Assembly (NCBI RefSeq): GCF_021497885.1
Contig: NZ_CP046523.1
Coordinates: 1,283,501-1,347,500 of the forward strand
Source of the DNA: Streptococcus oralis
Lineage (GTDB): Bacteria > Bacillota > Bacilli > Lactobacillales > Streptococcaceae
DNA: 64,000 bases
Direction of reading: 5' to 3'
Shown here: positions 1 through 64,000 of the stretch, piece by piece
Position numbering within the stretch: the stretch's first letter is position 1
Layout: each line of letters starts with the position of its first letter
Translations under genes and position numbers: made by a program
Notes under the pieces: generated by a model
The model's database searches: none
What the model saw: only the letters and a program-made list of their open reading frames with translations
Told to the model about the DNA's origin: nothing

Positions 1-159
1 GACATTTTGCCCGTCATGAAAGTAAACAACGGGGTAAAAACGGTCTGTATCTTTCTCATAATCCTTAGGAAGAAGAACACGCACACGACGCTCTTTTCCA
101 GTATAAGGCACCTTAAGTTTGTGTTCTTTCATTTTTAAATAAAAGTAGGAATGATTCAT
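1..159 (-). CDS. Esterase family protein, 5' end only
   Basis: The first 53 codons of a minus-strand gene that runs off the left edge. The visible protein starts MNHSYFYLKMKEHKLKV and contains VVYFHDGQN, the early strand and oxyanion-region pattern of the putative esterase (esterase D / EstA-like, PF00756) alpha/beta-hydrolases. The Ser-Asp-His residues are outside the window, so activity cannot be judged. The start follows a weak GAGAG ribosome site, and an extended -10 promoter lies just upstream. Family is fairly sure; substrate unknown. Confidence 0.7.
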   Translation of the reverse strand, partial: MNHSYFYLKMKEHKLKVPYTGKERRVRVLLPKDYEKDTDRFYPVVYFHDGQNV

Positions 160-194
160 TGTCAGAAAACTCTCTATATTCAAAATTTTATCTT

Positions 195-223
195 ATTATA
201 CCATAAAAATAGAAAAAAAGTCA
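195..223 (-). promoter_or_regulatory. Extended -10 promoter of the esterase gene
   Basis: On the minus strand TGG-TATAAT (-10 at 195-200) is preceded after 17 nt by a poor -35 (TGACTT). The TG dinucleotide makes it an extended -10 promoter. The rest of the 136-nt gap up to thiI shows nothing else I recognise. Confidence 0.6.
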
Positions 224-295
224 GTAATTGTCCATTTTAAGGATAAATAACTAACTTTTCTCACTTAACATTCTAAATTCTTCTGGATTTTCTGA

Positions 296-1510
296 TTAGA
301 GGAAGTTGTCAATTAACTCATCGACAACATCTTTTTCAGCCTGAGGAGTTATCTTAGTAAGCATAATTCCAGCCACCGCTCGCTCAACCAAACCTTCAAC
401 ATCCATGCGTTTTTCATACTGCTCTGCATTCTCTATCTTAGGATTGGTCTTAGGACGGTCAGGTGCAAAAATAGTACAGCAGTCTTCAAACGGCTGGATA
501 GAAATTTCAAAGGTATCAATTTCCTGAGCGATGTCAATGATTTCCAACTTGTCCATAGTAACCACAGGGCGGATGATGGGAGTATTGGTCACAGCGTTGA
601 TAGCCTGCATACTTTCCAAGGTCTGGCTCGCTACTTGACCTAGACTTTCACCATTGATGATGACCAGACCCTTTCTCACCTCACGGATACGGTCAGTAAT
701 GCGCATCATAAAGCGACGCGTCAAGGTCATGAGATAGGCTTCTGGCGCCTTTGCCTTGATTTCTTCTTGAATCTCTGTGAAAGGAACTTCGATAAACTGG
801 ATATTGCCACCAAACTTGGTCAATTTACGGGTCAAATCTTGGGCCTTCTTGAGAGCTCCAGGGCTAGTGTATGGTGGGCTGGCAAAGTGAACGGCCTCGA
901 TATCCACTCCACGTTTAAGAGCTAGATAACCTGCTACAGGTGAGTCAATCCCTCCTGACAACATGAGCATCCCCTTACCAGAGGTACCCACTGGCAAACC
1001 ACCTGCTCCCCGAATAGTTTCATAGGAAAGATAGGCCGCCTTCTCACGAATCTCCACCTGAAGAGTGATATCAGGATTTTTCATTTGAGCTTGAATAGTT
1101 GGGATTACGTCGAAAACAGCTCCACCAAGCGTTTGGTTGAGTTCACGACTGTCGAGTTCAAAGTTGTGATCGCTACGCTTACTAGAGATTTTAAAGGTCA
1201 TGCCTTCCTTGTAGATGTCCTGCATAATCTCTTGAACAGCAGCCTTAAGCCTTACAACTGACTTTTCAACCTTATATACTGGAGAAAAATTTTGAATTCC
1301 GAAGACTTGTTTGAGAGATTCTGCCACTGCTGTGTAGTCAGCTCCATTGAGGTAAACGTGGGCACGGTCGCGATCAGCGGTTACCTTAACTTGGGGATAG
1401 ATGGACAAAACATCTGAAATATTATTACGAAGTTTATTGATGAAACGCATACGATTTTTACCCTTGGTTGACAACTCTCCGTAGCGAATCATAATTTCTG
1501 AATACTGCAT
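296..1510 (-). CDS. thiI: tRNA 4-thiouridine synthase ThiI
   Basis: 404 aa. Adenylates and thiolates U8 of tRNAs; in some bacteria the protein also serves thiamine thiazole synthesis. An N-terminal ferredoxin-like/THUMP region (about residues 1-165) is followed by the PP-loop ATPase signature SGGIDSP (S185 onward). There is no C-terminal rhodanese domain, as in Bacillus/Streptococcus ThiI; a Cys pair in FEDCCTIF lies near residue 344. The gene begins 8 nt after the cysteine desulfurase gene with the ribosome site AGGAG, so the two form an operon in which the desulfurase would feed sulfur to ThiI. Without the rhodanese domain, sulfur transfer must follow a route unlike the E. coli one. Confidence 0.95.
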
Positions 1511-1518
1511 GAATGCTC

Positions 1519-2661
1519 CTATCTTACTTTTCTAGTTTGATTGTAAATTAATTTTAGTTTGGTCAAGAACTGCTCAACCTGACTCATATCATTTTCAAGG
1601 TCTAGGCTTAGGCGAACAGCTGACTGGGCCTTATCTTTGTCCACTCCCATAGCAATCAAGGTTCCCGCAGGTTTTCCAGCCTTGGATGAACAAGCAGAGG
1701 TTGTGGAGATGAAAATGTCATAGTCTTCAAATGCGTGAACGATGACTTCACCACGAACACCCTTAATCCCAAAAGTCAGGATATGGGAGGCGAAGTCTTC
1801 CTCATCTGAAAAGATAAGAATATCTGGATAGTCCAAAAGCGCTTGGCGAATGACTGATCTCATCTGTCCTGTCTTACTAGCAAAGATATCTAACTTTTCC
1901 ATAGATAAACGGAGAGCTTTGGCTGTTGCGGCAATTCCTGCCACATTTTCAGTTGTCGAACGATAATCGCGCTCCTGACCACCACCAGTCAAAAGAGGCG
2001 TAATCTTCTTGCCAGACTTGATATAGACAAAGCCAACACCTCGAACACCGTGAAACTTATGACTCGAGAAGGTCGCAAAATCCACTCGATCTGTCAGATA
2101 TTTTTCAGTCGGAATCTTAGCGAGTGCCTGAACTGCATCAACGTGGAAGGAAATGGTTGGTTTGTCTGCCAACAGTTCTGAGATGGCCTCAATAGGCTGG
2201 ATAGAGCCAATTTCGTTGTTAACTGCCATGATGGAGACGAGGGTCGTATCAGGTCGTATCAAAGCTCCTATAGCCTCAACATCCACAAATCCTTTCTCAT
2301 CAACCGGAGCAAAATCCACCTCAAAACCTTGACTTTTCAGCCAGAGGGCTGACTCCTTGACTGCTGGATGCTCAATAGCTGATACAATGATGTGCTTGCC
2401 AAACTGAGCTTTTTCAAAGGCCACACCCTTGATGACCCAGTTATCTCCTTCTGTTCCACCGGAGGTAAAGAATATTTCATCACTCTTCTTGCCAATCAAA
2501 TCTGCAATTTGCTGCCGGGAAGCATCTAAAATTCGTGTTGCCTGATCTCCCAAACGATGGAGACTGGATGGATTTCCTACAATTTTTGAAGCGACCTGCA
2601 TATAGGTCTCAAGTGCTTCAGGATAAGGCTTGGTCGTTGCCGAATTATCAAAGTAGATCAT
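1519..2661 (-). CDS. Cysteine desulfurase (NifS/IscS family), ThiI partner
   Basis: 380 aa PLP enzyme that takes sulfur from L-cysteine as a persulfide. Visible: the N-terminal YFDNSATT motif, the PLP lysine K202 in SSHKFHG, and the catalytic loop cysteine C324 in TSACSSKAG. It is transcribed with thiI directly downstream (8 nt gap), the same pairing as the dedicated NifZ-ThiI pair known in Bacillus subtilis. I therefore infer that its main job is tRNA thiolation rather than general Fe-S assembly. An IscS-like broader role cannot be excluded from sequence alone. Confidence 0.92.
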
Positions 2662-2693
2662 GTTTTCTCACGCTTTCTAAAATCACTCCTTCT

Positions 2694-2722
2694 ATTTTAT
2701 CATGAAACGAAGCTTACGACAA
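2694..2722 (-). promoter_or_regulatory. Promoter of the desulfurase-thiI operon
   Basis: Minus strand TTGTCG (2717-2722), 17-nt spacer, TGA-TAAAAT (-10 at 2694-2699). It lies 33 nt upstream of the desulfurase ATG and is the only good promoter before the two-gene unit. Confidence 0.65.
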
Positions 2723-2742
2723 GAAAGCGAAGTTTCTCTTTT

Positions 2743-2774
2743 TTTAAGATTTTTTTAAAGAAATGAGGTATAAT
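2743..2774 (+). promoter_or_regulatory. Promoter with CiaR-like direct repeat
   Basis: TTTAAG at 2743-2748, five bases, then TTTAAA at 2754-2759, followed after 9 nt by TATAAT (2769-2774). This matches the CiaR response-regulator site TTTAAG-N5-TTTAAG with one mismatch, placed over the -35 position about where CiaR-activated promoters carry it. No normal -35 is present, which fits an activator-dependent promoter. Confidence 0.6.
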
Positions 2775-2798
2775 AAATCATAATTAAAGGAGAGTATC

Positions 2799-3224
2799 AT
2801 GTCTAACTATCGTAGAACTTCAAAACCAAAAACAGAACACATCAAAAAGGGATTCACTGTCTTTCAAAAAACGATTGCTACCATCGGTAGTATCCTAGGC
2901 CTAATCACCGCTAGTATCACCATCATGAACGCCATGGATAATAACAAAAACAACAAAAAAGAACCGACAACAACCCAAACAACTGTTGTCAAGGAAATTC
3001 AAAAGGAATCCCCTCAGGAAAATACTACTCCTAACAAGGACAACACTTCTACTAAAGAAAATACCCCGCAAGAAGAAACTTCTCAATCCAACAAGAAAGA
3101 GGAGAAAAAAGAAGAACAAAAAACAACAACTCAGGACTCTTCTACACCAGCTACAAATAAAGAAACAAGCGATAACGGAACACAGTCAAATACGACGAGT
3201 TCTGAAACTAAAACGAACCAGTAA
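2799..3224 (+). CDS. Small single-pass membrane protein with Lys/Glu/Thr/Gln-rich tail
   Basis: 141 aa. A basic start (about residues 1-23, many K/R) precedes one hydrophobic segment (about 24-46, within FQKTIATIGSILGLITASI). After it comes a low-complexity, hydrophilic tail rich in N, K, E, T, Q and S. There is no lipobox and no LPXTG, so it should stay anchored by the N-terminal helix with the tail outside, by the positive-inside rule. The start follows AAAGGAG. A CiaR-like repeat in the promoter suggests control by the CiaRH cell-envelope stress system. Function unknown; the tail could span the wall. It is convergent with ftsK and shares a terminator with it. Confidence 0.8.
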   Translation: MSNYRRTSKPKTEHIKKGFTVFQKTIATIGSILGLITASITIMNAMDNNKNNKKEPTTTQTTVVKEIQKESPQENTTPNKDNTSTKENTPQEETSQSNKKEEKKEEQKTTTQDSSTPATNKETSDNGTQSNTTSSETKTNQ

Positions 3225-3234
3225 GCACAAAAAT

Positions 3235-3270
3235 AACTTCTTTCCAAATTTGGAAAGAAGCTATTTTTTT
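3235..3270. terminator. Bidirectional terminator between the small membrane protein gene and ftsK
   Basis: A near-continuous palindrome at 3237-3260 (CTTCTTTCC and its complement around AAATTT) is followed on the plus strand by CTATTTTTTT. The ftsK stop codon (3269) lies just beyond, so the hairpin can end both transcripts. Confidence 0.8.
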
Positions 3271-5575
3271 ATCGTTGCAATACTTTTCGCGGTTTGGTTC
3301 CTTCAGCTGGACCGATGACACCTGCCAGTTCGAGTTCTTCCATCAGGCGGGTCGCACGGTTAAATCCAACCGACAAACGACGCTGAATCATCGAAGCGCT
3401 GGCTTTCTGGGTTTCGATAACCAAAGCCTTAGCTTCTTCAAAAAGCGGATCGCCACCAGCTTCGCCGTCAGAGAAATCTCCATCATTTTCAGGGACGTCT
3501 CCTGGGTCAAAGCTGTCATCGTAGTCCGCATCTGCCTGAGCCTTGATGAAGTTTACGATACGTTCAACATCATCATCCGAGATAAAGGACCCTTGCAGAC
3601 GGACTGGATGATTTTCATCAATTGGTTTAAAGAGCATATCTCCTCGACCAAGCAGTTTTTCTGCTCCATTCTCATCCAAGATGGTTCGTGAATCTGTACC
3701 TGATGAAACTGCAAAAGCCACACGAGAGGGGACATTTGCTTTGATGAGACCAGAGATGACATCAACCGATGGACGTTGCGTTGCGAGAATCATGTGAATC
3801 CCTGCAGCACGCGCCTTCTGCCCAAGACGAATGATGGCATCTTCCACTTCCTTGCTGGCCACCATCATAAGGTCTGCCAACTCATCTACAATGACAACAA
3901 TCAAAGGCAGCGGTACTTGTTTGTACTCAGATTGGCTATTATATTCCTCGACCTTAGCATTGTAACCAGCGATATTTCGCACACCAACCTTAGCAAAGAG
4001 TTCATAACGGTTTTCCATCTCATCCACAACTTTTTGCAGGGCCTTGCTGGCCTTGCGTGGATTGGTCACAACTGGAATCAAGAGGTGAGGAATGTCATTG
4101 TAAACAGACAACTCAACCATCTTTGGATCCACCATCATAAACTTGACCTGATCTGGTCTTGCTTTCATAAGAATGCTAGCGATAATACCATTAACTGCGA
4201 CTGACTTCCCTGATCCCGTCGAACCTGCAACGAGTAGGTGGGGCATCTTGGAAAGGTCAAAGGTGCGAGCCGTTCCATTAACCGCCTTCCCTAGAGGAAT
4301 TTCGAGGAGATTTTCTGGTTTAGTCTGAGACTGTTCCCAGAGTTCACGGAAGGAAACGGTCGCAATTTCAGAGTTAGGAACCTCAATTCCGACTAAGGAT
4401 TTACCAGGGATTGGAGCCTCAATCCGAACATCTTTGGCCGCCAGAGCAAGCGCTAAGTCGTCTGCCAGATTGGAAATACGGTTAACCCGTACACCAACTG
4501 CTGGCTTGACTTCATACTTGGTAACTGATGGCCCAATTTCAGCCCGTTCCACCGTCACCTTGATACCAAAGCTAGCAAAGGTTTCTTCTAGAATTTTGAT
4601 ATTTTCTCGAACAATCTTCTTTTCCTTGGACTGATCTTTGGGTTTATCTGGCGCAAAGAGTTGCAAGCTTGGTAGCTTGTATTCGAGGGCTTCCTTGGCA
4701 GAAAAATCAACCTGTACCTCTTCATCCTCAAAATCTTCCTCCATATCTGGAACGTCAAAATCAGTTTGAGGGAGGATAATCTCCGGTTCGATCCATTCTT
4801 CCTCAGGAATTGGTGGGAAATCGTAGTCTGGTACCTCTGATAAGATTTCTCCCGTTTCAGGATCTACAGGAGGAAGCGGTAATGCATCCTGTTCTTCTTG
4901 TTCTCTCTTGATTCTTGCTGCTTCTTCAGCTTCTTGACGAGCCTTCTCTTCTTCTCTCTTGATGAAGCGTTCTTGTTTTCTCTGTTCCTGTTTTTCCATG
5001 AAGGATCTGAACCGAGCTCCAATAAAGGTTGCAACATCATAAATAGACCAAGGACTAACCAAGAGTGCCCCGACTAGAATCAAGAGAACTCCAATAAAGT
5101 ACGACCCGATATTTGAGAAAAGAAAGGCAATGGGGATATAAAGTCCAACACCAAGCAGGCCTCCACCAGCGAAGCTAGTCACCCGCATACCAGTCAGATC
5201 CGTCATAACTTGAGACAGGGTCCCTTTTAGAACTGACTGCTCCAAGCCATATTTCCATACCAAGTAGGCCTCAAAAATCAAGAGCAAGCCAGCGAAGATA
5301 CAGAGAAATCCTGACAGAACCCCCTCCTGCTTGCGTATCCATTTAAATAGAAAAAGATAAATGAGAAGGGCACCTATAGCCACGTAGGCCAAACTTCCAA
5401 CCACCAATCGAATGAGATTGTAAAGTGTGACACCTGCTGCACCGAGTTTGAGGGCTGCAATAATCAATAACAAGGCGATCCCTAAGGAAATCAACATCCT
5501 CTGAATAGCCTGTTTTCTTTCAAGTTCTGCTTTAGACGGTCTCCGTCTTGTTTTTGTAGTATTCTTGTTTGCCAT
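3269..5575 (-). CDS. ftsK: DNA translocase FtsK/SpoIIIE
   Basis: 768 aa. Septum-bound ATP-driven motor that clears chromosome DNA from the closing septum. About four membrane segments lie in residues 25-180; a charged, E/K/P-rich linker (about 190-300) leads to the motor domain. That domain has Walker [10 protein letters not shown] (K457) and a Walker B-like [10 protein letters not shown]. The C-terminal winged-helix gamma domain (near the end, [16 protein letters not shown]) reads the orienting DNA sequences. The ATG lies only 6 nt after an extended -10, so the message is probably leaderless. Length matches streptococcal FtsK. Confidence 0.96.
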
Positions 5576-5581
5576 TCTTCT

Positions 5582-5590
5582 ATTATAACA
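5582..5590 (-). promoter_or_regulatory. Extended -10 promoter placed for a leaderless ftsK mRNA
   Basis: Minus strand TGT-TATAAT with the hexamer at 5582-5587. Six bases (AGAAGA) separate it from the ATG at 5575, so a start site 7 nt after the hexamer falls on the A of the ATG. No upstream Shine-Dalgarno could be transcribed. Confidence 0.65.
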
Positions 5591-5611
5591 TATTTCACAG
5601 TCATTTCGAAC

Positions 5612-5645
5612 AGAGAAAAAGATTGCACCAAAGGGTACAATCTTT
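5612..5645 (-). terminator. Terminator of the fru operon
   Basis: Minus strand AAAGATTGTACC, loop CTTT, GGTGCAATCTTT (5618-5645; one G-U pair), then a T run (TTTTTCTCTG). It lies 17 nt beyond the fruA stop and separates fruA from ftsK. Confidence 0.85.
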
Positions 5646-5661
5646 CTATTTTGATACTTTT

Positions 5662-7614
5662 TTATGCTTGTGGTTTGCGTAGGTAACCATAAACCACACC
5701 ACTTACGATTGCTCCAATCAAGACAAAGACTAGGTAAAGAAGGGCATTTGAAGTAAGGGCGATGACGAAGATTCCTCCGTGTGGTGCCATGAGTTTGATA
5801 CCAGCAAGACCAACGAGTCCGCCTGCCACCGCAGAACCAAGGATGAAGCTTGGAATAGCACGAGCTGGGTCGGCTGCACCAAACGGAATCGCTCCCTCAG
5901 TGATAAATGACAAGCCCATGATGATGTTTGTCAAACCAGAGTTGCGCTCTTCCTTAGTGAATTTATCTTTGAAAAGAAGAGTTGCGACAAAGATTGCAAG
6001 TGGTGGAACCATTCCTCCAGCCATAACTGCTGCCATGGCTACAGAACCACCTGAAGAAACAGTCGCTGCAAGCGTACCTGTACCAAAGACATAAGCAGCT
6101 TTGTTGACTGGTCCACCCATGTCAACAGCCATCATGCCTCCAAGAACGATACCAAGAAGGACAGCTGAACCTCCTCCAAGACCGCCTAGGAAGTCATTCA
6201 TGGCAGTGTTGATTGCTGCCATTGGAATGTTAACAGCCAACATAACAAATCCTGTCAAGATTGTTCCAAGAAGTGGCAAGAGAAGGATTGATTTAGCACC
6301 TTCAAGTGAACGAGGTACTTTAACATATTTCTTGATAGCAAGAACCAAGGCACCTGCGATAAATCCACCAACAAGGGCACCTAGGAAACCAGATGATACA
6401 CCTGCAAGAGTTGAAGTTGCTTCACCACCTGCGGCATAAGGAATTTTACCAAAAGCAAAACCTTCTTTTGCAATAGCACCAGCCACAAAACCAGCTACCA
6501 AACCTGGTTTTTCAGCGATAGAGTAGGCTACGTATCCTGCAAAAACCGGAAGCATCAAGCCAAAAGCCGCGCCACCAATTTTCATGAACATGGAAGCTAG
6601 CTCATGGTAGGATCCGAGATTGCCAAGGCTATCTTGTGGCACACCAAAAGCTCCGTCGATTAAGAAGGCGAGGGCAATCATGATACCACCACCGATAACG
6701 AATGGCAACATTTGAGATACACCACTCATCAAGTGTTTGTAGAAGGCACCACCAAGGCTTTGTTTTTCCTTAGATGCTGTTGCAGCTTTTGCTCCATTAG
6801 CAGCATGGTAAACTTCAGCATCCCCAGAAAGAGCCAAGTTGATCAATTCTTCTGTCTTACGGATACCGTCTGCAACTGGACGATTAACCAATGGTTTGCC
6901 ATCGAAACGATCCATTTCTACTGCCTTATCTGCTGCGATGATAACGGCTTTAGCCTTGCGGATGTCCTCTGATGTTAGTTGGTTCCCAACACCGCTGGCA
7001 CCGTTGGTTTCAACCTTAATCCCAACACCCATTTCAATAGCCACTTTTTGAAGGGCCTCTTGGGCCATGTAAGTGTGGGCAATACCTGTCGTACAAGCCG
7101 TAACAGCTACGATAAAGTCGCCAGATTCATTGGCAGGTGCTTGAACAGGCTCCTCAGCTTTTTCTGAAGCTTGGTCAAAAAGTTCGATGACTTGGTCAGC
7201 TGATGTTACTTGACGAAGTTTGTCTGCAAAACCGTCTTTCATCAAGTATTGAGATAATTCTGCCAAGGCAGCCAAGTGAGTATCATTTGCACCTTCTGGA
7301 GCAGCAATCATGAAGAAGAGGTCTGTTGGTTGCCCATCCAAACTCTCATAGTCAACACCCTTGTTTGACTTAGCAAAGAGAACCGTTGCTTCTTTGACAG
7401 CAGAGTTTTTGCTGTGAGGCATAGCAATTCCGTCACCCAAACCAGTGGAAGTGAGAGCTTCACGCGCTAAGATTCCTTCTTTAAAGGTTTCAAAATCCGT
7501 CACATAACCGTGATCTACCAAGCTATGAATCATCTCTTCAATAGCTGCTGTTTTTTCAGTTGCCTGCAAATCCAGCAACATGACATCTTTTCTCAATAAG
7601 TCTTGAATTTTCAT
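5662..7614 (-). CDS. fruA: Fructose PTS permease EIIABC
   Basis: 650 aa. Imports fructose with phosphorylation to fructose 1-phosphate. Domains in order: EIIA (about 1-150, phospho-histidine H67 in AMPHSKN), EIIB (about 168-265, phospho-cysteine C174 in [11 protein letters not shown]), and EIIC membrane domain (about 300-645, many hydrophobic Gly-rich helices with [13 protein letters not shown]). The start codon overlaps the fruK stop by 4 bp, and FruK uses the product, so this is a complete fruR-fruK-fruA operon. Control through FruR and the cre site upstream of fruR is expected. Confidence 0.96.
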
Positions 7615-8522
7615 CGTTTTTCTACCTCAACTTTTTCATATGTTTCTTTAATAAATTCCGCTGTTGCCAAGTCATCCGAGAAGGTAGTTGCTGTTCCGCA
7701 AGCCACTCCCCATTTGAAGGCTTCTACCGCATCTTTTGATTTGACAAACTCACCTGTAAATCCGGCAACCATAGAATCGCCAGCTCCGACTGAATTTTTC
7801 ACAATTCCCTTGATAGGTTTGGCGAAGTAAGCTCCCTCAGATGTGACAAGAAGAGCACCATCACCTGCCATAGAGATAATGACGTTTTGAGCACCTTTAG
7901 TCAGCAATTCTCGAGCATATTTCTCGATTTCATCTAAACTTTCGAGTTTCACTCCAAAGATAGCTCCAAGTTCGTGATTGTTTGGCTTGACCAAAAGTGG
8001 ATGGTAGTCCAAACTATCAATCAAGGTCTGTCCTTCAAAGTCGCAAACCACTTGTGCACCAGTCTGGCGTGTCAAGGCAATCAAATCTTTGTAGATAACA
8101 TTGCCTAGGTTCTTAGCACTCGAACCCGCAAACACAACCGTATCATCTGCTGTCAGACTAGATAAAATAGCTTTCAATTCTTCTAGCTGAGCTGGTTCCA
8201 CATTTGGACCCGTTCCGTTGATTTCTGTTTCTTGGTCTGCTTTGATTTTAACATTGATACGAGTATCTTCTGCTACTTGGACAAAACGTGTATCGATTTC
8301 TTCCTCTGCCAATGTATCTGTGATAAATTTACCAGTAAAGCCTCCGATAAATCCCGTCGCTGTATTGGGAATATCCAAGCGTTTCAAGACACGACTGACA
8401 TTGATTCCTTTCCCACCAGCAAACTTATCATCACTGTCCATACGATTGACACTGCCGACTTGAACTTGGTCCAAGCGAACGATATAGTCTATGGATGGAT
8501 TGAGTGTGACTGTATAAATCAT
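7611..8522 (-). CDS. fruK: 1-phosphofructokinase
   Basis: 303 aa PfkB-family kinase that turns fructose 1-phosphate into fructose 1,6-bisphosphate for glycolysis. Visible: N-terminal substrate loop (FAGGKGINVSRVL) and the PfkB signature GAGDSMVAGF with catalytic D249. It sits between fruR (4-bp overlap) and fruA (4-bp overlap), so the three are translationally coupled. A LacC-type tagatose-6-phosphate kinase is a related family, but the PTS fructose context makes fruK clear. Confidence 0.95.
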   Translation of the reverse strand: MIYTVTLNPSIDYIVRLDQVQVGSVNRMDSDDKFAGGKGINVSRVLKRLDIPNTATGFIGGFTGKFITDTLAEEEIDTRFVQVAEDTRINVKIKADQETEINGTGPNVEPAQLEELKAILSSLTADDTVVFAGSSAKNLGNVIYKDLIALTRQTGAQVVCDFEGQTLIDSLDYHPLLVKPNNHELGAIFGVKLESLDEIEKYARELLTKGAQNVIISMAGDGALLVTSEGAYFAKPIKGIVKNSVGAGDSMVAGFTGEFVKSKDAVEAFKWGVACGTATTFSDDLATAEFIKETYEKVEVEKR

Positions 8523-9262
8523 ACTTCTATTACCTCCGTTTTCTTCTTAATAGCCTGCAAGAGCTCATGCCCTTGACTTGTGATGACAATGGCGCGTTTA
8601 AGTGGTGCTACCTTGGCAAAGCAAGTTTGACCAATCTTTGACGAATCGACTAAGACATAGGTTTGTTTGGCATTCTCTAAAATAGCACGCTTAACGGCTC
8701 CCTCCTCCATATCAGGAGTCGTATAATAACCATCGTCGACACCATTCATCCCGATAAAGGCACGGTCAAAGTGCAATTGATTGATTTGGTTAAGAGCAAC
8801 ACCGCCGATACATGCATCTGTTGCCATCTTGACACTTCCTCCAACCATGACAGTTGGAATCTGTTTTTCAACCAACTGAACCGCATGGTGAATGGAGTTG
8901 GTCACAACGGTAATATTCTTATTAACCAATTCCTTGATTAAAAAGGCAGTTGTCGTTCCAGCATCGATAAAGATAACATCTTTTTCCTTGATAAGAGAGG
9001 CTGCTTTCTGAGCAAGCAATTTCTTCTCTTGAAGGTTTTTGACAGATTTTTCTTGGATGGTTTCTTCTTCCTGCAAGGAGTGAGGTAATTCGGCTCCACC
9101 ATGTACACGGCGAAGCTTGTTTTCTGTCTCCAACTCATCCAAATCTCTTCGTACCGTTGATTCTGATGTTTCTAATAGACTAACCAATTTTTCTAGGGAA
9201 ACTACATGATGTTGATTTAACTCCTCTAAAATCAGTTGCTTCCGCTCAGTTTTTAACACCAA
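8519..9262 (-). CDS. fruR: DeoR-family repressor of the fructose operon
   Basis: 247 aa. The N-terminal DeoR helix-turn-helix (about residues 5-57, with LVSLLETSESTVRRDLDEL) is followed by the sugar-phosphate isomerase-like effector domain (VIFIDAGTTTAFL). It likely senses fructose 1-phosphate or a related ester. It is first in its operon and probably acts on the direct repeats upstream of its own promoter. Automatic annotation often calls this family LacR; the fruK-fruA context argues for FruR. Confidence 0.92.
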   Translation of the reverse strand: MVLKTERKQLILEELNQHHVVSLEKLVSLLETSESTVRRDLDELETENKLRRVHGGAELPHSLQEEETIQEKSVKNLQEKKLLAQKAASLIKEKDVIFIDAGTTTAFLIKELVNKNITVVTNSIHHAVQLVEKQIPTVMVGGSVKMATDACIGGVALNQINQLHFDRAFIGMNGVDDGYYTTPDMEEGAVKRAILENAKQTYVLVDSSKIGQTCFAKVAPLKRAIVITSQGHELLQAIKKKTEVIEV

Positions 9263-9271
9263 ATCACCTCC

Positions 9272-9285
9272 TGTTATCGTTTACA
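9272..9285 (-). promoter_or_regulatory. cre site (CcpA) at the fru operon start
   Basis: Minus strand TGTAAACGATAACA matches the catabolite-response consensus TGWAANCGNTNWCA at every position. It begins about at the transcription start predicted from the -10 at 9292-9297, so CcpA bound there should block transcription. Confidence 0.8.
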
Positions 9286-9291
9286 CTATTC

Positions 9292-9319
9292 ATTCTAGCA
9301 CATTTTCTACCAAAGTCAA
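9292..9319 (-). promoter_or_regulatory. fruR-fruK-fruA promoter
   Basis: Minus strand TTGACT (9314-9319), 16-nt spacer ending TGC, TAGAAT (9292-9297): both a good -35 and an extended -10. Confidence 0.8.
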
Positions 9320-9328
9320 GCATTTTTT

Positions 9329-9355
9329 ATCATTTTCTTTCAAAAACTATCATTT
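9329..9355. promoter_or_regulatory. Direct repeats upstream of the fru promoter, candidate FruR operator
   Basis: TATCATT occurs at 9329-9335 and again at 9349-9355, 20 bp apart (about two helical turns), just upstream of the -35. Repeats of this kind are usual operators of DeoR proteins. The assignment to FruR is inference. Confidence 0.5.
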
Positions 9356-9376
9356 TTGCCAATTCTGGAATTTTTA

Positions 9377-9405
9377 TTGCAAGATGAAGCGCTTTATGGT
9401 AGACT
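9377..9405 (+). promoter_or_regulatory. tRNA-Ser promoter
   Basis: TTGCAA (9377-9382), 17-nt spacer ending TGG, TAGACT (9400-9405). The expected start is about 9 nt before the mature tRNA. Confidence 0.7.
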
Positions 9406-9420
9406 ATTTTAGTAAGCATT

Positions 9421-9508
9421 GGAAGATTACTCAAGAGGCTTAAGAGGCCGTGTTGGAAACGCGGTAGGCGTGTAACAGCGTGCGTGGGTTCGAATCCCAT
9501 GTCTTCCG
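9421..9508 (+). tRNA. tRNA-Ser (GGA)
   Basis: 88 nt with the long variable arm of a class II tRNA. Acceptor GGAAGAT pairs with GTCTTCC (one G-U), discriminator G. The anticodon loop TTGGAAA gives anticodon GGA (reads UCC/UCU). The T arm has the standard GGTTCGAATCC. CCA is not encoded. Confidence 0.95.
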
Positions 9509-9532
9509 TAGAAAAACCAAAACAATTTCTAG

Positions 9533-9559
9533 GATACGACATCTGTTGTATCTTTTTTT
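9533..9559 (+). terminator. tRNA-Ser terminator
   Basis: GATAC(GACA)...(TGTT)GTATC hairpin at 9533-9552 followed by a T run to 9559. Confidence 0.7.
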
Positions 9560-9584
9560 GTATTCTTTTTTTACAAAAGAATAC
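9560..9584. terminator. Second hairpin in the tRNA-Ser/tmRNA gap
   Basis: GTATTCTTTT and AAAAGAATAC form a perfect 10-bp inverted repeat with a 5-nt loop. It lies between the tRNA-Ser and tmRNA terminators and may act as a back-up stop for either strand. Confidence 0.55.
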
Positions 9585-9587
9585 AAA

Positions 9588-9623
9588 AGGCAAAAACAAA
9601 AAACGTTGATTTAACAACGTTTT
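9588..9623 (-). terminator. tmRNA terminator
   Basis: Minus strand AAAACGTTG, loop TTAAAT, CAACGTTTT (9600-9623), then TTTGTTTTT. Perfect 9-bp stem. Confidence 0.85.
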
Positions 9624-9645
9624 ACCAAGAAATGCAAAAGAATAA

Positions 9646-9990
9646 TGGAGCCGGTGGGAGTCGAACCCACGTCCAAACACCTGCCAACATATTTGTCTAC
9701 AACCATAGGTTATGTATTGTTTTAACAGCTCCTCGACACATAACTCAAGCCTAGGAACTGCGAGTCTATTAATCTCTTATCAAACCACTAGACAAGGCTT
9801 AATCGTATCTCGCTAATCATAAGACCTGTCATTGAACACGAGCAATCCAAATCAGGTCACGCCTGCTGGTTTTTAGGCAGCTAGAGCGTAAGAAGTGTTA
9901 TTTTTTGCAGTTATATTTAACTGAGCGTTTACGTCGCCACACGGGTTGCAAAATATGCCTCATAATGCCTGTCGAATCCGTAACGACCCC
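9646..9990 (-). ncRNA. ssrA: tmRNA (ssrA)
   Basis: 345 nt. The 5' GGGGTCG pairs with the 3' CGGCTCC to form the tRNA-like acceptor. The T arm GGGTTCGACTCCC is near the 3' end. The tag reading frame at about 9886-9920 (minus) encodes the resume alanine and KNNTSYALAA then TAA, the streptococcal degradation tag. CCA is not encoded. It rescues stalled ribosomes together with SmpB, which is not in this window. Confidence 0.96.
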
Positions 9991-10006
9991 AAAAGACGAT
10001 AGAACC

Positions 10007-10035
10007 ATTATAACCTATCTTCATAAAAAATGCAA
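10007..10035 (-). promoter_or_regulatory. tmRNA promoter
   Basis: Minus strand TTGCAT (10030-10035), 17-nt spacer, TATAAT (10007-10012). The start site would lie about 10 nt before the mature 5' end. Confidence 0.8.
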
Positions 10036-10050
10036 AATCAAGCCACCTCT

Positions 10051-10686
10051 TTAGAAAAGATACCCTTTTAAGGCTTCCGATAAGGCTTGATAACCGGCTA
10101 CACTTAGATGGAGACCATCCGTTGTATAGGCTGATTGAAGCTGTCCTTCTGAATCTGTCAAACTATCATAAACAGGCACAAAATCTACCTGCATATAGGC
10201 AGATGCCAGAGCCTCATAGGCTTGATTCCACTCCCTAATCTTTTCATTGGTACGAATATAAACTGTCTGCTTGTATTCTTTTCCTTTATTGACTGGCAGA
10301 ATAGAAACAAGCTTTATTTGTGACAGCGGATATTCTCGAGCAATCGATTGGATCACACCTTCAAGATTTTCCAAAGCTTCATTCATAGAAACATCTTTTC
10401 CGATATCATTTGTCCCAATTAGGAGAACAATTTGATCGACAGCATCACCATACAGATGGGCATCTAGATTCTCTAATAAAAGTCTCGTCTGGTAGCCTCG
10501 GATGCCACGATTGACAATCGTCTTGGCCGTCCCAAACAACTCTTGAAGAGGGTAATATTCCACAATCGAATCACCAATAAAGATGATATCTGGCTCTAGA
10601 ACAGATACTTGATTCAATTCACGATACTTGGTTTGAATCTTTGCCTGCTCTTTTAGGAGCCAATTCTCTAATAACTGTACTGCCAC
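10051..10686 (-). CDS. SGNH/GDSL-family hydrolase
   Basis: 211 aa cytosolic esterase/lipase of the SGNH fold. Block I is FIGDSIVEY (catalytic S40), block II contains NRGIRG, block III is LIGTNDIG and block V DGLHLS supplies the Asp-His pair (about residues 189-192). It resembles the platelet-activating-factor acetylhydrolase-like branch. No signal peptide. The start is GTG at 10686, preceded by GAGGGATAGG and 1 nt after the stop of the upstream HAD gene, so it is probably coupled to that gene. Substrate unknown. Confidence 0.88.
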   Translation of the reverse strand: MAVQLLENWLLKEQAKIQTKYRELNQVSVLEPDIIFIGDSIVEYYPLQELFGTAKTIVNRGIRGYQTRLLLENLDAHLYGDAVDQIVLLIGTNDIGKDVSMNEALENLEGVIQSIAREYPLSQIKLVSILPVNKGKEYKQTVYIRTNEKIREWNQAYEALASAYMQVDFVPVYDSLTDSEGQLQSAYTTDGLHLSVAGYQALSEALKGYLF

Positions 10687-10687
10687 C

Positions 10688-11515
10688 CTATCCCTCTTTC
10701 TCTAACCAATTCTCTAGAACTTGATAGACGCCCGCCTGGCTGTTAGCTGGTGCTAGGGCAGTCGCAACTGCCTTGACCTCATCATCAGCATTTTCCATAG
10801 CATAGGCAATTCCAGCCAGCTCTAACATTTCGACATCGTTTTCACTATCACCAAAAGCCATAATTTGTTCTGATGTCAAATCCCAGCGCTTGAGTAATCC
10901 TTCCAATCCCCAAGCCTTGTGAACACCAGCTTGCAGGATATCAATACAGCCATAACCGCTAGAAACAGCCCTTACACAACCATCAAAAAGGTCATTGATT
11001 TCCTGCAAAACTGAACTAGAACGTTCTTCACCAACGACCATGCTCATCTTTAGAACTCCTCCAAAGAGGTCTGAGTTTAGCTCATCCACAAAATTTGTCC
11101 TTTGGTAAAGTTTTTCAATCATCTCTGGAGTCATAAATTTTTCCAGGTCTGTAAAAACCGTTCCTTCCTTGACAAAACTCCCATTCATACTGGTAACGAC
11201 AAACTGATCTCGACACTCCCTCCCTTTAAAATGAAGGAGAGCCTTGTCAACCATAGCATCATCCCAAATCTGCGCTTGAATCAGTTCATTGTTTTCAAAA
11301 ATACGTGCCCCATTGGCAACGACTAGAACTACTCTACTCGCCAAGTGCTCCAGTAATTGCCTCATACGGTGAACTTCATTCCCTGTCGCAATGACAAAAC
11401 GGATACCTCGTTCATCTAATTGGTCTAAAATCTTTTCTAAACGTGGCAAGTCCAGTTGCCCTCTTGGATCCAGCAAAGTTCCATCCATATCCGTTGCAAT
11501 CAATTTAATCGTCAT
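10688..11515 (-). CDS. Cof-type HAD phosphatase
   Basis: 275 aa. The HAD nucleophile motif is near the start (IATDMDGTLLD). The C-terminal metal motif AFGDSENDVEML and a central cap place it in the Cof/YidA (IIB) branch that hydrolyses sugar phosphates or related small phosphates. The start at 11515 is chosen because AAAGGAGACAAG precedes that ATG; an upstream in-frame ATG at 11545 has no ribosome site and runs into the CapA-like gene. Middle gene of a CapA-like / HAD / SGNH unit. Substrate unknown. Confidence 0.87.
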   Translation of the reverse strand: MTIKLIATDMDGTLLDPRGQLDLPRLEKILDQLDERGIRFVIATGNEVHRMRQLLEHLASRVVLVVANGARIFENNELIQAQIWDDAMVDKALLHFKGRECRDQFVVTSMNGSFVKEGTVFTDLEKFMTPEMIEKLYQRTNFVDELNSDLFGGVLKMSMVVGEERSSSVLQEINDLFDGCVRAVSSGYGCIDILQAGVHKAWGLEGLLKRWDLTSEQIMAFGDSENDVEMLELAGIAYAMENADDEVKAVATALAPANSQAGVYQVLENWLEKEG

Positions 11516-11538
11516 CTTGTCTCCTTTAGGGCGAGTAC

Positions 11539-12846
11539 CTACCACTTCAACCCTACATGCTCATTCATTTCTTTATAGGCCGTGTCAATTCGTTCCTTGG
11601 TCGCCTCGTCCAACTTGTCACGGTGACTGCCTCCCTCGATGAAGTCCTCTAGGATATAGGTCTGATAGAGGAAGAGCGGATAACCTTCTGGAGAGTAAGT
11701 CCCTTTGGGTGTTCGATTGACCCAAGTAGGATGCGCTTTGGCCGTTTCAATCCTAGTCTTGCCATCTTTTTTCTTAATGGTCACATCCATGAGAACACCG
11801 CGCTCCGTCCACTTGGCATTTTCCTCATCTTGCATGGTTTCAATGCGCTGGTTTGAGAGGAAATTTCCCATGGAGTAGATGATCAGTTTTTTGTCACCAT
11901 CTTTTTCAACTGTTTCAGCAGGTTCAACGACGTGAGGATGCCCTCCAAAGATAATATCAGCTCCCCAGTCAATCATCTTGTGGTACAGTGTTTTCTGTTC
12001 CTCCGTTGGTTCTAGCTGGTACTCAATTCCCATCTGAGGCATGATGACAGTAATATCCGCCTCCTTCTCTGCACGCTCGATTTCTGCCTTCATCTTATCT
12101 TCATTCAAATCAGAAAGATAGCGATTATAGTCCTCTTGAGAGATATACTGCTCAATGCCATTAAAACCGTAGGAATAGGCCAAGAGAGCTACCTTGATAC
12201 CATTGACCTCCTTGATAACTATAGGGGCTTGGTCACGGGATTCATGTGTGTAGACTCCGATGGGTGTCATTCCAGCCTTTTCAATAGCTTGAGCCGTTGA
12301 AACCACTCCCTCTATCTGAGAATCCAAGATGTGATTGTGAGCCAAGTCTAGAACTTGATAGCCTGCATCTTTGATCGCATCCATGACTTCTCCAGGTGCA
12401 TTAAAGAGAGGGTAACCTGCCAAGTAGTGGTCTTTGTTCACCGTTCCTTCAAAATCACCAATCACCAAATCAGCTTGTTTGAGCCAGGGTTTTACATACT
12501 CAAAATTTTCATGGAAATCATAAGTTCCATCTTCTTTAAGAGCTGTTCGGTAGATAGGGATATGGTAGAGGAGGTCACCATTTGCCATGATACGCGCCGT
12601 CGTTTCACCAGATTCATTTTCTTTGGACTGGCTAGACGTCGTAGTCTGACTGTTAGGGCTTGTTCCCTTGCTGCCTTGTACTGTTCGAACCAGCAAGTTC
12701 AATCCCATGGACAAGGCAACTGCAAGCAATAACACAATAATAAACTGGGCATTTGTCCAAGATTTATAGTTCCGAAGGAAACCAATACTACTCTTCAACA
12801 ATCCAAAAATAGGACCATGAGGCCGTCGATCTTGTCGCTTTTCCAT
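11539..12846 (-). CDS. CapA-family (poly-gamma-glutamate capsule-type) metallophosphatase-like protein
   Basis: 435 aa. One N-terminal membrane helix (about residues 33-52, QFIIVLLLAVALSMGLNLL) is followed by an S/T/Q-rich linker and a CapA (PF09587) domain, with MANGDLLYH, DFEGTVN, LAHNHILD and IFGGHPHVVEP as the conserved metal-site blocks. The catalytic domain is probably outside the membrane. Genuine CapA belongs with CapBC; those are absent here, so a poly-glutamate role is unlikely and the true function is unknown. It heads the unit with the Cof-type HAD and SGNH genes. The start follows AAGGGGGG. Confidence 0.85.
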   Translation of the reverse strand: MEKRQDRRPHGPIFGLLKSSIGFLRNYKSWTNAQFIIVLLLAVALSMGLNLLVRTVQGSKGTSPNSQTTTSSQSKENESGETTARIMANGDLLYHIPIYRTALKEDGTYDFHENFEYVKPWLKQADLVIGDFEGTVNKDHYLAGYPLFNAPGEVMDAIKDAGYQVLDLAHNHILDSQIEGVVSTAQAIEKAGMTPIGVYTHESRDQAPIVIKEVNGIKVALLAYSYGFNGIEQYISQEDYNRYLSDLNEDKMKAEIERAEKEADITVIMPQMGIEYQLEPTEEQKTLYHKMIDWGADIIFGGHPHVVEPAETVEKDGDKKLIIYSMGNFLSNQRIETMQDEENAKWTERGVLMDVTIKKKDGKTRIETAKAHPTWVNRTPKGTYSPEGYPLFLYQTYILEDFIEGGSHRDKLDEATKERIDTAYKEMNEHVGLKW

Positions 12847-13000
12847 CTTTATCCCCCCTTGCTTTTACTGCAAGTCTTTTCTTTTATTATACCACAGACA
12901 AAAGGGGAATATCGTTTATTATATTATTTTTTAGAAACTTCTGCGACTTTCTTTCTCGCCTATTTTGTGTTATCATGTAGAGGTAATGAAAGGAGAGAAA

Positions 13001-13612
13001 ATGTCTGCTATAGAACGTATTACAAAAGCTGCTCATTTAATTGATATGAACGATATTATCCGCGAGGGGAATCCAACTCTACGCGCAGTTGCTGATGATG
13101 TCACTTTCCCACTGTCTGACCAGGAAATCATCCTTGGTGAAAAGATGATGCAATTCCTCAAACATTCCCAAGATCCTGTTATGGCTGAAAAGATGGGGCT
13201 CCGCGGTGGGGTTGGATTGGCCGCTCCCCAACTCGATATCTCAAAACGCGTTATTGCCGTCTTGGTCCCAAATATTGTAGAAGAAGGCGAAACTCCACAG
13301 GAAGCCTACGATTTGCAAGCCATTATGTACAATCCAAAAATCGTATCCCACTCTGTTCAGGACGCTGCTCTTGGCGAAGGAGAAGGTTGCCTATCTGTTG
13401 ACCGTAACGTGCCAGGCTATGTTGTCCGCCATGCCCGTGTCACTGTTGATTACTTTGACAAGGACGGCGAAAAACACCGTATCAAACTCAAAGGCTACAA
13501 CTCTATCGTTGTTCAGCATGAAATTGATCATCTAAACGGAATCATGTTTTACGATCGTATCAATGAAAAAGACCCATTTGCTGTCAAAGAAGGACTCCTC
13601 ATCCTTGAATAA
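13001..13612 (+). CDS. def: Peptide deformylase
   Basis: 203 aa. Removes the formyl group from nascent N-terminal Met. All three motifs are present: [14 protein letters not shown] (metal ligand C130) and QHEIDHLNG (H173, E174, H177). The length and the inserts mark a type II, Gram-positive enzyme. The start at 13001 is set by AAAGGAG 6 nt upstream; an in-frame ATG at 12965 lacks a ribosome site. Single gene, closed by its own terminator, which overlaps the next promoter. Confidence 0.96.
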
Positions 13613-13619
13613 AGAAAAT

Positions 13620-13642
13620 CCCGTTGCAAAACGGGGTTTTGT
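13620..13642 (+). terminator. def terminator
   Basis: CCCGTT, loop GCAA, AACGGG (13620-13635), then GTTTTGTG. The tail runs into the extended -10 of rlmB. Confidence 0.75.
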
Positions 13643-13650
13643 GTTATAAT
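13642..13650 (+). promoter_or_regulatory. Extended -10 promoter placed for a leaderless rlmB mRNA
   Basis: TGT-TATAAT, hexamer at 13645-13650, then only AGAGGC before the ATG at 13657. The -35 position is filled by the def terminator stem (CGTTGC), so the extended -10 must carry most of the recognition. Confidence 0.65.
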
Positions 13651-13656
13651 AGAGGC

Positions 13657-14385
13657 ATGAAAACAAATGATATTGTCTATGGCGTCCATGCCGTTACTGA
13701 AGCCCTGCTTGCAAACACCGGAAACAAACTCTACCTCCAAGAAGATTTAAGGGGGAAGAATGTTGAGAAAGTCAAGGAACTGGCTGCTGAGAAAAAGGTG
13801 TCCATCTCTTGGACCTCAAAAAAATCCCTCTCTGAAATGACCGAAGGTGCCGTCCATCAAGGATTTGTCCTTAGAGTATCTGAATTTGCCTATAGCGAGC
13901 TCGATCAAATCCTTGCCAAAACGCGGCAAGAAGAAAATCCTTTGCTATTGATTCTGGATGGGTTAACTGATCCCCATAATCTGGGTTCTATCTTGAGAAC
14001 TGCTGATGCGACCAATGTTTCAGGTGTCATCATTCCCAAGCACCGTGCTGTCGGAGTTACTCCTGTCGTTGCCAAAACGGCCACAGGTGCCATTGAGCAC
14101 GTACCGATTGCCCGAGTAACCAATCTTAGTCAAACCTTAGATAAACTCAAGGATGAAGGTTTCTGGACCTTTGGAACGGATATGAACGGTACTCCTTGCC
14201 ACAAATGGAATACAAAAGGGAAAATCGCCCTCATCATTGGAAATGAAGGAAAAGGCATCTCGAGCAACATCAAAAAGCAGGTTGATGAGATGATTACCAT
14301 TCCCATGAATGGACATGTTCAAAGCCTTAATGCCAGTGTTGCTGCAGCCATTCTCATGTACGAAGTTTTCCGAAACCGGCTATAA
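13657..14385 (+). CDS. rlmB: 23S rRNA 2'-O-methyltransferase, RlmB/SpoU family
   Basis: 242 aa. An N-terminal L30e-like RNA-binding domain (about 1-75, YGVHAVTEAL) precedes the SpoU knot domain with LDGLTDPHNLGSILRTA, IIGNEGKGIS and MNGHVQSLNASVAAAIL (motifs 1-3). Family members methylate G2251 of 23S rRNA. The start MKTNDIVYG is chosen because an ATG-initiated extension from 13624 would begin inside the def terminator, upstream of the promoter. The AGAGG before the ATG is too close to act as a normal ribosome site. Confidence 0.92.
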   Translation: MKTNDIVYGVHAVTEALLANTGNKLYLQEDLRGKNVEKVKELAAEKKVSISWTSKKSLSEMTEGAVHQGFVLRVSEFAYSELDQILAKTRQEENPLLLILDGLTDPHNLGSILRTADATNVSGVIIPKHRAVGVTPVVAKTATGAIEHVPIARVTNLSQTLDKLKDEGFWTFGTDMNGTPCHKWNTKGKIALIIGNEGKGISSNIKKQVDEMITIPMNGHVQSLNASVAAAILMYEVFRNRL

Positions 14386-14419
14386 AAAGTTTCCAATCAA
14401 CCTGATTGGAAACTTTTTT
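14384..14419. terminator. Bidirectional terminator between rlmB and trxB
   Basis: AAAAAGTTTCCAATCA, loop, TGATTGGAAACTTTTTT: 16-bp arms with A and T runs on both sides, between convergent genes. Confidence 0.9.
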
Positions 14420-14423
14420 ATGA

Positions 14424-15335
14424 TTAACTATGTTCGGTAATAAACTTGTAGGCTTCTTGCCCAGCGATAGCCCCATCACCAACTGCTGTTGTCACTTGGC
14501 GAAGGTCTTTCTGACGAACATCCCCAACCGCAAAGATACCATCAACGGCAGTCTTCATGTGATTATCTGTTACAATCCAGCCTGACTGATCTTGAATATT
14601 CAAATCCTTAACAAAATCACTAACAGGGTCTAGTCCAACATAGATAAAGACACCTCCAAAGGCTTGCTCTGTCACTTGACCAGTTTTCACATTTTCAAAT
14701 ACAACTGACTCTACTCGGTTTTCACCTTTGATTTCCTTGACTACAGAATTCCAGATAAAGTTGACTTTCTCATTTGCAAAGGCACGGTCTTGTAAAACAT
14801 TTTGAGCACGAAGTTCATCTCGACGGTGAACAATCGTGACAGATTTGGCAAAGCGAGTCAAGAAAAGAGCTTCTTCTACCGCAGAATCTCCACCACCGAC
14901 TACGAGCAAGTCTTGGTCACGGAAGAAAGCTCCATCACAGACCGCACAGTAAGAAACACCTCGGCTATTTAGTTCTTCTTCTCCAGGAACACCCAAAAGA
15001 CGGTGTTTAGACCCAGTTGCCACGATGACAGTACGGGTTTCATAAACTTGGTCATCAGTGATGACCTTCTTATAATCAGCATGATCTTCAATCTTTTCAA
15101 CAAATCCATAAAGGTGTTCTACTCCAAGATTTTCAAGAGGTTCAAACATCTTCTCTGCCAATTCAGGTCCACTAATATTGGCATATCCAGGATAGTTTTC
15201 GATATCAGATGTGTTGTTCATTTGCCCACCTGGCAGACCACCTTCAATCAAAGCCACTTTCAGATTGCTTCGAGCAGCATATAAGGCAGCTGTCATTCCC
15301 GCAGGTCCAGCACCGATAATAATCGTATCGTACAT
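14424..15335 (-). CDS. trxB: Thioredoxin reductase
   Basis: 303 aa flavoprotein that reduces thioredoxin with NADPH. Visible: FAD-binding GAGPAGMTAALYA near the N-terminus, the redox pair C130/C133 in YCAVCDG, the NADPH site GGGDSAVEEA, and the C-terminal FAD block GIFAVGDVR. Length is normal. It lies at the end of a minus-strand stretch with a DUF4059 gene and a cystine-type ABC pair, a sensible link between cystine uptake and thiol reduction. Confidence 0.96.
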   Translation of the reverse strand: MYDTIIIGAGPAGMTAALYAARSNLKVALIEGGLPGGQMNNTSDIENYPGYANISGPELAEKMFEPLENLGVEHLYGFVEKIEDHADYKKVITDDQVYETRTVIVATGSKHRLLGVPGEEELNSRGVSYCAVCDGAFFRDQDLLVVGGGDSAVEEALFLTRFAKSVTIVHRRDELRAQNVLQDRAFANEKVNFIWNSVVKEIKGENRVESVVFENVKTGQVTEQAFGGVFIYVGLDPVSDFVKDLNIQDQSGWIVTDNHMKTAVDGIFAVGDVRQKDLRQVTTAVGDGAIAGQEAYKFITEHS

Positions 15336-15400
15336 TTCGATTCCTTCTTTCTTGTTGTAACTGTCTTTATTCTAACTTATTCTTGCTAGTCACGCAAGGA

Positions 15401-15625
15401 TTATGCCTTGAAAACCAAGAGCAAACTCATAACGGCAAAGGATAACACCGGAACTACCAAAACTCCAATCATAATCATATCATAGAGATGGGCTTGACGA
15501 GCCTTGGCTGTCTTGTCCACACCAGACATAGCTCGCAATCCAATCCAAATCCCTAAAAAAATCACGACGAGAATGGTCGTTAAGATCAAACTCTCGAAAT
15601 ACAAAGAAAATAGTTGCAGCAGCAT
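15401..15625 (-). CDS. Small membrane protein, DUF4059-like
   Basis: 74 aa with two hydrophobic helices (about residues 10-33 and 48-70) separated by a short polar loop (SGVDKTAKARQAHLYD). It resembles the DUF4059 proteins of streptococci. It lies 65 bp upstream of trxB in the same direction, downstream of the ABC pair. Function unknown. Confidence 0.78.
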   Translation of the reverse strand: MLLQLFSLYFESLILTTILVVIFLGIWIGLRAMSGVDKTAKARQAHLYDMIMIGVLVVPVLSFAVMSLLLVFKA

Positions 15626-15658
15626 GATCTCTCTCGTTTCTATCTTTTTTAAAGAGTA

Positions 15659-15685
15659 AACTCAGCTAGTCCAACTAACTGAGTT
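15659..15685 (-). terminator. Possible weak terminator after the ABC pair
   Basis: AACTCAG(C/T)TAGT arms of 12 bp around a 3-nt loop (one G-U pair). The T tract on the minus strand is interrupted (TTTACTCTTT), so read-through into the DUF4059 gene and trxB is likely. Confidence 0.45.
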
Positions 15686-15702
15686 TTCCTTTTTCTATTA
15701 TA

Positions 15703-16446
15703 TCAAATATAAGTCCGTTTGTAACTAGCGAAGAATTCTTTTGTCCGTTCTTCTTTCGGATAATTGATGATTTCATCCGGTGTGCCAGACTCGATGATTT
15801 TCCCTTTATCTAGGAATAAAACCTTGTCTGCCACTTGAGCCACAAAAGACATATCGTGACTAACCAAGATCATGGTCTGACCAGACTTGGCGGCGTCTGC
15901 AATAGACTTTTCCACTTCTCCGACCAATTCTGGGTCAAGGGCTGAAGTTGGCTCGTCCAAGAGCAAGACGTCTGGTTTCATAGCGAGGGCACGCGCTAGG
16001 GCAACCCGTTGCTTCTGTCCACCTGATAAATGGCGAGGGTAATGTTGCTCCCGGTCAGAAAGACCGACCTTAGCCAACTCTTCCTTGGCAATTTTTGTTG
16101 CTTCCTCGTCCGATAGTTTCTTAACAACAACCAAACCTTCCTTAACATTGTCAAGGGCTGTTCGGCGTTCAAACAAATTAAACTGTTGGAAAACCATGGA
16201 CAACTTGCGACGAAGGGTTAGAATCTCCTCTTGACTAATCTGAGAAAAATCAACTTTAAAATTGTCAATCTGAATCGTTCCACTATCTGGAGTTTCAAGG
16301 TAGTTCAAACTACGAAGAAAGGTTGATTTCCCTGCTCCAGATGAACCAATCAAGGCCACTACTTCTCCCTTTTGGATCTCCAAGTTCAGATGATTCAAGA
16401 CTGTCTGTCCTGAAAAGGATTTGCTTAAATTCGAAATCTTAATCAT
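15703..16446 (-). CDS. Amino-acid ABC transporter ATPase (cystine type)
   Basis: 247 aa ATPase of the polar amino-acid uptake family. Walker A GSSGAGKST, signature LSGGQKQRVALARAL, Walker [14 protein letters not shown] and switch His in LVSHDMSF. It overlaps the permease gene by 1 bp. No solute-binding lipoprotein gene is near, so it must use one encoded elsewhere. From memory the pneumococcal orthologues next to trxB were assigned to cystine uptake (TcyC/TcyB); that is recall plus context, not proof of substrate. Confidence 0.88.
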   Translation of the reverse strand: MIKISNLSKSFSGQTVLNHLNLEIQKGEVVALIGSSGAGKSTFLRSLNYLETPDSGTIQIDNFKVDFSQISQEEILTLRRKLSMVFQQFNLFERRTALDNVKEGLVVVKKLSDEEATKIAKEELAKVGLSDREQHYPRHLSGGQKQRVALARALAMKPDVLLLDEPTSALDPELVGEVEKSIADAAKSGQTMILVSHDMSFVAQVADKVLFLDKGKIIESGTPDEIINYPKEERTKEFFASYKRTYI

Positions 16447-17246
16447 TAACGAAGGTCTCCTTTCACATCTGTAGATACCGCATCCGGCGCTGAGATAGCC
16501 ATTCTTCTCTCAATGAAACGGCCGAGGCTTTCAATTCCAATATTGACTACCCAATAAACAAGGGCAACGGAGATGAAACGTTCAAAGTAACGATAATCTG
16601 CTCCACCTAAAATCTGAGCTTGGGCAAAGACTTCCACAACACCCGCACTAAAGGCTAGTGAAGTTCCCTTGGTCAAACCGATAAGGGAGTTAATCAAGGT
16701 CGGTGTTGCTACCACCGCTGCATTTGGAATAATCACACGACGATAAACTTGCGCTCGTGTCATACCAAGACTGCGTGCTGCCTCAATCTCACCTGGATTG
16801 ACAGAAAGGATGGCTGCACGAATGGTTTCACTGGCATAAGCCGCCTCATTAAAGGCAAAGGCCACAATCGCAAAAAGTGCCGCTGGAATCGCATTGATAT
16901 TCAAACCAGTTCCCCATTGTTGGTTGATAGCTTTCAGTGCCAAAGGAATTCCGTAGTAGGTCAACATGAGTTGAACTAGGATTGGGGTACCTTTTAAAAA
17001 GCTGACAAAAAAAGCCTGCAAGGGATACAATATCTTAACACGATTGATCTTAACAATGGCAAAAATCAAAGCCAGGACCAAACCAAAAATCGCACCTCCA
17101 AGAGTCAACATCAAGGTTGTAGGCAGTTGTTGGACAATCCTTGGAATCCCATCAAAAACCGAACGCAAGCTAAAGAGCTTACCGTCTGGAATCAGCTGCA
17201 TCAAACTTTGGTACCAATCTGATGCTAAAAATGTTGTAACAGTCAT
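16446..17246 (-). CDS. Amino-acid ABC transporter permease (cystine type)
   Basis: 266 aa. Five or so membrane helices with the HisM/GlnP family core: ETIRAAILSVNPGEIEAARSLGMT is the coupling-helix region that contacts the ATPase, and FLKGTPILVQLML the early conserved segment. An N-terminal 30-residue soluble stretch is present. First gene of the unit, with a promoter just upstream. Cystine is the likeliest substrate from context (trxB downstream), but glutamine or another polar amino acid is possible. Confidence 0.87.
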   Translation of the reverse strand: MTVTTFLASDWYQSLMQLIPDGKLFSLRSVFDGIPRIVQQLPTTLMLTLGGAIFGLVLALIFAIVKINRVKILYPLQAFFVSFLKGTPILVQLMLTYYGIPLALKAINQQWGTGLNINAIPAALFAIVAFAFNEAAYASETIRAAILSVNPGEIEAARSLGMTRAQVYRRVIIPNAAVVATPTLINSLIGLTKGTSLAFSAGVVEVFAQAQILGGADYRYFERFISVALVYWVVNIGIESLGRFIERRMAISAPDAVSTDVKGDLR

Positions 17247-17273
17247 AAAAACATCCTCTCCTGATAATGATTC

Positions 17274-17301
17274 ATTCTATCATACTTCTGCTCGCAAGCA
17301 A
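17274..17301 (-). promoter_or_regulatory. Promoter of the cystine-type ABC unit
   Basis: Minus strand TTGCTT (17296-17301), 16-nt spacer ending TGA, TAGAAT (17274-17279). Confidence 0.6.
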
Positions 17302-17402
17302 ATTATTTGCTACGGGCTAATCAGACTTTGTCTATCTTCTAGTTTATCACACTTTAAAACAGGGAGGCTATATATTTTACCTATCAAGGAGATAGATAAA
17401 AA

Positions 17403-17759
17403 CTATCTCAAACCTAAGTCCTCATAGCTTTTTCTATAGCCGATTTGTTTAACAGCACCATTCTCCACCAAAATTGGACGTTTTAACAACATGCCATCAC
17501 TAGCCAGAAGCTTAGCTGCTTCTTGTTTTGACAAGCTTCCCACCTTATCCTTCAAACCCAGTTCACGGTATTTAATCCCGCTGGTATTGAAAAATTGTTT
17601 CACTTCAAAACCAGAAGTTTCCAACCAATTCAAAATCACTTCTTCACTTGGTGTTTCTTCTACAATATGGACGTCTTGGTAGTCAAGTCCGAGTTGGTCT
17701 AGTTCATTTTTGGCTTTCTTACAAGTTGAACATTTTGGGTATTCGATAAATTCTAGCAT
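17403..17759 (-). CDS. Spx/ArsC-family thioredoxin-fold protein
   Basis: 118 aa. Redox pair C10-x-x-C13 in YPKCSTCKKAK and the C-terminal RPILVENG of the ArsC/Spx fold. The C-terminal residues differ from the RNA-polymerase-binding Spx proteins, so it is closer to the YffB/MgsR-like or ArsC-like branch. It is followed upstream by the methyltransferase and GNAT genes in the same direction. It could be a redox-sensing regulator or a reductase; sequence alone does not decide. Confidence 0.82.
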   Translation of the reverse strand: MLEFIEYPKCSTCKKAKNELDQLGLDYQDVHIVEETPSEEVILNWLETSGFEVKQFFNTSGIKYRELGLKDKVGSLSKQEAAKLLASDGMLLKRPILVENGAVKQIGYRKSYEDLGLR

Positions 17760-17771
17760 CTTCTTTTCTTT

Positions 17772-18287
17772 CTATTTTTTATTTTCTTGAAATGCTGCAC
17801 CTTCATGTTGCAAGAGCCAAGCTTTCTTTTCGACTCCAGATGCATAGCCTGTCAAGCGATTGCCTGATCCCAGCACACGATGACAGGGTACGAGGATGGA
17901 CCAAGGATTACGTCCCACTGCTCCACCAATCGCTTGGGCAGAAGCCACTTGCAAGTCTTGAGCTATTTGTCCGTAAGTTACTGTTTGACCATAAGGAATG
18001 GCCTGTAAGTAAGCCCAGACCCGCTTTTCAAAATCCGTTCCAATGGGAGCCAGAGGTAAGGAAGACAAATCTTGAGCACATCCATCAAAGTAAGTATCTA
18101 AATAGGAAATAACTTGCTCTAATACAGGATGACTACCAACTTCTTCTATCGTTTCATCCCCTAGTCCCCTCTCAAAATGAGTTTGGTTCTGTACCCAAAT
18201 GCCATATAGATATTGCTTGTCAGCAACTAAGGATAAGGTTCCAATTGGCGACGGGTAGAGCATCTTTGCGTACTTATTCTGCTTCAT
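17772..18287 (-). CDS. ogt: Methylated-DNA-protein cysteine S-methyltransferase
   Basis: 171 aa. Repairs O6-alkylguanine by transfer to its own cysteine, C135 in LVPCHRVLG. The helix-turn-helix-like DNA-binding region (YGQTVTYGQIAQDL) and the NPWSILVPCHR context are standard. It lacks an Ada regulatory domain. The ATG overlaps the GNAT gene stop by 4 bp, so it is translationally coupled. Confidence 0.93.
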   Translation of the reverse strand: MKQNKYAKMLYPSPIGTLSLVADKQYLYGIWVQNQTHFERGLGDETIEEVGSHPVLEQVISYLDTYFDGCAQDLSSLPLAPIGTDFEKRVWAYLQAIPYGQTVTYGQIAQDLQVASAQAIGGAVGRNPWSILVPCHRVLGSGNRLTGYASGVEKKAWLLQHEGAAFQENKK

Positions 18288-18778
18288 TTTTTTAATTTCT
18301 GATAGGCCAAGCGTTCCCCATCAACTGGAACTTTTCCGACCTGCTGGAATCCTAGCTTTTCAAAAATATGCTGCATGGCCTTGTTTTCTGCATGCGTATC
18401 TGAACGAAAATCTAGATAATCAAAACCTTCAATCAAGCCTTCTAGGAAAGTCTGAGCAACACCTTGTCCTTGGACATCTGCTGCCACAGCGATACGGTGA
18501 AAGACCAGATATTCTGATTCTCCCCCCTGCCAACTTCCTTCATAAATAGCTTCATAGGGTTCCTCTGGGCACTTGGTCACAGCAGCATAGGCTAGCAGTT
18601 CTCCTTCTTCCAAGGCCACATAAGCTTGACCAGAGATGATATCATCAATAATGATGTCGGCATTTGGATAGCCATTTTGCCACTGGTCGCTACCAGACTC
18701 AGCTAAGCACTTTTTGGCATCCTCCATCACCTGCATAATCGCATCTACTTCGTTTGGAAAAGCTAAACGAATCTCCAT
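18284..18778 (-). CDS. GNAT-family N-acetyltransferase
   Basis: 164 aa. The acetyl-CoA loop is AVAADVQGQGVAQTFLEG, with LAYAAVTKC as the preceding strand and NKAMQHIFEKLGFQQVG as the late block. The acceptor is not predictable. It is the first gene of a unit with ogt. The start follows GAGGGGAAAAG. Confidence 0.88.
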   Translation of the reverse strand: MEIRLAFPNEVDAIMQVMEDAKKCLAESGSDQWQNGYPNADIIIDDIISGQAYVALEEGELLAYAAVTKCPEEPYEAIYEGSWQGGESEYLVFHRIAVAADVQGQGVAQTFLEGLIEGFDYLDFRSDTHAENKAMQHIFEKLGFQQVGKVPVDGERLAYQKLKK

Positions 18779-18849
18779 CTTTTCCCCTCATTTCTAACTA
18801 GTTTCTCTCATCATAGCATAATTTAAAGCTTTCTACAAGCAGTTGAAAC

Positions 18850-18878
18850 TTGACTTTTGTTTTTTATTATTTTATAAT
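18850..18878 (+). promoter_or_regulatory. Promoter of the DUF1836-haemolysin III unit
   Basis: TTGACT (18850-18855), 17-nt spacer, TATAAT (18873-18878): near-consensus. Confidence 0.8.
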
Positions 18879-18897
18879 CTAGTTATCTAAACTAGAT
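18877..18897. promoter_or_regulatory. Palindrome over the DUF1836 transcription start, candidate operator
   Basis: ATCTAGTT (18877-18884), 5 nt, AACTAGAT (18890-18897): perfect 8-bp arms that begin in the -10 hexamer and cover the start site. A repressor here would shut the promoter. Self-control by the DUF1836 protein is a guess from position. Confidence 0.5.
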
Positions 18898-18912
18898 AAA
18901 AAGGAGTTGGAA

Positions 18913-19359
18913 ATGAATTCTAACTTTTCCTACCCAAAATGGGAAGACATTCCAAACATTGACCTCTATCTGGATCAGGTTTTGCTTTATGTCAATCAAG
19001 TCTGTGCCCCTATCTCTCCAGATAAAGACAAGGGGCTAACAGCATCCATGGTCAATAACTATGTCAAACATGGTTACCTGACAAAGCCAGACAAGAAAAA
19101 ATACCAACGCAAACAGATTGCCCGTTTGATTGCCATCACCACTCTCAAGTCTGTCTTTTCGATCCAAGAAATCGCTCAGACCCTCAATACTCTGCAAACT
19201 CAAGCAAGCTCAGACCAGCTCTACGACGCTTTTGTGGACTACATGAACCATGGGATTGATCCAGAAAATCCTATTATCCAAACCAGCTGTCAAACGGTTA
19301 AACTCTATCATCAAACTCTAGACTTAATCCTTATCAAAGAAGAGGAGGAAATCCAATGA
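18913..19359 (+). CDS. DUF1836 protein, MerR-like DNA-binding domain
   Basis: 148 aa. The segment MVNNYVKHGYLTKPDKKKYQ then IARLIAITTLKSVFSIQEIAQTL follows the MerR winged-helix pattern (short wing, Y at the wing tip, then a helix ending FSxxEI). It lacks the long MerR coiled coil. A DNA-binding regulator is therefore likely. The ATG at 18913 is preferred, 6 nt after AAGGAG; a TTG at 18907 is in frame but too close to the ribosome site. It overlaps the next gene by 4 bp. Confidence 0.82.
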   Translation: MNSNFSYPKWEDIPNIDLYLDQVLLYVNQVCAPISPDKDKGLTASMVNNYVKHGYLTKPDKKKYQRKQIARLIAITTLKSVFSIQEIAQTLNTLQTQASSDQLYDAFVDYMNHGIDPENPIIQTSCQTVKLYHQTLDLILIKEEEEIQ

Positions 19360-20003
19360 ATACCAGTCTAAAACTCAGTAAAAAACTCAGTTTTGGAGAG
19401 GAGATTGCCAATAGCGTGACACATGCTGTCGGTGCCGTTATCATGCTCATCTTGCTCCCTATTTCATCCACCTATAGTTATGAAGCACACGGATTTTTGT
19501 CATCTTTTGGCGTTTCTATCTTTGTTATCAGTCTCTTTCTCATGTTCCTCTCGTCAACCATTTACCACTCTATGGCCTATGGTTCGACCCACAAATACGT
19601 CTTACGAATCATCGACCATTCTATGATTTATGTGGCTATCGCAGGCTCTTATACGCCGGTCGTCTTGACCTTGATGAATAACTGGTTTGGCTATCTGATC
19701 ATTGCCATTCAGTGGGGAACGACCATCTTTGGCATCCTCTATAAAATTTTTGCTAAAAAGGTCAATGAGAAATTCAGCCTTGCCCTTTACCTGATTATGG
19801 GCTGGTTGGTTCTGGCTATCATTCCTGCCATTATCAGTCAAACGACGCCAATTTTCTGGAGTCTCATGGTAACTGGCGGACTCTGTTATACAGTTGGAGC
19901 TGGATTTTACGCTAAGAAAAAACCCTATTTCCACATGATTTGGCATCTCTTTATCCTAGCAGCATCTGCACTCCAGTACATTGCTATTGTTTATTTCATG
20001 TAA
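19356..20003 (+). CDS. Haemolysin III-family (PAQR-like) membrane protein
   Basis: 215 aa with seven predicted helices. The family's metal-site residues are visible: the histidine in SSTIYHSM, IDHSMIYVAIAGSYTP, and the C-terminal HMIWHLFILAAS. Members named haemolysin III are related to adiponectin receptors and are probably metal-dependent hydrolases acting on membrane lipids; true haemolysis is doubtful. It is coupled to the DUF1836 gene by a 4-bp overlap, so the regulator may sense the same membrane signal. Confidence 0.88.
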   Translation: MNTSLKLSKKLSFGEEIANSVTHAVGAVIMLILLPISSTYSYEAHGFLSSFGVSIFVISLFLMFLSSTIYHSMAYGSTHKYVLRIIDHSMIYVAIAGSYTPVVLTLMNNWFGYLIIAIQWGTTIFGILYKIFAKKVNEKFSLALYLIMGWLVLAIIPAIISQTTPIFWSLMVTGGLCYTVGAGFYAKKKPYFHMIWHLFILAASALQYIAIVYFM

Positions 20004-20033
20004 AAAAGTTGAGAATCTTTTCTCAACTTTTTT
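20002..20033. terminator. Bidirectional terminator overlapping the pdxT stop
   Basis: AAAAAAGTTGAGAA, loop TCTT, TTCTCAACTTTTTT: 14-bp arms between convergent genes. The pdxT stop codon (20023-20025) lies inside the right arm. Confidence 0.88.
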
Positions 20034-20604
20034 CTTTACACATATTGATAAAATACTGGTGCAAGCGAACATCATCTGTCAATTCTGGATGAAAAGAGGT
20101 TACCAGCATGTTCTGTTCTTGAGCTGCAACGATTTGATCGTCTACAGTTGCTAGAATTTCTACACCCTCTCCAAGACTGCTGATAATCGGACCACGGATA
20201 AAGGTCATCGGAATCTGACCAACTCCCTTACATTCTGCTTCTGTATAAAAACTTCCTAGTTGGCGCCCATAGGCATTGCGCTCAACTACTATGTCCATAG
20301 TTCCAAGATGACTTTCTTCCTGAGAAGTGATTTCCTTAGCCAGCAAGATTAAGCCCGCACAAGTTCCAAAGACTGGTAAGACATTGAGAATAGCTTCTCT
20401 TAGGGGAAGCAGCATCTGCTGGTCACGCAAGAGCTTGCCCATAGCTGTAGACTCACCGCCAGGTAATATCAAACCGGACAAGTCACTCTGATGGTGTTGA
20501 AAATCATCTAAATTTCTGATTTCGACACTAACAACACCTAACTTTTCTAGCACTTTTGCATGTTCTGCAAAGGCGCCTTGCAAGGCTAGTATTCCGATTT
20601 TCAT
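20023..20604 (-). CDS. pdxT: Pyridoxal 5'-phosphate synthase glutaminase subunit
   Basis: 193 aa class I glutamine amidotransferase that hands ammonia to PdxS. Nucleophile C82 in [16 protein letters not shown] near the oxyanion hole, and the C-terminal His-Glu in SFHPELT. The ATG follows the pdxS stop directly (TAG then ATG, no gap), so translation is coupled and stoichiometry kept. Confidence 0.96.
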
Positions 20605-21480
20605 CTATTTTCCTCGCTCTGCCATAAGAATTTGGATTTCATTCTCATTAATACCAACCATGGCTTCCCCTAGGTCTTCAGAGATTTGAGCCAGAATTTG
20701 AGGATTTTGGTAGTTGGTTACGGCCTTGACAATAGCACTTGCTCGTTTAACAGGATCTCCTGACTTAAAAATACCTGAACCGACAAAGACGCCCTCTGCC
20801 CCCAATTGCATCATCAGAGCAGCATCTGCTGGTGTTGCAACACCTCCGGCTGCAAAGTTGACAACTGGTAATTTTCCATGTTCGTGGACGTATTGGACCA
20901 ATTTAACAGGAACTTGCAAGTCCTTTGCAGCCACATAGAGTTCATCTTCGCGTAGGTTTTGAATCCGTCGAATTTCTTGATTCATCATACGCATATGTCG
21001 AACAGCTTGGACGATATCTCCTGTACCCGGTTCTCCTTTTGTCCGAATCATAGAAGCTCCTTCAGCGATACGACGCAAGGCTTCACCCAAATCCTTAGCA
21101 CCACAGACAAAAGGAACTTGGAATTCTTTCTTGTCCACATGGAAACGGTCATCAGCTGGAGACAGCACTTCACTCTCATCGATATAGTCAATCTCAATAG
21201 CCTCTAAAATCTGAGCTTCAACAAAATGCCCGATTCTAACCTTGGCCATCACTGGAATACTGACCGCTTTTTGGATTTCCTTAATCATCTTTGGATCGCT
21301 CATACGGGAAACTCCTCCAGCTGCACGAATATCAGCTGGAATTCGCTCCAAGGCCATAACAGCTGCCGCACCAGCAGCCTCTGCGATACGAGCCTGTTCA
21401 GGGTTCTGAACGTCCATGATAACCCCACCTTTGAGCATCTGTGCCAAGTTTTTATTTAGTTCATAACGATTTTCAGTCAT
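20605..21480 (-). CDS. pdxS: Pyridoxal 5'-phosphate synthase lyase subunit
   Basis: 291 aa (beta/alpha)8 enzyme that builds PLP from ribose 5-phosphate, glyceraldehyde 3-phosphate and ammonia. The first Schiff-base lysine is K80 in [32 protein letters not shown] is the phosphate-binding region. The start at 21480 (MTENRYELN) follows GAGGAAAAAGAA; an in-frame ATG at 21516 would add 12 unusual residues. No MocR-type pdxR is adjacent in this window. Confidence 0.96.
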
Positions 21481-21557
21481 TTCTTTTTCCTCATCATTTG
21501 TATTGGTAGCTACCATTTCATTTTAAGTCAGAACAGAGTGAAGTACAAGATAGAAAA

Positions 21558-21586
21558 ATAATATTTGTCTGGGTACAGATTGACAA
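21558..21586 (-). promoter_or_regulatory. pdxS-pdxT promoter
   Basis: Minus strand TTGTCA (21581-21586), 17-nt spacer, TATTAT (21558-21563). The -35 overlaps the T run of the nox terminator. Confidence 0.65.
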
Positions 21587-21622
21587 AAAAAACTACCTGA
21601 CCTTCAGTTAAGGCCAGATAGT
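21583..21622 (-). terminator. nox terminator
   Basis: Minus strand ACTATCTGGCCTT, loop, AAGGTCAGGTAGT (21592-21622; G-U pairs) then TTTTTTTTG. Confidence 0.8.
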
Positions 21623-21632
21623 TCATCCATTT

Positions 21633-23012
21633 CTATTTTTCAGCTGTAAGTGCAGCCATTGTAATGTAGTTGTATGGCTTGTTGAAGTGTGGCAAGAAGA
21701 ATAAGTCTGTCAAAGCCAACTTGTCAATTGTCACATGCTCTTGGATAGCAAGTGAGAACATATGGATTCCCATGCTGATTGCAGAATCACGAGACACCAT
21801 TTGCGCACCTAGAATTTCACGGCTGTCTTTATCAAAAACAATCTTAATCGCAACTTCGTGGTTATCATGCTTCATAAATTCTGGTTTTTGAAGATCGTTA
21901 AAGCCTGTTTCAGTTGCATTGTAACCTGCTGCTTTTGCTTTTTCAAGAGTCAAACCAGTTGAAACCATGTGAAGACCATAGATTGAAATACCGTTTGATC
22001 CTTGCACACCGATTCCTTCCAATTCATGTCCACAAGCATTGTAAGCACCAACGATACCAGTACGTACAGCGTTAGATGCAAGAGCGATGTAGCTAGTGTC
22101 TTTACGAGCATTGTCATAAACAGTCGCACAGTCACCAACAGCGTATACACCTGGGATAGATGTTTCTTGTTTCTTGTCTACAAGGTAGGCACCGTTGCGG
22201 AAGAGTTCAATCTTACCGTCAGCAAGAGCTGTATTGGGACGGAAACCAACAGCAAGAACCACCATATCCACATCAAATGTTTCTTTGTCTGTTACCAAGC
22301 GTTCAACTTTACCATCACCTTGGATTGCTTTAACTGTTTGACCAAGAGCCAAGCGGATGTTGTGGTCTTCCAAGTTTTTCGCCATCAATTGAGTGAAGTC
22401 TTTGTCGTAGTAGCCGTTCAAAACAGTATCTACGATATCAACAAGCACCACTTCTTTGCCAAGACGTTCGAAAGCTTCAGCCAGTTCAACACCGATATAA
22501 CCACCACCAACAACAGCGATGCGCTCAAGGTGTTTGCTCTTGTCAGCAAGTTTGTTGATAACTTCTTCAGCGTTTTGGTACAATTTAACAAATTGAACAT
22601 TTTCAAGTGTTGCTTTAAATTCGCGGTTGCCCTTAACAATTTCAACACCTTCGATTGGAGGCAAGATTGGAGTTGAACCAGTAGCAAAGATCAATTTGTC
22701 GTAAGATTCTTTATGTTCTTGACCTTCAACCTCTGCAGTCACAACTTTATTGTCATAGTCGATTGAAAGAACAGGTGAGTTCATGTACACTTTAGCACCT
22801 TTTGCTTCCAATTTTTCTTTATCAGAGTAGAACAAGCCTTCTGCTCCATCAATTTGTTCCCCGATCCAAAGCGCCATTCCACAACCAAGGAATGAAATAT
22901 TTGAGTTTTGATCAAATACAACGATTTCATTTTCATGTCCAAAGTTGTCCAACATAGTGTTGATACATGCTGTACCAGCGTGGTTAGCACCAACTACAAC
23001 GATTTTACTCAT
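21633..23012 (-). CDS. nox: Water-forming NADH oxidase
   Basis: 459 aa FAD enzyme that reduces O2 to water with NADH and so clears oxygen and recycles NAD+. The redox cysteine is C44 in FLGCGMALW (single Cys, cycling through sulfenic acid). FAD/NAD-binding parts are VVVGANHAG at the N-terminus, [15 protein letters not shown] and YAVGDCAT. Length matches streptococcal Nox. A cre site covers the promoter. It is divergent from the apbE/FMN-reductase operon. Confidence 0.96.
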
Positions 23013-23049
23013 AGAATAATTCCACCTTTAAAATTTAATTTACCCTCCT

Positions 23050-23078
23050 AGTATATCATTTACTGTTAGCGTTTACAA
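23050..23078 (-). promoter_or_regulatory. nox promoter with cre over the -35
   Basis: Minus strand TTGTAA (23073-23078), 17-nt spacer, TATACT (23050-23055). TGTAAACGCTAACA at 23064-23077 fits the cre consensus at every position and shares five of the six -35 bases, so CcpA and RNA polymerase cannot both bind. Confidence 0.82.
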
Positions 23079-23189
23079 GGTATTTGCTTGGAATTCTCTT
23101 TTTTTCAGAAAAAATTATTCTTTATTATATTGTTTGTTTCATTTCCTTCCAATTTTTAAGCATATTTCTTGACTTTTGTTAAAATTTAT

Positions 23190-23218
23190 TTGTGAAAACG
23201 CTGACTTTATGGTATGCT
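23190..23218 (+). promoter_or_regulatory. apbE operon promoter with cre over the -35
   Basis: TTGTGA (23190-23195), 17-nt spacer ending TGG, TATGCT (23213-23218). TGAAAACGCTGACT at 23193-23206 matches cre at 13 of 14 positions and overlaps the -35 and spacer. Confidence 0.75.
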
Positions 23219-23309
23219 AGATACATGGAAAGAAAATGTAAGGGGTTAAATTTTCTATTAATCTAACTTATCTTGAATGATTTCCTACAAGAAGAAAGGA
23301 GTTGGTAGC

Positions 23310-24239
23310 TTGCCTCTTCGTTCTCGTTCTGAACGGCTGATGGGAACAACTATCACTATTTCATTAGTAGATGAGCAGGCAGAAACCCTGCTTCAAGGTG
23401 CTTTTGACTTGCTCAAAGAGCTCGAATACCGCTTCAACGCCAACAGTCAAGAATCCGAACTGATGGAAATCAACTACCAGGCTGGAATCGCGCCTGTTAA
23501 GGTCCATCCTGACCTATTTGAACTGATTGCTCTTGGATTAGAACATAGTCTAGCTCCATCTAGCCACCTCAATATCAGTATTGGCCCCTTGATTCAAACC
23601 TGGCGAATCGGCTTTGCAGATGCACGGCTCCCAGAGCTAAACGAAATCGAAGCCGTCTTGCCTCTAGTTGACCCACATTTTATCAAGTTGGATCCGACTA
23701 ACTCTACTGTTTTTTTAGAGAAGAAAGGAATGAAGCTTGATTTAGGTTGTTTAGCCAAGGGCTATAGTGCAGATAAGGTTGCCCAGTATTTGAAAGAGCA
23801 CGGTGTCACCTCTGCCTTGATCAATCTCGGAGGAAATATCCTCACTATCGGGAATAACCAAGCCAAAGAAGGGAATGCCTGGCAGATTGGTATTCAAGAT
23901 CCGCGAAATCCGCGTGGCAATCATCTCCTAACTATCCCTGCTTCTAACAAATCCGTTGTCACTTCAGGTATTTATGAACGCCACCTGACAGTAGATGGAA
24001 AAGACTATCACCATATCTTTGATAGTGAGACAGGCTTTCCTGTCGAAACCGTTCTTGCTAGCCTAACGATTGTCTCTGATAAATCCGTTGATGGTGAGAT
24101 ATGGACAACACGCCTTTTCGGAGAACGAAGCGCTTCTATCCTCTGGCAAGTCGAAAGTATAGATGGGATTGAAGCCATCCTCATCGACAAAGAGGGACGC
24201 CTTGCTTGTTCTTCAGGCCTTCAAAATTGTATTATGTAA
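23310..24239 (+). CDS. apbE: FAD:protein FMN transferase (ApbE), cytosolic form
   Basis: 309 aa. Attaches FMN covalently to Ser/Thr of target proteins, using FAD. Family blocks visible: RLMGTTITI at the start, DLGCLAKGYSADK, LINLGGNI, and the metal/FAD motif HHIFDSETGFPVE. There is no signal peptide or lipobox, unlike exported ApbE lipoproteins, so it should act in the cytosol. The start is a TTG at 23310 placed 8 nt after AAAGGAG; the ATG at 23277 has no ribosome site. It is followed by two FMN reductases, the second with two candidate target motifs. Confidence 0.92.
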   Translation: MPLRSRSERLMGTTITISLVDEQAETLLQGAFDLLKELEYRFNANSQESELMEINYQAGIAPVKVHPDLFELIALGLEHSLAPSSHLNISIGPLIQTWRIGFADARLPELNEIEAVLPLVDPHFIKLDPTNSTVFLEKKGMKLDLGCLAKGYSADKVAQYLKEHGVTSALINLGGNILTIGNNQAKEGNAWQIGIQDPRNPRGNHLLTIPASNKSVVTSGIYERHLTVDGKDYHHIFDSETGFPVETVLASLTIVSDKSVDGEIWTTRLFGERSASILWQVESIDGIEAILIDKEGRLACSSGLQNCIM

Positions 24240-24257
24240 AAAGAGAAAGGAAATCTC

Positions 24258-24863
24258 ATGCTAAAACTTATTGCCATTGTTGGAACGAACTCTAAACGTT
24301 CTACAAACCGCCAATTGCTCCAATACATGCAAAAACACTTTGCGGATAAAGCTGAAATTGAACTCGTTGAAATCAAGGACATCCCTGTTTTCAACAAACC
24401 AGCAGATAAACTTCTTCCTGCTGAAATTCTTGAAATTGCAGCCAAAATCGAAGCATCTGATGGTGTGATTATCGGTACTCCTGAGTACGACCACTCTATC
24501 CCTGCAGTTTTGATGAGCGCTCTCGCTTGGCTATCTTACGGTATCTACCCACTTTTGAACAAACCAATCATGATCACTGGTGCTTCCTATGGTACACTTG
24601 GTTCATCTCGTGCCCAATTACAACTTCGTCAAATCTTGAATGCTCCTGAAATCAAGGCAAATGTTCTTCCAGATGAATTCTTGCTCTCACACTCTCTTCA
24701 AGCATTTAACCCAAGTGGTGACTTGGTTGACCTTGACGTCATCAAGAAATTGGATGCCATCTTTGATGACTTCCGTATCTTTGTGAAAATTACTGAAAAA
24801 TTGCGTAATGCACAAGAATTGCTTCGCAAAGATGCAGAAGAATTTGACTGGGAAAATTTGTAA
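24258..24863 (+). CDS. NADPH-dependent FMN reductase family protein
   Basis: 201 aa flavodoxin-like fold. IVGTNSKRSTNRQLL is the phosphate-binding start and GTPEYDHSIPAVLMSALAWL the family's flavin loop. ITGASYGTLGSSRAQLQLR is the second flavin contact. It shares this plan with the first half of the next protein, so the two are paralogues and might form a mixed dimer. Starts 18 bp after apbE with AGAAAGGAAATC. The 414-aa neighbour has the flavinylation tail; this one does not. Confidence 0.88.
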   Translation: MLKLIAIVGTNSKRSTNRQLLQYMQKHFADKAEIELVEIKDIPVFNKPADKLLPAEILEIAAKIEASDGVIIGTPEYDHSIPAVLMSALAWLSYGIYPLLNKPIMITGASYGTLGSSRAQLQLRQILNAPEIKANVLPDEFLLSHSLQAFNPSGDLVDLDVIKKLDAIFDDFRIFVKITEKLRNAQELLRKDAEEFDWENL

Positions 24864-24880
24864 GATAGGAGACCGAAAGA

Positions 24881-26125
24881 ATGAAATTTGTTGGACTTGT
24901 TGGATCAAACTACGATCAATCATATAACCGCAAACTCTTGGAATTTATCCGTCGCAATTTCAAATTCAAATTTGAATTAGAAGTTCTTGAAATTGACGAA
25001 GTTCCAATGTTTAACCAAGACGAAAAATGGGACGAAAGCTTCCAATTGCGTTTCTTGTATAACAAGATTACACGTGCTGATGGTGTCATTATCGCTACTC
25101 CTGAGCACAACCACACTATCTCAGCTTCTCTCAAATCTGTACTTGAATGGCTTTCATACGAAGTTCATCCATTTGAAAACAAGCCTGTTATGATTGTGGG
25201 TGCATCATACTATGACCAAGGAACATCACGTGCCCAAGTTCACCTTCGTAAAATCCTTGATGCTCCAGGTGTCAATGCCTACACGCTTCCAGGTAACGAA
25301 TTCCTTCTTGGTAAAGCTAAGGAAGCTTTTGATAACAACGGAAATATCACTAACGAAGGAACTGTTAAATTCCTTGAAACTTGCTTAGATAACTTTGTAA
25401 AATACGTAGGAGTCGTTTCGAAATTGAAAAAACCAAAACCAATCGAACCAGAAGACTTGGATTGTGGAAAACCAATTGCTACAACCATTACTGAAGTTGA
25501 TCCTGACGATCCAGAATGGGTAGAAAAAGTTGCAGCAATCACTGGAGCTGTTTCTGGTGATACCTATGTCAAACTGGACCACGGTATCCTTACAGTTAAC
25601 CAAATTGATATGTTCTTGAAAGCTATGCCATTTGAATTGACATACGCTGACGACAACAACCAATTCCTCTACTACAACAACGCTCACCAAGATCCAGACA
25701 CTATGTTCGCTAAACGTGTACCACCTCAATCAGGTAGCCGTATGTCGACTGTTCATGGATCCCTCCCACCAGCACGTATGAAGAACGTAGAGTGGGTTAT
25801 CGGAACACTTCGCAACGGAAACCAAGAATACGTTCGTACGATTGTTCCAGGTTCTCCTGCAGGTGTCATCAACACCCACAACTACCAAGCAATGTACTAT
25901 CCTGATGGATCATACGCTGGTATCAATGAAATCGTCTTTAACTTCCAACCATGGCTTGACTGGTACCTAAAAGAAACTGGTCAACGTTTGGTGGGTGGTA
26001 GCGGACCATTTGCTCCTGCAGCTGGAGGTCATGGAGACGCCGATGCTACTTCTGGCGCTTCTGATTCAGGGGATGCTGGAGGCCACGGTGGTGACGCTGA
26101 CGCTACTTCTGGCGCAAGCAACTAA
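24881..26125 (+). CDS. FMN reductase-PAS-like protein with tandem flavinylation motifs
   Basis: 414 aa in three parts. Residues 1-190: NADPH-dependent FMN reductase fold (LVGSNYDQSYNRKLL, ATPEHNHTISASLKSVLEWL, VGASYYDQGTSRAQ). Residues about 235-372: a PAS-like domain (LTVNQIDMFLKAMPFELTYA, then GSRMSTVHGSLPPA) resembling the C-terminal PAS of DUF438 proteins. Residues 373-414: a Gly/Ala/Asp/His-rich flexible tail with DATSGAS at 388-394 and again at 407-413. DxxSGA[S/T] is the ApbE acceptor motif, so S394 and S413 may each carry FMN. No signal peptide. Last gene of the apbE operon. The domain calls are by eye; the flavinylation is inference. Confidence 0.85.
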   Translation: MKFVGLVGSNYDQSYNRKLLEFIRRNFKFKFELEVLEIDEVPMFNQDEKWDESFQLRFLYNKITRADGVIIATPEHNHTISASLKSVLEWLSYEVHPFENKPVMIVGASYYDQGTSRAQVHLRKILDAPGVNAYTLPGNEFLLGKAKEAFDNNGNITNEGTVKFLETCLDNFVKYVGVVSKLKKPKPIEPEDLDCGKPIATTITEVDPDDPEWVEKVAAITGAVSGDTYVKLDHGILTVNQIDMFLKAMPFELTYADDNNQFLYYNNAHQDPDTMFAKRVPPQSGSRMSTVHGSLPPARMKNVEWVIGTLRNGNQEYVRTIVPGSPAGVINTHNYQAMYYPDGSYAGINEIVFNFQPWLDWYLKETGQRLVGGSGPFAPAAGGHGDADATSGASDSGDAGGHGGDADATSGASN

Positions 26126-26132
26126 GAAACCA

Positions 26133-26160
26133 AAAAGGAGCCACTTGGCTCCTTCTTTTA
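26133..26160 (+). terminator. apbE operon terminator
   Basis: AAGGAGCC, loop ACTT, GGCTCCTT (26135-26154), then CTTTTATT. Confidence 0.85.
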
Positions 26161-26170
26161 TTACAACAGA

Positions 26171-26203
26171 AAAAGGGCTTGTAAATCATCTACAGCCCCC
26201 TTT
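26171..26203 (-). terminator. DUF896 gene terminator
   Basis: Minus strand AAAGGG-GGCTGTA paired with TTACAAGCCCTTT (bulged), followed by TTC. Ends just before the DUF896 stop. Confidence 0.6.
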
Positions 26204-26207
26204 CATT

Positions 26208-26465
26208 TTATGAGTTTGGATCATCTAAACTACGGCCGTGCAAACCTTTTTCACGTTGTACTTGGCGTAGCTTTTCTGGTGTGACGTCATTTCCTTCCTC
26301 GTCCACAATTTTAATTCCTTCAATGTGGTGACGAACAGAACGACGATAGCCTTCGATGTACTCCTCACGAAGTTTAGCTTGTTCCACTTTTTCAGCAGAA
26401 GTTAAGCCTTCTGTTTTTTTCTTTTTAGCAAGCTCGTTGATACGAGCGATTTTTTTCGGATCCAT
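26208..26465 (-). CDS. DUF896 (YnzC/YneA-like) small protein
   Basis: 85 aa, charged and helical: [21 protein letters not shown] and [20 protein letters not shown] form the two-helix hairpin typical of DUF896. No membrane segment. The B. subtilis relatives are small cytosolic proteins; one lies in the SOS operon with yneA, but there is no such link here. Starts after AAAGGAGAG, 42 bp from glyS. Function unknown. Confidence 0.85.
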
Positions 26466-26507
26466 GTTTCTCTCCTTTGTGATAAGTCAAAGTCCGTTTA
26501 TCAAATT

Positions 26508-28544
26508 TTATTTAGTATTAATTTGGTTAAAACGTGCAAGTTTAGCGGCTTTCTTGGTTAATTGCGACAAGATAGCCAAGCGATTTTGTCGGACAGTCTG
26601 ATCTTCGGCCATTACCATGGTATTTTCAAAGAAAGCATCAATAATTGGGCTAAGTGCAAAGAGTTGTTCTAATTGCTGACTTGCAGTACCTGATAAAACA
26701 AGTGATTCTACTGCTTCCGCCAAGGCTTTCTCTTCTTCATTCTCAAAGAGAGCAGGATTAACAGTATCAGTTCCTTCGGCTTTTTCAGCCAAGTTGAAAG
26801 CACGTGAGAGGGATTCAACAGATGGTTTGAAGTCTTCTTTCTTGCTTGCTTCGACAAGAGAACTTGCTGTTTCTAGCATATCCGCCACAACAAAGTTTGA
26901 ACCTGCGAGAACTGCTTCCTTAATGTCTTTTGGAGTAGAACCCATCATCTTATCAACACGAGCCTTGATAAAGTCCATGACTTCTGCTTTATTTTCATAA
27001 GTCAAGCTGTCAAATTTCAAAGTATAAAGGCTATCAATCAACTCATCCATAGCAATGTGCCAACCAAAAGCATCCAAGATACGAACTACACCTTGAGTCG
27101 CACGGCGAAGGGCATAAGGGTCATTAGAACCTGAAGGAATCAAGCCTACTGTGAAGAAACTCAAAATCGTATCCAATTTGTCTGCAATGGCTAGAATGGC
27201 TCCAACCTTGCTCTCTGGAAGTTCTCCTTCGGCTGATGTAGGCAAATAGTGTTCACGAATGGCAGCCGCAACTGCTGGAGTTTCCCCAGCAAGAAGGGCA
27301 TATTTCTCACCCATAATACCTTGGAGTTCATCAAACTCACCAACCATACCTGTCAACAAGTCAAACTTGTAAATGGCTGCTGCACGAGCTAGGTCAACTG
27401 TTTCATCCACTGACAAACCAGCTTTTTCTGCCAAGAGAATGGCAAGCTGCCCCGTACGAATCATGTGTTCACGAAGGGAACCAATCTTTTCGTGGAAGGT
27501 CACATGGTTCAATTTTTCAACAAGATCTGAAATGACCAATTTTTGGTCTTCACGCCAGAAGAATTCACCGTCTTCCAAGCGGGCAACTAGGACTTTTTCA
27601 TTCCCCTTGATGACATTTTCCAAATACTCTGCGTTTCCGTTACGGACTGAAATGAAGTTTGGCAAGAGCTTGCCATCTTGATCACGAACAACGAAGTAAC
27701 GTTGGTGTTCTTTCATCGAAGTCACCAAAACTTCTTCTGGAACTTCAAGGTATTTGGCATCAAAACTTCCCATAAAGGCAGTTGGGTATTCAACCAAGTT
27801 CAAGACTTCGTTCAGCAAGTCGGCATCAATTTCGATACGTACGCCATGTTCAGCTTCGATTGCTTTGATTTGGTCAACAATCATTTGCTCACGTTCACGA
27901 GGATCTGCGATTACAAACTGCTTACGAAGGTCTTCTTCGTAGCTCAATGCTGACTGAATCTTGGTTTCTTGTCCCAGGAAACGATGGCCACGGCTTACAC
28001 GACCGCCCTTGATATCAAGGAAATCCAAATCAAACTCTTCTTCATCTAAAAGAACAGTCAAAGTGTGAACAGGACGGATATATTCAAAAGTATTGTTAGC
28101 CCAGTGCATGCTAACAGGGAAAGTCAATGACTTTAAGACATCTACTACACCAGGAACGATAGATTCAACTGGTTGCCCCACTTCTTCCTTGGTAACATAG
28201 ACATATTCTTCACCCTTGATTTCACGGAATTCAATATCTTCAACCGTCAAGCCTTTTCCACGGACAAATCCTTGAGCTGCTTTGGTGAAGTTTCCATCGC
28301 TATCCAAGGCAATTTTCTTTGCTGGACCCTTGAAATCTTCTGTCAAATCAGACTGTTTGTCTGCAAGACCAGTCACACGAACAGCCAAACGACGTGGTGT
28401 TGAGAAGGTTTGAATGGCTTCAAAAGACAGGCGGTTTTCCTTGAGGAAGGCTGCCATTTTTTCACCTAGTTGTTTTTCACTAGGAGTTACTACGTAGGCT
28501 GGTAACTCTTCAAGACCGAGTTCTACTAATAAGTTTTTTGTCAT
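26508..28544 (-). CDS. glyS: Glycyl-tRNA synthetase beta subunit
   Basis: 678 aa. Beta chain of the bacterial alpha2beta2 glycyl-tRNA synthetase; binds tRNA-Gly and contains an HD-like domain. N-terminal [15 protein letters not shown], central [11 protein letters not shown] and [14 protein letters not shown] are family blocks, and the C-terminal anticodon-binding helical region is complete. Start follows AAAGGAAAAAAC. It is separated from glyQ by a 261-bp hairpin-rich spacer. Confidence 0.96.
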
Positions 28545-28620
28545 GTTTTTTCCTTTACATTTTCTTCAATCTTTTTTGATATGCACCTTAGGTACTGGGG
28601 ACGTCGCTAACTAACTTTTG

Positions 28621-28791
28621 TGAGTCTGTAAGGAAATCTTATACCAAATAAACTAAGATTTCCAACAGTCTCATCAAAGTGGATTTAGCTGACTGATTTT
28701 TGAACCCAAGGTTTCAAAAATCCCCACACAACAGTACGGCGGCGCCATATCCCTCTAGCAAGTCTTCGACTTGCCTCTAACGATTTTAGAG
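28621..28791. repeat. Hairpin-rich spacer between glyQ and glyS
   Basis: Within the 261-bp gap lie four inverted repeats: 28621-28673 (20-21-nt arms, few mismatches, around TGAGTCTGT...ACAGTCTCA), 28695-28722 (10-bp arms GATTTTTGAA), 28758-28774 (7-bp arms GCAAGTC) and 28775-28791 (CTCTAA). No open reading frame and no T tract at any stem. I do not recognise a named repeat family. Confidence 0.6.
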
Positions 28792-28805
28792 CACAGTATT
28801 ACTTA

Positions 28806-29723
28806 CTATTCTGCGTCTTCTGCTAAGAGTTTAGCTCGTGTTGCTTCATCCAAAAGTGGATAGCCTAGGCGTTTGCGTTCTGCGACAAAGGTCTTAGCTA
28901 CGATACGGGCCAAGTTACGGATACGAGCGATATAGCCAGCGCGCTCTGTTACGGATACGGCACCACGCGCGTCAAGTAGGTTAAAGGTATGTGAACATTT
29001 GAGAACATAGTCATAGGCAGGGTGAACCAAGCCTTCTTTTAATGCACGACCAGCTTCTTTTTCAAACTTATCAAAGTTTTCAAGCAACATTTCTTGGTCT
29101 GAAATTTCAAATGAATATTTTGAATGCTCGTACTCAGGCTGGATGAAAATTTCTCCATATTTTACGCCATCGGCCCACTCGATATCATAAACAGAGTCCA
29201 CTTCTTGAATGTAAGAAGCCAAACGTTCCAAACCATAGGTAACTTCCGCAGTCACAGGGCCAGTTGCCAATCCACCAACTTGTTGGAAATAAGTGAACTG
29301 AGTGATTTCCATCCCATCAAGCCAAACTTCCCATCCAAGACCAGCTGAACCAGTAGAAGGGTTTTCCCAGTTGTCCTCAACGAAACGAATATCGTGTTCC
29401 AAAGGGTTGATTCCCAATTTTTCTAAAGACTCAAGGTACAGTTCTTGGATATTTGATGGAGAAGGCTTCATGACCACTTGGAATTGGTGGTGTTGGTAAA
29501 GACGGTTAGGGTTTTCTCCGTAACGACCGTCAGCAGGACGACGTGATGGCTCTACATAAGCCGCATTCCATGGCTCAGGCCCAATAGCACGAAGGAAAGT
29601 GTAAGGGCTCATTGTCCCCGCACCTTTTTCATTATCATAAGCCTGCATGAGCATACAACCTTGGTCATTCCAAAACTGTTGCAAAGTAAGGATGATTTCC
29701 TGGAAAGTCAATTTTTTAGACAT
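28806..29723 (-). CDS. glyQ: Glycyl-tRNA synthetase alpha subunit
   Basis: 305 aa catalytic alpha chain, class II synthetase core. Visible: [19 protein letters not shown] at the start, [20 protein letters not shown] (motif 2 region) and [20 protein letters not shown]. Starts after AAAGGAG. The glycine T-box controlling it lies not directly upstream but beyond a GFA-like gene, and the spacer in between carries a second copy of its start region. Confidence 0.97.
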
Positions 29724-29818
29724 TATTTACTCCTTTTTTTATAAATTACTTGCGACACGAGTCTGCCTCGTCGATTATCCGAGGCAAGACGAGTTAGTAC
29801 TGCGTCTAGCTCAGCACC

Positions 29819-29896
29819 CTAGTGCTGAACGTGGGGCAGCCCGACTGTAAGGAGGTCTCTGCCACTGACGCAGTGAAATGTTAATTTCTTAGACAT
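29819..29896 (-). pseudogene. 25-codon remnant duplicating the glyQ start
   Basis: AAAGGAGTAAA[C]AATGTCTAA[G]AAATT repeats the glyQ ribosome site and first codons (29733 down to about 29705) with a few mismatches. It opens with MSKKLTF, as glyQ does, then diverges and stops at TAG after 25 codons. Between the two copies is about 150 bp with small hairpins (CAGCAC CCTA GTGCTG; TGCCTCG...CGAGGCA; ACTGCGTC...GACGCAGT). It could still be translated as a 25-aa peptide, but I take it as debris of an insertion or duplication. Confidence 0.6.
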
Positions 29897-29931
29897 TGTT
29901 TACTCCTTTAGTTTATATTATCTTTTTAAAT

Positions 29932-30303
29932 TTATTTATCAAGCAACCAAGAAAAAGCTAGATCCTGAAAAATATGACGTTTAGGAACAGTTTGTAAATT
30001 CTGATTGCATTCATCTACTGTACCCAATTTCAAAGCACAAACTTCTGGTACATCTTCTTGAATAGTGAAAATTTGACTGTGACAGTTCTGGCAGTAATAG
30101 CGTTGTTTCCCTGGAGATGAACTATAAGTAACTAAATTCTTTTCTCCATACAATACTAAATTTTTGCTGCTAACTTTGGCATTCACTGTATAAGCAGATG
30201 CAGTTGCTTTCCGACAGAATGAGCAATGACAAAAAACTAATTCCGACAATTCCTCATCTAAAGTGTAGGTGACTGCTTTACATAAACAAGATCCTTTAAG
30301 CAT
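29932..30303 (-). CDS. GFA-domain zinc protein (glutathione-dependent formaldehyde-activating-like)
   Basis: 123 aa. Two zinc sites of the GFA fold are readable: C6-x-C8 with C71-x-x-C74 (structural) and C25-x-C27-x-x-C30 (HCSFCRK). Short for the family but complete. Members are named for S-(hydroxymethyl)glutathione formation, yet most have unknown substrates. It sits between the glycine T-box and glyQ, so its expression should follow glycyl-tRNA charging. Start after AAAGGAGCATA. Confidence 0.85.
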   Translation of the reverse strand: MLKGSCLCKAVTYTLDEELSELVFCHCSFCRKATASAYTVNAKVSSKNLVLYGEKNLVTYSSSPGKQRYYCQNCHSQIFTIQEDVPEVCALKLGTVDECNQNLQTVPKRHIFQDLAFSWLLDK

Positions 30304-30334
30304 TATGCTCCTTTCTACTTAGGTATTAGACGAA

Positions 30335-30522
30335 ATTCAAAAAGAACCGAATTTCAACACCCAAGTCTTGCGACTAGGGGCGTCAGAAACGCGGTTCCAC
30401 CCTATTTTATTACTTCATTGTTTTTTAAAATACGACAGAAAGCGCCAGTTTCTTACCTTGTCCTACTTGGCTCCCACTATCCCAAGCTCGCTTGAAGAAC
30501 GCCATAAGACTTTCTTTCTTGT
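30335..30522 (-). ncRNA. Glycine T-box leader
   Basis: The minus strand has the T-box core AGGGTGGAACCGCG at 30390-30403. A stem I base pairs AGAAAG near the 5' end with CTTTCT at 30437-30442. The specifier GGC (Gly) at 30444-30446 sits just 5' of that closing strand, as in the compact glyQS class lacking stem II. Downstream, GACGCCCCTAGTC-GCAA-GACTTGGGTGT and a GAAATTC/GAATTTC hairpin can form the terminator part. Uncharged tRNA-Gly would allow read-through into the GFA-like gene, glyQ and glyS. Confidence 0.85.
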
Positions 30523-30527
30523 TGATT

Positions 30528-30556
30528 ATTATATCAGAAAGAGAGAAAATTTACAA
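30528..30556 (-). promoter_or_regulatory. Promoter of the T-box operon
   Basis: Minus strand TTGTAA (30551-30556), 17-nt spacer ending TGA, TATAAT (30528-30533). Confidence 0.8.
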
Positions 30557-30572
30557 TTCTTTTTCTTACTTT

Positions 30573-31415
30573 CTAAAAATCCATCTCATCCACACGAGGT
30601 GCGCCAGAAGTCACTGAAATCGTCTTTAAGATCTCTCGCTCTTCTTTGCTGAGTTCAATCCCAAAACAGTCAAGATTGCTCTGGATGCGAGAGGCTGTTA
30701 CTGACTTGGGTAACGGTAAAAACTCTTCTGCCAAACTCCAAGCCAAGGCAATTTGAGCCACTGATTTCCCATGCTTAGTAGCAATTTCTTGGACTTCCTT
30801 CTGTTCAAACAACTCTCCTTGCCCAAATGGTCCCCAAGCCTCTAAGAGAATTCCTTTCTCTCTACAGTAGTCAACCACTTCCTCTTGATAAACTCCTGGT
30901 GCCAAACGTACCTGATTGACCGCTGGAATAATTCTTGCTGTCTCAAGCAAGGCATCCAAATGATGAGGAAGGAAATTACTAACGCCGATAGCACGAATCT
31001 TGCCTTCTTTGTAAAGGTCCTCCATCGCTCTCCAGACTTCAGCATTACGAGTTTTCCATTCGTCGTTTTTTCTTAATGGTTTTGGATTTGGCCAATGGAT
31101 AAGGTACAAGTCTAGATAATCCAATCTCAGTTTTTCCATTGATTCCTCAAAAGCTTGGCGAGCTTCTTCGTAGCTGTGATTGGTATTCCAAAGTTTGGTC
31201 GTTACAAAGATTTCTTGGCGTGGAATACCGCTATCTCGTATAGCACAGCCAACGCTCTCCTCATTTTGATAGATAGCCGCAGTATCGATATGTCGATAGC
31301 CAGCTTTTAATGCTTCTAAAACGGCTTGGTAGGCTACCTCTCCATTTTCAGCTTTCCATGTTCCAAATCCTAGAACAGGAATTGAAATTCCATTATTAAG
31401 GGTGTAAGATTTCAT
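30573..31415 (-). CDS. Aldo/keto reductase
   Basis: 280 aa NAD(P)H-dependent carbonyl reductase. Catalytic tetrad: D44 and Y49 in HIDTAAIYQNEESVG, K74 in TTKLWNTNH, and the His in LYLIHWPNP. NADP-binding is by LPKSVTASRIQSN. Family includes 2,5-diketogluconate and methylglyoxal reductases; the natural substrate is not predictable. Start after AGAAAGGTAAAACG. Confidence 0.92.
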   Translation of the reverse strand: MKSYTLNNGISIPVLGFGTWKAENGEVAYQAVLEALKAGYRHIDTAAIYQNEESVGCAIRDSGIPRQEIFVTTKLWNTNHSYEEARQAFEESMEKLRLDYLDLYLIHWPNPKPLRKNDEWKTRNAEVWRAMEDLYKEGKIRAIGVSNFLPHHLDALLETARIIPAVNQVRLAPGVYQEEVVDYCREKGILLEAWGPFGQGELFEQKEVQEIATKHGKSVAQIALAWSLAEEFLPLPKSVTASRIQSNLDCFGIELSKEEREILKTISVTSGAPRVDEMDF

Positions 31416-31496
31416 CGTTTTACCTTTCTATGTGAAGAAAATCTAAAGAAACAAAATCCTGATTATCAGAACACTTGCCCCTTTAGATTTTAACAA

Positions 31497-32888
31497 TTAT
31501 TGATCACGATCGTAATAGATCTCGTGAGCTTTCAAGCGAGAATTGAGCAATTCCGGAATAGTCACAAATGTATAACCTTGCTCTTTCAGATATTCTATAA
31601 TCTTTGGAAGAGCATTAACTGTAGCGCCATGAATATCATGCATAAGAACAATCGATCCATTACGAACTTGATGCTGAATCTCTGTTAAAATAGCAGTTTC
31701 ATTCTTGCTCTTCCAGTCCAAACTATCTACATTCCACATGATAAAACTCAAATCCAGACTATTACGAATATCATCTGTAATCGCTCCGTAAGGAGGTCGC
31801 ATAAGTTTAGAACTCGAACCTAAAACTTTGGTCAAGGAATCTTCTGTATCCGTGATTTGTTTTTTAGCATCTTCCAGAGACAATTTGGAAAGAACGGGAT
31901 GATCCCAGCTATGGTTTCCTACAACATGGCCTTCCGATTTCATTCGTTTCAGAAGTTCTTCATTACCCGAGATGTTTTTACCAAGTACAAAAAAGGTTGC
32001 CTTTACACCATACTTAGCCAAGGTATCCAAAGCCTGAGTAGTTGTAGATGGATTTGGACCATCATCAAAAGTCAAGGCTACAACTTTTTTATTTTTCTGA
32101 GCAAAGTAAGCTTGGTAAAGTTCAGCATCTTTCTCAAGCAGATAGGATGACTCAATAACATCAAAGAAACTGGATATTGGTAAAGCAATTTCCTCCAGAG
32201 CCTCTCCTGAGTTCGCTGGATAAAGGATGAGTTGGCTATCTTTATAGTCAAAGCTCCAAGACGTCAATTCTTGGTCTGTGAAGTTTTTTAGAACCTGATC
32301 CATTTTTGTCTGGTCAAGTTTCTTATCTTCTAGAGTTGATTTGATTTGACTCAGCAAGAGTTCCTTGGCCTTGCTTGCATCTTTGAAAAGTTTACTCAGA
32401 TCAAAAATTTTCCCATCTTCAGTCAAGAAAACTTTTCCTAAAGAAGTCTTTTCTTTTTCCTCCACTTTTGAAGCAGACAAATCGTAAACTTGCTTACTAA
32501 TATTACGAGCCACAACTCCCTTTAAAACAGGATCCAACTGCTCCGTATAATAAAAAACCAAATCTTCTTTATCTTCCAGCTTTTCCTTAATATCCTGGTT
32601 GATTTTTTCTCTAACAGATGCAATGACTTCTTCTCCTTGAAGAGGGTAGTAGACAATCACTTCGGCTTGACCTTTTCGGAAATGGTCTTTCTGACTACCT
32701 GCGTTGAATTGTTGATCTTTTTCACTTTTTAGCGCTTCAATTTTTTGTTCATAAGATTGCTTTTGTAGAACCTTGTGACCAATGACACCACCTAGGCAGA
32801 TCATAGCAAGACTTAAAATACCTACTAAAACCAGTAATACATTTCTCTTTTTATCGTGGGAAACACGCTTCTCTCTATTTTTCTTCAT
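31497..32888 (-). CDS. pgdA: Peptidoglycan N-acetylglucosamine deacetylase
   Basis: 463 aa. Removes the acetyl group from wall GlcNAc, which protects against lysozyme. One membrane anchor (about residues 16-38), an intermediate extracellular domain (DUF3298-like, about 60-260), then the NodB deacetylase domain. Catalytic D275 and metal ligand D276 are in [10 protein letters not shown]326 and H330 in GNHSWDHP, and the C-terminal His in IVLMHDIHG. Numbers and length match the characterised pneumococcal PgdA. The ATG lies 6 nt after the -10, so the message is probably leaderless. Confidence 0.96.
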
Positions 32889-32894
32889 ACCTCC

Positions 32895-32923
32895 ATCATA
32901 TCAAATCAGAACTATAATTTCAA
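32895..32923 (-). promoter_or_regulatory. pgdA promoter, placed for a leaderless mRNA
   Basis: Minus strand TTGAAA (32918-32923), 17-nt spacer ending TGA, TATGAT (32895-32900), then GGAGGT and the ATG. The GGAGG is 1 nt from the ATG, too near for a Shine-Dalgarno, and lies upstream of the predicted start. Confidence 0.75.
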
Positions 32924-32962
32924 TGATAAATCGATATTCTTCTATTTTTGAAAGAAATAATA

Positions 32963-32987
32963 AAAAGCCTAGATGATCTAAGCTTTT
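32963..32987 (-). terminator. ezrA terminator
   Basis: Minus strand AAAAGCTTAGA, loop, TCTAGGCTTTT, followed by TATTATTT. Separates ezrA from pgdA. Confidence 0.65.
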
Positions 32988-32993
32988 CAGGTA

Positions 32994-34721
32994 TTAGAAG
33001 CGAATCGCTTCACGTGTTTTTTCATAAGAAGAAACAAAGCGATTTGTGACTCCTGGTTCTGCAACTTCCAAGGCCTGAGAAATCTTCTCAAATGATGCCT
33101 TGTAGTCAAATTCTTTTTCAAAAATTTCAAGTGCTTCATTGAAAGCTTGCTGGATACGCTCATCAAATGAACGGTAACGGTTTGAATACTGCAAGAGTTG
33201 CTCCGTCAAGGTCGCGTATTGAACAATATTGTAGGTTTCTGTTTCAAGAGCCTCCATGTCATGGGTCGCAATTTCAAGAATTCGTTTAACTGATTCAATA
33301 TTAACTTGTGCTTGTTCTAACTCTGCCATCAGATCTTCTGTGTTATGGCTTGCAGTAAAGAAAAGTTTCAAGAAACTTTGAGGAATACCCGGTAAGTTTC
33401 TCTTTTCCATGTAGCGTTTGATAGTATGCAAGCGATTCACATAGACATTGGCTTTCTGACGAGCATTGATGTCGTCTTTTTCGATTTGAGCTAGGCGTTC
33501 ACTAACAGAAACTTGTTCGTCTTCAATGTCTTTTAGATTACTTTGAAGTGAATTAAGCTGCTCCTCTAAAACAGAGTAGGCTTGAGTAGGTTCTGTCTGA
33601 TCTTCAGTTGCCTCTGTGATCGCTGTATCAAGCCCTGACAATTCAGCTTGAAGACGGCGGACATGGTTCCCATCACTTTCTGGGAGAAGATAAGTTTTAT
33701 TCAAGCGTTCAAGGTCTTGAACCAAAACCTGATTATTTTCTTTCAAGTGATTGAGGTAGGTTGGCAGCGTTGAAAGGAGACTTTCAACGACCTTTTGGGC
33801 AGCTATTTCACGCGTGAAGATATCGTAGAGCGCATTAATCTCTTCTTGGATTTGTGTATTTTCATACTCTGCATTATCCAATTCCAACTGACGGATATTT
33901 TCTTGATTATTTTTCAAGGATTCATGTAAAAGTTGGAAGCGTGACTCGATGTCCGTTTCAGTGAAGTGATAATTAGCATCCAAGAGTTTACGGTAGCCTT
34001 CCTCCAAATCTTCCAATTGTTCTGGAAGTTCTGTTGACAAAGTCTTCACGAGAGATGGAACACGATCAACGATATGTGTCAAAGCGAGAATATGATTTTC
34101 AGTTGAATCAAGAATTGCTGCAGCTTCAACTGGGTCACCTGAAGAGTTCAAGGTTACAAATTGAGAAAACTCTGACTGGATATTTTCCAATTGTTTCTCA
34201 ATTTCAGGAAGGGCTTTACCATACTGTTCCGAATTTTCTGCTACGGTATGTTGCAGATTTTCAAATAAGTCCAAAGCATGCAAAACACGTCCACTATTCT
34301 TAGACTCTTGTTTTTCAAGCTCTGAAAGCGCATTGCGAATCGCCGCAATGTCTTCTTCAATTAAATCAATTTGACTTTCGATTTGATCGATTTGGTGAGT
34401 CGCTTTGAAAAAGCGAAAAGAATTATTGTAGCCTTCAGCCTCAAACAGGTTGTTTTCAATATCAGCAAATGAGTTAAGGGATAAATCAACCCATTTTTGA
34501 TTCCATTCACGAAAGGTTACCTGACTTTGACCAATCAAATGCATGTTTTTAACCGCTTCAACCTCATCATTTACAGGAAGGTTGTAGAGTTCTTCTTTTC
34601 TTTCTTCGAGGGCCGTCAATCTACTTACATTACGCTTACGTAGGAAGATTGCCGCTACATAAGCTAGAATCAAAATGACTGCAATCGCAACCATTAGATA
34701 AATTAGTTGTCCATTAGACAT
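32994..34721 (-). CDS. ezrA: Septation ring formation regulator EzrA
   Basis: 575 aa. A single N-terminal membrane helix (about residues 5-26) followed by spectrin-like coiled-coil bundles to the end, rich in E/Q/L heptads. Binds FtsZ and links the ring to cell-wall synthesis. N-out/C-in topology as in other EzrA. Length normal. Downstream of gyrB, with its own ribosome site AAAGGAG. Confidence 0.95.
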   Translation of the reverse strand: MSNGQLIYLMVAIAVILILAYVAAIFLRKRNVSRLTALEERKEELYNLPVNDEVEAVKNMHLIGQSQVTFREWNQKWVDLSLNSFADIENNLFEAEGYNNSFRFFKATHQIDQIESQIDLIEEDIAAIRNALSELEKQESKNSGRVLHALDLFENLQHTVAENSEQYGKALPEIEKQLENIQSEFSQFVTLNSSGDPVEAAAILDSTENHILALTHIVDRVPSLVKTLSTELPEQLEDLEEGYRKLLDANYHFTETDIESRFQLLHESLKNNQENIRQLELDNAEYENTQIQEEINALYDIFTREIAAQKVVESLLSTLPTYLNHLKENNQVLVQDLERLNKTYLLPESDGNHVRRLQAELSGLDTAITEATEDQTEPTQAYSVLEEQLNSLQSNLKDIEDEQVSVSERLAQIEKDDINARQKANVYVNRLHTIKRYMEKRNLPGIPQSFLKLFFTASHNTEDLMAELEQAQVNIESVKRILEIATHDMEALETETYNIVQYATLTEQLLQYSNRYRSFDERIQQAFNEALEIFEKEFDYKASFEKISQALEVAEPGVTNRFVSSYEKTREAIRF

Positions 34722-34801
34722 ATCAAACTCCTTTTATACTAGAAACAATCGTATTGATTATATCATATTTTTTAGGTCATGGGAACTATTTCCCACATTT
34801 T

Positions 34802-37325
<2,524 letters not shown>

Positions 37326-37332
37326 ACCCTTC

Positions 37333-37341
37333 ATTATACCA
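37333..37341 (-). promoter_or_regulatory. Extended -10 promoter for the HAD-gyrB unit
   Basis: Minus strand TGG-TATAAT (hexamer 37333-37338), then GAAGGGT and the ATG at 37325. Start site 6-8 nt after the hexamer would make the mRNA leaderless. No clear -35. Confidence 0.65.
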
Positions 37342-37386
37342 TTTTTTTATGAAAAAAGCGATGATTTCCTAGATTTTTCCAAGTAA

Positions 37387-37411
37387 AAAACGAGAGTTTA
37401 ACCCTCGTTTT
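37387..37411 (-). terminator. Terminator of the DJ-1 family gene
   Basis: Minus strand AAAACGAG, loop GGTTAAACT, CTCGTTTT, then TTACTTGG. Overlaps the stop codon at 37410. Confidence 0.75.
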
Positions 37412-37964
37412 ACTGTTGATTTTCAAAGACATCTCGATAGAGCATACCGACTCGTAAACTTTCGGCATCTCCTCCCAACTGCTCTACCAACTCATAGGCA
37501 AAGGCAAGTGCGGTTGACGGTCCTCGGCTAGTTGTTAGATTGCCATCCACAACCACTGTTTGCTTTTGATAAATTCCATCACTGATGTTCTCCTGAACAC
37601 CGTCATAACAGGTGAAGTGCTTGTCTTTCAGGACACCTGCTTGATGAAGAGCGATTGGGGCTGCACAGATGGCAGCAATTTTCTTTCCTGCTCGATTAAA
37701 GGCTTTAATCTCAGAAATGAGGGCTGGATTATCCCGTAGGTGAGCTGAGCCTGGCATGCCACCTGGAAGAACTACCAAGTCATAGTCAGACAAATCACCA
37801 TCAAAGATACGGTCGGCTTTTACCTGAATGCCATGTGATCCTGTCACCTGCTCTTCAAATCCTACCATATCACATGAAATGTTTGCTCGACGTAAGACAT
37901 CAACTACTGTCAAGGCTTCGATTTCTTCAAAACCCTGGGCTAAAATAACTGCTACTTTTGCCAT
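37410..37964 (-). CDS. DJ-1/PfpI (ThiJ) family protein
   Basis: 184 aa. Nucleophile elbow AAICAAPIAL with the conserved cysteine near residue 104, the early Glu in AQGFEEIEA, and VLPGGMPGSAHL. This arrangement fits YajL/DJ-1-type proteins proposed to repair glyoxal damage or act as chaperones under oxidative stress; the older 'thiazole biosynthesis' label is not supported. Starts after AAGGAGG, 10 bp from the rodA stop. Confidence 0.88.
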   Translation of the reverse strand: MAKVAVILAQGFEEIEALTVVDVLRRANISCDMVGFEEQVTGSHGIQVKADRIFDGDLSDYDLVVLPGGMPGSAHLRDNPALISEIKAFNRAGKKIAAICAAPIALHQAGVLKDKHFTCYDGVQENISDGIYQKQTVVVDGNLTTSRGPSTALAFAYELVEQLGGDAESLRVGMLYRDVFENQQ

Positions 37965-37974
37965 AGTGGCCTCC

Positions 37975-39198
37975 TTATTTGATTTGTTTTAGGACGACTT
38001 TCTTTCGTTTGAATGGAACTTTTCCACTTTTCTCCTCCGCTAGGTTGGTCTGGTAACTCATAGATAAGAGGAGACCGACACCAATGAGGTTGCTAATAAT
38101 TGCGGAGCCCCCTTGAGAGATAAAAGGTAGAGGAATCCCTGTCAAAGGAAGTAAGCCTGTCACGGCACCGATATTTTCAAAGATATGGAAGAGCAACATC
38201 ATGATAAAACCAGTCGAAATGTAGGTGTAGAACTGGTTATTTGACCTGAGCGTAATCTTCAACATCCGGTAAATAAGAAGTAAGTACAGGGCAACGACAA
38301 AGACCGAACCAATAAAGCCAAAGTCTTCAGCAATCACTGTGAAAATCATATCACTCTCACGTACTGGAATGAGGAGATTGGACACATTGAAACCTTGTCC
38401 AAACAAGCCACCACTCCCAATAGCAATTTGCCCCTGAGCCTGTTGGTAAGTCGTTGTTTGCGCAAAATCAAAGGGATTGAGCCAGGCTAAAATGCGGTTG
38501 ATCTGGTAAGTTGGCATCCCAATCTGATGCAAGAAGGCACGCCCATCCTTGCTTATAAAGATTGCCATGAAGCCTGCAACTGCAGTCACTCCTGTCGCAA
38601 AAACAGGAATGATAATCTTCCACGAAACCCCTGAAAGAAGAACCATGCCTGCAAAAATAGCTACAAAGACCAAGGCAGTCCCTAAGTCACTTTGTAGGGC
38701 TAAAAGGACCAGCACTGGGATGGTAAAGGCAATCATCCAACCAATCAATAGGAAATCCAAGGGAATAGTCCGTCGCCATTCCTTGTGTTTTTGAGTGAAT
38801 TGTACAATGACTCGAGCCAATATCAAGATGTAGGAAATCTTCATGAACTCAGATGGTTGAAAGAGCGTGGTTCCCCCGATTGATACCCAGTTTTTAGCAC
38901 CTGTAGAAGCTACCAAACTCGGATTGTAAAAAACAAGAGGGAGAACCATCAAGGCCAAGCCTAAGCCATAAAGATAGGGAGTCACCTTCCATAAAAATTC
39001 GGTATTGAAGAACATGACGACAAATCCAATGACAAGACCCAAGGCAATCCAAGCGATTTGCTGACCTAGAATTGGAAGTACATTATTGGGATAGTCATGA
39101 CTAACTGCTATATAAATGGCCACTACTCCAATCACCAGTAAACAAAACACTGGTAGGAGAAGGCTATAATCGACTCGAGAGTCGAAGGAACGTTTCAT
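37975..39198 (-). CDS. rodA: Rod-shape SEDS glycosyltransferase RodA
   Basis: 407 aa with about ten membrane helices. SEDS family: peptidoglycan polymerase that works with a class B PBP in peripheral (side-wall) growth. The signature near the end is ENIGAVTGLLPLTGIPLPFIS; the catalytic Asp region is LQSDLGTALVF. RodA rather than FtsW is supported by the N-terminal layout (RVDYSLLLPVFCLL), length and absence of division neighbours. Follows dinG by 5 bp. Confidence 0.9.
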   Translation of the reverse strand: MKRSFDSRVDYSLLLPVFCLLVIGVVAIYIAVSHDYPNNVLPILGQQIAWIALGLVIGFVVMFFNTEFLWKVTPYLYGLGLALMVLPLVFYNPSLVASTGAKNWVSIGGTTLFQPSEFMKISYILILARVIVQFTQKHKEWRRTIPLDFLLIGWMIAFTIPVLVLLALQSDLGTALVFVAIFAGMVLLSGVSWKIIIPVFATGVTAVAGFMAIFISKDGRAFLHQIGMPTYQINRILAWLNPFDFAQTTTYQQAQGQIAIGSGGLFGQGFNVSNLLIPVRESDMIFTVIAEDFGFIGSVFVVALYLLLIYRMLKITLRSNNQFYTYISTGFIMMLLFHIFENIGAVTGLLPLTGIPLPFISQGGSAIISNLIGVGLLLSMSYQTNLAEEKSGKVPFKRKKVVLKQIK

Positions 39199-39203
39199 AT
39201 TTT

Positions 39204-41696
39204 TTACCTTTTCTCTTTCTTGGATTTTTCTTTCATTTTATCGCGACGGGATTGGAGAAAATCAGCTACAGCAGGCTCTAGCTTTTCTCTAGAAAGGACT
39301 TGAACATCTCTTTCTTTTGACAAGGCCTGGGCGATTTGTTTGCCATAGCGCTTGCTGACGGCACGGCTGTCTAAAAGCACAGCAACCGAACCTTGGTCGG
39401 GCCGTCTAACAGTACGCCCAAGGGCTTGTTTTAGCCGAATGATCGCCATCGGTAACTGATAATCATAGAAAGGATTCTTCCCTTCTTGACGCAGTTCTTG
39501 GTTTAATTTTTTGGTTAAAGGTTCTTGGGGATTTTGGAAAGGCAATCTCGGAATCACTTGAATCACGCAAGGATGGGTTGAAAAATCGACTCCTTCCCAG
39601 AAACTACCTGTTCCAAGCAAGATCTGGCGTTCACCTTTTTCAAAACGTTTTTTCAGTTGGCTTGGTTCCCCATTTTTATACTGAGCTAGATGCGGTTGGT
39701 CGAGCAGGTCCGAAACTGCCAGCAACATCTCTTTTGAAGTAAACAAGACCAATATAGGTTCTTGAAAGGCTTGTAAGCTTCGAATGACAGAAGCCACTTC
39801 ACTAGCATAGTCAAAAGGCGAAACTTCTGTCACAAGAGGAAAGTCATTGACTAGAAAGACTTCTTGTTGCTCCTGTTTTGCTACATCAAGCTTAACAAGC
39901 GGAGCATCAGGAAATCCCAATAAATCTGCTAAGGAAATCCGATTGCTGATTTCAAGAGTGGCCGATACTCCTAGGAGCCTGCAATCTTCTGGCAATAGGT
40001 CTGCTAGTATAAAACGGCCTTTTTTGCTTGAACAAATCAACACATCCTTGCTCGATTTCTCTGCTGTAGCAATCCAAAATTCACGGTCAGAGGTGAAAAA
40101 GTTTGCAATTTCTCGATACTCTGGGAGCACTAGCTCCGAAAAATGTTGGCGCAAGTGTTCGAGAGAATCCAACCACTTCCCATTCTTCAGACCTGACTGA
40201 TACTGCTCCATCAAGTAACGACATTCAAAGCCAATACTCTCAAGCAAGCGCTTCTGAACCAAATTCTCCACTGACTCTAAGGACTTATCAAGCTGGGTTA
40301 CAAGTTCCTCCAGGCGATAAGCCTGCTGGGCTAGATTTTCGAGAGCTAGTAGCATTTTTTGAGCTTCATCCAAAATCACCAAACGGTTGTCGACAAACTC
40401 TGGATTGTCTTCCAAACGAGTGACCAGATAGGCATGATTAGTCAAGAGAACGCGACTGATCTTGGCCTTTTCCTGCCCTCGTTTCCAAAAATCCTCTGTA
40501 GCAAATAAACTTTTCTTTGAAAGCTTGCCATCGTGGACTAGTTCTGGCAGAAAGTGTTGATAGCGATAAAGCTGGCCGATTTCGTCCAAGTCACCAGTCT
40601 CTGTCTCCGTTAGCCAGATGAGCAGTTGCATTTTAAAACGTATGAAAAGGCGATTGGACTCCGGCCGATGGAGGACTTGGTGAAAAGCATCCAATTTCAA
40701 GTAATTTTGAGGCCCCTTGAGACTATGAATTTCCAGATGGAAGACCTCTTTTAAACGCTGTCCTTCTTCTTGCATGATTTGATTTTGAAGAATTTTGGTC
40801 GGAACACTCACTAGGATACCTGCTTGACTCTCCAAGTTCAAAGCCGGGAGGAGATAGCCGTATGTCTTACCCAATCCCGTTTTAGCTTGGATAAAAAAAG
40901 TATGGTATTCTTCCAATAATTGCTCAATCTTTTCCGCAAATTCCATCTGTTGCGGTCGCTCCTCCAGCCCCAATAAAGAAATGTTTTTAGCAAAATCTTT
41001 GGATAACTTCCGTGGTGCTAAGTCTTGACTTTCCTTTTTGAGGAAAAGCCCATGGAGTTCCATCAAGTCTGGCGAAGACAAGAGAGATTGTCGCTGGTAA
41101 ACCTCCTCAATCACCAGATAACTTTCATAGAGAAGGTTGTCTGCAAGGTTTAATAAGCTTTCTAAAAGCCCTTTAGGTAGCTCAAAAAGTTTTTGACGCA
41201 TGTAAAGCAAGAGTTCAGCCGTTGCCTGAGCATCTGACAGGGCAGTATGGGCATGTTCCAGCTCAATGCCCAACTCTTGACAAAGGATACCTAAGTTATA
41301 CTTTTCAAACTGAGGATACAGAACTTGGGCAAGCTCAACTGTATCCACTCGCGGTGTGCGCAATTCATATCCTTCAAAAAAGAGAAATTCTGCAAGAAGG
41401 TTAGCATCAAACTGTACATTGTGCGCAACAAAAATACCGTCCTTAACCAATTCAAAAATTTTTCCAGCCACCTGAGAAAACTCTGGTGCCGCAGCCAAAC
41501 GCTGATCGGTCAGACCCGTTAATTCTTTGATATGAGAATCCAAGGGTTCGTGGGGATTGACATCGGTCGCATACTGATCGATGATTTCACCATTCTCAAT
41601 CACCACAATGCCTACTTGAATAATTTTTGCCTTGCTTCCGGTGCTGGTCGCCTCTAAATCAACGACCACATACCGATCATTTCTCGCATTCATCAT
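39204..41696 (-). CDS. dinG: DinG-type helicase fused to DnaQ-like exonuclease
   Basis: 830 aa. N-terminal DEDD 3'-5' exonuclease (VVDLEATSTG, AHNVQFDANLL, HTALSDAQATAELL; about residues 1-170), then an SF2 XPD-like helicase with Walker A QAKTGLGKTYGYLLPA, DEAQ box VILDEAQKM and GSFWEGVDF. The four cysteines of the E. coli DinG Fe-S cluster are not apparent, as in the Firmicutes form where helicase function is in doubt. Start is ATG at 41696 or 41693; both lie within 8 nt of the -10, with no ribosome site. Confidence 0.92.
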   Translation of the reverse strand: MMNARNDRYVVVDLEATSTGSKAKIIQVGIVVIENGEIIDQYATDVNPHEPLDSHIKELTGLTDQRLAAAPEFSQVAGKIFELVKDGIFVAHNVQFDANLLAEFLFFEGYELRTPRVDTVELAQVLYPQFEKYNLGILCQELGIELEHAHTALSDAQATAELLLYMRQKLFELPKGLLESLLNLADNLLYESYLVIEEVYQRQSLLSSPDLMELHGLFLKKESQDLAPRKLSKDFAKNISLLGLEERPQQMEFAEKIEQLLEEYHTFFIQAKTGLGKTYGYLLPALNLESQAGILVSVPTKILQNQIMQEEGQRLKEVFHLEIHSLKGPQNYLKLDAFHQVLHRPESNRLFIRFKMQLLIWLTETETGDLDEIGQLYRYQHFLPELVHDGKLSKKSLFATEDFWKRGQEKAKISRVLLTNHAYLVTRLEDNPEFVDNRLVILDEAQKMLLALENLAQQAYRLEELVTQLDKSLESVENLVQKRLLESIGFECRYLMEQYQSGLKNGKWLDSLEHLRQHFSELVLPEYREIANFFTSDREFWIATAEKSSKDVLICSSKKGRFILADLLPEDCRLLGVSATLEISNRISLADLLGFPDAPLVKLDVAKQEQQEVFLVNDFPLVTEVSPFDYASEVASVIRSLQAFQEPILVLFTSKEMLLAVSDLLDQPHLAQYKNGEPSQLKKRFEKGERQILLGTGSFWEGVDFSTHPCVIQVIPRLPFQNPQEPLTKKLNQELRQEGKNPFYDYQLPMAIIRLKQALGRTVRRPDQGSVAVLLDSRAVSKRYGKQIAQALSKERDVQVLSREKLEPAVADFLQSRRDKMKEKSKKEKR

Positions 41697-41701
41697 TAAA
41701 A

Positions 41702-41710
41702 ATTATATCA
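41702..41710 (-). promoter_or_regulatory. Extended -10 promoter directly before dinG
   Basis: Minus strand TGA-TATAAT (hexamer 41702-41707), TTTTA, then ATG ATG. Transcription starting about 7 nt on gives a message with 0-2 nt before an ATG. No good -35. Confidence 0.6.
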
Positions 41711-41723
41711 AAAAAAGCATGAT

Positions 41724-41876
41724 TTGACACCCCTCAACTTTGATAACAATCTGGCTTCACTTGCGAACTTGAGTAAAAATCAAGACCTTAAAAGTGAGAA
41801 TTTCACGCAAGTTCAGCAGTTGATTGCTGGTTCTGAAGTATTTGAAAACCTTATCAACAAAGCTACATCAACATAA
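41724..41876 (+). other. Short unassigned reading frame, possible gene fragment
   Basis: 50 codons from a TTG at 41724 to TAA at 41874, in a frame with normal-looking streptococcal codon use (LASLANLSKNQDLKSENF... ending INKATST). No ribosome site or promoter in front, and the 3' end enters the nnrD terminator. It looks like the C-terminus of a lost gene. I do not recognise the family. Confidence 0.35.
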
Positions 41877-41906
41877 AAAGACAACTAAGGTATTAGCTGC
41901 CTTTTT
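41875..41906 (-). terminator. nnrD terminator
   Basis: Minus strand AAAAAGGCAGCTAA, loop TACC, TTAGTTGTCTTTTT: 14 pairs with two G-U, covering the nnrD stop codon. Confidence 0.8.
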
Positions 41907-42744
41907 GAGATATTCTTTTCATTGTTTTCGGAAGTTCCTTGCTAATTTCTGTTGGCAAGACAAGGTAATTTTCTTGAGCTAGTTCCTGCGCTATAGCTGA
42001 ATGAAGGTGGGTCGCTACCACCACTCTCTCATAGAGGCTGGCCTGGTGAAACTGACCTGCAAAACCTGCAATCATCCCAACAAGTGTATCTCCCATCCCA
42101 CCAGTTGCTTGATAGGGGCCTCCGACTTCTAATTGATAATATTCAGGCTGACCGACTTGCCAGATACGAGTCGCTGGACCCTTCTCGACTAGAATCGTTC
42201 CTTGAGGAAAAGCTGAAAGAGCTCTAGCAGTCGTCTCTGTATTTTGATGGTCAAGAACTATACCAGACAGTCTTTCCCATTCCTTTTGGTGGGGAGTTAG
42301 GATAAGCTGACTAGAAGGAAATGGTAACTGGCCGTTTGCTAAGATGCCCAAAGCACCACCATCTGCAATCAAAATCTGGTCTCTTCCAAGACTATCAAAA
42401 ACCCGTTTTACGAGTTCTTCTCCAAATGCATCCTCTCGCAAACCCGGACCTAACAAGACAACTTCTGCCTTTTCCAACTGTTCTTCTAACAATTGCTGGT
42501 CTTGAAGAGAAAATGCCATGGCCTCAGGTAAATGACTGTGCAGAGCCGGAATATTCTCCTTATCCGTACCAACAGTCACCAAACCTGCCCCACTTTTAAC
42601 AGCTGCAATGGCTGACATGATGATAGCTCCCCCATAAGGATAGGTCCCTCCCAGCAAGAGCAGACGACCGTAATCTCCCTTATGGCTGTTACGAGAACGT
42701 TCAATAATGACTTTTTCTAGTAAAGTTTGATCAATCACTTTCAT
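41893..42744 (-). CDS. nnrD: ADP-dependent NAD(P)H-hydrate dehydratase
   Basis: 283 aa ribokinase-fold enzyme that restores hydrated NAD(P)H. Blocks: RNSHKGDYGRLLLLGGTYPYGG at the start, VLLGPGLRED, ILTPHQKEWERL and the catalytic ATGGMGDTLVGMIAG. The epimerase half (NnrE/YjeF N-terminal) is absent, so it is a stand-alone dehydratase; the epimerase would be elsewhere. The start follows GAGAGGAAAAAAACG, with a TATAAT at about 42763-42768 (minus). Confidence 0.9.
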   Translation of the reverse strand: MKVIDQTLLEKVIIERSRNSHKGDYGRLLLLGGTYPYGGAIIMSAIAAVKSGAGLVTVGTDKENIPALHSHLPEAMAFSLQDQQLLEEQLEKAEVVLLGPGLREDAFGEELVKRVFDSLGRDQILIADGGALGILANGQLPFPSSQLILTPHQKEWERLSGIVLDHQNTETTARALSAFPQGTILVEKGPATRIWQVGQPEYYQLEVGGPYQATGGMGDTLVGMIAGFAGQFHQASLYERVVVATHLHSAIAQELAQENYLVLPTEISKELPKTMKRISQKGS

Positions 42745-42822
42745 CGTTTTTTTCCTCTCTATTCATTATACTATAAAGTTTATTGACCTTGCATCTTAAA
42801 CATAAATCTCTTCCTTCATATA

Positions 42823-42847
42823 GAAAAAGAGGGGACAAAGCCCCTCT
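42823..42847 (-). terminator. Terminator of the GH84 gene
   Basis: Minus strand AGAGGGG, loop CTTTGT, CCCCTCT, then TTTTCTATAT. Strong stem. Confidence 0.88.
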
Positions 42848-42870
42848 ACGAAATATCTCTTTTTTCAAAG

Positions 42871-45800
42871 TCAATTAATTTTTTTTTTACTTTTTGCGAC
42901 AAAGATAGCAGATAGAGCTAGTCCAACACTTGCCAAGAAAATAGCTGTTTCTGACTGTTTCTCACCAGTTTCTGGCAATCTCTTGTCTTCTTTGGCAATT
43001 TGAACTGGTGCTCCTGAAGTCTGAGTTTTTTCTAACGAACTTAGCTTGTACTCTGGTTTTTCAACTGTCGGTGCTGGTTGGTCTCCTGCTGTTCCAAGTG
43101 GACCTGTGTACTCTGGTACTTCATGTACTGCTGCTTCTACCGCGTTCACACCACCTGTAAACTCTAGTTTCTCAACTATCGGTGCTGGCTGATCTCCGGC
43201 TGTTCCAAGTGGACCTGTGTACTCTGGTACTTCATGTACTGCTGCTTCTACCGCGTTCACACCACCTGTAAAGTCCGGTTTGCTCAAAACTGGTGGTTCT
43301 TCTTCACCCTTGCTTGATTGAACAGCTTCTTCCGTTAATTCTTGATAGAAGCTCGCCAATTCATAAAACTCAGCCTTGCCACCTTCCCAGACTAATTTGA
43401 CGTCTAGAAGAGAGCCACCATTTCGGATAGCAAAGGTTTGGAGACTAGATGTAATGGCACCGAGGTCTGTCCAACTGTCTTGACCATCCTTGAGTGTTCT
43501 AGCAAGAACACGTGCTTTCGCTCCTTCAGGAAGACTGGAAACGAGACGAAGGTGGTTGGCATTGGTTGGCTCAGATAAGTGATACACCAATTCGCCCTTG
43601 TCTTTTTCAGACTTGTAGCTGGTCAAGACTTTGCCGTCTACAAGGTTATTATAAAGGTTGCCTTGGCTTTCGCCACCATTTCCTTCTACAGTTGGATCAT
43701 TGATTGGTTTGACAAATTCGCCATCATTGATCACCAATTCTGTAAATCCTACAAAACGGGCATCATAGTCAGCTGTATAGAAGACACGAAGATAGTTGGC
43801 TTTGACTGGTGTCGTCAATTCACCTTCGATGTAGCGATTTCCTGACATCTTAGAATCATGTGTCCAGCCATCTGTCAACGAATCATCGTGTGGACTATTA
43901 GCCACACCATCTCCTACTGTCACAACATCTGTCCAAGTTTTACCGTCCTGGCTGACTTGGATCTTACCATCACGAAGGTAGTTTTGAGTTCCGTCTTGGA
44001 TGTAGGCTCTGATTTTCTTAATCGTGCGTTCGCTACCAAGTTTCAAGGTTACATGACCATCTTTATGGGCATAGTCTGAAAACTCAACGAAGTTGTTATA
44101 AACACCGTCAAATAGTTGATCTAGGTTGTTCAGTTTACGAACATCATTGCTTCCGTATATTGGATGAATGCCCATTGTTGTTGATTCTAGTTTAGTTGGT
44201 TGGACTTCTTTGGTAGTTACTAGGAGTGAAGTAGATGGAACAGCCTGCTCTTTGTCTGTTTTATTCACAAGACGAACGTAACGTACCAAGTGGGTCGCTA
44301 CAGATCTATTAGCTGGTGTCCATTCTTGCGCATTTACAGAGTATTCTAGGCTGAGTGCTGAGTTAGCCTGGCCTTGGAGCTGGATGCTCTTGACTTGATG
44401 GATACGATCAAGCTTCATACCTAGATAGCTATGAGCAGGGAGTTTGGTTCCAGCTGGAATTTGAAGCTCGTAACTGCCCAAACTATCCACTACTGGTGTT
44501 TCCTTCAAGGCATCCACGTTGGTGTCTGTTAAGTCAAGATTTGGACTATCGACATCTACTGTAAATTCCGCAATTCTCCACCACTTATTTAAGGTTTGTG
44601 TATTGCGAATGCGAACAAAACGAGTTGTAAATTCTTTCACAATATCAGAAGTTCGTTGCCCTGATAAATTTTGAAGCGTTGTCCAATTTGTACCATCTGC
44701 AGAATATTCGATGACACCAGATGCTAGTTTGTCTCGTTCCCCTTGCATCAGATGAACTCGTTTTACTTTGTGCAGTCCACCTAAGTCCATTTGTACCCAG
44801 GCTTGCGCTGGTGTGACATTGGTCTGATCAACATGTGCCATCATGGATTCTGTGTTTTCTCGACCATCTTGCATCTGAACAACACTTGTTCCATATTTGT
44901 AAACAAGGTTTGGACTTAAACTAATAGTGCCCCTAACCTTCTTACTACCCAATTCTAGGGGTCTGTTAACAGCAATTTCACGCATGGCAAGCCAAGCATT
45001 ATCCTTCTTAGCTGTTGCTATCATACGAACAGCTTGAGCTGTGATATCGAGGTCATTAAATTCCAGAATACGTTCTCTACCAGTATAAGCGGGGCTCGTT
45101 ATGGCTACCCATTCTCCATGTTCATTTTGATATTCAACAAGAGCATTACTAAAGGTATAATTATCGGCCGTATTAGTACCCGTAGCGAAACCTAATTTGT
45201 GTATTTTAATTGCCTTATTAAAGCGCAAGCCTACATAATCGCCTCTCTCAATCACAATGGTTGTTTTGGCAATCACATGTGTATCAAAGTCACCATCTGT
45301 GACTTCTTTCAATCCGCCTTCTATTCCAGCACGATTCGTAATAAATGTTGTCACAAATTTATCTGGATTCAACATTGCTTGGATATGTAAGGCTAAGTAT
45401 TCTTTGAGATTATTGATAAATGGTCGAATATGTTGGACACCAAATTCTGCGTATTCATAATGGTCAACGTAAAAGAAGGCATACTTAACTGACTGGTCAT
45501 AATGTTTGACTCCGGCCTGATAATACTCCCACACCTTGGCATCATTCTTTTCAGTAAGACCTTCTGTAGCTGTTAGGAAAGCTTCAAGCGCGTTCATTTG
45601 ATCTACTGTATTCTCTAACCAATAGTGAATTTGTTCGATTAATTTCTGATCACCTTTTTCTTTAAGTAATAGAGCATTGGCTTTCAAACCAGTAAAAATT
45701 TCCCTCAACTCTTTTCTTTCAGTATCCAGATTTTGACCAGATTTGAGTTTGTTATAGAATTCTGTCAATTTTGGAGCCAATTCTACAGACTCTTCTAATT

Positions 45801-47760
45801 TAGTGACATGGGGAGGTCTATTTTGATTGCGCATGTGTTTTCCGAGTTCTCGAAAAGCCTTCGAAACACTGCTTTCTTCAAAATGATCATTAACTACATA
45901 GTTAAAGGCCATATCGTTGATTTGTTCTGCTTCTTCTACACTTCTCCATTGTTTCCATCCATACTGAGCCATATCAAAAAGTGCCACTTTAGATGCTTCA
46001 GATTGTTGCATTGGATTTAGCATAATTCCTTGTGCAAGTGATAAATCAACATTTGGATGTAAGAATTTTTCACCACCTCCAAGAATTAGGTGGGGTTTTG
46101 TATTATCATTACATGGCCAGTTAATCCAGAACTGAATTGGACGGTAAGTCTTACCACCTTCTGTTAAATTTTTCTTTAAGTTCGTTAAGAATGTTTGGTC
46201 AACAGCCCCCCAGACCTTTCCACCAGTAAGAGTTAAATGGACATTTTCAGGAAGATGTTCATTCAAGGTTCGAAGTTCAGCTTCAGTTCCTTGCCCCATG
46301 TACCAGGCAGGAACAAAAATCATATCTTTACGGAGACCACTGTATGCTGTTTGTTTTTCAGTCAACCAATTTGTGATATCCTTCATCAAGCGAACATAAC
46401 TATGGTAACCACCAACTGGGCTTGGTGCATCATCTGCAAGCACACCAAATTCACGCACTCCCACGTCCAACAACTGAGTAAACTTAGCCTTTATGGTTGC
46501 AAGATCAGCCTGGTAATGCGCTTCATTGCCAAAGCGGATACGATTGTTCATAAATGGATGGATGGTCCAAACATAACGTGTTTTCGTTTGATTACCGACA
46601 CGTGCAAGTTCTCGGATTTCAGCCAGTTTTTCTTCTGGGTAAAGTTCACGCCATTTCTTATTGTGGTATGGATCATCTTTTGGTGCGAAATAGTATTGAG
46701 TTAACTTCAATTCACTTCCATAACGCATCAATTCTTTACGATTTTCATTAGACCATGGATTTCCATAGTAACCTTCGATAAACCCACGGTTCTTGATTTC
46801 AGCGTAATCTTCCACTGTCACATTGCGAAGGACTGGCACTTGACTTTCCTTGAGCATATGTTTCAAGGTTGTCAAACCATAAAAGACCGCATCTGTGTCT
46901 TTTCCGACGATGGAGATAGAGTTGTCCTTGATGGTCAGAGCATAAGCATCAATTTTGTCAAAGAGACCTGCGGAAACCTTGGACAAGTTTTGTTCTGCTT
47001 GTGAACCTTGTCCATGCACTCCAAGATAGATATTAGTTGCGCCAGAAACGGCCGTTTTACTAGTTTTGTAAGATACTTGATTGTCCTGCAAAACGCTCTT
47101 CAAGCGATTGCGAGTATAGATATCGAGTTGATCGCCCATTACCAGATTGACTTGCTTACGAAGGGCTGTGACACCTTCTCCATAAGTCACTTTTTGTGGA
47201 GTTGGAAAGACCTTGTACTCTTTTTTGAGATAGTCTGAGCTCTTGCTGGCAGCTTCAATACTGGCTTCGCTAGCTGGTTTGCTTGCCGTAAATTGATTGG
47301 ACAATTCAACTGTTCCATCACCTGTTTGCTCTACTTTTGGAGTTTCAGGTGTAATTGGTTGACTAGGTTTAGCGATTTCTTTATCATTTTGTCCTCCACT
47401 CATGGCTTCAGACGGCTTTGTTTCATTCTCTGGAATTCCAGGTGCTTCAGCTGGTTTAAGATTATTTGTCGAATCAGTAGAACCAATCGTTCCTGTAGTT
47501 TCTCCATTTCCAACTGTCGAGCTAGCTTCCTTCCCAGCATTTTCTTCTGCTTTCTTCAAAACTGCTGCAAGTTCATCAGGTAACTTTTCCAATGGCTGAG
47601 CTTGAGTTATAGTTCCCTCTTTATCTCCTACACTACCTGTTTCTGCTGCCTCTACTAAATTAACACCAAAGATACTGGCACCAATCATAATAGAAGCTAC
47701 TCCAATAGCGAATTTACGAATACTGTAATGACAACGTTTATTGAAAAAATTTTTATCCAT
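42871..47760 (-). CDS. Cell-wall-anchored GH84 beta-N-acetylglucosaminidase
   Basis: 1629 aa from MDKNFFNKRC. YSIRK signal (about 10-40), a post-signal motif AQPLEKLPDELAAVL, low-complexity region, GH20b-like N-domain (about 185-310), GH84 domain (about 320-620; catalytic pair D443-D444 in GVLADDAPSP, RGFIEGYYGNPWSNE) and a helical domain. Several F5/8C-type (CBM32-like) modules follow, then two 37-residue repeats and LPETG at 1595 with a hydrophobic tail. Family members cleave terminal GlcNAc from O-glycans, mucin or O-GlcNAc proteins; some are called hyaluronidases. Start at 47760 has AAAGGAG 11 nt before; an ATG at 47781 is also possible. Beside bgaA, so both probably strip host glycans. 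Confidence 0.88.
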   Translation of the reverse strand: MDKNFFNKRCHYSIRKFAIGVASIMIGASIFGVNLVEAAETGSVGDKEGTITQAQPLEKLPDELAAVLKKAEENAGKEASSTVGNGETTGTIGSTDSTNNLKPAEAPGIPENETKPSEAMSGGQNDKEIAKPSQPITPETPKVEQTGDGTVELSNQFTASKPASEASIEAASKSSDYLKKEYKVFPTPQKVTYGEGVTALRKQVNLVMGDQLDIYTRNRLKSVLQDNQVSYKTSKTAVSGATNIYLGVHGQGSQAEQNLSKVSAGLFDKIDAYALTIKDNSISIVGKDTDAVFYGLTTLKHMLKESQVPVLRNVTVEDYAEIKNRGFIEGYYGNPWSNENRKELMRYGSELKLTQYYFAPKDDPYHNKKWRELYPEEKLAEIRELARVGNQTKTRYVWTIHPFMNNRIRFGNEAHYQADLATIKAKFTQLLDVGVREFGVLADDAPSPVGGYHSYVRLMKDITNWLTEKQTAYSGLRKDMIFVPAWYMGQGTEAELRTLNEHLPENVHLTLTGGKVWGAVDQTFLTNLKKNLTEGGKTYRPIQFWINWPCNDNTKPHLILGGGEKFLHPNVDLSLAQGIMLNPMQQSEASKVALFDMAQYGWKQWRSVEEAEQINDMAFNYVVNDHFEESSVSKAFRELGKHMRNQNRPPHVTKLEESVELAPKLTEFYNKLKSGQNLDTERKELREIFTGLKANALLLKEKGDQKLIEQIHYWLENTVDQMNALEAFLTATEGLTEKNDAKVWEYYQAGVKHYDQSVKYAFFYVDHYEYAEFGVQHIRPFINNLKEYLALHIQAMLNPDKFVTTFITNRAGIEGGLKEVTDGDFDTHVIAKTTIVIERGDYVGLRFNKAIKIHKLGFATGTNTADNYTFSNALVEYQNEHGEWVAITSPAYTGRERILEFNDLDITAQAVRMIATAKKDNAWLAMREIAVNRPLELGSKKVRGTISLSPNLVYKYGTSVVQMQDGRENTESMMAHVDQTNVTPAQAWVQMDLGGLHKVKRVHLMQGERDKLASGVIEYSADGTNWTTLQNLSGQRTSDIVKEFTTRFVRIRNTQTLNKWWRIAEFTVDVDSPNLDLTDTNVDALKETPVVDSLGSYELQIPAGTKLPAHSYLGMKLDRIHQVKSIQLQGQANSALSLEYSVNAQEWTPANRSVATHLVRYVRLVNKTDKEQAVPSTSLLVTTKEVQPTKLESTTMGIHPIYGSNDVRKLNNLDQLFDGVYNNFVEFSDYAHKDGHVTLKLGSERTIKKIRAYIQDGTQNYLRDGKIQVSQDGKTWTDVVTVGDGVANSPHDDSLTDGWTHDSKMSGNRYIEGELTTPVKANYLRVFYTADYDARFVGFTELVINDGEFVKPINDPTVEGNGGESQGNLYNNLVDGKVLTSYKSEKDKGELVYHLSEPTNANHLRLVSSLPEGAKARVLARTLKDGQDSWTDLGAITSSLQTFAIRNGGSLLDVKLVWEGGKAEFYELASFYQELTEEAVQSSKGEEEPPVLSKPDFTGGVNAVEAAVHEVPEYTGPLGTAGDQPAPIVEKLEFTGGVNAVEAAVHEVPEYTGPLGTAGDQPAPTVEKPEYKLSSLEKTQTSGAPVQIAKEDKRLPETGEKQSETAIFLASVGLALSAIFVAKSKKKIN
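43051..43272 (-). repeat. Two 111-bp repeats in the GH84 gene
   Basis: Copies at 43051-43161 and 43162-43272, few mismatches. Each encodes 37 residues: a GGVNAVEAAVHEVPEYTG part and a PLGTAGDQPAPxVEK part. They lie just before the LPETG anchor, so they act as wall-spanning spacer. Confidence 0.88.
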
Positions 47761-47792
47761 CTTTATCTTATCTCCTTTCATCCAAACGCGAA

Positions 47793-47806
47793 AGTAAACG
47801 ATTCCA
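47793..47806 (-). promoter_or_regulatory. cre-like site upstream of the GH84 gene
   Basis: Minus strand TGGAATCGTTTACT matches the cre consensus at 12 of 14 positions and lies 33 nt before the start codon. Confidence 0.45.
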
Positions 47807-47820
47807 TTTTTACTAGTAAA

Positions 47821-47850
47821 GACGGAGAGGCCTAATCAGTCCTCTCCATC
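47821..47850 (-). terminator. bgaA terminator
   Basis: Minus strand GGAGAGG, 10-nt loop, CCTCTCC (47824-47847), then GTCTTTACT. Good stem but a short T run, so some read-through into the GH84 gene is possible. Confidence 0.6.
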
Positions 47851-47925
47851 TCTTCAACTCATTTATCAATGTGATTTTTTATCATCGACCAAGCTATACC
47901 AATAGGATAGCATTAGACGCACAAA

Positions 47926-50900
47926 CTAATCCTCTTTTCGTTTTGCAGTTAACAAGGCTGCTGACAAGGCCAAGCTAACACCTGCCAAGAAAATGGCTGT
48001 TTCAGATTCTCCCTCACCTGTTTCTGGTAATCTATTTTGCTCTTCTTTTACTACTGAAACATTTGGTTTTATAGTCTGGTCATGAGCTAATAGCTCTACT
48101 GGATAATCTGGTTTTTCAAGAACAGGCGCTTCCTCATTTCCTACCGTGGCTAGAACACCATGATACTCTGGAAGTTTATGTTCTAGAGCCATTACAGCAT
48201 TAACGCCACCCTTAAATTCAGGTTTCTCAACGCTTGGTGCCGCTTGATCTCCTACAGTAGCAAGAGTTCCTGTGTATTCTGGAACTTCGTTTACTGCTGC
48301 TTCTACAAAGTTAGCACCTCCTTTGAATTCTGGAACTTCGTTTACTGCTGCTTCTACAAAGTTAGCACCCCCTTTGAATTCTGGAACTTCATTGACTGCT
48401 GCTTCTACAAAGTTAGCACCTCCTTTGAATTCTGGAACTTCATTGACTGCTGCTTCTACAAAGTTAGCACCTCCTTTGAATTCTGGAACTTCATTGACTG
48501 CTGCTTCTACAAAGTTAGCACCTCCTTTGAATTCTGGAACTTCATTGACTGGAGCTGGCTCCTCGCCTTTACTACTTGAAATAGATGCTTTCACTCCTAC
48601 TTCAACAATGCGATCCTGAGCCTTTCTTTCTTCAGAATGAACAAGACTTCTAGTAGTACCCAAAACTTGAATATAGTCAACTTTTTCTCCATCTTGTCCT
48701 TCAGAAACGATACGACGTTGACCTTGAGCAAGTTCAGGGTTTTCACGAATAACTTCTTTAAACGGAAGCGGAGTCTTTTCAATTTCCAAACTTGGAGTTT
48801 CTGCTACTAAGTTCTTAACGCCTTCTGTTGGTGTTGTTTGGAAGGTAGACTTAAAGTGTAAACGATATTCTTTCACCAGATTTCCATCTTTGGAAACAAG
48901 ACGAACCAGTGTTGGAAGATTGGCATTTCCAGAATCCACAACTGTAACTACTCCATGTCCACTAGTTGTTGCAGTGACTTTTGGTTTTGAACCCATTGTT
49001 GTTAGAGTGTAATCTGTCACATTTGGATCAAAGTTTTTCAATGCTTTTCCGTCGATCGAAATAGTCGCTGATGGTGTTTCCACTTCTGATCCCTTGCCTG
49101 CAGAGTAGGCTGTAAATTCTACAAGTGCAAGACCATTGGTGGTAGCCTTACGAGTCATGCGCGCACGAATAGCTGTCGTTTGAACCGGTTCAAAGTTAAA
49201 CTCGATTGGTTTACCAGCTACTAATTCTCCAGAAGCTTTGTAAGAAATTGGTGCCCAATTTTCTGCCTTGTTAAATGGATGATCGGCATTTTCTTCGTAA
49301 CGAGAAATCGTACTTGGTTCTGTAAAAGCAGGACCAATATATCTTTCTAGAACCATTTTCTCTGGAGCATCTGTGCCACTATCTTTAAAGAACTGAATGG
49401 CTACTTTCCCAATAGATTGAGAAGCAATTTTTCCATCCTTCTTAAAGAGTAATCCAACAGAAGTTTCTTGATTTTTCGGAGTACGAGACCAGTTTGTCCA
49501 ACGTCCATCTTCATTGTATTTTCCATCATTGATATAGAAAATTCGATCATGTGAAGCTGCTTGAGTATCGTTCGTTGTCGAAGCAAAGGCTTTAGAATCA
49601 GTTTCATTGTTGCTTGGATTTTCTGAAATGACTTGATTGCCTTTAGAAACAACTGTCACCTGCATTTTAGTCGTTAGATTTGTACCAATGACATGACCGG
49701 TAACTTCAAATGTTCCCTCATGCTCTGTCGCATGTTCAGGAATAGCATCCCACTTCACTGCAAGTTTATCTGTAGTCCAATTAGTTGAAGTTGGATAATA
49801 AACACTTACTTCTGAAGGAAGTTGAAGATTGTCTCCAACATTCAAGATTTTAGCACTGTTTTCTGCAGCAAGAGGTTGACTAGTTTCTCTCTCATCATTG
49901 CGGAAAATTCGATATTCTTTCAACACCGTACCATCTTCTGCTTTCAAGATGAGACGTGTTGCACCTTTTGGACTTGTTGCAGGAACAACTGTTACCAAAC
50001 CATTATTGCTAGCTGTTGCTGTGATTTCTTTGCTAGATTGAGGAATATAGTAATCTGTCTTAGATGGATTAAAATGTTCAAGATCCTTGCCATCTACCTT
50101 GATAGAAATCTCTGAACTTGTTTCACTTAAGACCTTGTTTCCAAGCACAGTTAGCTCTGTCAGACCAACACCTGATGTTCCATCTGCTTTCTTCATACGA
50201 ATACGAACAGCGTAGGTTTCGACCTTGTCAAATGTGAAGTGATTGGTTTGAGTTGCAGACAGCTGACTTGGAGCATGTAAGTTTTCAACTGCTTTCCAAT
50301 TGTCTGGATTATTAAATGGATGATTGCTATCTCGTTGCGCATGACTGACATCACTTGGTAAATCTGGAATTTCTTTACCTACATAATATTCAACTACATA
50401 TTCTTTTGGAAGACCAATTGCTCCATCAGTATAGAAATCAACCGACAAATTGTTGACAAAACGCTTCGTCAAGTCTCCTGAATTACCAAATAAGATAGAA
50501 GCCCAGTCATTATCAGTATTTGTTCTCCAAGTAGTCCATCTATTTTTAGCATCTGATGGCGTTCTTGATACAGTCAAATCGTTCAAGGTGTTGGCTGTGT
50601 CATCTCCTCCTGTATTGGATACAATGGCAGCTGGTAATTGTGAACCTGTCCATTGTTTAGAGATATTATTTCCAGCAACCACTTGACTAGACACTCGAAC
50701 ATGAGCTTTAGTTGTCAGATTGCTACCTACTAAACGACCATTGATTTCATAGACCCCTTCAATTTGACTAAAGTTGGCTGGAACCTGATCCCAAACAACA
50801 TCTTTGTAGATAGTTGTTCCGTTAGAATGGTAAGCCCGGACATTAGCTGGCAATTGAACCGTCTCACCCTTAGGTACTGTGAGACTGATTTCCTCTGCAA

Positions 50901-53900
50901 CTTGCAATCCTTCAACCGTTACAGTCGCTTTAGCTTCAATATCTGTGCCTTTCACATGTCCTTTAAGCGTAAAGCTATGATAGTGCCCCAACTCTTTTTC
51001 ATCTACCTTATCCCAAGCTACAGATACTTTGCGTGGCAAGCCCTTATCAAATTCTGCTCCAACTTCTTTAGGTAGATTCGGTTGCTGATTGATATCTGTA
51101 GAAACAAACACAGGATGAAGTTTCACAATCTTCTTGCTGACTTTATTTTCTTTAATCACCACTTCAGTGGTTACAGATTCTGTTTTCTCTGTTTGATTAT
51201 CGATTCGAGGTGTCAAAGTCACTCTTCCCTTAGTATAGAGCAATAGATTCTGACCATTCACCTCAAGATGTCCCCCATCAGATGATTTAGCTTCTAAGTG
51301 AATATCTGAAGCCGAAAACTCTGTTTGTGAACCATCCTCATAACGACCAATGACGTGATAAGTTAATACTTGATCTTCAGTGGCAGTTTCTTTTCCTTCT
51401 ACAACCACTTCCAAACGTTTCAAAGCAGGAGCTTCCTTCACAAACTGAATTAAGTAAGTTTGAACCAAGTCACCCTTTTGGTCACTCAAGAAGACAGAAG
51501 CCTGATAACCATTATAAGCAGAAGCTTGCTGAACAGTTACTTGATATCCGGTAGTCTGAGCTTCAACACTTGGAATAGTTGCAGTGTAAGGAAGGGATAC
51601 ACGGTAATAGGTCTTGCCAGACTCAAAATTCTCAAGAGCTTTATCCCCAACAGTAAGTCCTGTAATGCTACTTGTTGTTTCCTTACTACTTGCGATAAAG
51701 GTTGCAGTCACTTCACGGTCGTCATCTACCAATTTACCAGTAGCCTCCGTACGTCCACCTTCCTTGTTCAAAGCAGCAGGGTCTTTCAAGGTCCAAGAAA
51801 CAACATCAGTATCAATCAAGCTACCATCTGTCAGAACAGCTGTGACCGTTTTATCCAAATCAGCCGCATTCGTTCCAACTGGGACTGTAGCAACTTTTGG
51901 TAACCATCTATCTAAAGCAATCACTTTAACAAGTGCCTCAGCTTTAGTTTCCAAACCTTCTACACGTCCAGATACTTTTTTCTCACCTGCGCTTGTAAGC
52001 AAGTCAGATGGCATTTCCCAAGTTACAGTCTTTTCCTCAACACTACCGTCACTATAAATAGCTGTTACTGTTTGAGGTAATTCAGGATTTGTCGTCACAT
52101 CAGTTGTTGCTTTTACAGGAGCAAAGGCTACAAAGTGACGATTTTCTTTCTTACCAGACACCGTTGCGACCGTTGCGCTATCAGATGTCAAACCAGCAGA
52201 ATCTGCATAAAGAGTAAATTTACCTTCTTTTTCTGTTGATTTTACAATGACAACCCCTTTACCATTGAAAGCACGTCTTTGCCATGTTCCATCTGCTTGA
52301 GCTTTGTAGCGTTCACGACTAGCTTGTTCTCCATTATCCACACCAACGATTTGTCCCTGACCATGAAGATTGAAATGAACAAGATTGTTAGCTGTAGGAA
52401 CCACATTACCATCGCCATCAACAATTTCATAATGGATGTAGGATAGGTCCTTTCCATCTGCAGTGATAACATGCTCTTCTTTAGTCAGACGAACTCTTGC
52501 TGGCTCCCCAGCAGTTGTCACACTATCACGCGCAATTTCGTTGCCATTTTCATCTCGAGCAATCGCAGTCAGTGTGCCTGGTTGGTATTTCACAAGCCAC
52601 TCAAGATACAATTCACTTGGTTTAGCTCCCTCATGATATGGACGTCCATCTTCTGTCCTTTTCTTAGTAAATTCCTTTTTACCAAGCGACTCTCCATTTA
52701 AGAACAATTCGACGCTTGCAGCATTTGAGAAGGTACGAACCGGAACCTTTCCATCAATCAGCATCTTGCGATCCTTAAGGGTCTCTTCAGTCCAGTTCCA
52801 ATGTGGTAAAATGCGAACAGTTGGCTTTTCTTTAGCACTATACCATTCACTACGGTAAAGGTAGAAATCATTCTTTGGTAAACCAGCTGTATCAATAATA
52901 CCAAAGTAAGAGCTCTTGACAGGTGTACTATCTTGGTTATGCCATGGAGTCGGTTCTCCAATATAGTCAATTCCTGTCCAGATAAATTGTCCAGCATAGC
53001 CAGCACGATCACGGTCAAAAGTCCATGATTCAGTAGCTGTTCTTCCCCATCCAACACGGTCATTACCATAGTCAGATTGTTCATAGTGACGATTTGGACG
53101 ATTGTCATGTCCAAGGATTTGAGCAGGGTTATAATAAGAATCACGCGTCCTAGTAGCTGAAGAAGTTTCAGAACCATAAATGAGCCAGTCTGGATGCGCT
53201 CTACGAACAGCATCATAATTACGTTCACCATAGTTCATACCGACAGCATCCATAATTTCTGCGAGTTTCAAGAAATCACCTGTCGCCGCACGACTAAATT
53301 TGTTTTCCCCCATGGTTACATAACGCTCAGTATCAATCGCTTTGATAACTGCCTTCAAGCGTTTAGCAGTTTCGATAGAACGAGGACTACCATTTGCCTC
53401 CTCTACCTCATTTCCAAGAGACCACATGACGATAGACGGATTGTTCTTATCACGTTCTACCATTGTTCTGAGATCAAAATCAGACCACTTCTCACCCTTC
53501 TTAGCCTCCGGATGAGTTGCATCTTGATCAAAGAACCGTCCATAGTCGTAAGTCTTCTTGCCACCATACCAAGTATCAAAAGCTTCCTCTTGAACCAAAA
53601 GACCTAAACTAGCTGCAGCATCAAGTAACTGAGGACTCGCTGGATTGTGGGTTGTTCGAATAGAGTTAACCCCCATATCTTTCAAGAGTTTTAATTTACG
53701 ATAGGTAGCCTTATAATTCTCTTCTGCCCCCAAGGCTCCATTGTCATGGTGAATACTTACTCCGTGGAATTTCATGCGTTCACCATTCAGAGAGAAACCT
53801 TCCTTAGCAGTCCAATTGAAATAACGGTAACCAAATGTATCTTCTGTTACATCAACTAGTTGACCTTCTTTATAAACCTTTGTTTTCAACACATACAGTT

Positions 53901-55242
53901 GAGGATGATAACTTTTTGTCGTCCAAAGAGTTGGTTTATTAACTAGGATTGTTTGTCTGAAATCTGCAGTTTCATTTTCTGCTAAATTCTTCGTTTCAGA
54001 GCGGACTAATTCTGAAACAACCTTACCTTCCTTAGTAAAAATTTGTTGTTCCACAAAGACTTTAGCAGCCTTCTTATCCGTATTTTTAATCTTACTTTGA
54101 ACCTGTGTTTCAACATTCCCTTCTTTTTGCTCAGCAAGTTTTGGAGTAGTGATATGATTACCATTTTCGGCAACATGGACTTTATCACGATAACTAAGGG
54201 TTACATCACGATAAATCCCACTTCCTGAATACCAACGACTACTTGGTTGCTTATTGGTCACTTGAACAGTAATTGAATTTTCACTACCATCCTTGTTTAA
54301 AAATTCTGTGATATCATATGAAAAATGATTATAGCCACTTGGATAATGTCCGACAAATTTACCATTTACATAGACCTTTGAATCCATGTAAACCCCATCA
54401 AAATTGATACGAACATCCTTATTCTTGTCTGCTTCGTCTAATGTGAAAGTCTTACGATACCAAGCTGTTCCACCATTTAACTGCCCACCTTCATTACGAG
54501 CGGGAGACTTGTGATCAAAGTCAAAATAAATACTCCAATCATGAGGAAGATTCAATTTAGACCAATCATGAACATCCACATCTTTTTTTGAAAAATCTCC
54601 TTGGGCATTTAGTTTAAAATACCAATCTTTATTAAAATCTTGTTTTCGTTCCGATAATAGCTGTTTTTCCTTTTCAACTTCGGCTTTGTTTGACTCTCTA
54701 GACAGCACTTGCGATTTTTCAGAAGAAGGTTTAATCTCTGTGTCTGCTTTCACTTGGTCCTTTTCAGAAGTTTTTTTAGAATCCTCTTTCACTTCTGTTC
54801 CAGCTGTTACTGCAGATTCAACAGGCTTTGGATTTGCATCTTCAGATTTCTGTTTGTTATCAGCCTTGTTTCCTTCTTCTACTTTATTTGGAGTTTCCCC
54901 TTTAGGACTAACCAATTCACGACTACTCTCGTTAGTAGGTGTAGTAGGTTCTGTATCCTTAGTCACTTTGTCTTCTGCCGATTCAGCTTTTGGTTTTACA
55001 AACTCACGCCCACCATTCTCATCAGCCTTTGCAATAGCAGCTGCCACATCATCGGGAAGCTTATCTAAAGGTTGAGCTTGATGAACAGTTGTTTCTTCTG
55101 TTTTAGCATTGGATGAAGCCACCTCCTCAGCTTGTACAGCAGAAATACCAAATATACTAGCCCCAATCATTACAGATGCCGCACCTATTGCAAATTTACG
55201 AATGCTATAATGACAACGTTTATCAAAAAGTCTTTTGTTCAT
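47926..55242 (-). CDS. bgaA: Surface beta-galactosidase BgaA (GH2)
   Basis: 2438 aa from MNKRLFDKRC. YSIRK signal (about 8-42), motif AQPLDKLPDDVAAAI, long charged region, GH2 sugar-binding and immunoglobulin-like domains (about 205-500), then the TIM barrel with acid/base E612 (WSLGNEVEE) and nucleophile E692 (YGSETSS). Several Ig-like/bacterial Ig domains follow, with two carbohydrate-binding modules of the BgaA CBM71 type (near 1600-1780 and 1950-2120). Five 17-residue repeats and LPETG at 2405 end it. It releases terminal beta-1,4 galactose from host N-glycans and is also an adhesin in pneumococcus. Start at 55242 follows ATGAGGATTTCA; upstream in-frame codons reach 55272. Somewhat longer than the 2233-aa pneumococcal form. 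Confidence 0.95.
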   Translation of the reverse strand: MNKRLFDKRCHYSIRKFAIGAASVMIGASIFGISAVQAEEVASSNAKTEETTVHQAQPLDKLPDDVAAAIAKADENGGREFVKPKAESAEDKVTKDTEPTTPTNESSRELVSPKGETPNKVEEGNKADNKQKSEDANPKPVESAVTAGTEVKEDSKKTSEKDQVKADTEIKPSSEKSQVLSRESNKAEVEKEKQLLSERKQDFNKDWYFKLNAQGDFSKKDVDVHDWSKLNLPHDWSIYFDFDHKSPARNEGGQLNGGTAWYRKTFTLDEADKNKDVRINFDGVYMDSKVYVNGKFVGHYPSGYNHFSYDITEFLNKDGSENSITVQVTNKQPSSRWYSGSGIYRDVTLSYRDKVHVAENGNHITTPKLAEQKEGNVETQVQSKIKNTDKKAAKVFVEQQIFTKEGKVVSELVRSETKNLAENETADFRQTILVNKPTLWTTKSYHPQLYVLKTKVYKEGQLVDVTEDTFGYRYFNWTAKEGFSLNGERMKFHGVSIHHDNGALGAEENYKATYRKLKLLKDMGVNSIRTTHNPASPQLLDAAASLGLLVQEEAFDTWYGGKKTYDYGRFFDQDATHPEAKKGEKWSDFDLRTMVERDKNNPSIVMWSLGNEVEEANGSPRSIETAKRLKAVIKAIDTERYVTMGENKFSRAATGDFLKLAEIMDAVGMNYGERNYDAVRRAHPDWLIYGSETSSATRTRDSYYNPAQILGHDNRPNRHYEQSDYGNDRVGWGRTATESWTFDRDRAGYAGQFIWTGIDYIGEPTPWHNQDSTPVKSSYFGIIDTAGLPKNDFYLYRSEWYSAKEKPTVRILPHWNWTEETLKDRKMLIDGKVPVRTFSNAASVELFLNGESLGKKEFTKKRTEDGRPYHEGAKPSELYLEWLVKYQPGTLTAIARDENGNEIARDSVTTAGEPARVRLTKEEHVITADGKDLSYIHYEIVDGDGNVVPTANNLVHFNLHGQGQIVGVDNGEQASRERYKAQADGTWQRRAFNGKGVVIVKSTEKEGKFTLYADSAGLTSDSATVATVSGKKENRHFVAFAPVKATTDVTTNPELPQTVTAIYSDGSVEEKTVTWEMPSDLLTSAGEKKVSGRVEGLETKAEALVKVIALDRWLPKVATVPVGTNAADLDKTVTAVLTDGSLIDTDVVSWTLKDPAALNKEGGRTEATGKLVDDDREVTATFIASSKETTSSITGLTVGDKALENFESGKTYYRVSLPYTATIPSVEAQTTGYQVTVQQASAYNGYQASVFLSDQKGDLVQTYLIQFVKEAPALKRLEVVVEGKETATEDQVLTYHVIGRYEDGSQTEFSASDIHLEAKSSDGGHLEVNGQNLLLYTKGRVTLTPRIDNQTEKTESVTTEVVIKENKVSKKIVKLHPVFVSTDINQQPNLPKEVGAEFDKGLPRKVSVAWDKVDEKELGHYHSFTLKGHVKGTDIEAKATVTVEGLQVAEEISLTVPKGETVQLPANVRAYHSNGTTIYKDVVWDQVPANFSQIEGVYEINGRLVGSNLTTKAHVRVSSQVVAGNNISKQWTGSQLPAAIVSNTGGDDTANTLNDLTVSRTPSDAKNRWTTWRTNTDNDWASILFGNSGDLTKRFVNNLSVDFYTDGAIGLPKEYVVEYYVGKEIPDLPSDVSHAQRDSNHPFNNPDNWKAVENLHAPSQLSATQTNHFTFDKVETYAVRIRMKKADGTSGVGLTELTVLGNKVLSETSSEISIKVDGKDLEHFNPSKTDYYIPQSSKEITATASNNGLVTVVPATSPKGATRLILKAEDGTVLKEYRIFRNDERETSQPLAAENSAKILNVGDNLQLPSEVSVYYPTSTNWTTDKLAVKWDAIPEHATEHEGTFEVTGHVIGTNLTTKMQVTVVSKGNQVISENPSNNETDSKAFASTTNDTQAASHDRIFYINDGKYNEDGRWTNWSRTPKNQETSVGLLFKKDGKIASQSIGKVAIQFFKDSGTDAPEKMVLERYIGPAFTEPSTISRYEENADHPFNKAENWAPISYKASGELVAGKPIEFNFEPVQTTAIRARMTRKATTNGLALVEFTAYSAGKGSEVETPSATISIDGKALKNFDPNVTDYTLTTMGSKPKVTATTSGHGVVTVVDSGNANLPTLVRLVSKDGNLVKEYRLHFKSTFQTTPTEGVKNLVAETPSLEIEKTPLPFKEVIRENPELAQGQRRIVSEGQDGEKVDYIQVLGTTRSLVHSEERKAQDRIVEVGVKASISSSKGEEPAPVNEVPEFKGGANFVEAAVNEVPEFKGGANFVEAAVNEVPEFKGGANFVEAAVNEVPEFKGGANFVEAAVNEVPEFKGGANFVEAAVNEVPEYTGTLATVGDQAAPSVEKPEFKGGVNAVMALEHKLPEYHGVLATVGNEEAPVLEKPDYPVELLAHDQTIKPNVSVVKEEQNRLPETGEGESETAIFLAGVSLALSAALLTAKRKED
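48281..48535 (-). repeat. Five 51-bp tandem repeats in bgaA
   Basis: Five near-identical 51-bp units, each encoding 17 residues (VNEVPEFKGGANFVEAA), then a partial sixth that switches to PEYTGTLATVGDQ. Only single-base changes among units, so the array is recent and likely variable in number. Confidence 0.93.
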
Positions 55243-55272
55243 TGAAATCCTCATTTCTTTTTCTTGATACAA

Positions 55273-55286
55273 AGTAAGCGTTTACT
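55273..55286 (-). promoter_or_regulatory. cre-like palindrome upstream of bgaA
   Basis: Minus strand AGTAAACGCTTACT; both end positions differ from the consensus but the core AAACGCTTAC is kept. Position between promoter candidate and start codon fits CcpA roadblock. Confidence 0.55.
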
Positions 55287-55563
55287 TTATTTTAAAAAAT
55301 AACCTCCTTCTGAATACACAAACAAGTACCAAGTTTTATAATATATTTTATATATTAAATATATCAAAACGCACCTTAAATTGCAATTATTTTCCATTAA
55401 TTTAACCCAATAAAATGATATATAAGAAGGGGTCATTTAAAAGGAATAGTTGCAATGAAAATAGCTTTCGGTTCTAGACTCTTTCTACTACAAATTGAAT
55501 TCCATTAATATCTTTTTCAAACTTCAAATTTATAGTTTATAGACTGCATTACTCTACATAAAA

Positions 55564-55592
55564 AGAAGGCGAACCTTGTTCTACCTCCTTCT
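55564..55592 (-). terminator. Terminator of the HAD gene at 55596
   Basis: Minus strand AGAAGG...GAAC AAG GTTC...CCTTCT with a bulge, then TTTTTATG. Confidence 0.6.
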
Positions 55593-55595
55593 ACA

Positions 55596-56369
55596 CTATT
55601 TTCCCTTAAATTCCGCAAAAGTCTGTAAGATTTTGGCTGCTACTGCTGGAGAAGGAGCTCCTTTTAGCTCTAACGTTTCATCTGCATATGGAGTAAGGCC
55701 AGCAAAGTCTCCTATCTGAACTGAATAAAGAGATGTCTTAAACAGTTCAATATCGTTTTGATCATTTCCAAAGGCGATGAAGTTTTCCCCACATAACGTT
55801 TCAACTGTTGTAGCCTTGTGAGTATCTAAGGGGTTGACATAAAGACACTTTTCATGCGCATGATAGGACAGATGAGCCTGCCCCAGTCTTTCTAACTGAC
55901 CAAGCAGATCATCAAGCAAATCCTCGTGGTCGCCCATATAAACGACTATCTTAATCGGAGTCCCTAAGTCCTCGAGTTTCTGATGACGAGCTACCTTTAG
56001 GGGGTCCACACTGGAGAAAAATGGAATCTTCTCCACAATCTGACCACTATAGTCAAAGCAATCATCTACAAAGAAAGGGAGATTATAAGTCTGGCAATAA
56101 TCCACTAGCGCCTGATAAACTTTAGCATCGAGATTCCTTTCGAAGATAGCCTTCCCCAGATGATAGGCTACGCCTCCATTCAACCCTATGACCAAGCGCT
56201 GACTGAGTTCGGAACCTAATAAACCCAAACAATCCCGATAAGAGCGAGCTGAGGCAAACACAAGCTCATGCCCATAATCTTCAGCCTTTAAAAGAACCTG
56301 CTGAATCTCCTCGTCTATGGTCATGTAGTCAAAAGATAGCGTTCCATCCAGGTCAAATACGAATTTCAT
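55596..56369 (-). CDS. Cof-type HAD phosphatase
   Basis: 257 aa. FVFDLDGTLSFD motif I at the very start, SARSYRDCL motif II, K in HKATTVETL, and IAFGNDQNDIELF motif IV with a large IIB cap between. A small-phosphate (sugar phosphate or similar) hydrolase; substrate unknown. All four motifs are intact, unlike the HAD protein before gyrB. Its start is 4 bp beyond the folD stop, so it follows folD in an operon. Confidence 0.87.
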   Translation of the reverse strand: MKFVFDLDGTLSFDYMTIDEEIQQVLLKAEDYGHELVFASARSYRDCLGLLGSELSQRLVIGLNGGVAYHLGKAIFERNLDAKVYQALVDYCQTYNLPFFVDDCFDYSGQIVEKIPFFSSVDPLKVARHQKLEDLGTPIKIVVYMGDHEDLLDDLLGQLERLGQAHLSYHAHEKCLYVNPLDTHKATTVETLCGENFIAFGNDQNDIELFKTSLYSVQIGDFAGLTPYADETLELKGAPSPAVAAKILQTFAEFKGK

Positions 56370-56373
56370 TTTC

Positions 56374-57231
56374 CTAGTCCTTGTTTAGTGTTCGAAGCGC
56401 TGACTGATAGGTTTGCTCCATTAGCATGGTAATCGTCATAGGACCAACTCCACCAGGTACAGGTGTGATGTGACTAGCCAGTGGTGCAACAGCATCATAA
56501 TCAACATCTCCACAAAGCTTGCCATTTTCATCTCGGTTCATCCCAACGTCAATGACAACCGCTCTTGGTTTGACAAAGTCAGCAGTCACAAACTTAGCGC
56601 GACCGATTGCAACGACAAGAATATCTGCCTTAGCAGCAACCTTAGCAAGATTATGGGTGCGTGAGTGAGTCAAAGTCACAGTCGCATTTTTAGCCAAAAG
56701 AAGCTGAGCCATCGGCTTTCCAACAATATTCGAACGACCGATAACAACCGCATTTTTACCTTCCAACTCAATCCCATATTCATGAAACATCTCCATAATT
56801 CCTGCAGGTGTCGAAGGAATCATGACTGGATGACCTGACCAGAGGCGTCCCATGTTTAGCGGATGGAAACCATCCACGTCTTTTTCTGGGTCAATGGCTA
56901 ATAAAACCGCCTCTTCATCGATATGTTTGGGTAAAGGTAACTGAACCAAAATCCCATGCCAAGCTGAATCTTGATTGTATTTGGCAATCAAATCCAACAA
57001 TTCCGCTTGGGTAATGGTCTCAGGAACTCGCACTACTTCACTACGGAAGCCAGCAGCGAGAGCTGACCGTTCCTTGTTGCGAACGTAGACTTGGCTGGCA
57101 GGATTGTCCCCCACCAAAATCACCACCAATCCTGGAACTATACCTGTTTCTTCTTTTAGCTTAGCCGTCTTTTCAGCTAACTGTCCTTGTAACTTAGCTG
57201 CAAGAGCCTTCCCATCAATAATCTGTGCCAT
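56374..57231 (-). CDS. folD: Methylenetetrahydrofolate dehydrogenase/cyclohydrolase
   Basis: 285 aa bifunctional enzyme of one-carbon metabolism (5,10-methylene-THF to 10-formyl-THF, NADP). Catalytic YVRNKERSA (Tyr, Lys), [25 protein letters not shown] and the NADP-binding [14 protein letters not shown] are all present. The start at 57231 (MAQIIDGK) gives the usual 285 aa; an ATG at 57252 adds 7 residues without a better ribosome site. An extended -10 TGA-TATAAT lies near 57264 (minus). Confidence 0.96.
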
Positions 57232-57310
57232 ATTTCTTCTCTTTTCTATCAAATATCTTCTATTATATCAAAAAATGACTTGGCATTCTAACACTTCTTG
57301 ACTAATAGAC

Positions 57311-57331
57311 CTTATAGTTTGAAACTATAAG
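57311..57331. repeat. Perfect 21-bp palindrome upstream of folD
   Basis: CTTATAGTTT-G-AAACTATAAG: 10-bp arms round one base, between the TfoX-like gene terminator and the folD promoter. It may be an operator or simply part of the terminator region. Confidence 0.5.
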
Positions 57332-57353
57332 AAAAAGCCCTTATCGAGCTTTT
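57332..57353 (-). terminator. Terminator of the TfoX-like gene
   Basis: Minus strand AAAAGCTC, loop GATAA, GGGCTTTTT (one G-U), then CTTATAG. Confidence 0.75.
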
Positions 57354-57380
57354 AGTGCCTATTTATCTTAGGCAAGTCTA

Positions 57381-57701
57381 TCATGCTTTCTTTTTGACCT
57401 TGGGAGCAGGCAAAACTTCGTACATATCCTTGATTAGTCTCGCTAGAAATAACTTGTCTTCAAGGTCTTCTAGTAAAATCATCTCCTTGGCTCCTTCATA
57501 AGGACGTTCAAGTCTTGTCTGGCCCAGTTGACCCATGATCGCCTTCACAGGCTTCAATAACAAACGATTATCATAGATTCCCCCAATAATCTTCCCACGA
57601 TAATAAAGGATATACTCTCCCATCATTGGACGATAACTTATCTCCCCTAGCTCTGATAGCTGTTCAAGAATAAAATCTAAATATTCTTTACTGGAAGCCA
57701 T
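57381..57701 (-). CDS. TfoX/Sxy N-terminal domain protein
   Basis: 106 aa, single TfoX_N domain: LDFILEQLSELGEISYRPMMGEY, IYDNRLLLKPV, and a basic end. The C-terminal half of Gram-negative Sxy is missing. In Streptococcus competence uses ComX, so a competence role should not be inferred from the name. Third from the ABC pair in the same direction (33 bp after it). Function unknown. Confidence 0.85.
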   Translation of the reverse strand: MASSKEYLDFILEQLSELGEISYRPMMGEYILYYRGKIIGGIYDNRLLLKPVKAIMGQLGQTRLERPYEGAKEMILLEDLEDKLFLARLIKDMYEVLPAPKVKKKA

Positions 57702-57734
57702 AATGCCTACTCCATTTCTTCTAAAAATGAGGTC

Positions 57735-58469
57735 TTACAAAACCTTACTCAAAAAATCCTTGGTCCGTTGTTCTTGGGTCTGGTCAAAAATCTCCTCTGG
57801 CCTTCCATCTTCGACAATAACTCCATCCGCCATAAAGATGACACGGTCTGCCACCTCACGCGCAAAGCCCATTTCATGAGTCACAATCACCATGGTCATC
57901 CCCGACTTAGCAAGGTCTTGCATAACAGCTAGAACTTCGCCAACCATCTCAGGGTCTAGAGCTGAAGTCGGCTCATCAAAGAGCAAAACATCGGGCTCCA
58001 TAGCCAAACCACGCGCAATAGCAATCCGTTGTTGCTGGCCACCTGACAAACTCTGCGGATAGGCCTTTGCCTTATCTGGTAGACCAACTTTTTCTAGCAG
58101 TTCTTGGGCTCTTTTCTCCGCTACTTCCTTGCTTTCTCCTTTGGTTTTTATTGGTGACAAGGTGATATTTTCCATCACCGTCATATTGGGAAAGAGGTTA
58201 AATTGTTGGAATACCATGCCCATCTTTTCACGCATAGCAAAAAGATCATTCTTCTTATCCGTAATATCGACTCCTTCAAAGATAACCTTTCCCTTACTTG
58301 CTTCCTCGAGAAGATTCATCGAACGAAGGAGAGTTGATTTCCCGCTCCCTGACGGACCGATAATTACCACAACTTCTCCTCGTTTAATCTCAAGGTCAAT
58401 CCCTTTCAAGACTTCATTCTTCCCAAAAGACTTATGCAAGCCTTCGATTTTTATCAAGGTTTCTGTCAT
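57735..58469 (-). CDS. Polar amino-acid ABC transporter ATPase
   Basis: 244 aa GlnQ-type ATPase. Walker [10 protein letters not shown], signature [15 protein letters not shown], Walker [14 protein letters not shown], switch His in IVTHEMGF. Overlaps the permease gene by 1 bp. Again no binding-protein gene alongside. Substrate is probably a polar amino acid; glutamine or glutamate is the default guess. Confidence 0.9.
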
Positions 58470-59152
58470 TATTTCTTGTCTCCTTGTCCAATGTAATTTT
58501 CAAATGCCTTCAAAGCCACTGTCAAAACAGAAGTCATAATCAAGTAATAAAAGGCTGCAAATAAGAGAGGCGTTAAAGGTAGATAGGTTGTCGTTGCTAC
58601 CGTCGTAGCTCCATTCCAAAGTTCCATGACTCCGATTGTTGACAAAAGCGAACTATCCTTGATAATGGTGATAAATTCATTTCCCAATGCTGGTAAAATA
58701 TTCTTGATTGCCTGTGGCAAAATAACATAACGCATAGCATTTTTAGGACGAATACCCAAGGAATAAGCTGCCTCTAACTGCCCTTTAGGAACTGCATTGA
58801 TCCCTGCACGAACGGTTTCAGACACATAGGCACCACTATTCATCGAGATAATCAGAATACCTGGAATTAAACGGGAAAGGTCCACACCTAAAATCCCTAC
58901 TTGAATAGTGGGCGCATCGATATGCATGAGGGCAAATGCAATCATGATTTGCACCATCATCGGTGTTCCTCGGAAAATCCATACATAGATATTCGCAAAC
59001 CAGACAAGAGGTTTAAAACGTGAGCGTTGAGTAAAGGCCAATAAGACACCTAGAATGGTACCGAAAAAGACTACCAGAATTGAAATCACTACAGTGATAA
59101 GAGCTCCGTAATTAAAATAAGGTAAATACTTTGGTAAAAAGGAAAAATTCAT
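58469..59152 (-). CDS. Polar amino-acid ABC transporter permease
   Basis: 227 aa, about five helices. [14 protein letters not shown] and [22 protein letters not shown] are the GlnP/HisM family blocks, the second being the ATPase contact. Unlike GlnPQ fusions of lactic bacteria, it has no fused binding domain. First gene of the unit, with a clear promoter. Confidence 0.88.
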
Positions 59153-59185
59153 ATAAACTCAGCTTTCTAAACATTAGATTGTATG

Positions 59186-59214
59186 ATTATAACATATCTT
59201 GAATTAAAATTCAA
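59186..59214 (-). promoter_or_regulatory. Promoter of the second amino-acid ABC unit
   Basis: Minus strand TTGAAT (59209-59214), 17-nt spacer ending TGT, TATAAT (59186-59191). Confidence 0.8.
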
Positions 59215-59303
59215 TATTTTTTCACTGATTTTCACCAATAATTTTATGCAAAAGAGAAATAGTGAGAAATCTTAGTTTTTTCTAGTCAAGTCCCCGTGGT
59301 TTA

Positions 59304-59312
59304 TGGTAAAAT
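59304..59312 (+). promoter_or_regulatory. Extended -10 promoter of the DUF1797 gene
   Basis: TGG-TAAAAT (hexamer 59307-59312) with a weak -35. Unlike the leaderless set, 30 nt and a GGAGG separate it from the ATG. Confidence 0.55.
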
Positions 59313-59342
59313 AGTAACGATAAGAAATGGAGGAGAATCATA

Positions 59343-59573
59343 ATGGAATCACATTTGGTTAGAATCATCAACCGCCTAGAAGCTATGACAAAAGATGGCG
59401 GAAATCTAAAACGTAATTTTGAACGTGAAGGAGTTGTTGTTGCAGAAGTTGCATACAGCTATGACGAAGAAAATGGATCACTCTTCACCCTTCGCGATGT
59501 TGAAGCGCGTGAAACCTATACCTTTGATAGCATTGATTTGATTGCAATGGAGATCTACGAACTCCTTTACTAA
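59343..59573 (+). CDS. DUF1797 family protein
   Basis: 76 aa, mixed alpha/beta, no membrane segment: LVRIINRLEAMTKDGGN and FEREGVVVAEVAYSYDEE followed by RDVEARETYTFDSIDLIAMEI. Matches the small DUF1797 (YkuJ-like) proteins. Starts after GGAGG. Function unknown; transcribed toward clpE but closed by its own hairpin. Confidence 0.82.
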   Translation: MESHLVRIINRLEAMTKDGGNLKRNFEREGVVVAEVAYSYDEENGSLFTLRDVEARETYTFDSIDLIAMEIYELLY

Positions 59574-59609
59574 TAAAAAAGCAGCAGGGAAAACCTGACT
59601 GATGAACGA

Positions 59610-59643
59610 GAATCCTTTTTGTCACCACAAATGGGATTTTTTC
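59610..59643 (+). terminator. Terminator of the DUF1797 gene
   Basis: AATCCTTTTTGT, loop CACC, ACAAATGGGATT (two mismatches) followed by TTTTTTC. Confidence 0.6.
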
Positions 59644-59711
59644 TTACCTTCAAGTCGCTTAATTCTCCATAAATCCCTCTTTTAAAAACGATCACTTCCC
59701 AATCTTTTTAC

Positions 59712-59739
59712 TTGCTTTACACCTTAATCATGCTATAAT
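59712..59739 (+). promoter_or_regulatory. clpE promoter
   Basis: TTGCTT (59712-59717), 16-nt spacer ending TGC, TATAAT (59734-59739). Confidence 0.7.
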
Positions 59740-59752
59740 GAGAGTATAAAAC

Positions 59753-59769
59753 TTTGACTATTCTTGACC
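59753..59769 (+). promoter_or_regulatory. CtsR operator in the clpE leader
   Basis: TTTGACT (59753-59759), three bases, CTTGACC (59763-59769): the CtsR heptad repeat with one mismatch in the second half. It lies just after the expected transcription start, so CtsR would block elongation or initiation. Confidence 0.75.
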
Positions 59770-59810
59770 TTTTTCTTAGACCAAGAATAAGAATGAAATG
59801 AGGTAGATGT

Positions 59811-62069
59811 ATGCTCTGTCAAAACTGTAAAATTAACGACTCAACAATTCATCTGTATACCAATATCAATGGACAGCAAAAGCAAATTGATCTCTGTCAA
59901 AATTGCTATAAAATTATCAAAACAGACCCAAACAATACCCTCTTTAAAGGAATGACTGACCTAAACAATCGTGACTTTGATCCTTTCGGAGACTTTTTCA
60001 ATGATTTGAACAATTTCAGACCTTCTTCTAATAACATCCCTCCCACTCAATCAGGTGATGGTCACGGTGGAAATGGGGGTTATGGACTTCAAAACCGCGG
60101 TCCACTTCAAACACCTCCTAGCCAAGAAAGAGGACTCCTAGAGGAATATGGTATCAACATAACTGAGATTGCCCGTCGTGGGGATATTGACCCTGTTATC
60201 GGTCGAGATGAGGAGATTATCCGTGTTATCGAAATCCTCAACCGTCGAACAAAAAACAATCCTGTCCTCATCGGAGAACCAGGTGTTGGTAAAACAGCCG
60301 TTGTCGAAGGTCTGGCTCAAAAAATTGTCGATGGCGATGTTCCCCATAAACTCCAAGGTAAGCAAGTTATCCGTTTGGATGTGGTCAGTCTAGTTCAAGG
60401 AACAGGTATTCGAGGTCAATTTGAAGAGCGTATGCAAAAGCTCATGGAAGAAATCCGCAAACGCGAGGACATCATTCTCTTTATCGATGAAATCCATGAA
60501 ATTGTTGGTGCAGGATCTGCTGGCGATGGCAATATGGATGCAGGAAATATCCTCAAACCTGCCCTTGCCCGTGGTGAATTGCAACTGGTCGGTGCCACTA
60601 CTCTCAATGAATACCGTATCATTGAAAAAGATGCTGCTCTAGAGCGCCGTATGCAGCCTGTCAAGGTAGATGAGCCAACTGTTGAAGAAACCATTACTAT
60701 CCTCAAAGGGATTCAAAAGAAATACGAAGACTACCATCATGTCAAGTACACAGACGCTGCTATCGAAGCTGCTGCAAATCTTTCCAACCGCTATATCCAA
60801 GACCGCTTCTTGCCAGACAAGGCTATTGACCTGTTGGATGAAGCTGGTTCTAAGATGAATCTGACACTGAACTTTGTTGATCCTAAAGTGATTGACCAGC
60901 GTTTAATTGAAGCTGAGAATCTCAAGGCTCAGGCTACACGAGAGGAAGACTTTGAAAAGGCTGCTTATTTCCGTGATCAGATTGCCAAGTACAAGGAAAT
61001 GCAAAAGAACAAGGTGACCGATCAGGATACTCCTATCATCAGTGAGAAAACCATTGAACATATCATTGAGCAGAAAACCAATATCCCTGTTGGAGAACTC
61101 AAAGAAAAGGAACAATCTCAGCTTATCCATCTAGCAGACGACCTCAAAACTCATGTCATTGGTCAAGATGAAGCTGTCGATAAGATTGCCAAAGCCATCC
61201 GTCGTAATCGTGTTGGACTTGGAACTCCTAACCGGCCAATCGGAAGCTTCCTTTTTGTCGGACCAACTGGTGTCGGTAAAACAGAACTTTCCAAACAACT
61301 AGCCATTGAACTTTTTGGTTCTGCTGATAGCATGATTCGCTTTGATATGAGTGAATACATGGAAAAACACAGCGTGGCTAAATTAGTCGGTGCCCCTCCA
61401 GGTTATGTCGGCTACGATGAAGCTGGGCAGCTGACTGAAAAAGTTCGTCGCAATCCTTACTCTCTCATCCTTCTCGATGAAGTCGAAAAAGCCCATCCAG
61501 ATGTCATGCACATGTTCCTTCAAGTCTTGGACGATGGTCGTTTGACAGATGGGCAAGGACGAACAGTTAGCTTTAAGGATGCTATCATTATCATGACCTC
61601 AAATGCGGGTACTGGTAAGGTCGAAGCCAGCGTTGGTTTTGGAGCTGCTCGTGAAGGTCGAACCAACTCTGTTCTCGGTGAACTCGGCAACTTCTTTAGC
61701 CCTGAATTTATGAACCGTTTTGACGGCATCATCGAGTTCAAAGCTCTCAGCAAGGACAACCTTCTCCAAATCGTCGAACTCATGCTAGCAGATGTCAACA
61801 AACGCCTCTCTAGCAACAATATCCACCTCGATGTGACAGACAAGGTCAAGGAAAAGTTGGTTGACTTGGGATATGATCCAAAAATGGGGGCACGCCCACT
61901 CCGCCGTACCATTCAAGACCATATCGAGGATGCCATCACTGACTTCTACCTTGAAAATCCAAGTGAGAAAGACCTCAAGGCAGTTATGACAAGCAATGGT
62001 AAGATTCAAATCAAATCTGCCAAAAAAACTGAAAAAACAGAAGAGATTGCTTCTGAAAAAGAAGAATAA
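59811..62069 (+). CDS. clpE: Clp ATPase ClpE
   Basis: 752 aa HSP100 unfoldase that works with ClpP on damaged proteins. The N-terminal zinc finger (C3, C6, C29, C32) marks ClpE against ClpC. AAA-1 with Walker [10 protein letters not shown] (K161), a UVR-type linker ([20 protein letters not shown]), AAA-2 with GPTGVGKTE (K490), and the ClpB-D2-small C-terminal domain. A CtsR operator lies upstream, so heat and stress induction is expected. Starts after GAGGTAG. Confidence 0.97.
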
Positions 62070-62081
62070 AACGATCTAACA

Positions 62082-62117
62082 GGTGCAGGAAGTCCATCAA
62101 TTTCTGCACCTTTTTTT
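62082..62117 (+). terminator. clpE terminator
   Basis: GGTGCAG (62082-62088), 15-nt loop, CTGCACC (62104-62110), then TTTTTTT. Confidence 0.85.
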
Positions 62118-62137
62118 ACTAAAATAACTGTTTATTC

Positions 62138-62166
62138 TTGACAGCTAGCCCCTCGTCCATTATGAT
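62138..62166 (+). promoter_or_regulatory. Promoter of the Nudix gene
   Basis: Consensus TTGACA (62138-62143), 17-nt spacer, TATGAT (62161-62166). Confidence 0.85.
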
Positions 62167-62200
62167 AATAATAAAGATACTAGAGAATGAGGAAAATGCA

Positions 62201-62653
62201 ATGGCAAACCCAACTTTTGGTGATAAAAAAGAGAATGTGACCTACCAGCCCCGCTATGGTGTTTACGCAGTTATTCCTGATCCTGAAAAAAAACAAATTG
62301 TCTTAGTTCAAGCTCCCAATGGTGCTTGGTTCTTGCCAGGCGGAGAAATTGAAACAGGTGAAGACCATCAAGAAGCACTGAAGAGAGAACTAATCGAAGA
62401 ACTTGGCTTTACAGCTGAAATCGGAACCTATTACGGACAAGCTGATGAGTATTTTTACTCTCGTCACCGTGATACCTACTACTACAATCCAGCTTATCTC
62501 TATGAAGCCACTTCTTTCCAAGAAGTACAAAAACCATTAGAAGATTTTAATCATATTGCTTGGTTTCCTATTGATGAAGCAATTGAAAAACTCAAACGTG
62601 GTAGCCATAAATGGGGAATAGAAGCTTGGAAAATTCAGCATAGAATTGACTAA
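62201..62653 (+). CDS. Nudix hydrolase
   Basis: 150 aa. The Nudix box is complete: GGEIETGEDHQEALKRELIE then ELGF, with its RE..EE metal site. Hydrolyses a nucleoside diphosphate linked to another group (MutT-like, Ap4A or similar); substrate not predictable. The start at 62201 is required because the longer frame from 62138 begins inside the promoter; GAGGAAAATGCA precedes this ATG. Confidence 0.9.
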   Translation: MANPTFGDKKENVTYQPRYGVYAVIPDPEKKQIVLVQAPNGAWFLPGGEIETGEDHQEALKRELIEELGFTAEIGTYYGQADEYFYSRHRDTYYYNPAYLYEATSFQEVQKPLEDFNHIAWFPIDEAIEKLKRGSHKWGIEAWKIQHRID

Positions 62654-62676
62654 AATACACGATTTTATCCAAAAAG

Positions 62677-62685
62677 TGCTATAAT
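62677..62685 (+). promoter_or_regulatory. Extended -10 promoter of the DUF1827 gene
   Basis: TGC-TATAAT (hexamer 62680-62685), with no good -35. A CGGAGGA ribosome site follows, so this one has a normal leader. Confidence 0.6.
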
Positions 62686-62711
62686 AGAGTTAGAAAATCG
62701 GAGGAACTATT

Positions 62712-63011
62712 ATGAAGCTTATCAACACGACTAATTCACACTCGCAACTTGTTAAAAGCCAATTAGAAAGTACTGACGCAACTCTTGTTGAGGTCTATTC
62801 TGCTGGAAACACAGATGTGATTTTCACACAAGCTCCGCTTCACTATGAAATCCTCATTTCCAACAAACACCGCGCTATTCGTGAACCAGAAATCGAAACC
62901 ATTCAAGATTTCTTTATGAAGCGTAAGATTGATAAACAAAAAATCGATGAAGCCAATATCAAGACACTTTATTCAGATAAATTGATTGAAATTTCTATTC
63001 CTACAAAATAA
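62712..63011 (+). CDS. DUF1827 family protein
   Basis: 99 aa, soluble, mixed alpha/beta: KLINTTNSHSQLVKSQLEST, DVIFTQAPLHYEILISNKHR and a helical end with FFMKRKIDKQKIDEANI. Restricted to lactic streptococci and relatives as far as I know. No motif that gives a function. Confidence 0.82.
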   Translation: MKLINTTNSHSQLVKSQLESTDATLVEVYSAGNTDVIFTQAPLHYEILISNKHRAIREPEIETIQDFFMKRKIDKQKIDEANIKTLYSDKLIEISIPTK

Positions 63012-63012
63012 G

Positions 63013-63040
63013 AAAGCCAGCTCTAAGCTGGTTTTCTTTT
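63013..63040 (+). terminator. Terminator of the DUF1827 gene
   Basis: AAAGCCAGCT, loop CTA, AGCTGGTTTT (one G-U), then CTTTT. Confidence 0.8.
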
Positions 63041-63043
63041 GCA

Positions 63044-63073
63044 AAAAAGCTTGGTAATGTTACCAAGCTTTTT
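63044..63073 (-). terminator. metK terminator
   Basis: AAAAAGCTTGGTA, 4-nt loop, TACCAAGCTTTTT: perfect 13-bp arms, 4 bp after the metK stop. Confidence 0.88.
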
Positions 63074-63077
63074 CATT

Positions 63078-64000
63078 TTATTTCACAGCTTCTTTCAAAG
63101 CATCTACCTTATCCAAACGTTCCCACGGAAGGTCAATATCTGTACGTCCCATGTGTCCATAAGCCGCTGTTTGACGGTAAATTGGCCGTTTGAGATCAAG
63201 CATTTGGATAATTCCTGCTGGGCGAAGATCAAAGATTTGACGCGCCGCTTTTTCAAGCTTGCTTTCAGCTACTGTTCCTGTACCAAAAGTATCGATACGA
63301 ACAGAAACAGGCTGGGCAACACCGATAGCGTAGGCCAATTGCACTTCTGCCTTCTTAGCAAGACCTGCTGCAACGATATTCTTGGCAATGTAGCGAGCTG
63401 CATATGACGCAGAACGGTCCACCTTCGTCGCATCCTTACCAGAGAAGGCACCACCACCATGGCGAGAGTAGCCACCATACGTATCCACGATGATCTTACG
63501 ACCAGTCAAACCTGAGTCTCCTTGAGGTCCACCGATTACGAAGCGACCAGTTGGATTGATGAAGAATTTTGTCTGTTCATCCAAGTAAGAAGCTGGAATT
63601 ACTTCTTTGATAACCTTGTTAATCACATCATTGTGAATTTGTTCATTGCTAACTTCTGGGTCGTGCTGAGTTGAAATAACGACTGTGTCCACACGTACTG
63701 GACGGTCATTTTCATCATACTCAACTGTAACTTGCGATTTGGCATCTGGACGCAGATAGCTGATTTCACCCGACTTACGAAGTTCTGCTAAACGACGAAC
63801 CAACTTGTGGCTGAGTGAAATTGGCAATGGCATGAGCTCTTCTGTTTCGTCCACTGCAAATCCAAACATAAGACCTTGATCTCCAGCTCCAATCAAATCA
63901 AGCGGATCTTGATCTGCATTTCCACGGACTTCCAAGGCTTCGTTAACACCTTGGGCGATATCCGGTGACTGCTCAACAAGTGATGGATGAACTCCAACTG
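63078..64000 (-). CDS. metK: S-adenosylmethionine synthetase, 5' end outside the window
   Basis: The C-terminal 307 codons of MetK, which makes SAM from methionine and ATP. Visible: [55 protein letters not shown] loop (here [19 protein letters not shown]) and the C-terminal DLPWERLD. The frame is open to the right edge ([15 protein letters not shown] precedes the first in-window Met-like codon), so a shorter start at 63935 is not real. Confidence 0.96.

Follow-up and report, generated by a model that had tools for sequence, protein, structure and literature searches.

The question raised by this locus is why a predicted cytosolic FMN reductase should end in a flexible tail bearing two target motifs of the flavin transferase ApbE (published consensus D-x-x-[S/T]-G-A-[S/T]; PMC12052999), and what a flavin attached there would do. 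The gene lies in the window analysed here, a stretch of 64,000 nucleotides from Streptococcus oralis, and the features of its operon are collected in Table 1. We consider it probable (roughly 0.7) that FMN tethered by ApbE serves a heterodimeric NADH:FMN oxidoreductase as its built-in flavin.

Table 1. Features of the operon and of the 414-aa protein, in positions of the S. oralis window
Feature	Position	Strand	Basis or remark
apbE, FAD:protein FMN transferase, 320 aa	23277..24239	+	PF02424, E 4.8e-75
FRedA-type partner (putative), short FMN_red, 201 aa	24258..24863	+	PF03358, E 6.5e-34
FRedB-PAS-flavinylation-tail protein (putative), 414 aa	24881..26125	+	ORF, Pfam and AlphaFold
FMN_red domain of the 414-aa protein, residues 1-182	24881..25426	+	
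PAS domain of the 414-aa protein, residues 229-366	25565..25978	+	
Disordered tail of the 414-aa protein, residues 373-414	25997..26122	+	pLDDT < 50
Flavinylation motif 1, DATSGAS, residues 388-394	26042..26062	+	FMN predicted on Ser394
Flavinylation motif 2, DATSGAS, residues 407-413	26099..26119	+	FMN predicted on Ser413
Terminator-like hairpin just 3' of the tail gene	26135..26154	+	8-pair stem, then T-rich; weak

The genes for ApbE, the 201-aa protein and the 414-aa protein lie on the same strand in an apparent operon; terminator-like sites are not in excess in the region (3 versus 2.7 in shuffled sequence), and counts of promoter-like sites there are not above those in shuffles. Within the 414-aa protein, Pfam places FMN_red at residues 1-147 (E 1.9e-33) and PAS_10 at residues 242-355 (E 7.8e-21), with a Flavodoxin_2 match below threshold, and finds neither an FMN_bind domain (PF04205) nor the fumarate-reductase-type FAD domain that would mark the HcrB type. 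The AlphaFold model has pLDDT < 50 at residues 374-414, and structure matches from the PDB fall mostly on residues 1-183. The ApbE of the operon is the sole ApbE match in the genome and has no hydrophobic or lipobox start, nor does any of the 52 ApbEs obtainable from related loci (L069-L148). The original prediction had described a reductase lacking an FMN_bind domain, with a PAS-like domain, a flexible tail and a signal-less ApbE in one operon, and Pfam, AlphaFold and the start of ApbE bear it out on each of these points. The 414-aa protein carries the motif twice and has this apbE upstream, in the same compartment, as expected of an ApbE substrate, and it shows the features published for FMN_red proteins with flavinylated extensions (PMC11334425), with a PAS domain intervening. 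For two such tails, from L. lactis (WP_021723379.1) and L. taiwanensis (WP_205872264.1), flavinylation by the cognate ApbE has been demonstrated in E. coli (PMC11334425). The proposal that the protein is a cytosolic ApbE substrate without an FMN_bind domain is likely to be right. A role of this operon in extracellular electron transfer was also considered and rejected, as no export signal is apparent from the sequence of ApbE or of the 414-aa protein.

The two DATSGAS copies stand 19 residues apart within a Gly/Ala/Asp/His-rich stretch formed by the last 42 residues, as predicted and as verified from the open reading frame. When the letters of the tail were shuffled 200,000 times, two motifs arose in 7 shuffles and at least one in 2,891; shuffling of the whole protein gave two motifs in none of 50,000 trials. 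At the DNA level the 21-nucleotide copies share 16 bases, and the motif DNA pattern occurs at 23 places in the genome versus 7 for the reversed pattern (reading frames were checked for the two tail copies and for an 814-aa paralogue described below). We then drew on an order-wide sample of 295 genomes in 74 genera (match at E ≤ 1e-70), in which 120 genomes and 40 genera have a match to the 414-aa protein, 83 of the 120 genomes lying outside Streptococcus. From 60 loci in 59 non-Streptococcus genomes and 76 Streptococcus loci we obtained 136 proteins, many of them near-identical, and reduced these to 80 non-redundant members at 95% identity. The motif D-x-x-[S/T]-[G/S]-A-[S/T] is present in 78 of the 80 (none was found in L121 and L128), with at least one copy of the strict G-type motif in 64 and the S-type D-x-x-S-S-A-S alone in 14. 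Motif number varies widely among these proteins: two is the commonest (33 proteins), followed by three (31), four (8) and one (4), with five and seven in one protein each and none in 2, so that 41 of the 80 have three or more. The motif is thus kept in the family while its copy number varies (1-7 in carriers).

Conservation of the motif stands out against its surroundings. For 150 sampled pairs at 80-95% core identity (79 of the 80 proteins were usable), motifs are 0.90 identical versus 0.39 for linkers and 0.25 for shuffled linkers, and below 65% core identity the linkers are close to the shuffled level (0.17 versus 0.15), which supports the view that the motif itself is under selection and is kept while linkers diverge. 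When each protein was set against its three nearest relatives with less than 80% core identity, its own motif copies proved the more alike in 56 of 72 cases, with one tie; a plain shuffle, which ignores relatedness, gives 0.81 versus 0.61 (0 of 2,000). This fits the internal duplication that had been proposed for the tail, with homogenisation of the copies. Losing the motif while keeping apbE is not the general case in streptococci, a pattern that would have counted against the original prediction: among the best 120 of 1,406 matches in our first database search, 119 keep the strict motif, and the exception (P0027, from Streptococcus sp. DD10) has D-x-x-S-S-A-S. A search with a more diverse alignment gave, among the best 120 of 1,474 matches, 97 with the strict motif, 22 with the S-type only and 1 with neither; in a scan of named genomes with a diverse alignment, the 80 stretches kept of 505 confirmed ones all come from Streptococcus. 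We also looked for positions in ApbE that track the S-type or G-type motif (12 S-only, 26 G-only and 12 mixed operons, compared irrespective of phylogeny) and rejected the idea, as no column separated the two types cleanly (best difference 0.76).

Across 147 Streptococcus genomes the protein and ApbE go together. The 414-aa protein has a match at E < 1e-100 in 121 genomes, a weaker match only in 12 and no match in 14; the 8 weaker matches that are listed all fall on the FMN_red portion of longer proteins (about 760-830 aa). Of the 121 strong matches, 118 extend to residue 413 or 414 (the exceptions being G006, G015 and G077), these genome-wide figures being match extents and the tail sequences themselves having been examined in the locus set; the copy is interrupted in G064, G109, G125 and G134, and its front is incomplete in G014. 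ApbE is found in 144 of the 147 genomes and FMN_bind in 65. ApbE is present in every one of the 121 genomes with a protein of the FMN_red-PAS-tail type. An FMN_bind match is absent from 77 of these, of which 75 carry a single ApbE. The three genomes that lack ApbE have neither the tail protein nor FMN_bind, and two (G044 and G088) have ApbE with neither recognised substrate. In G077 (locus L076) the tail protein is truncated at 362 aa, short of the tail, and apbE is split into two frames, a single case of joint decay. The single FMN_bind match of the S. oralis genome itself falls in an 814-aa frame, which opens with FMN_red and runs through a DAVSGAS motif to a FAD-binding-like region; a 202-aa FMN_red gene lies just upstream. 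ApbE is likely to have other substrates too, such as this 814-aa paralogue. The matches are annotated under names that include 'NAD(P)H-dependent oxidoreductase', 'flavin reductase' and 'fumarate reductase precursor'.

The most constant neighbour of the tail gene is the gene for the 201-aa FMN_red protein, which had been absent from the original prediction. A gene of this type lies directly upstream in 131 of the 136 loci by a strict rule; in the remaining five (L080, L117, L137, L140 and L147) the map places the partner upstream, an overlong frame having been predicted for the tail gene. A same-strand apbE no more than 1.5 kb upstream is present in at least 110 of the 136 loci, and apbE lies within the retrieved stretch in at least 113, both of them lower bounds as some stretches are short. 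The known precedent for such a pair is the FRedA and FRedB of L. johnsonii, which must pair in order to bind FMN and oxidise NADH; the enzyme has two FMN sites (KD 1.96 uM, Km for FMN 20 uM) and produces H2O2, and its pockets bind FMN weakly and leave it exposed to solvent (PMC4500961). A 28-kDa PAS protein, LjPAS, slows assembly of FRedA/B, and PAS domains are fused to FMN reductases elsewhere (Lp2732 and EF1227 in the legend of Figure 1 of PMC4500961). The pocket residues reported there are Thr9/Ser9, Ser14, Phe44, Glu73 and Asp75/Gln75 (PMC4500961). In the 201-aa protein they correspond to Thr10, Ser15, Phe45, Glu76 and Asp78, and among 73 short partners Phe45 and Glu76 are present in all, Ser15 in 72, Asp78 in 67 and Thr10 in 65. 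The 73 tail proteins have Ser14, Phe44 and Glu75 without exception and Ser9 in 69, with Asn at position 77 in 70, where FRedB has Gln.

A tree of 41 chosen FMN_red domains (both members of 14 of the 73 usable pairs, two Lactobacillus pairs, two HcrAB-like pairs and five tail proteins without PAS) splits with support 95/94, the 14 short partners falling on one side and the 14 tail-protein domains on the other. The second gene of the two Lactobacillus pairs and the short genes of the two HcrAB-like pairs fall with the short partners, and the other members of these pairs with the tail proteins. Streptococcus thus has adjacent A- and B-type paralogues, their pocket residues and a fused PAS domain, and from sequence the operon looks like FRedA followed by a FRedB-PAS fusion. 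In a table of the S. agalactiae transcriptome, genes annotated as apbE and as two FMN reductases shift in concert, with values of -2.09, -2.11 and -2.12 (PMC6224512). A proteome table from the same source gives +3.55 for the product of the third gene, out of step with its transcript.

In the arrangement that we infer, the operon would encode a cytosolic NADH:FMN oxidoreductase in which the 201-aa protein is the FRedA-type subunit and the FMN_red domain of the 414-aa protein the FRedB-type one. The adjacent cytosolic ApbE would attach FMN to Ser394 and Ser413 of the tail, NADH would reduce FMN in pockets at the FRedA/FRedB interface, and the tethered FMNs would be the enzyme's own flavin in place of free FMN, either by occupying the pockets or by docking, taking electrons and handing them on. 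Electrons may pass on to O2, to free flavin or to some other acceptor, and the PAS domain would be a platform for the tail and may also regulate assembly.

The same parts occur separately in the Lactobacillus family, where 90 of 201 genomes have a match to the PAS-tail portion (E ≤ 1e-10; weak-scoring PAS proteins of the DUF438 type are included). Among 20 regions examined, 17 encode a PAS protein that stands alone and bears one or more motifs; the regions also include a PAS protein with an out-of-frame, motif-less tail (L263), a 538-aa DUF438-type protein without motif (L273) and a fused form with four motifs (L274), and in three regions (L264, L265 and L269) the gene lies behind apbE. One of the separate proteins, that of L259, carries three motifs, and its mass is calculated at 27.9 kDa. 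When it was used as a database query, the best 120 of 263 matches comprised 91 proteins of 200-290 aa (motif in 89, three motifs in 59), 14 longer, fused proteins and 15 below 200 aa; of the short relatives listed, 8 have a motif and 7 none, and among these 7, P0284 stops within the PAS region and three contain another Pfam domain. Named matches include L. jensenii and L. intestinalis. The stand-alone Lactobacillus proteins are 46-47% identical to a PAS domain of the 414-aa family, and an AlphaFold model of one has a PAS fold with residues 205-245 disordered. By mass, genus, gene spacing and PAS similarity, these Lactobacillus proteins appear to be LjPAS-like.

Four Lactobacillus loci (L279-L282) have a FRed pair without motifs and apbE downstream in the same-strand cluster, with the motifs on a separate PAS protein; that the same motifs sit there suggests that the tail supplies the enzyme with tethered flavin. 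ApbE was found in all 44 genomes checked (42 of the 90, and two of Streptococcus). Of 16 genomes in which the PAS protein is encoded separately, 15 also have FMN_bind proteins, and the PAS-tail is therefore not the sole ApbE substrate there. We searched for FMN_red domains in 19 genomes of Lactobacillaceae whose PAS-tail is separate or divergent, and found adjacent plain FMN_red pairs in all 7 of the Lactobacillus genomes. Nine split-PAS genomes of other genera (G502, G567, G457, G480, G562, G433, G532, G443 and G447) yielded mostly HcrB-like fusions (about 770-825 aa) and single FMN_red genes at scattered sites, with no clear adjacent FRed pair found in them; in G532 no FMN_red match was found at E ≤ 1e-25. 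The PAS-tail is therefore not tied to FRedA/B everywhere, and in these nine genomes it must work with another donor, or with none of the FMN_red family.

We also sampled 16 loci from two other Streptococcaceae genera (g98 and g104), sisters of Streptococcus. In 13 of these loci the motif stands at the C-terminus of a short FMN_red protein without PAS; no motif match was found in L296, L298 and L302, with DADTGST instead in L298 and L302. The apbE gene adjoins the FMN_red gene in 14 of the 16 loci, and a separate PAS gene without motif lies nearby in 4 (L288, L294, L295 and L297). Five of these FMN_red domains form a branch of their own on the short-partner side of the tree. The proteins probably belong to the class described from Lactococcus (PMC11334425). 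The notion that the tail always follows a PAS domain was rejected, since here the motif sits directly on FMN_red.

Other accounts of the tail have to be set against that of a built-in flavin. The tail might be a flavin store or redox sensor, the state of its FMN being read by the PAS domain to control subunit assembly. PAS domains often sense redox state or ligands, which speaks for such a role, as does the observation that pre-incubation of LjPAS with FRedB roughly halves the initial rate (6.8 to 2.6 units; PMC4500961). However, the published LjPAS was made in E. coli and the main text mentions no Lactobacillus ApbE, so that it was probably unflavinylated (PMC4500961), and Pfam finds no output domain in the 414-aa protein besides the reductase; we regard a sensing tail as unlikely. 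It is very improbable that the motifs, as relics or as chance products of low complexity, receive no flavin in the cell: the tail is of low complexity and a minority of members have degenerate motifs, but two motifs appeared in just 7 of 200,000 composition shuffles, the motifs are conserved amid free linkers, ApbE is present in every Streptococcus genome with the protein, and flavinylation has been demonstrated for relatives (PMC11334425).

The remaining accounts differ in how far the flavin would move. The tail may merely pin FMN in the FMN_red pockets, with no shuttling and no electron-transfer role for the PAS domain, and the odds of this fall not far short of even: in a published model the motif lies close to the FMN pocket (PMC11334425), the FRedA/B pockets bind FMN weakly and solvent-exposed (PMC4500961), and the commonest motif number equals the two pockets of a heterodimer. 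Against it stand the proteins with three or more motifs, the motif of the 814-aa paralogue, which lies in its own FMN_bind domain, and the Lactobacillus motifs on a separate PAS protein, from which the flavin would have to come in trans. Alternatively, as the original prediction proposed, the covalent FMNs would move to and fro among the reductase site, the PAS domain and an acceptor outside the protein, much like a lipoyl or biotin arm; the disorder of the tail, its variable motif number and unconserved linkers, the free-standing PAS-tail proteins, and the nearby PAS genes (4 of 16 loci) in the genera whose FMN_red itself bears the motif are all in keeping with this, and we hold it possible at odds appreciably below even. 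The 41 proteins with more than two motifs and the separate Lactobacillus PAS-tail speak for mobility, or a carrier, and the published model and the commonest number speak for locking. More tentatively, and with some doubt, the PAS-tail could be a self-standing cytosolic flavin carrier, loaded by ApbE with one to several FMN, acting in cis where fused and in trans where split, and passing electrons from FRedA/B or another FMN_red protein to acceptors, in which case LjPAS would carry its flavin covalently and serve FRedA/B as its natural flavin partner. We lowered our estimate of this because split genera beyond Lactobacillus lack a clear FRed pair.

For the reading that the tethered FMN is the built-in flavin of the heterodimer, the observations that count in favour are motif conservation, ApbE co-occurrence, the partner gene, the pocket residues, the split of the FMN_red tree, the biochemistry of relatives, the four Lactobacillus loci with motifs on a separate PAS protein and the S. 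agalactiae transcripts. Counting against it are the 14 of 80 proteins with the S-type motif only, whose function is putative, and the 2 without a match; the split PAS-tail genera without a clear FRed pair; the position of the FMN_red-tail proteins without PAS, on the opposite side of the tree from the tail-protein domains; the other likely substrates of ApbE; and the mismatch between protein and transcript of the third gene in S. agalactiae. L. johnsonii FRedA/B is active in vitro with free FMN and without a flavinylated PAS protein (PMC4500961), which also counts against, indicating that tethered FMN is not essential to the chemistry there.

The protein is widespread (121 of 147 sampled Streptococcus genomes; 40 of 74 genera), yet it goes under generic annotated names. 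Joining the literature on flavinylated FMN_red tails to that on FRedA/B predicts that LjPAS-type proteins are ApbE substrates, which, if true, could explain the weak binding of FMN by FRedA/B as well as the apbE gene beside a motif-less FRed pair in the four Lactobacillus loci. ApbE would also gain a cytosolic class of substrate, that of bare repeated motifs whose number varies in evolution. Should the PAS-tail prove to be a carrier, LjPAS, so far viewed as a regulator of H2O2 production, would really be a covalent flavoprotein.

Parts of this picture are already in print, namely flavinylated FMN_red tails (PMC11334425, 2024) and the FMN_red-PAS fusion as a relative of FRedA/B-LjPAS (PMC4500961, 2015). 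The words 'covalent' and 'ApbE' are absent from the main text of PMC4500961, and PAS, PF13596, heterodimer and johnsonii from that of PMC11334425; a 2025 review of ApbE contains neither 'FMN reductase' nor 'PAS', and a 2021 survey of flavinylation is restricted, as its text describes, to genes or clusters with a predicted export signal. In the open-licence PMC literature we found no paper joining flavinylated FMN_red tails with FRedA/B-PAS and none calling a PAS protein an ApbE substrate, and for SP_1470-1472 and for ApbE with Streptococcus we found tables only. New here are the FRedA-type partner gene, the conservation of the motif, the co-occurrence with ApbE and the motifs on the separate Lactobacillus PAS protein.

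Among known systems, the 414-aa protein resembles those of PMC11334425 in joining FMN_red to an unstructured, motif-bearing C-terminal extension with apbE nearby (one to two motifs, apbE adjoining, mainly in Firmicutes), and in that work the motif is proposed to secure FMN at the ordinary FMN_red pocket; unlike them, it has a PAS domain between reductase and tail and a second FMN_red gene upstream. With HcrA/HcrB (PMC10295242) and the 814-aa paralogue it shares the pairing of a short FMN_red gene with a long FMN_red protein, but in these, as described, the motif lies in an FMN_bind domain that precedes a fumarate-reductase-like region, and the 414-aa protein has neither. Like the Klebsiella fumarate reductase (PMC12052999), it would be a cytosolic substrate for covalent FMN served by a signal-less ApbE, but the enzyme is a different one. 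Several covalent FMN groups per chain are also reported for multi-FMN proteins (PMC8238504, PMC12052999); those proteins are extracytosolic and use FMN_bind domains, whereas here there are bare motifs on a disordered tail. The likeness to L. johnsonii FRedA/B lies in two adjacent FMN_red paralogues, the same FMN-pocket residues and a known fusion to PAS; what sets the 414-aa family and the LjPAS-sized Lactobacillus proteins apart from the description in PMC4500961 is the flavinylation motifs that follow the PAS domain.

Among the 207 motif copies in the 80 proteins of the family (non-redundant at 95% identity), 61 have the variant form D-x-x-[S/T]-S-A-[S/T], in which Ser replaces the Gly of the strict motif; we observed it at loci L098, L102, L105, L107, L110, L142, L144 and L146, among others. 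This variant is the sole form in 14 of the 80 proteins, and apbE was found within the fetched stretch of 12 operons that carry it alone. The highest copy number observed is that of a 534-aa member (locus L137), with six strict motifs and one of the variant type. Proteins of about 712 aa (713 aa at locus L134; database proteins P0121 and P0122) contain repeated PAS-like segments with motifs between them, together with an internal motif near residue 192. At locus L076 (genome G077) the tail protein stops at 362 aa, ahead of the tail, and the adjoining apbE is split into two frames, indicating joint decay of the two genes in this single genome.

Several PAS proteins are separate from FMN_red. The tail of one stand-alone protein from Lactobacillus (locus L263) is out of frame and without a motif, a state in which its close relatives differ from it. 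At loci L275, L276 and L277 the PAS proteins have diverged strongly (identity of 24-25%), and each carries between three and five motifs; apbE adjoins the gene in L275 and L277, and none was seen in L276. The PAS protein that carries the motifs, fused or stand-alone, may be older and more widely distributed than the FRed pair (two adjacent FMN_red paralogues). Around this pair in four Lactobacillus loci (L279-L282), a gene for a 202-207-aa protein lies ahead, and a gene for a 267-274-aa protein followed by apbE lies downstream on the same strand, preceded in three of the four loci by one for a 345-346-aa protein.

In the window, apbE and nox are divergently transcribed, with matches to a cre-like consensus (CcpA type) between them (see table). 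Close relatives of nox are neighbours in only 4 of 78 mapped loci (L070, L071, L072 and L076), and the consensus has 46 matches at one mismatch or fewer across the whole window, two of them exact, compared with 33 expected.

Features beside apbE in the window
Feature	Position	Strand	Detail
H2O-forming NADH oxidase (nox)	21633-23012	-	NF046103, 764.8 bits
cre-like consensus matches	23064-23078 and 23192-23206	- and +, respectively	one exact, one with a single mismatch; between nox and apbE

Two Streptococcus genomes (G044 and G088) have ApbE and neither a tail-type protein nor an FMN_bind match, so that an ApbE substrate of another kind is possible there. The source genome itself likely encodes a second ApbE substrate, an 814-aa paralogue of FMN_red-FMN_bind-FAD type with the motif DAVSGAS in its FMN_bind part (G000:C1:1735859-1737311, locus L069). 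Just upstream this paralogue has its own 202-aa FMN_red partner, and the two proteins form a pair resembling HcrAB.
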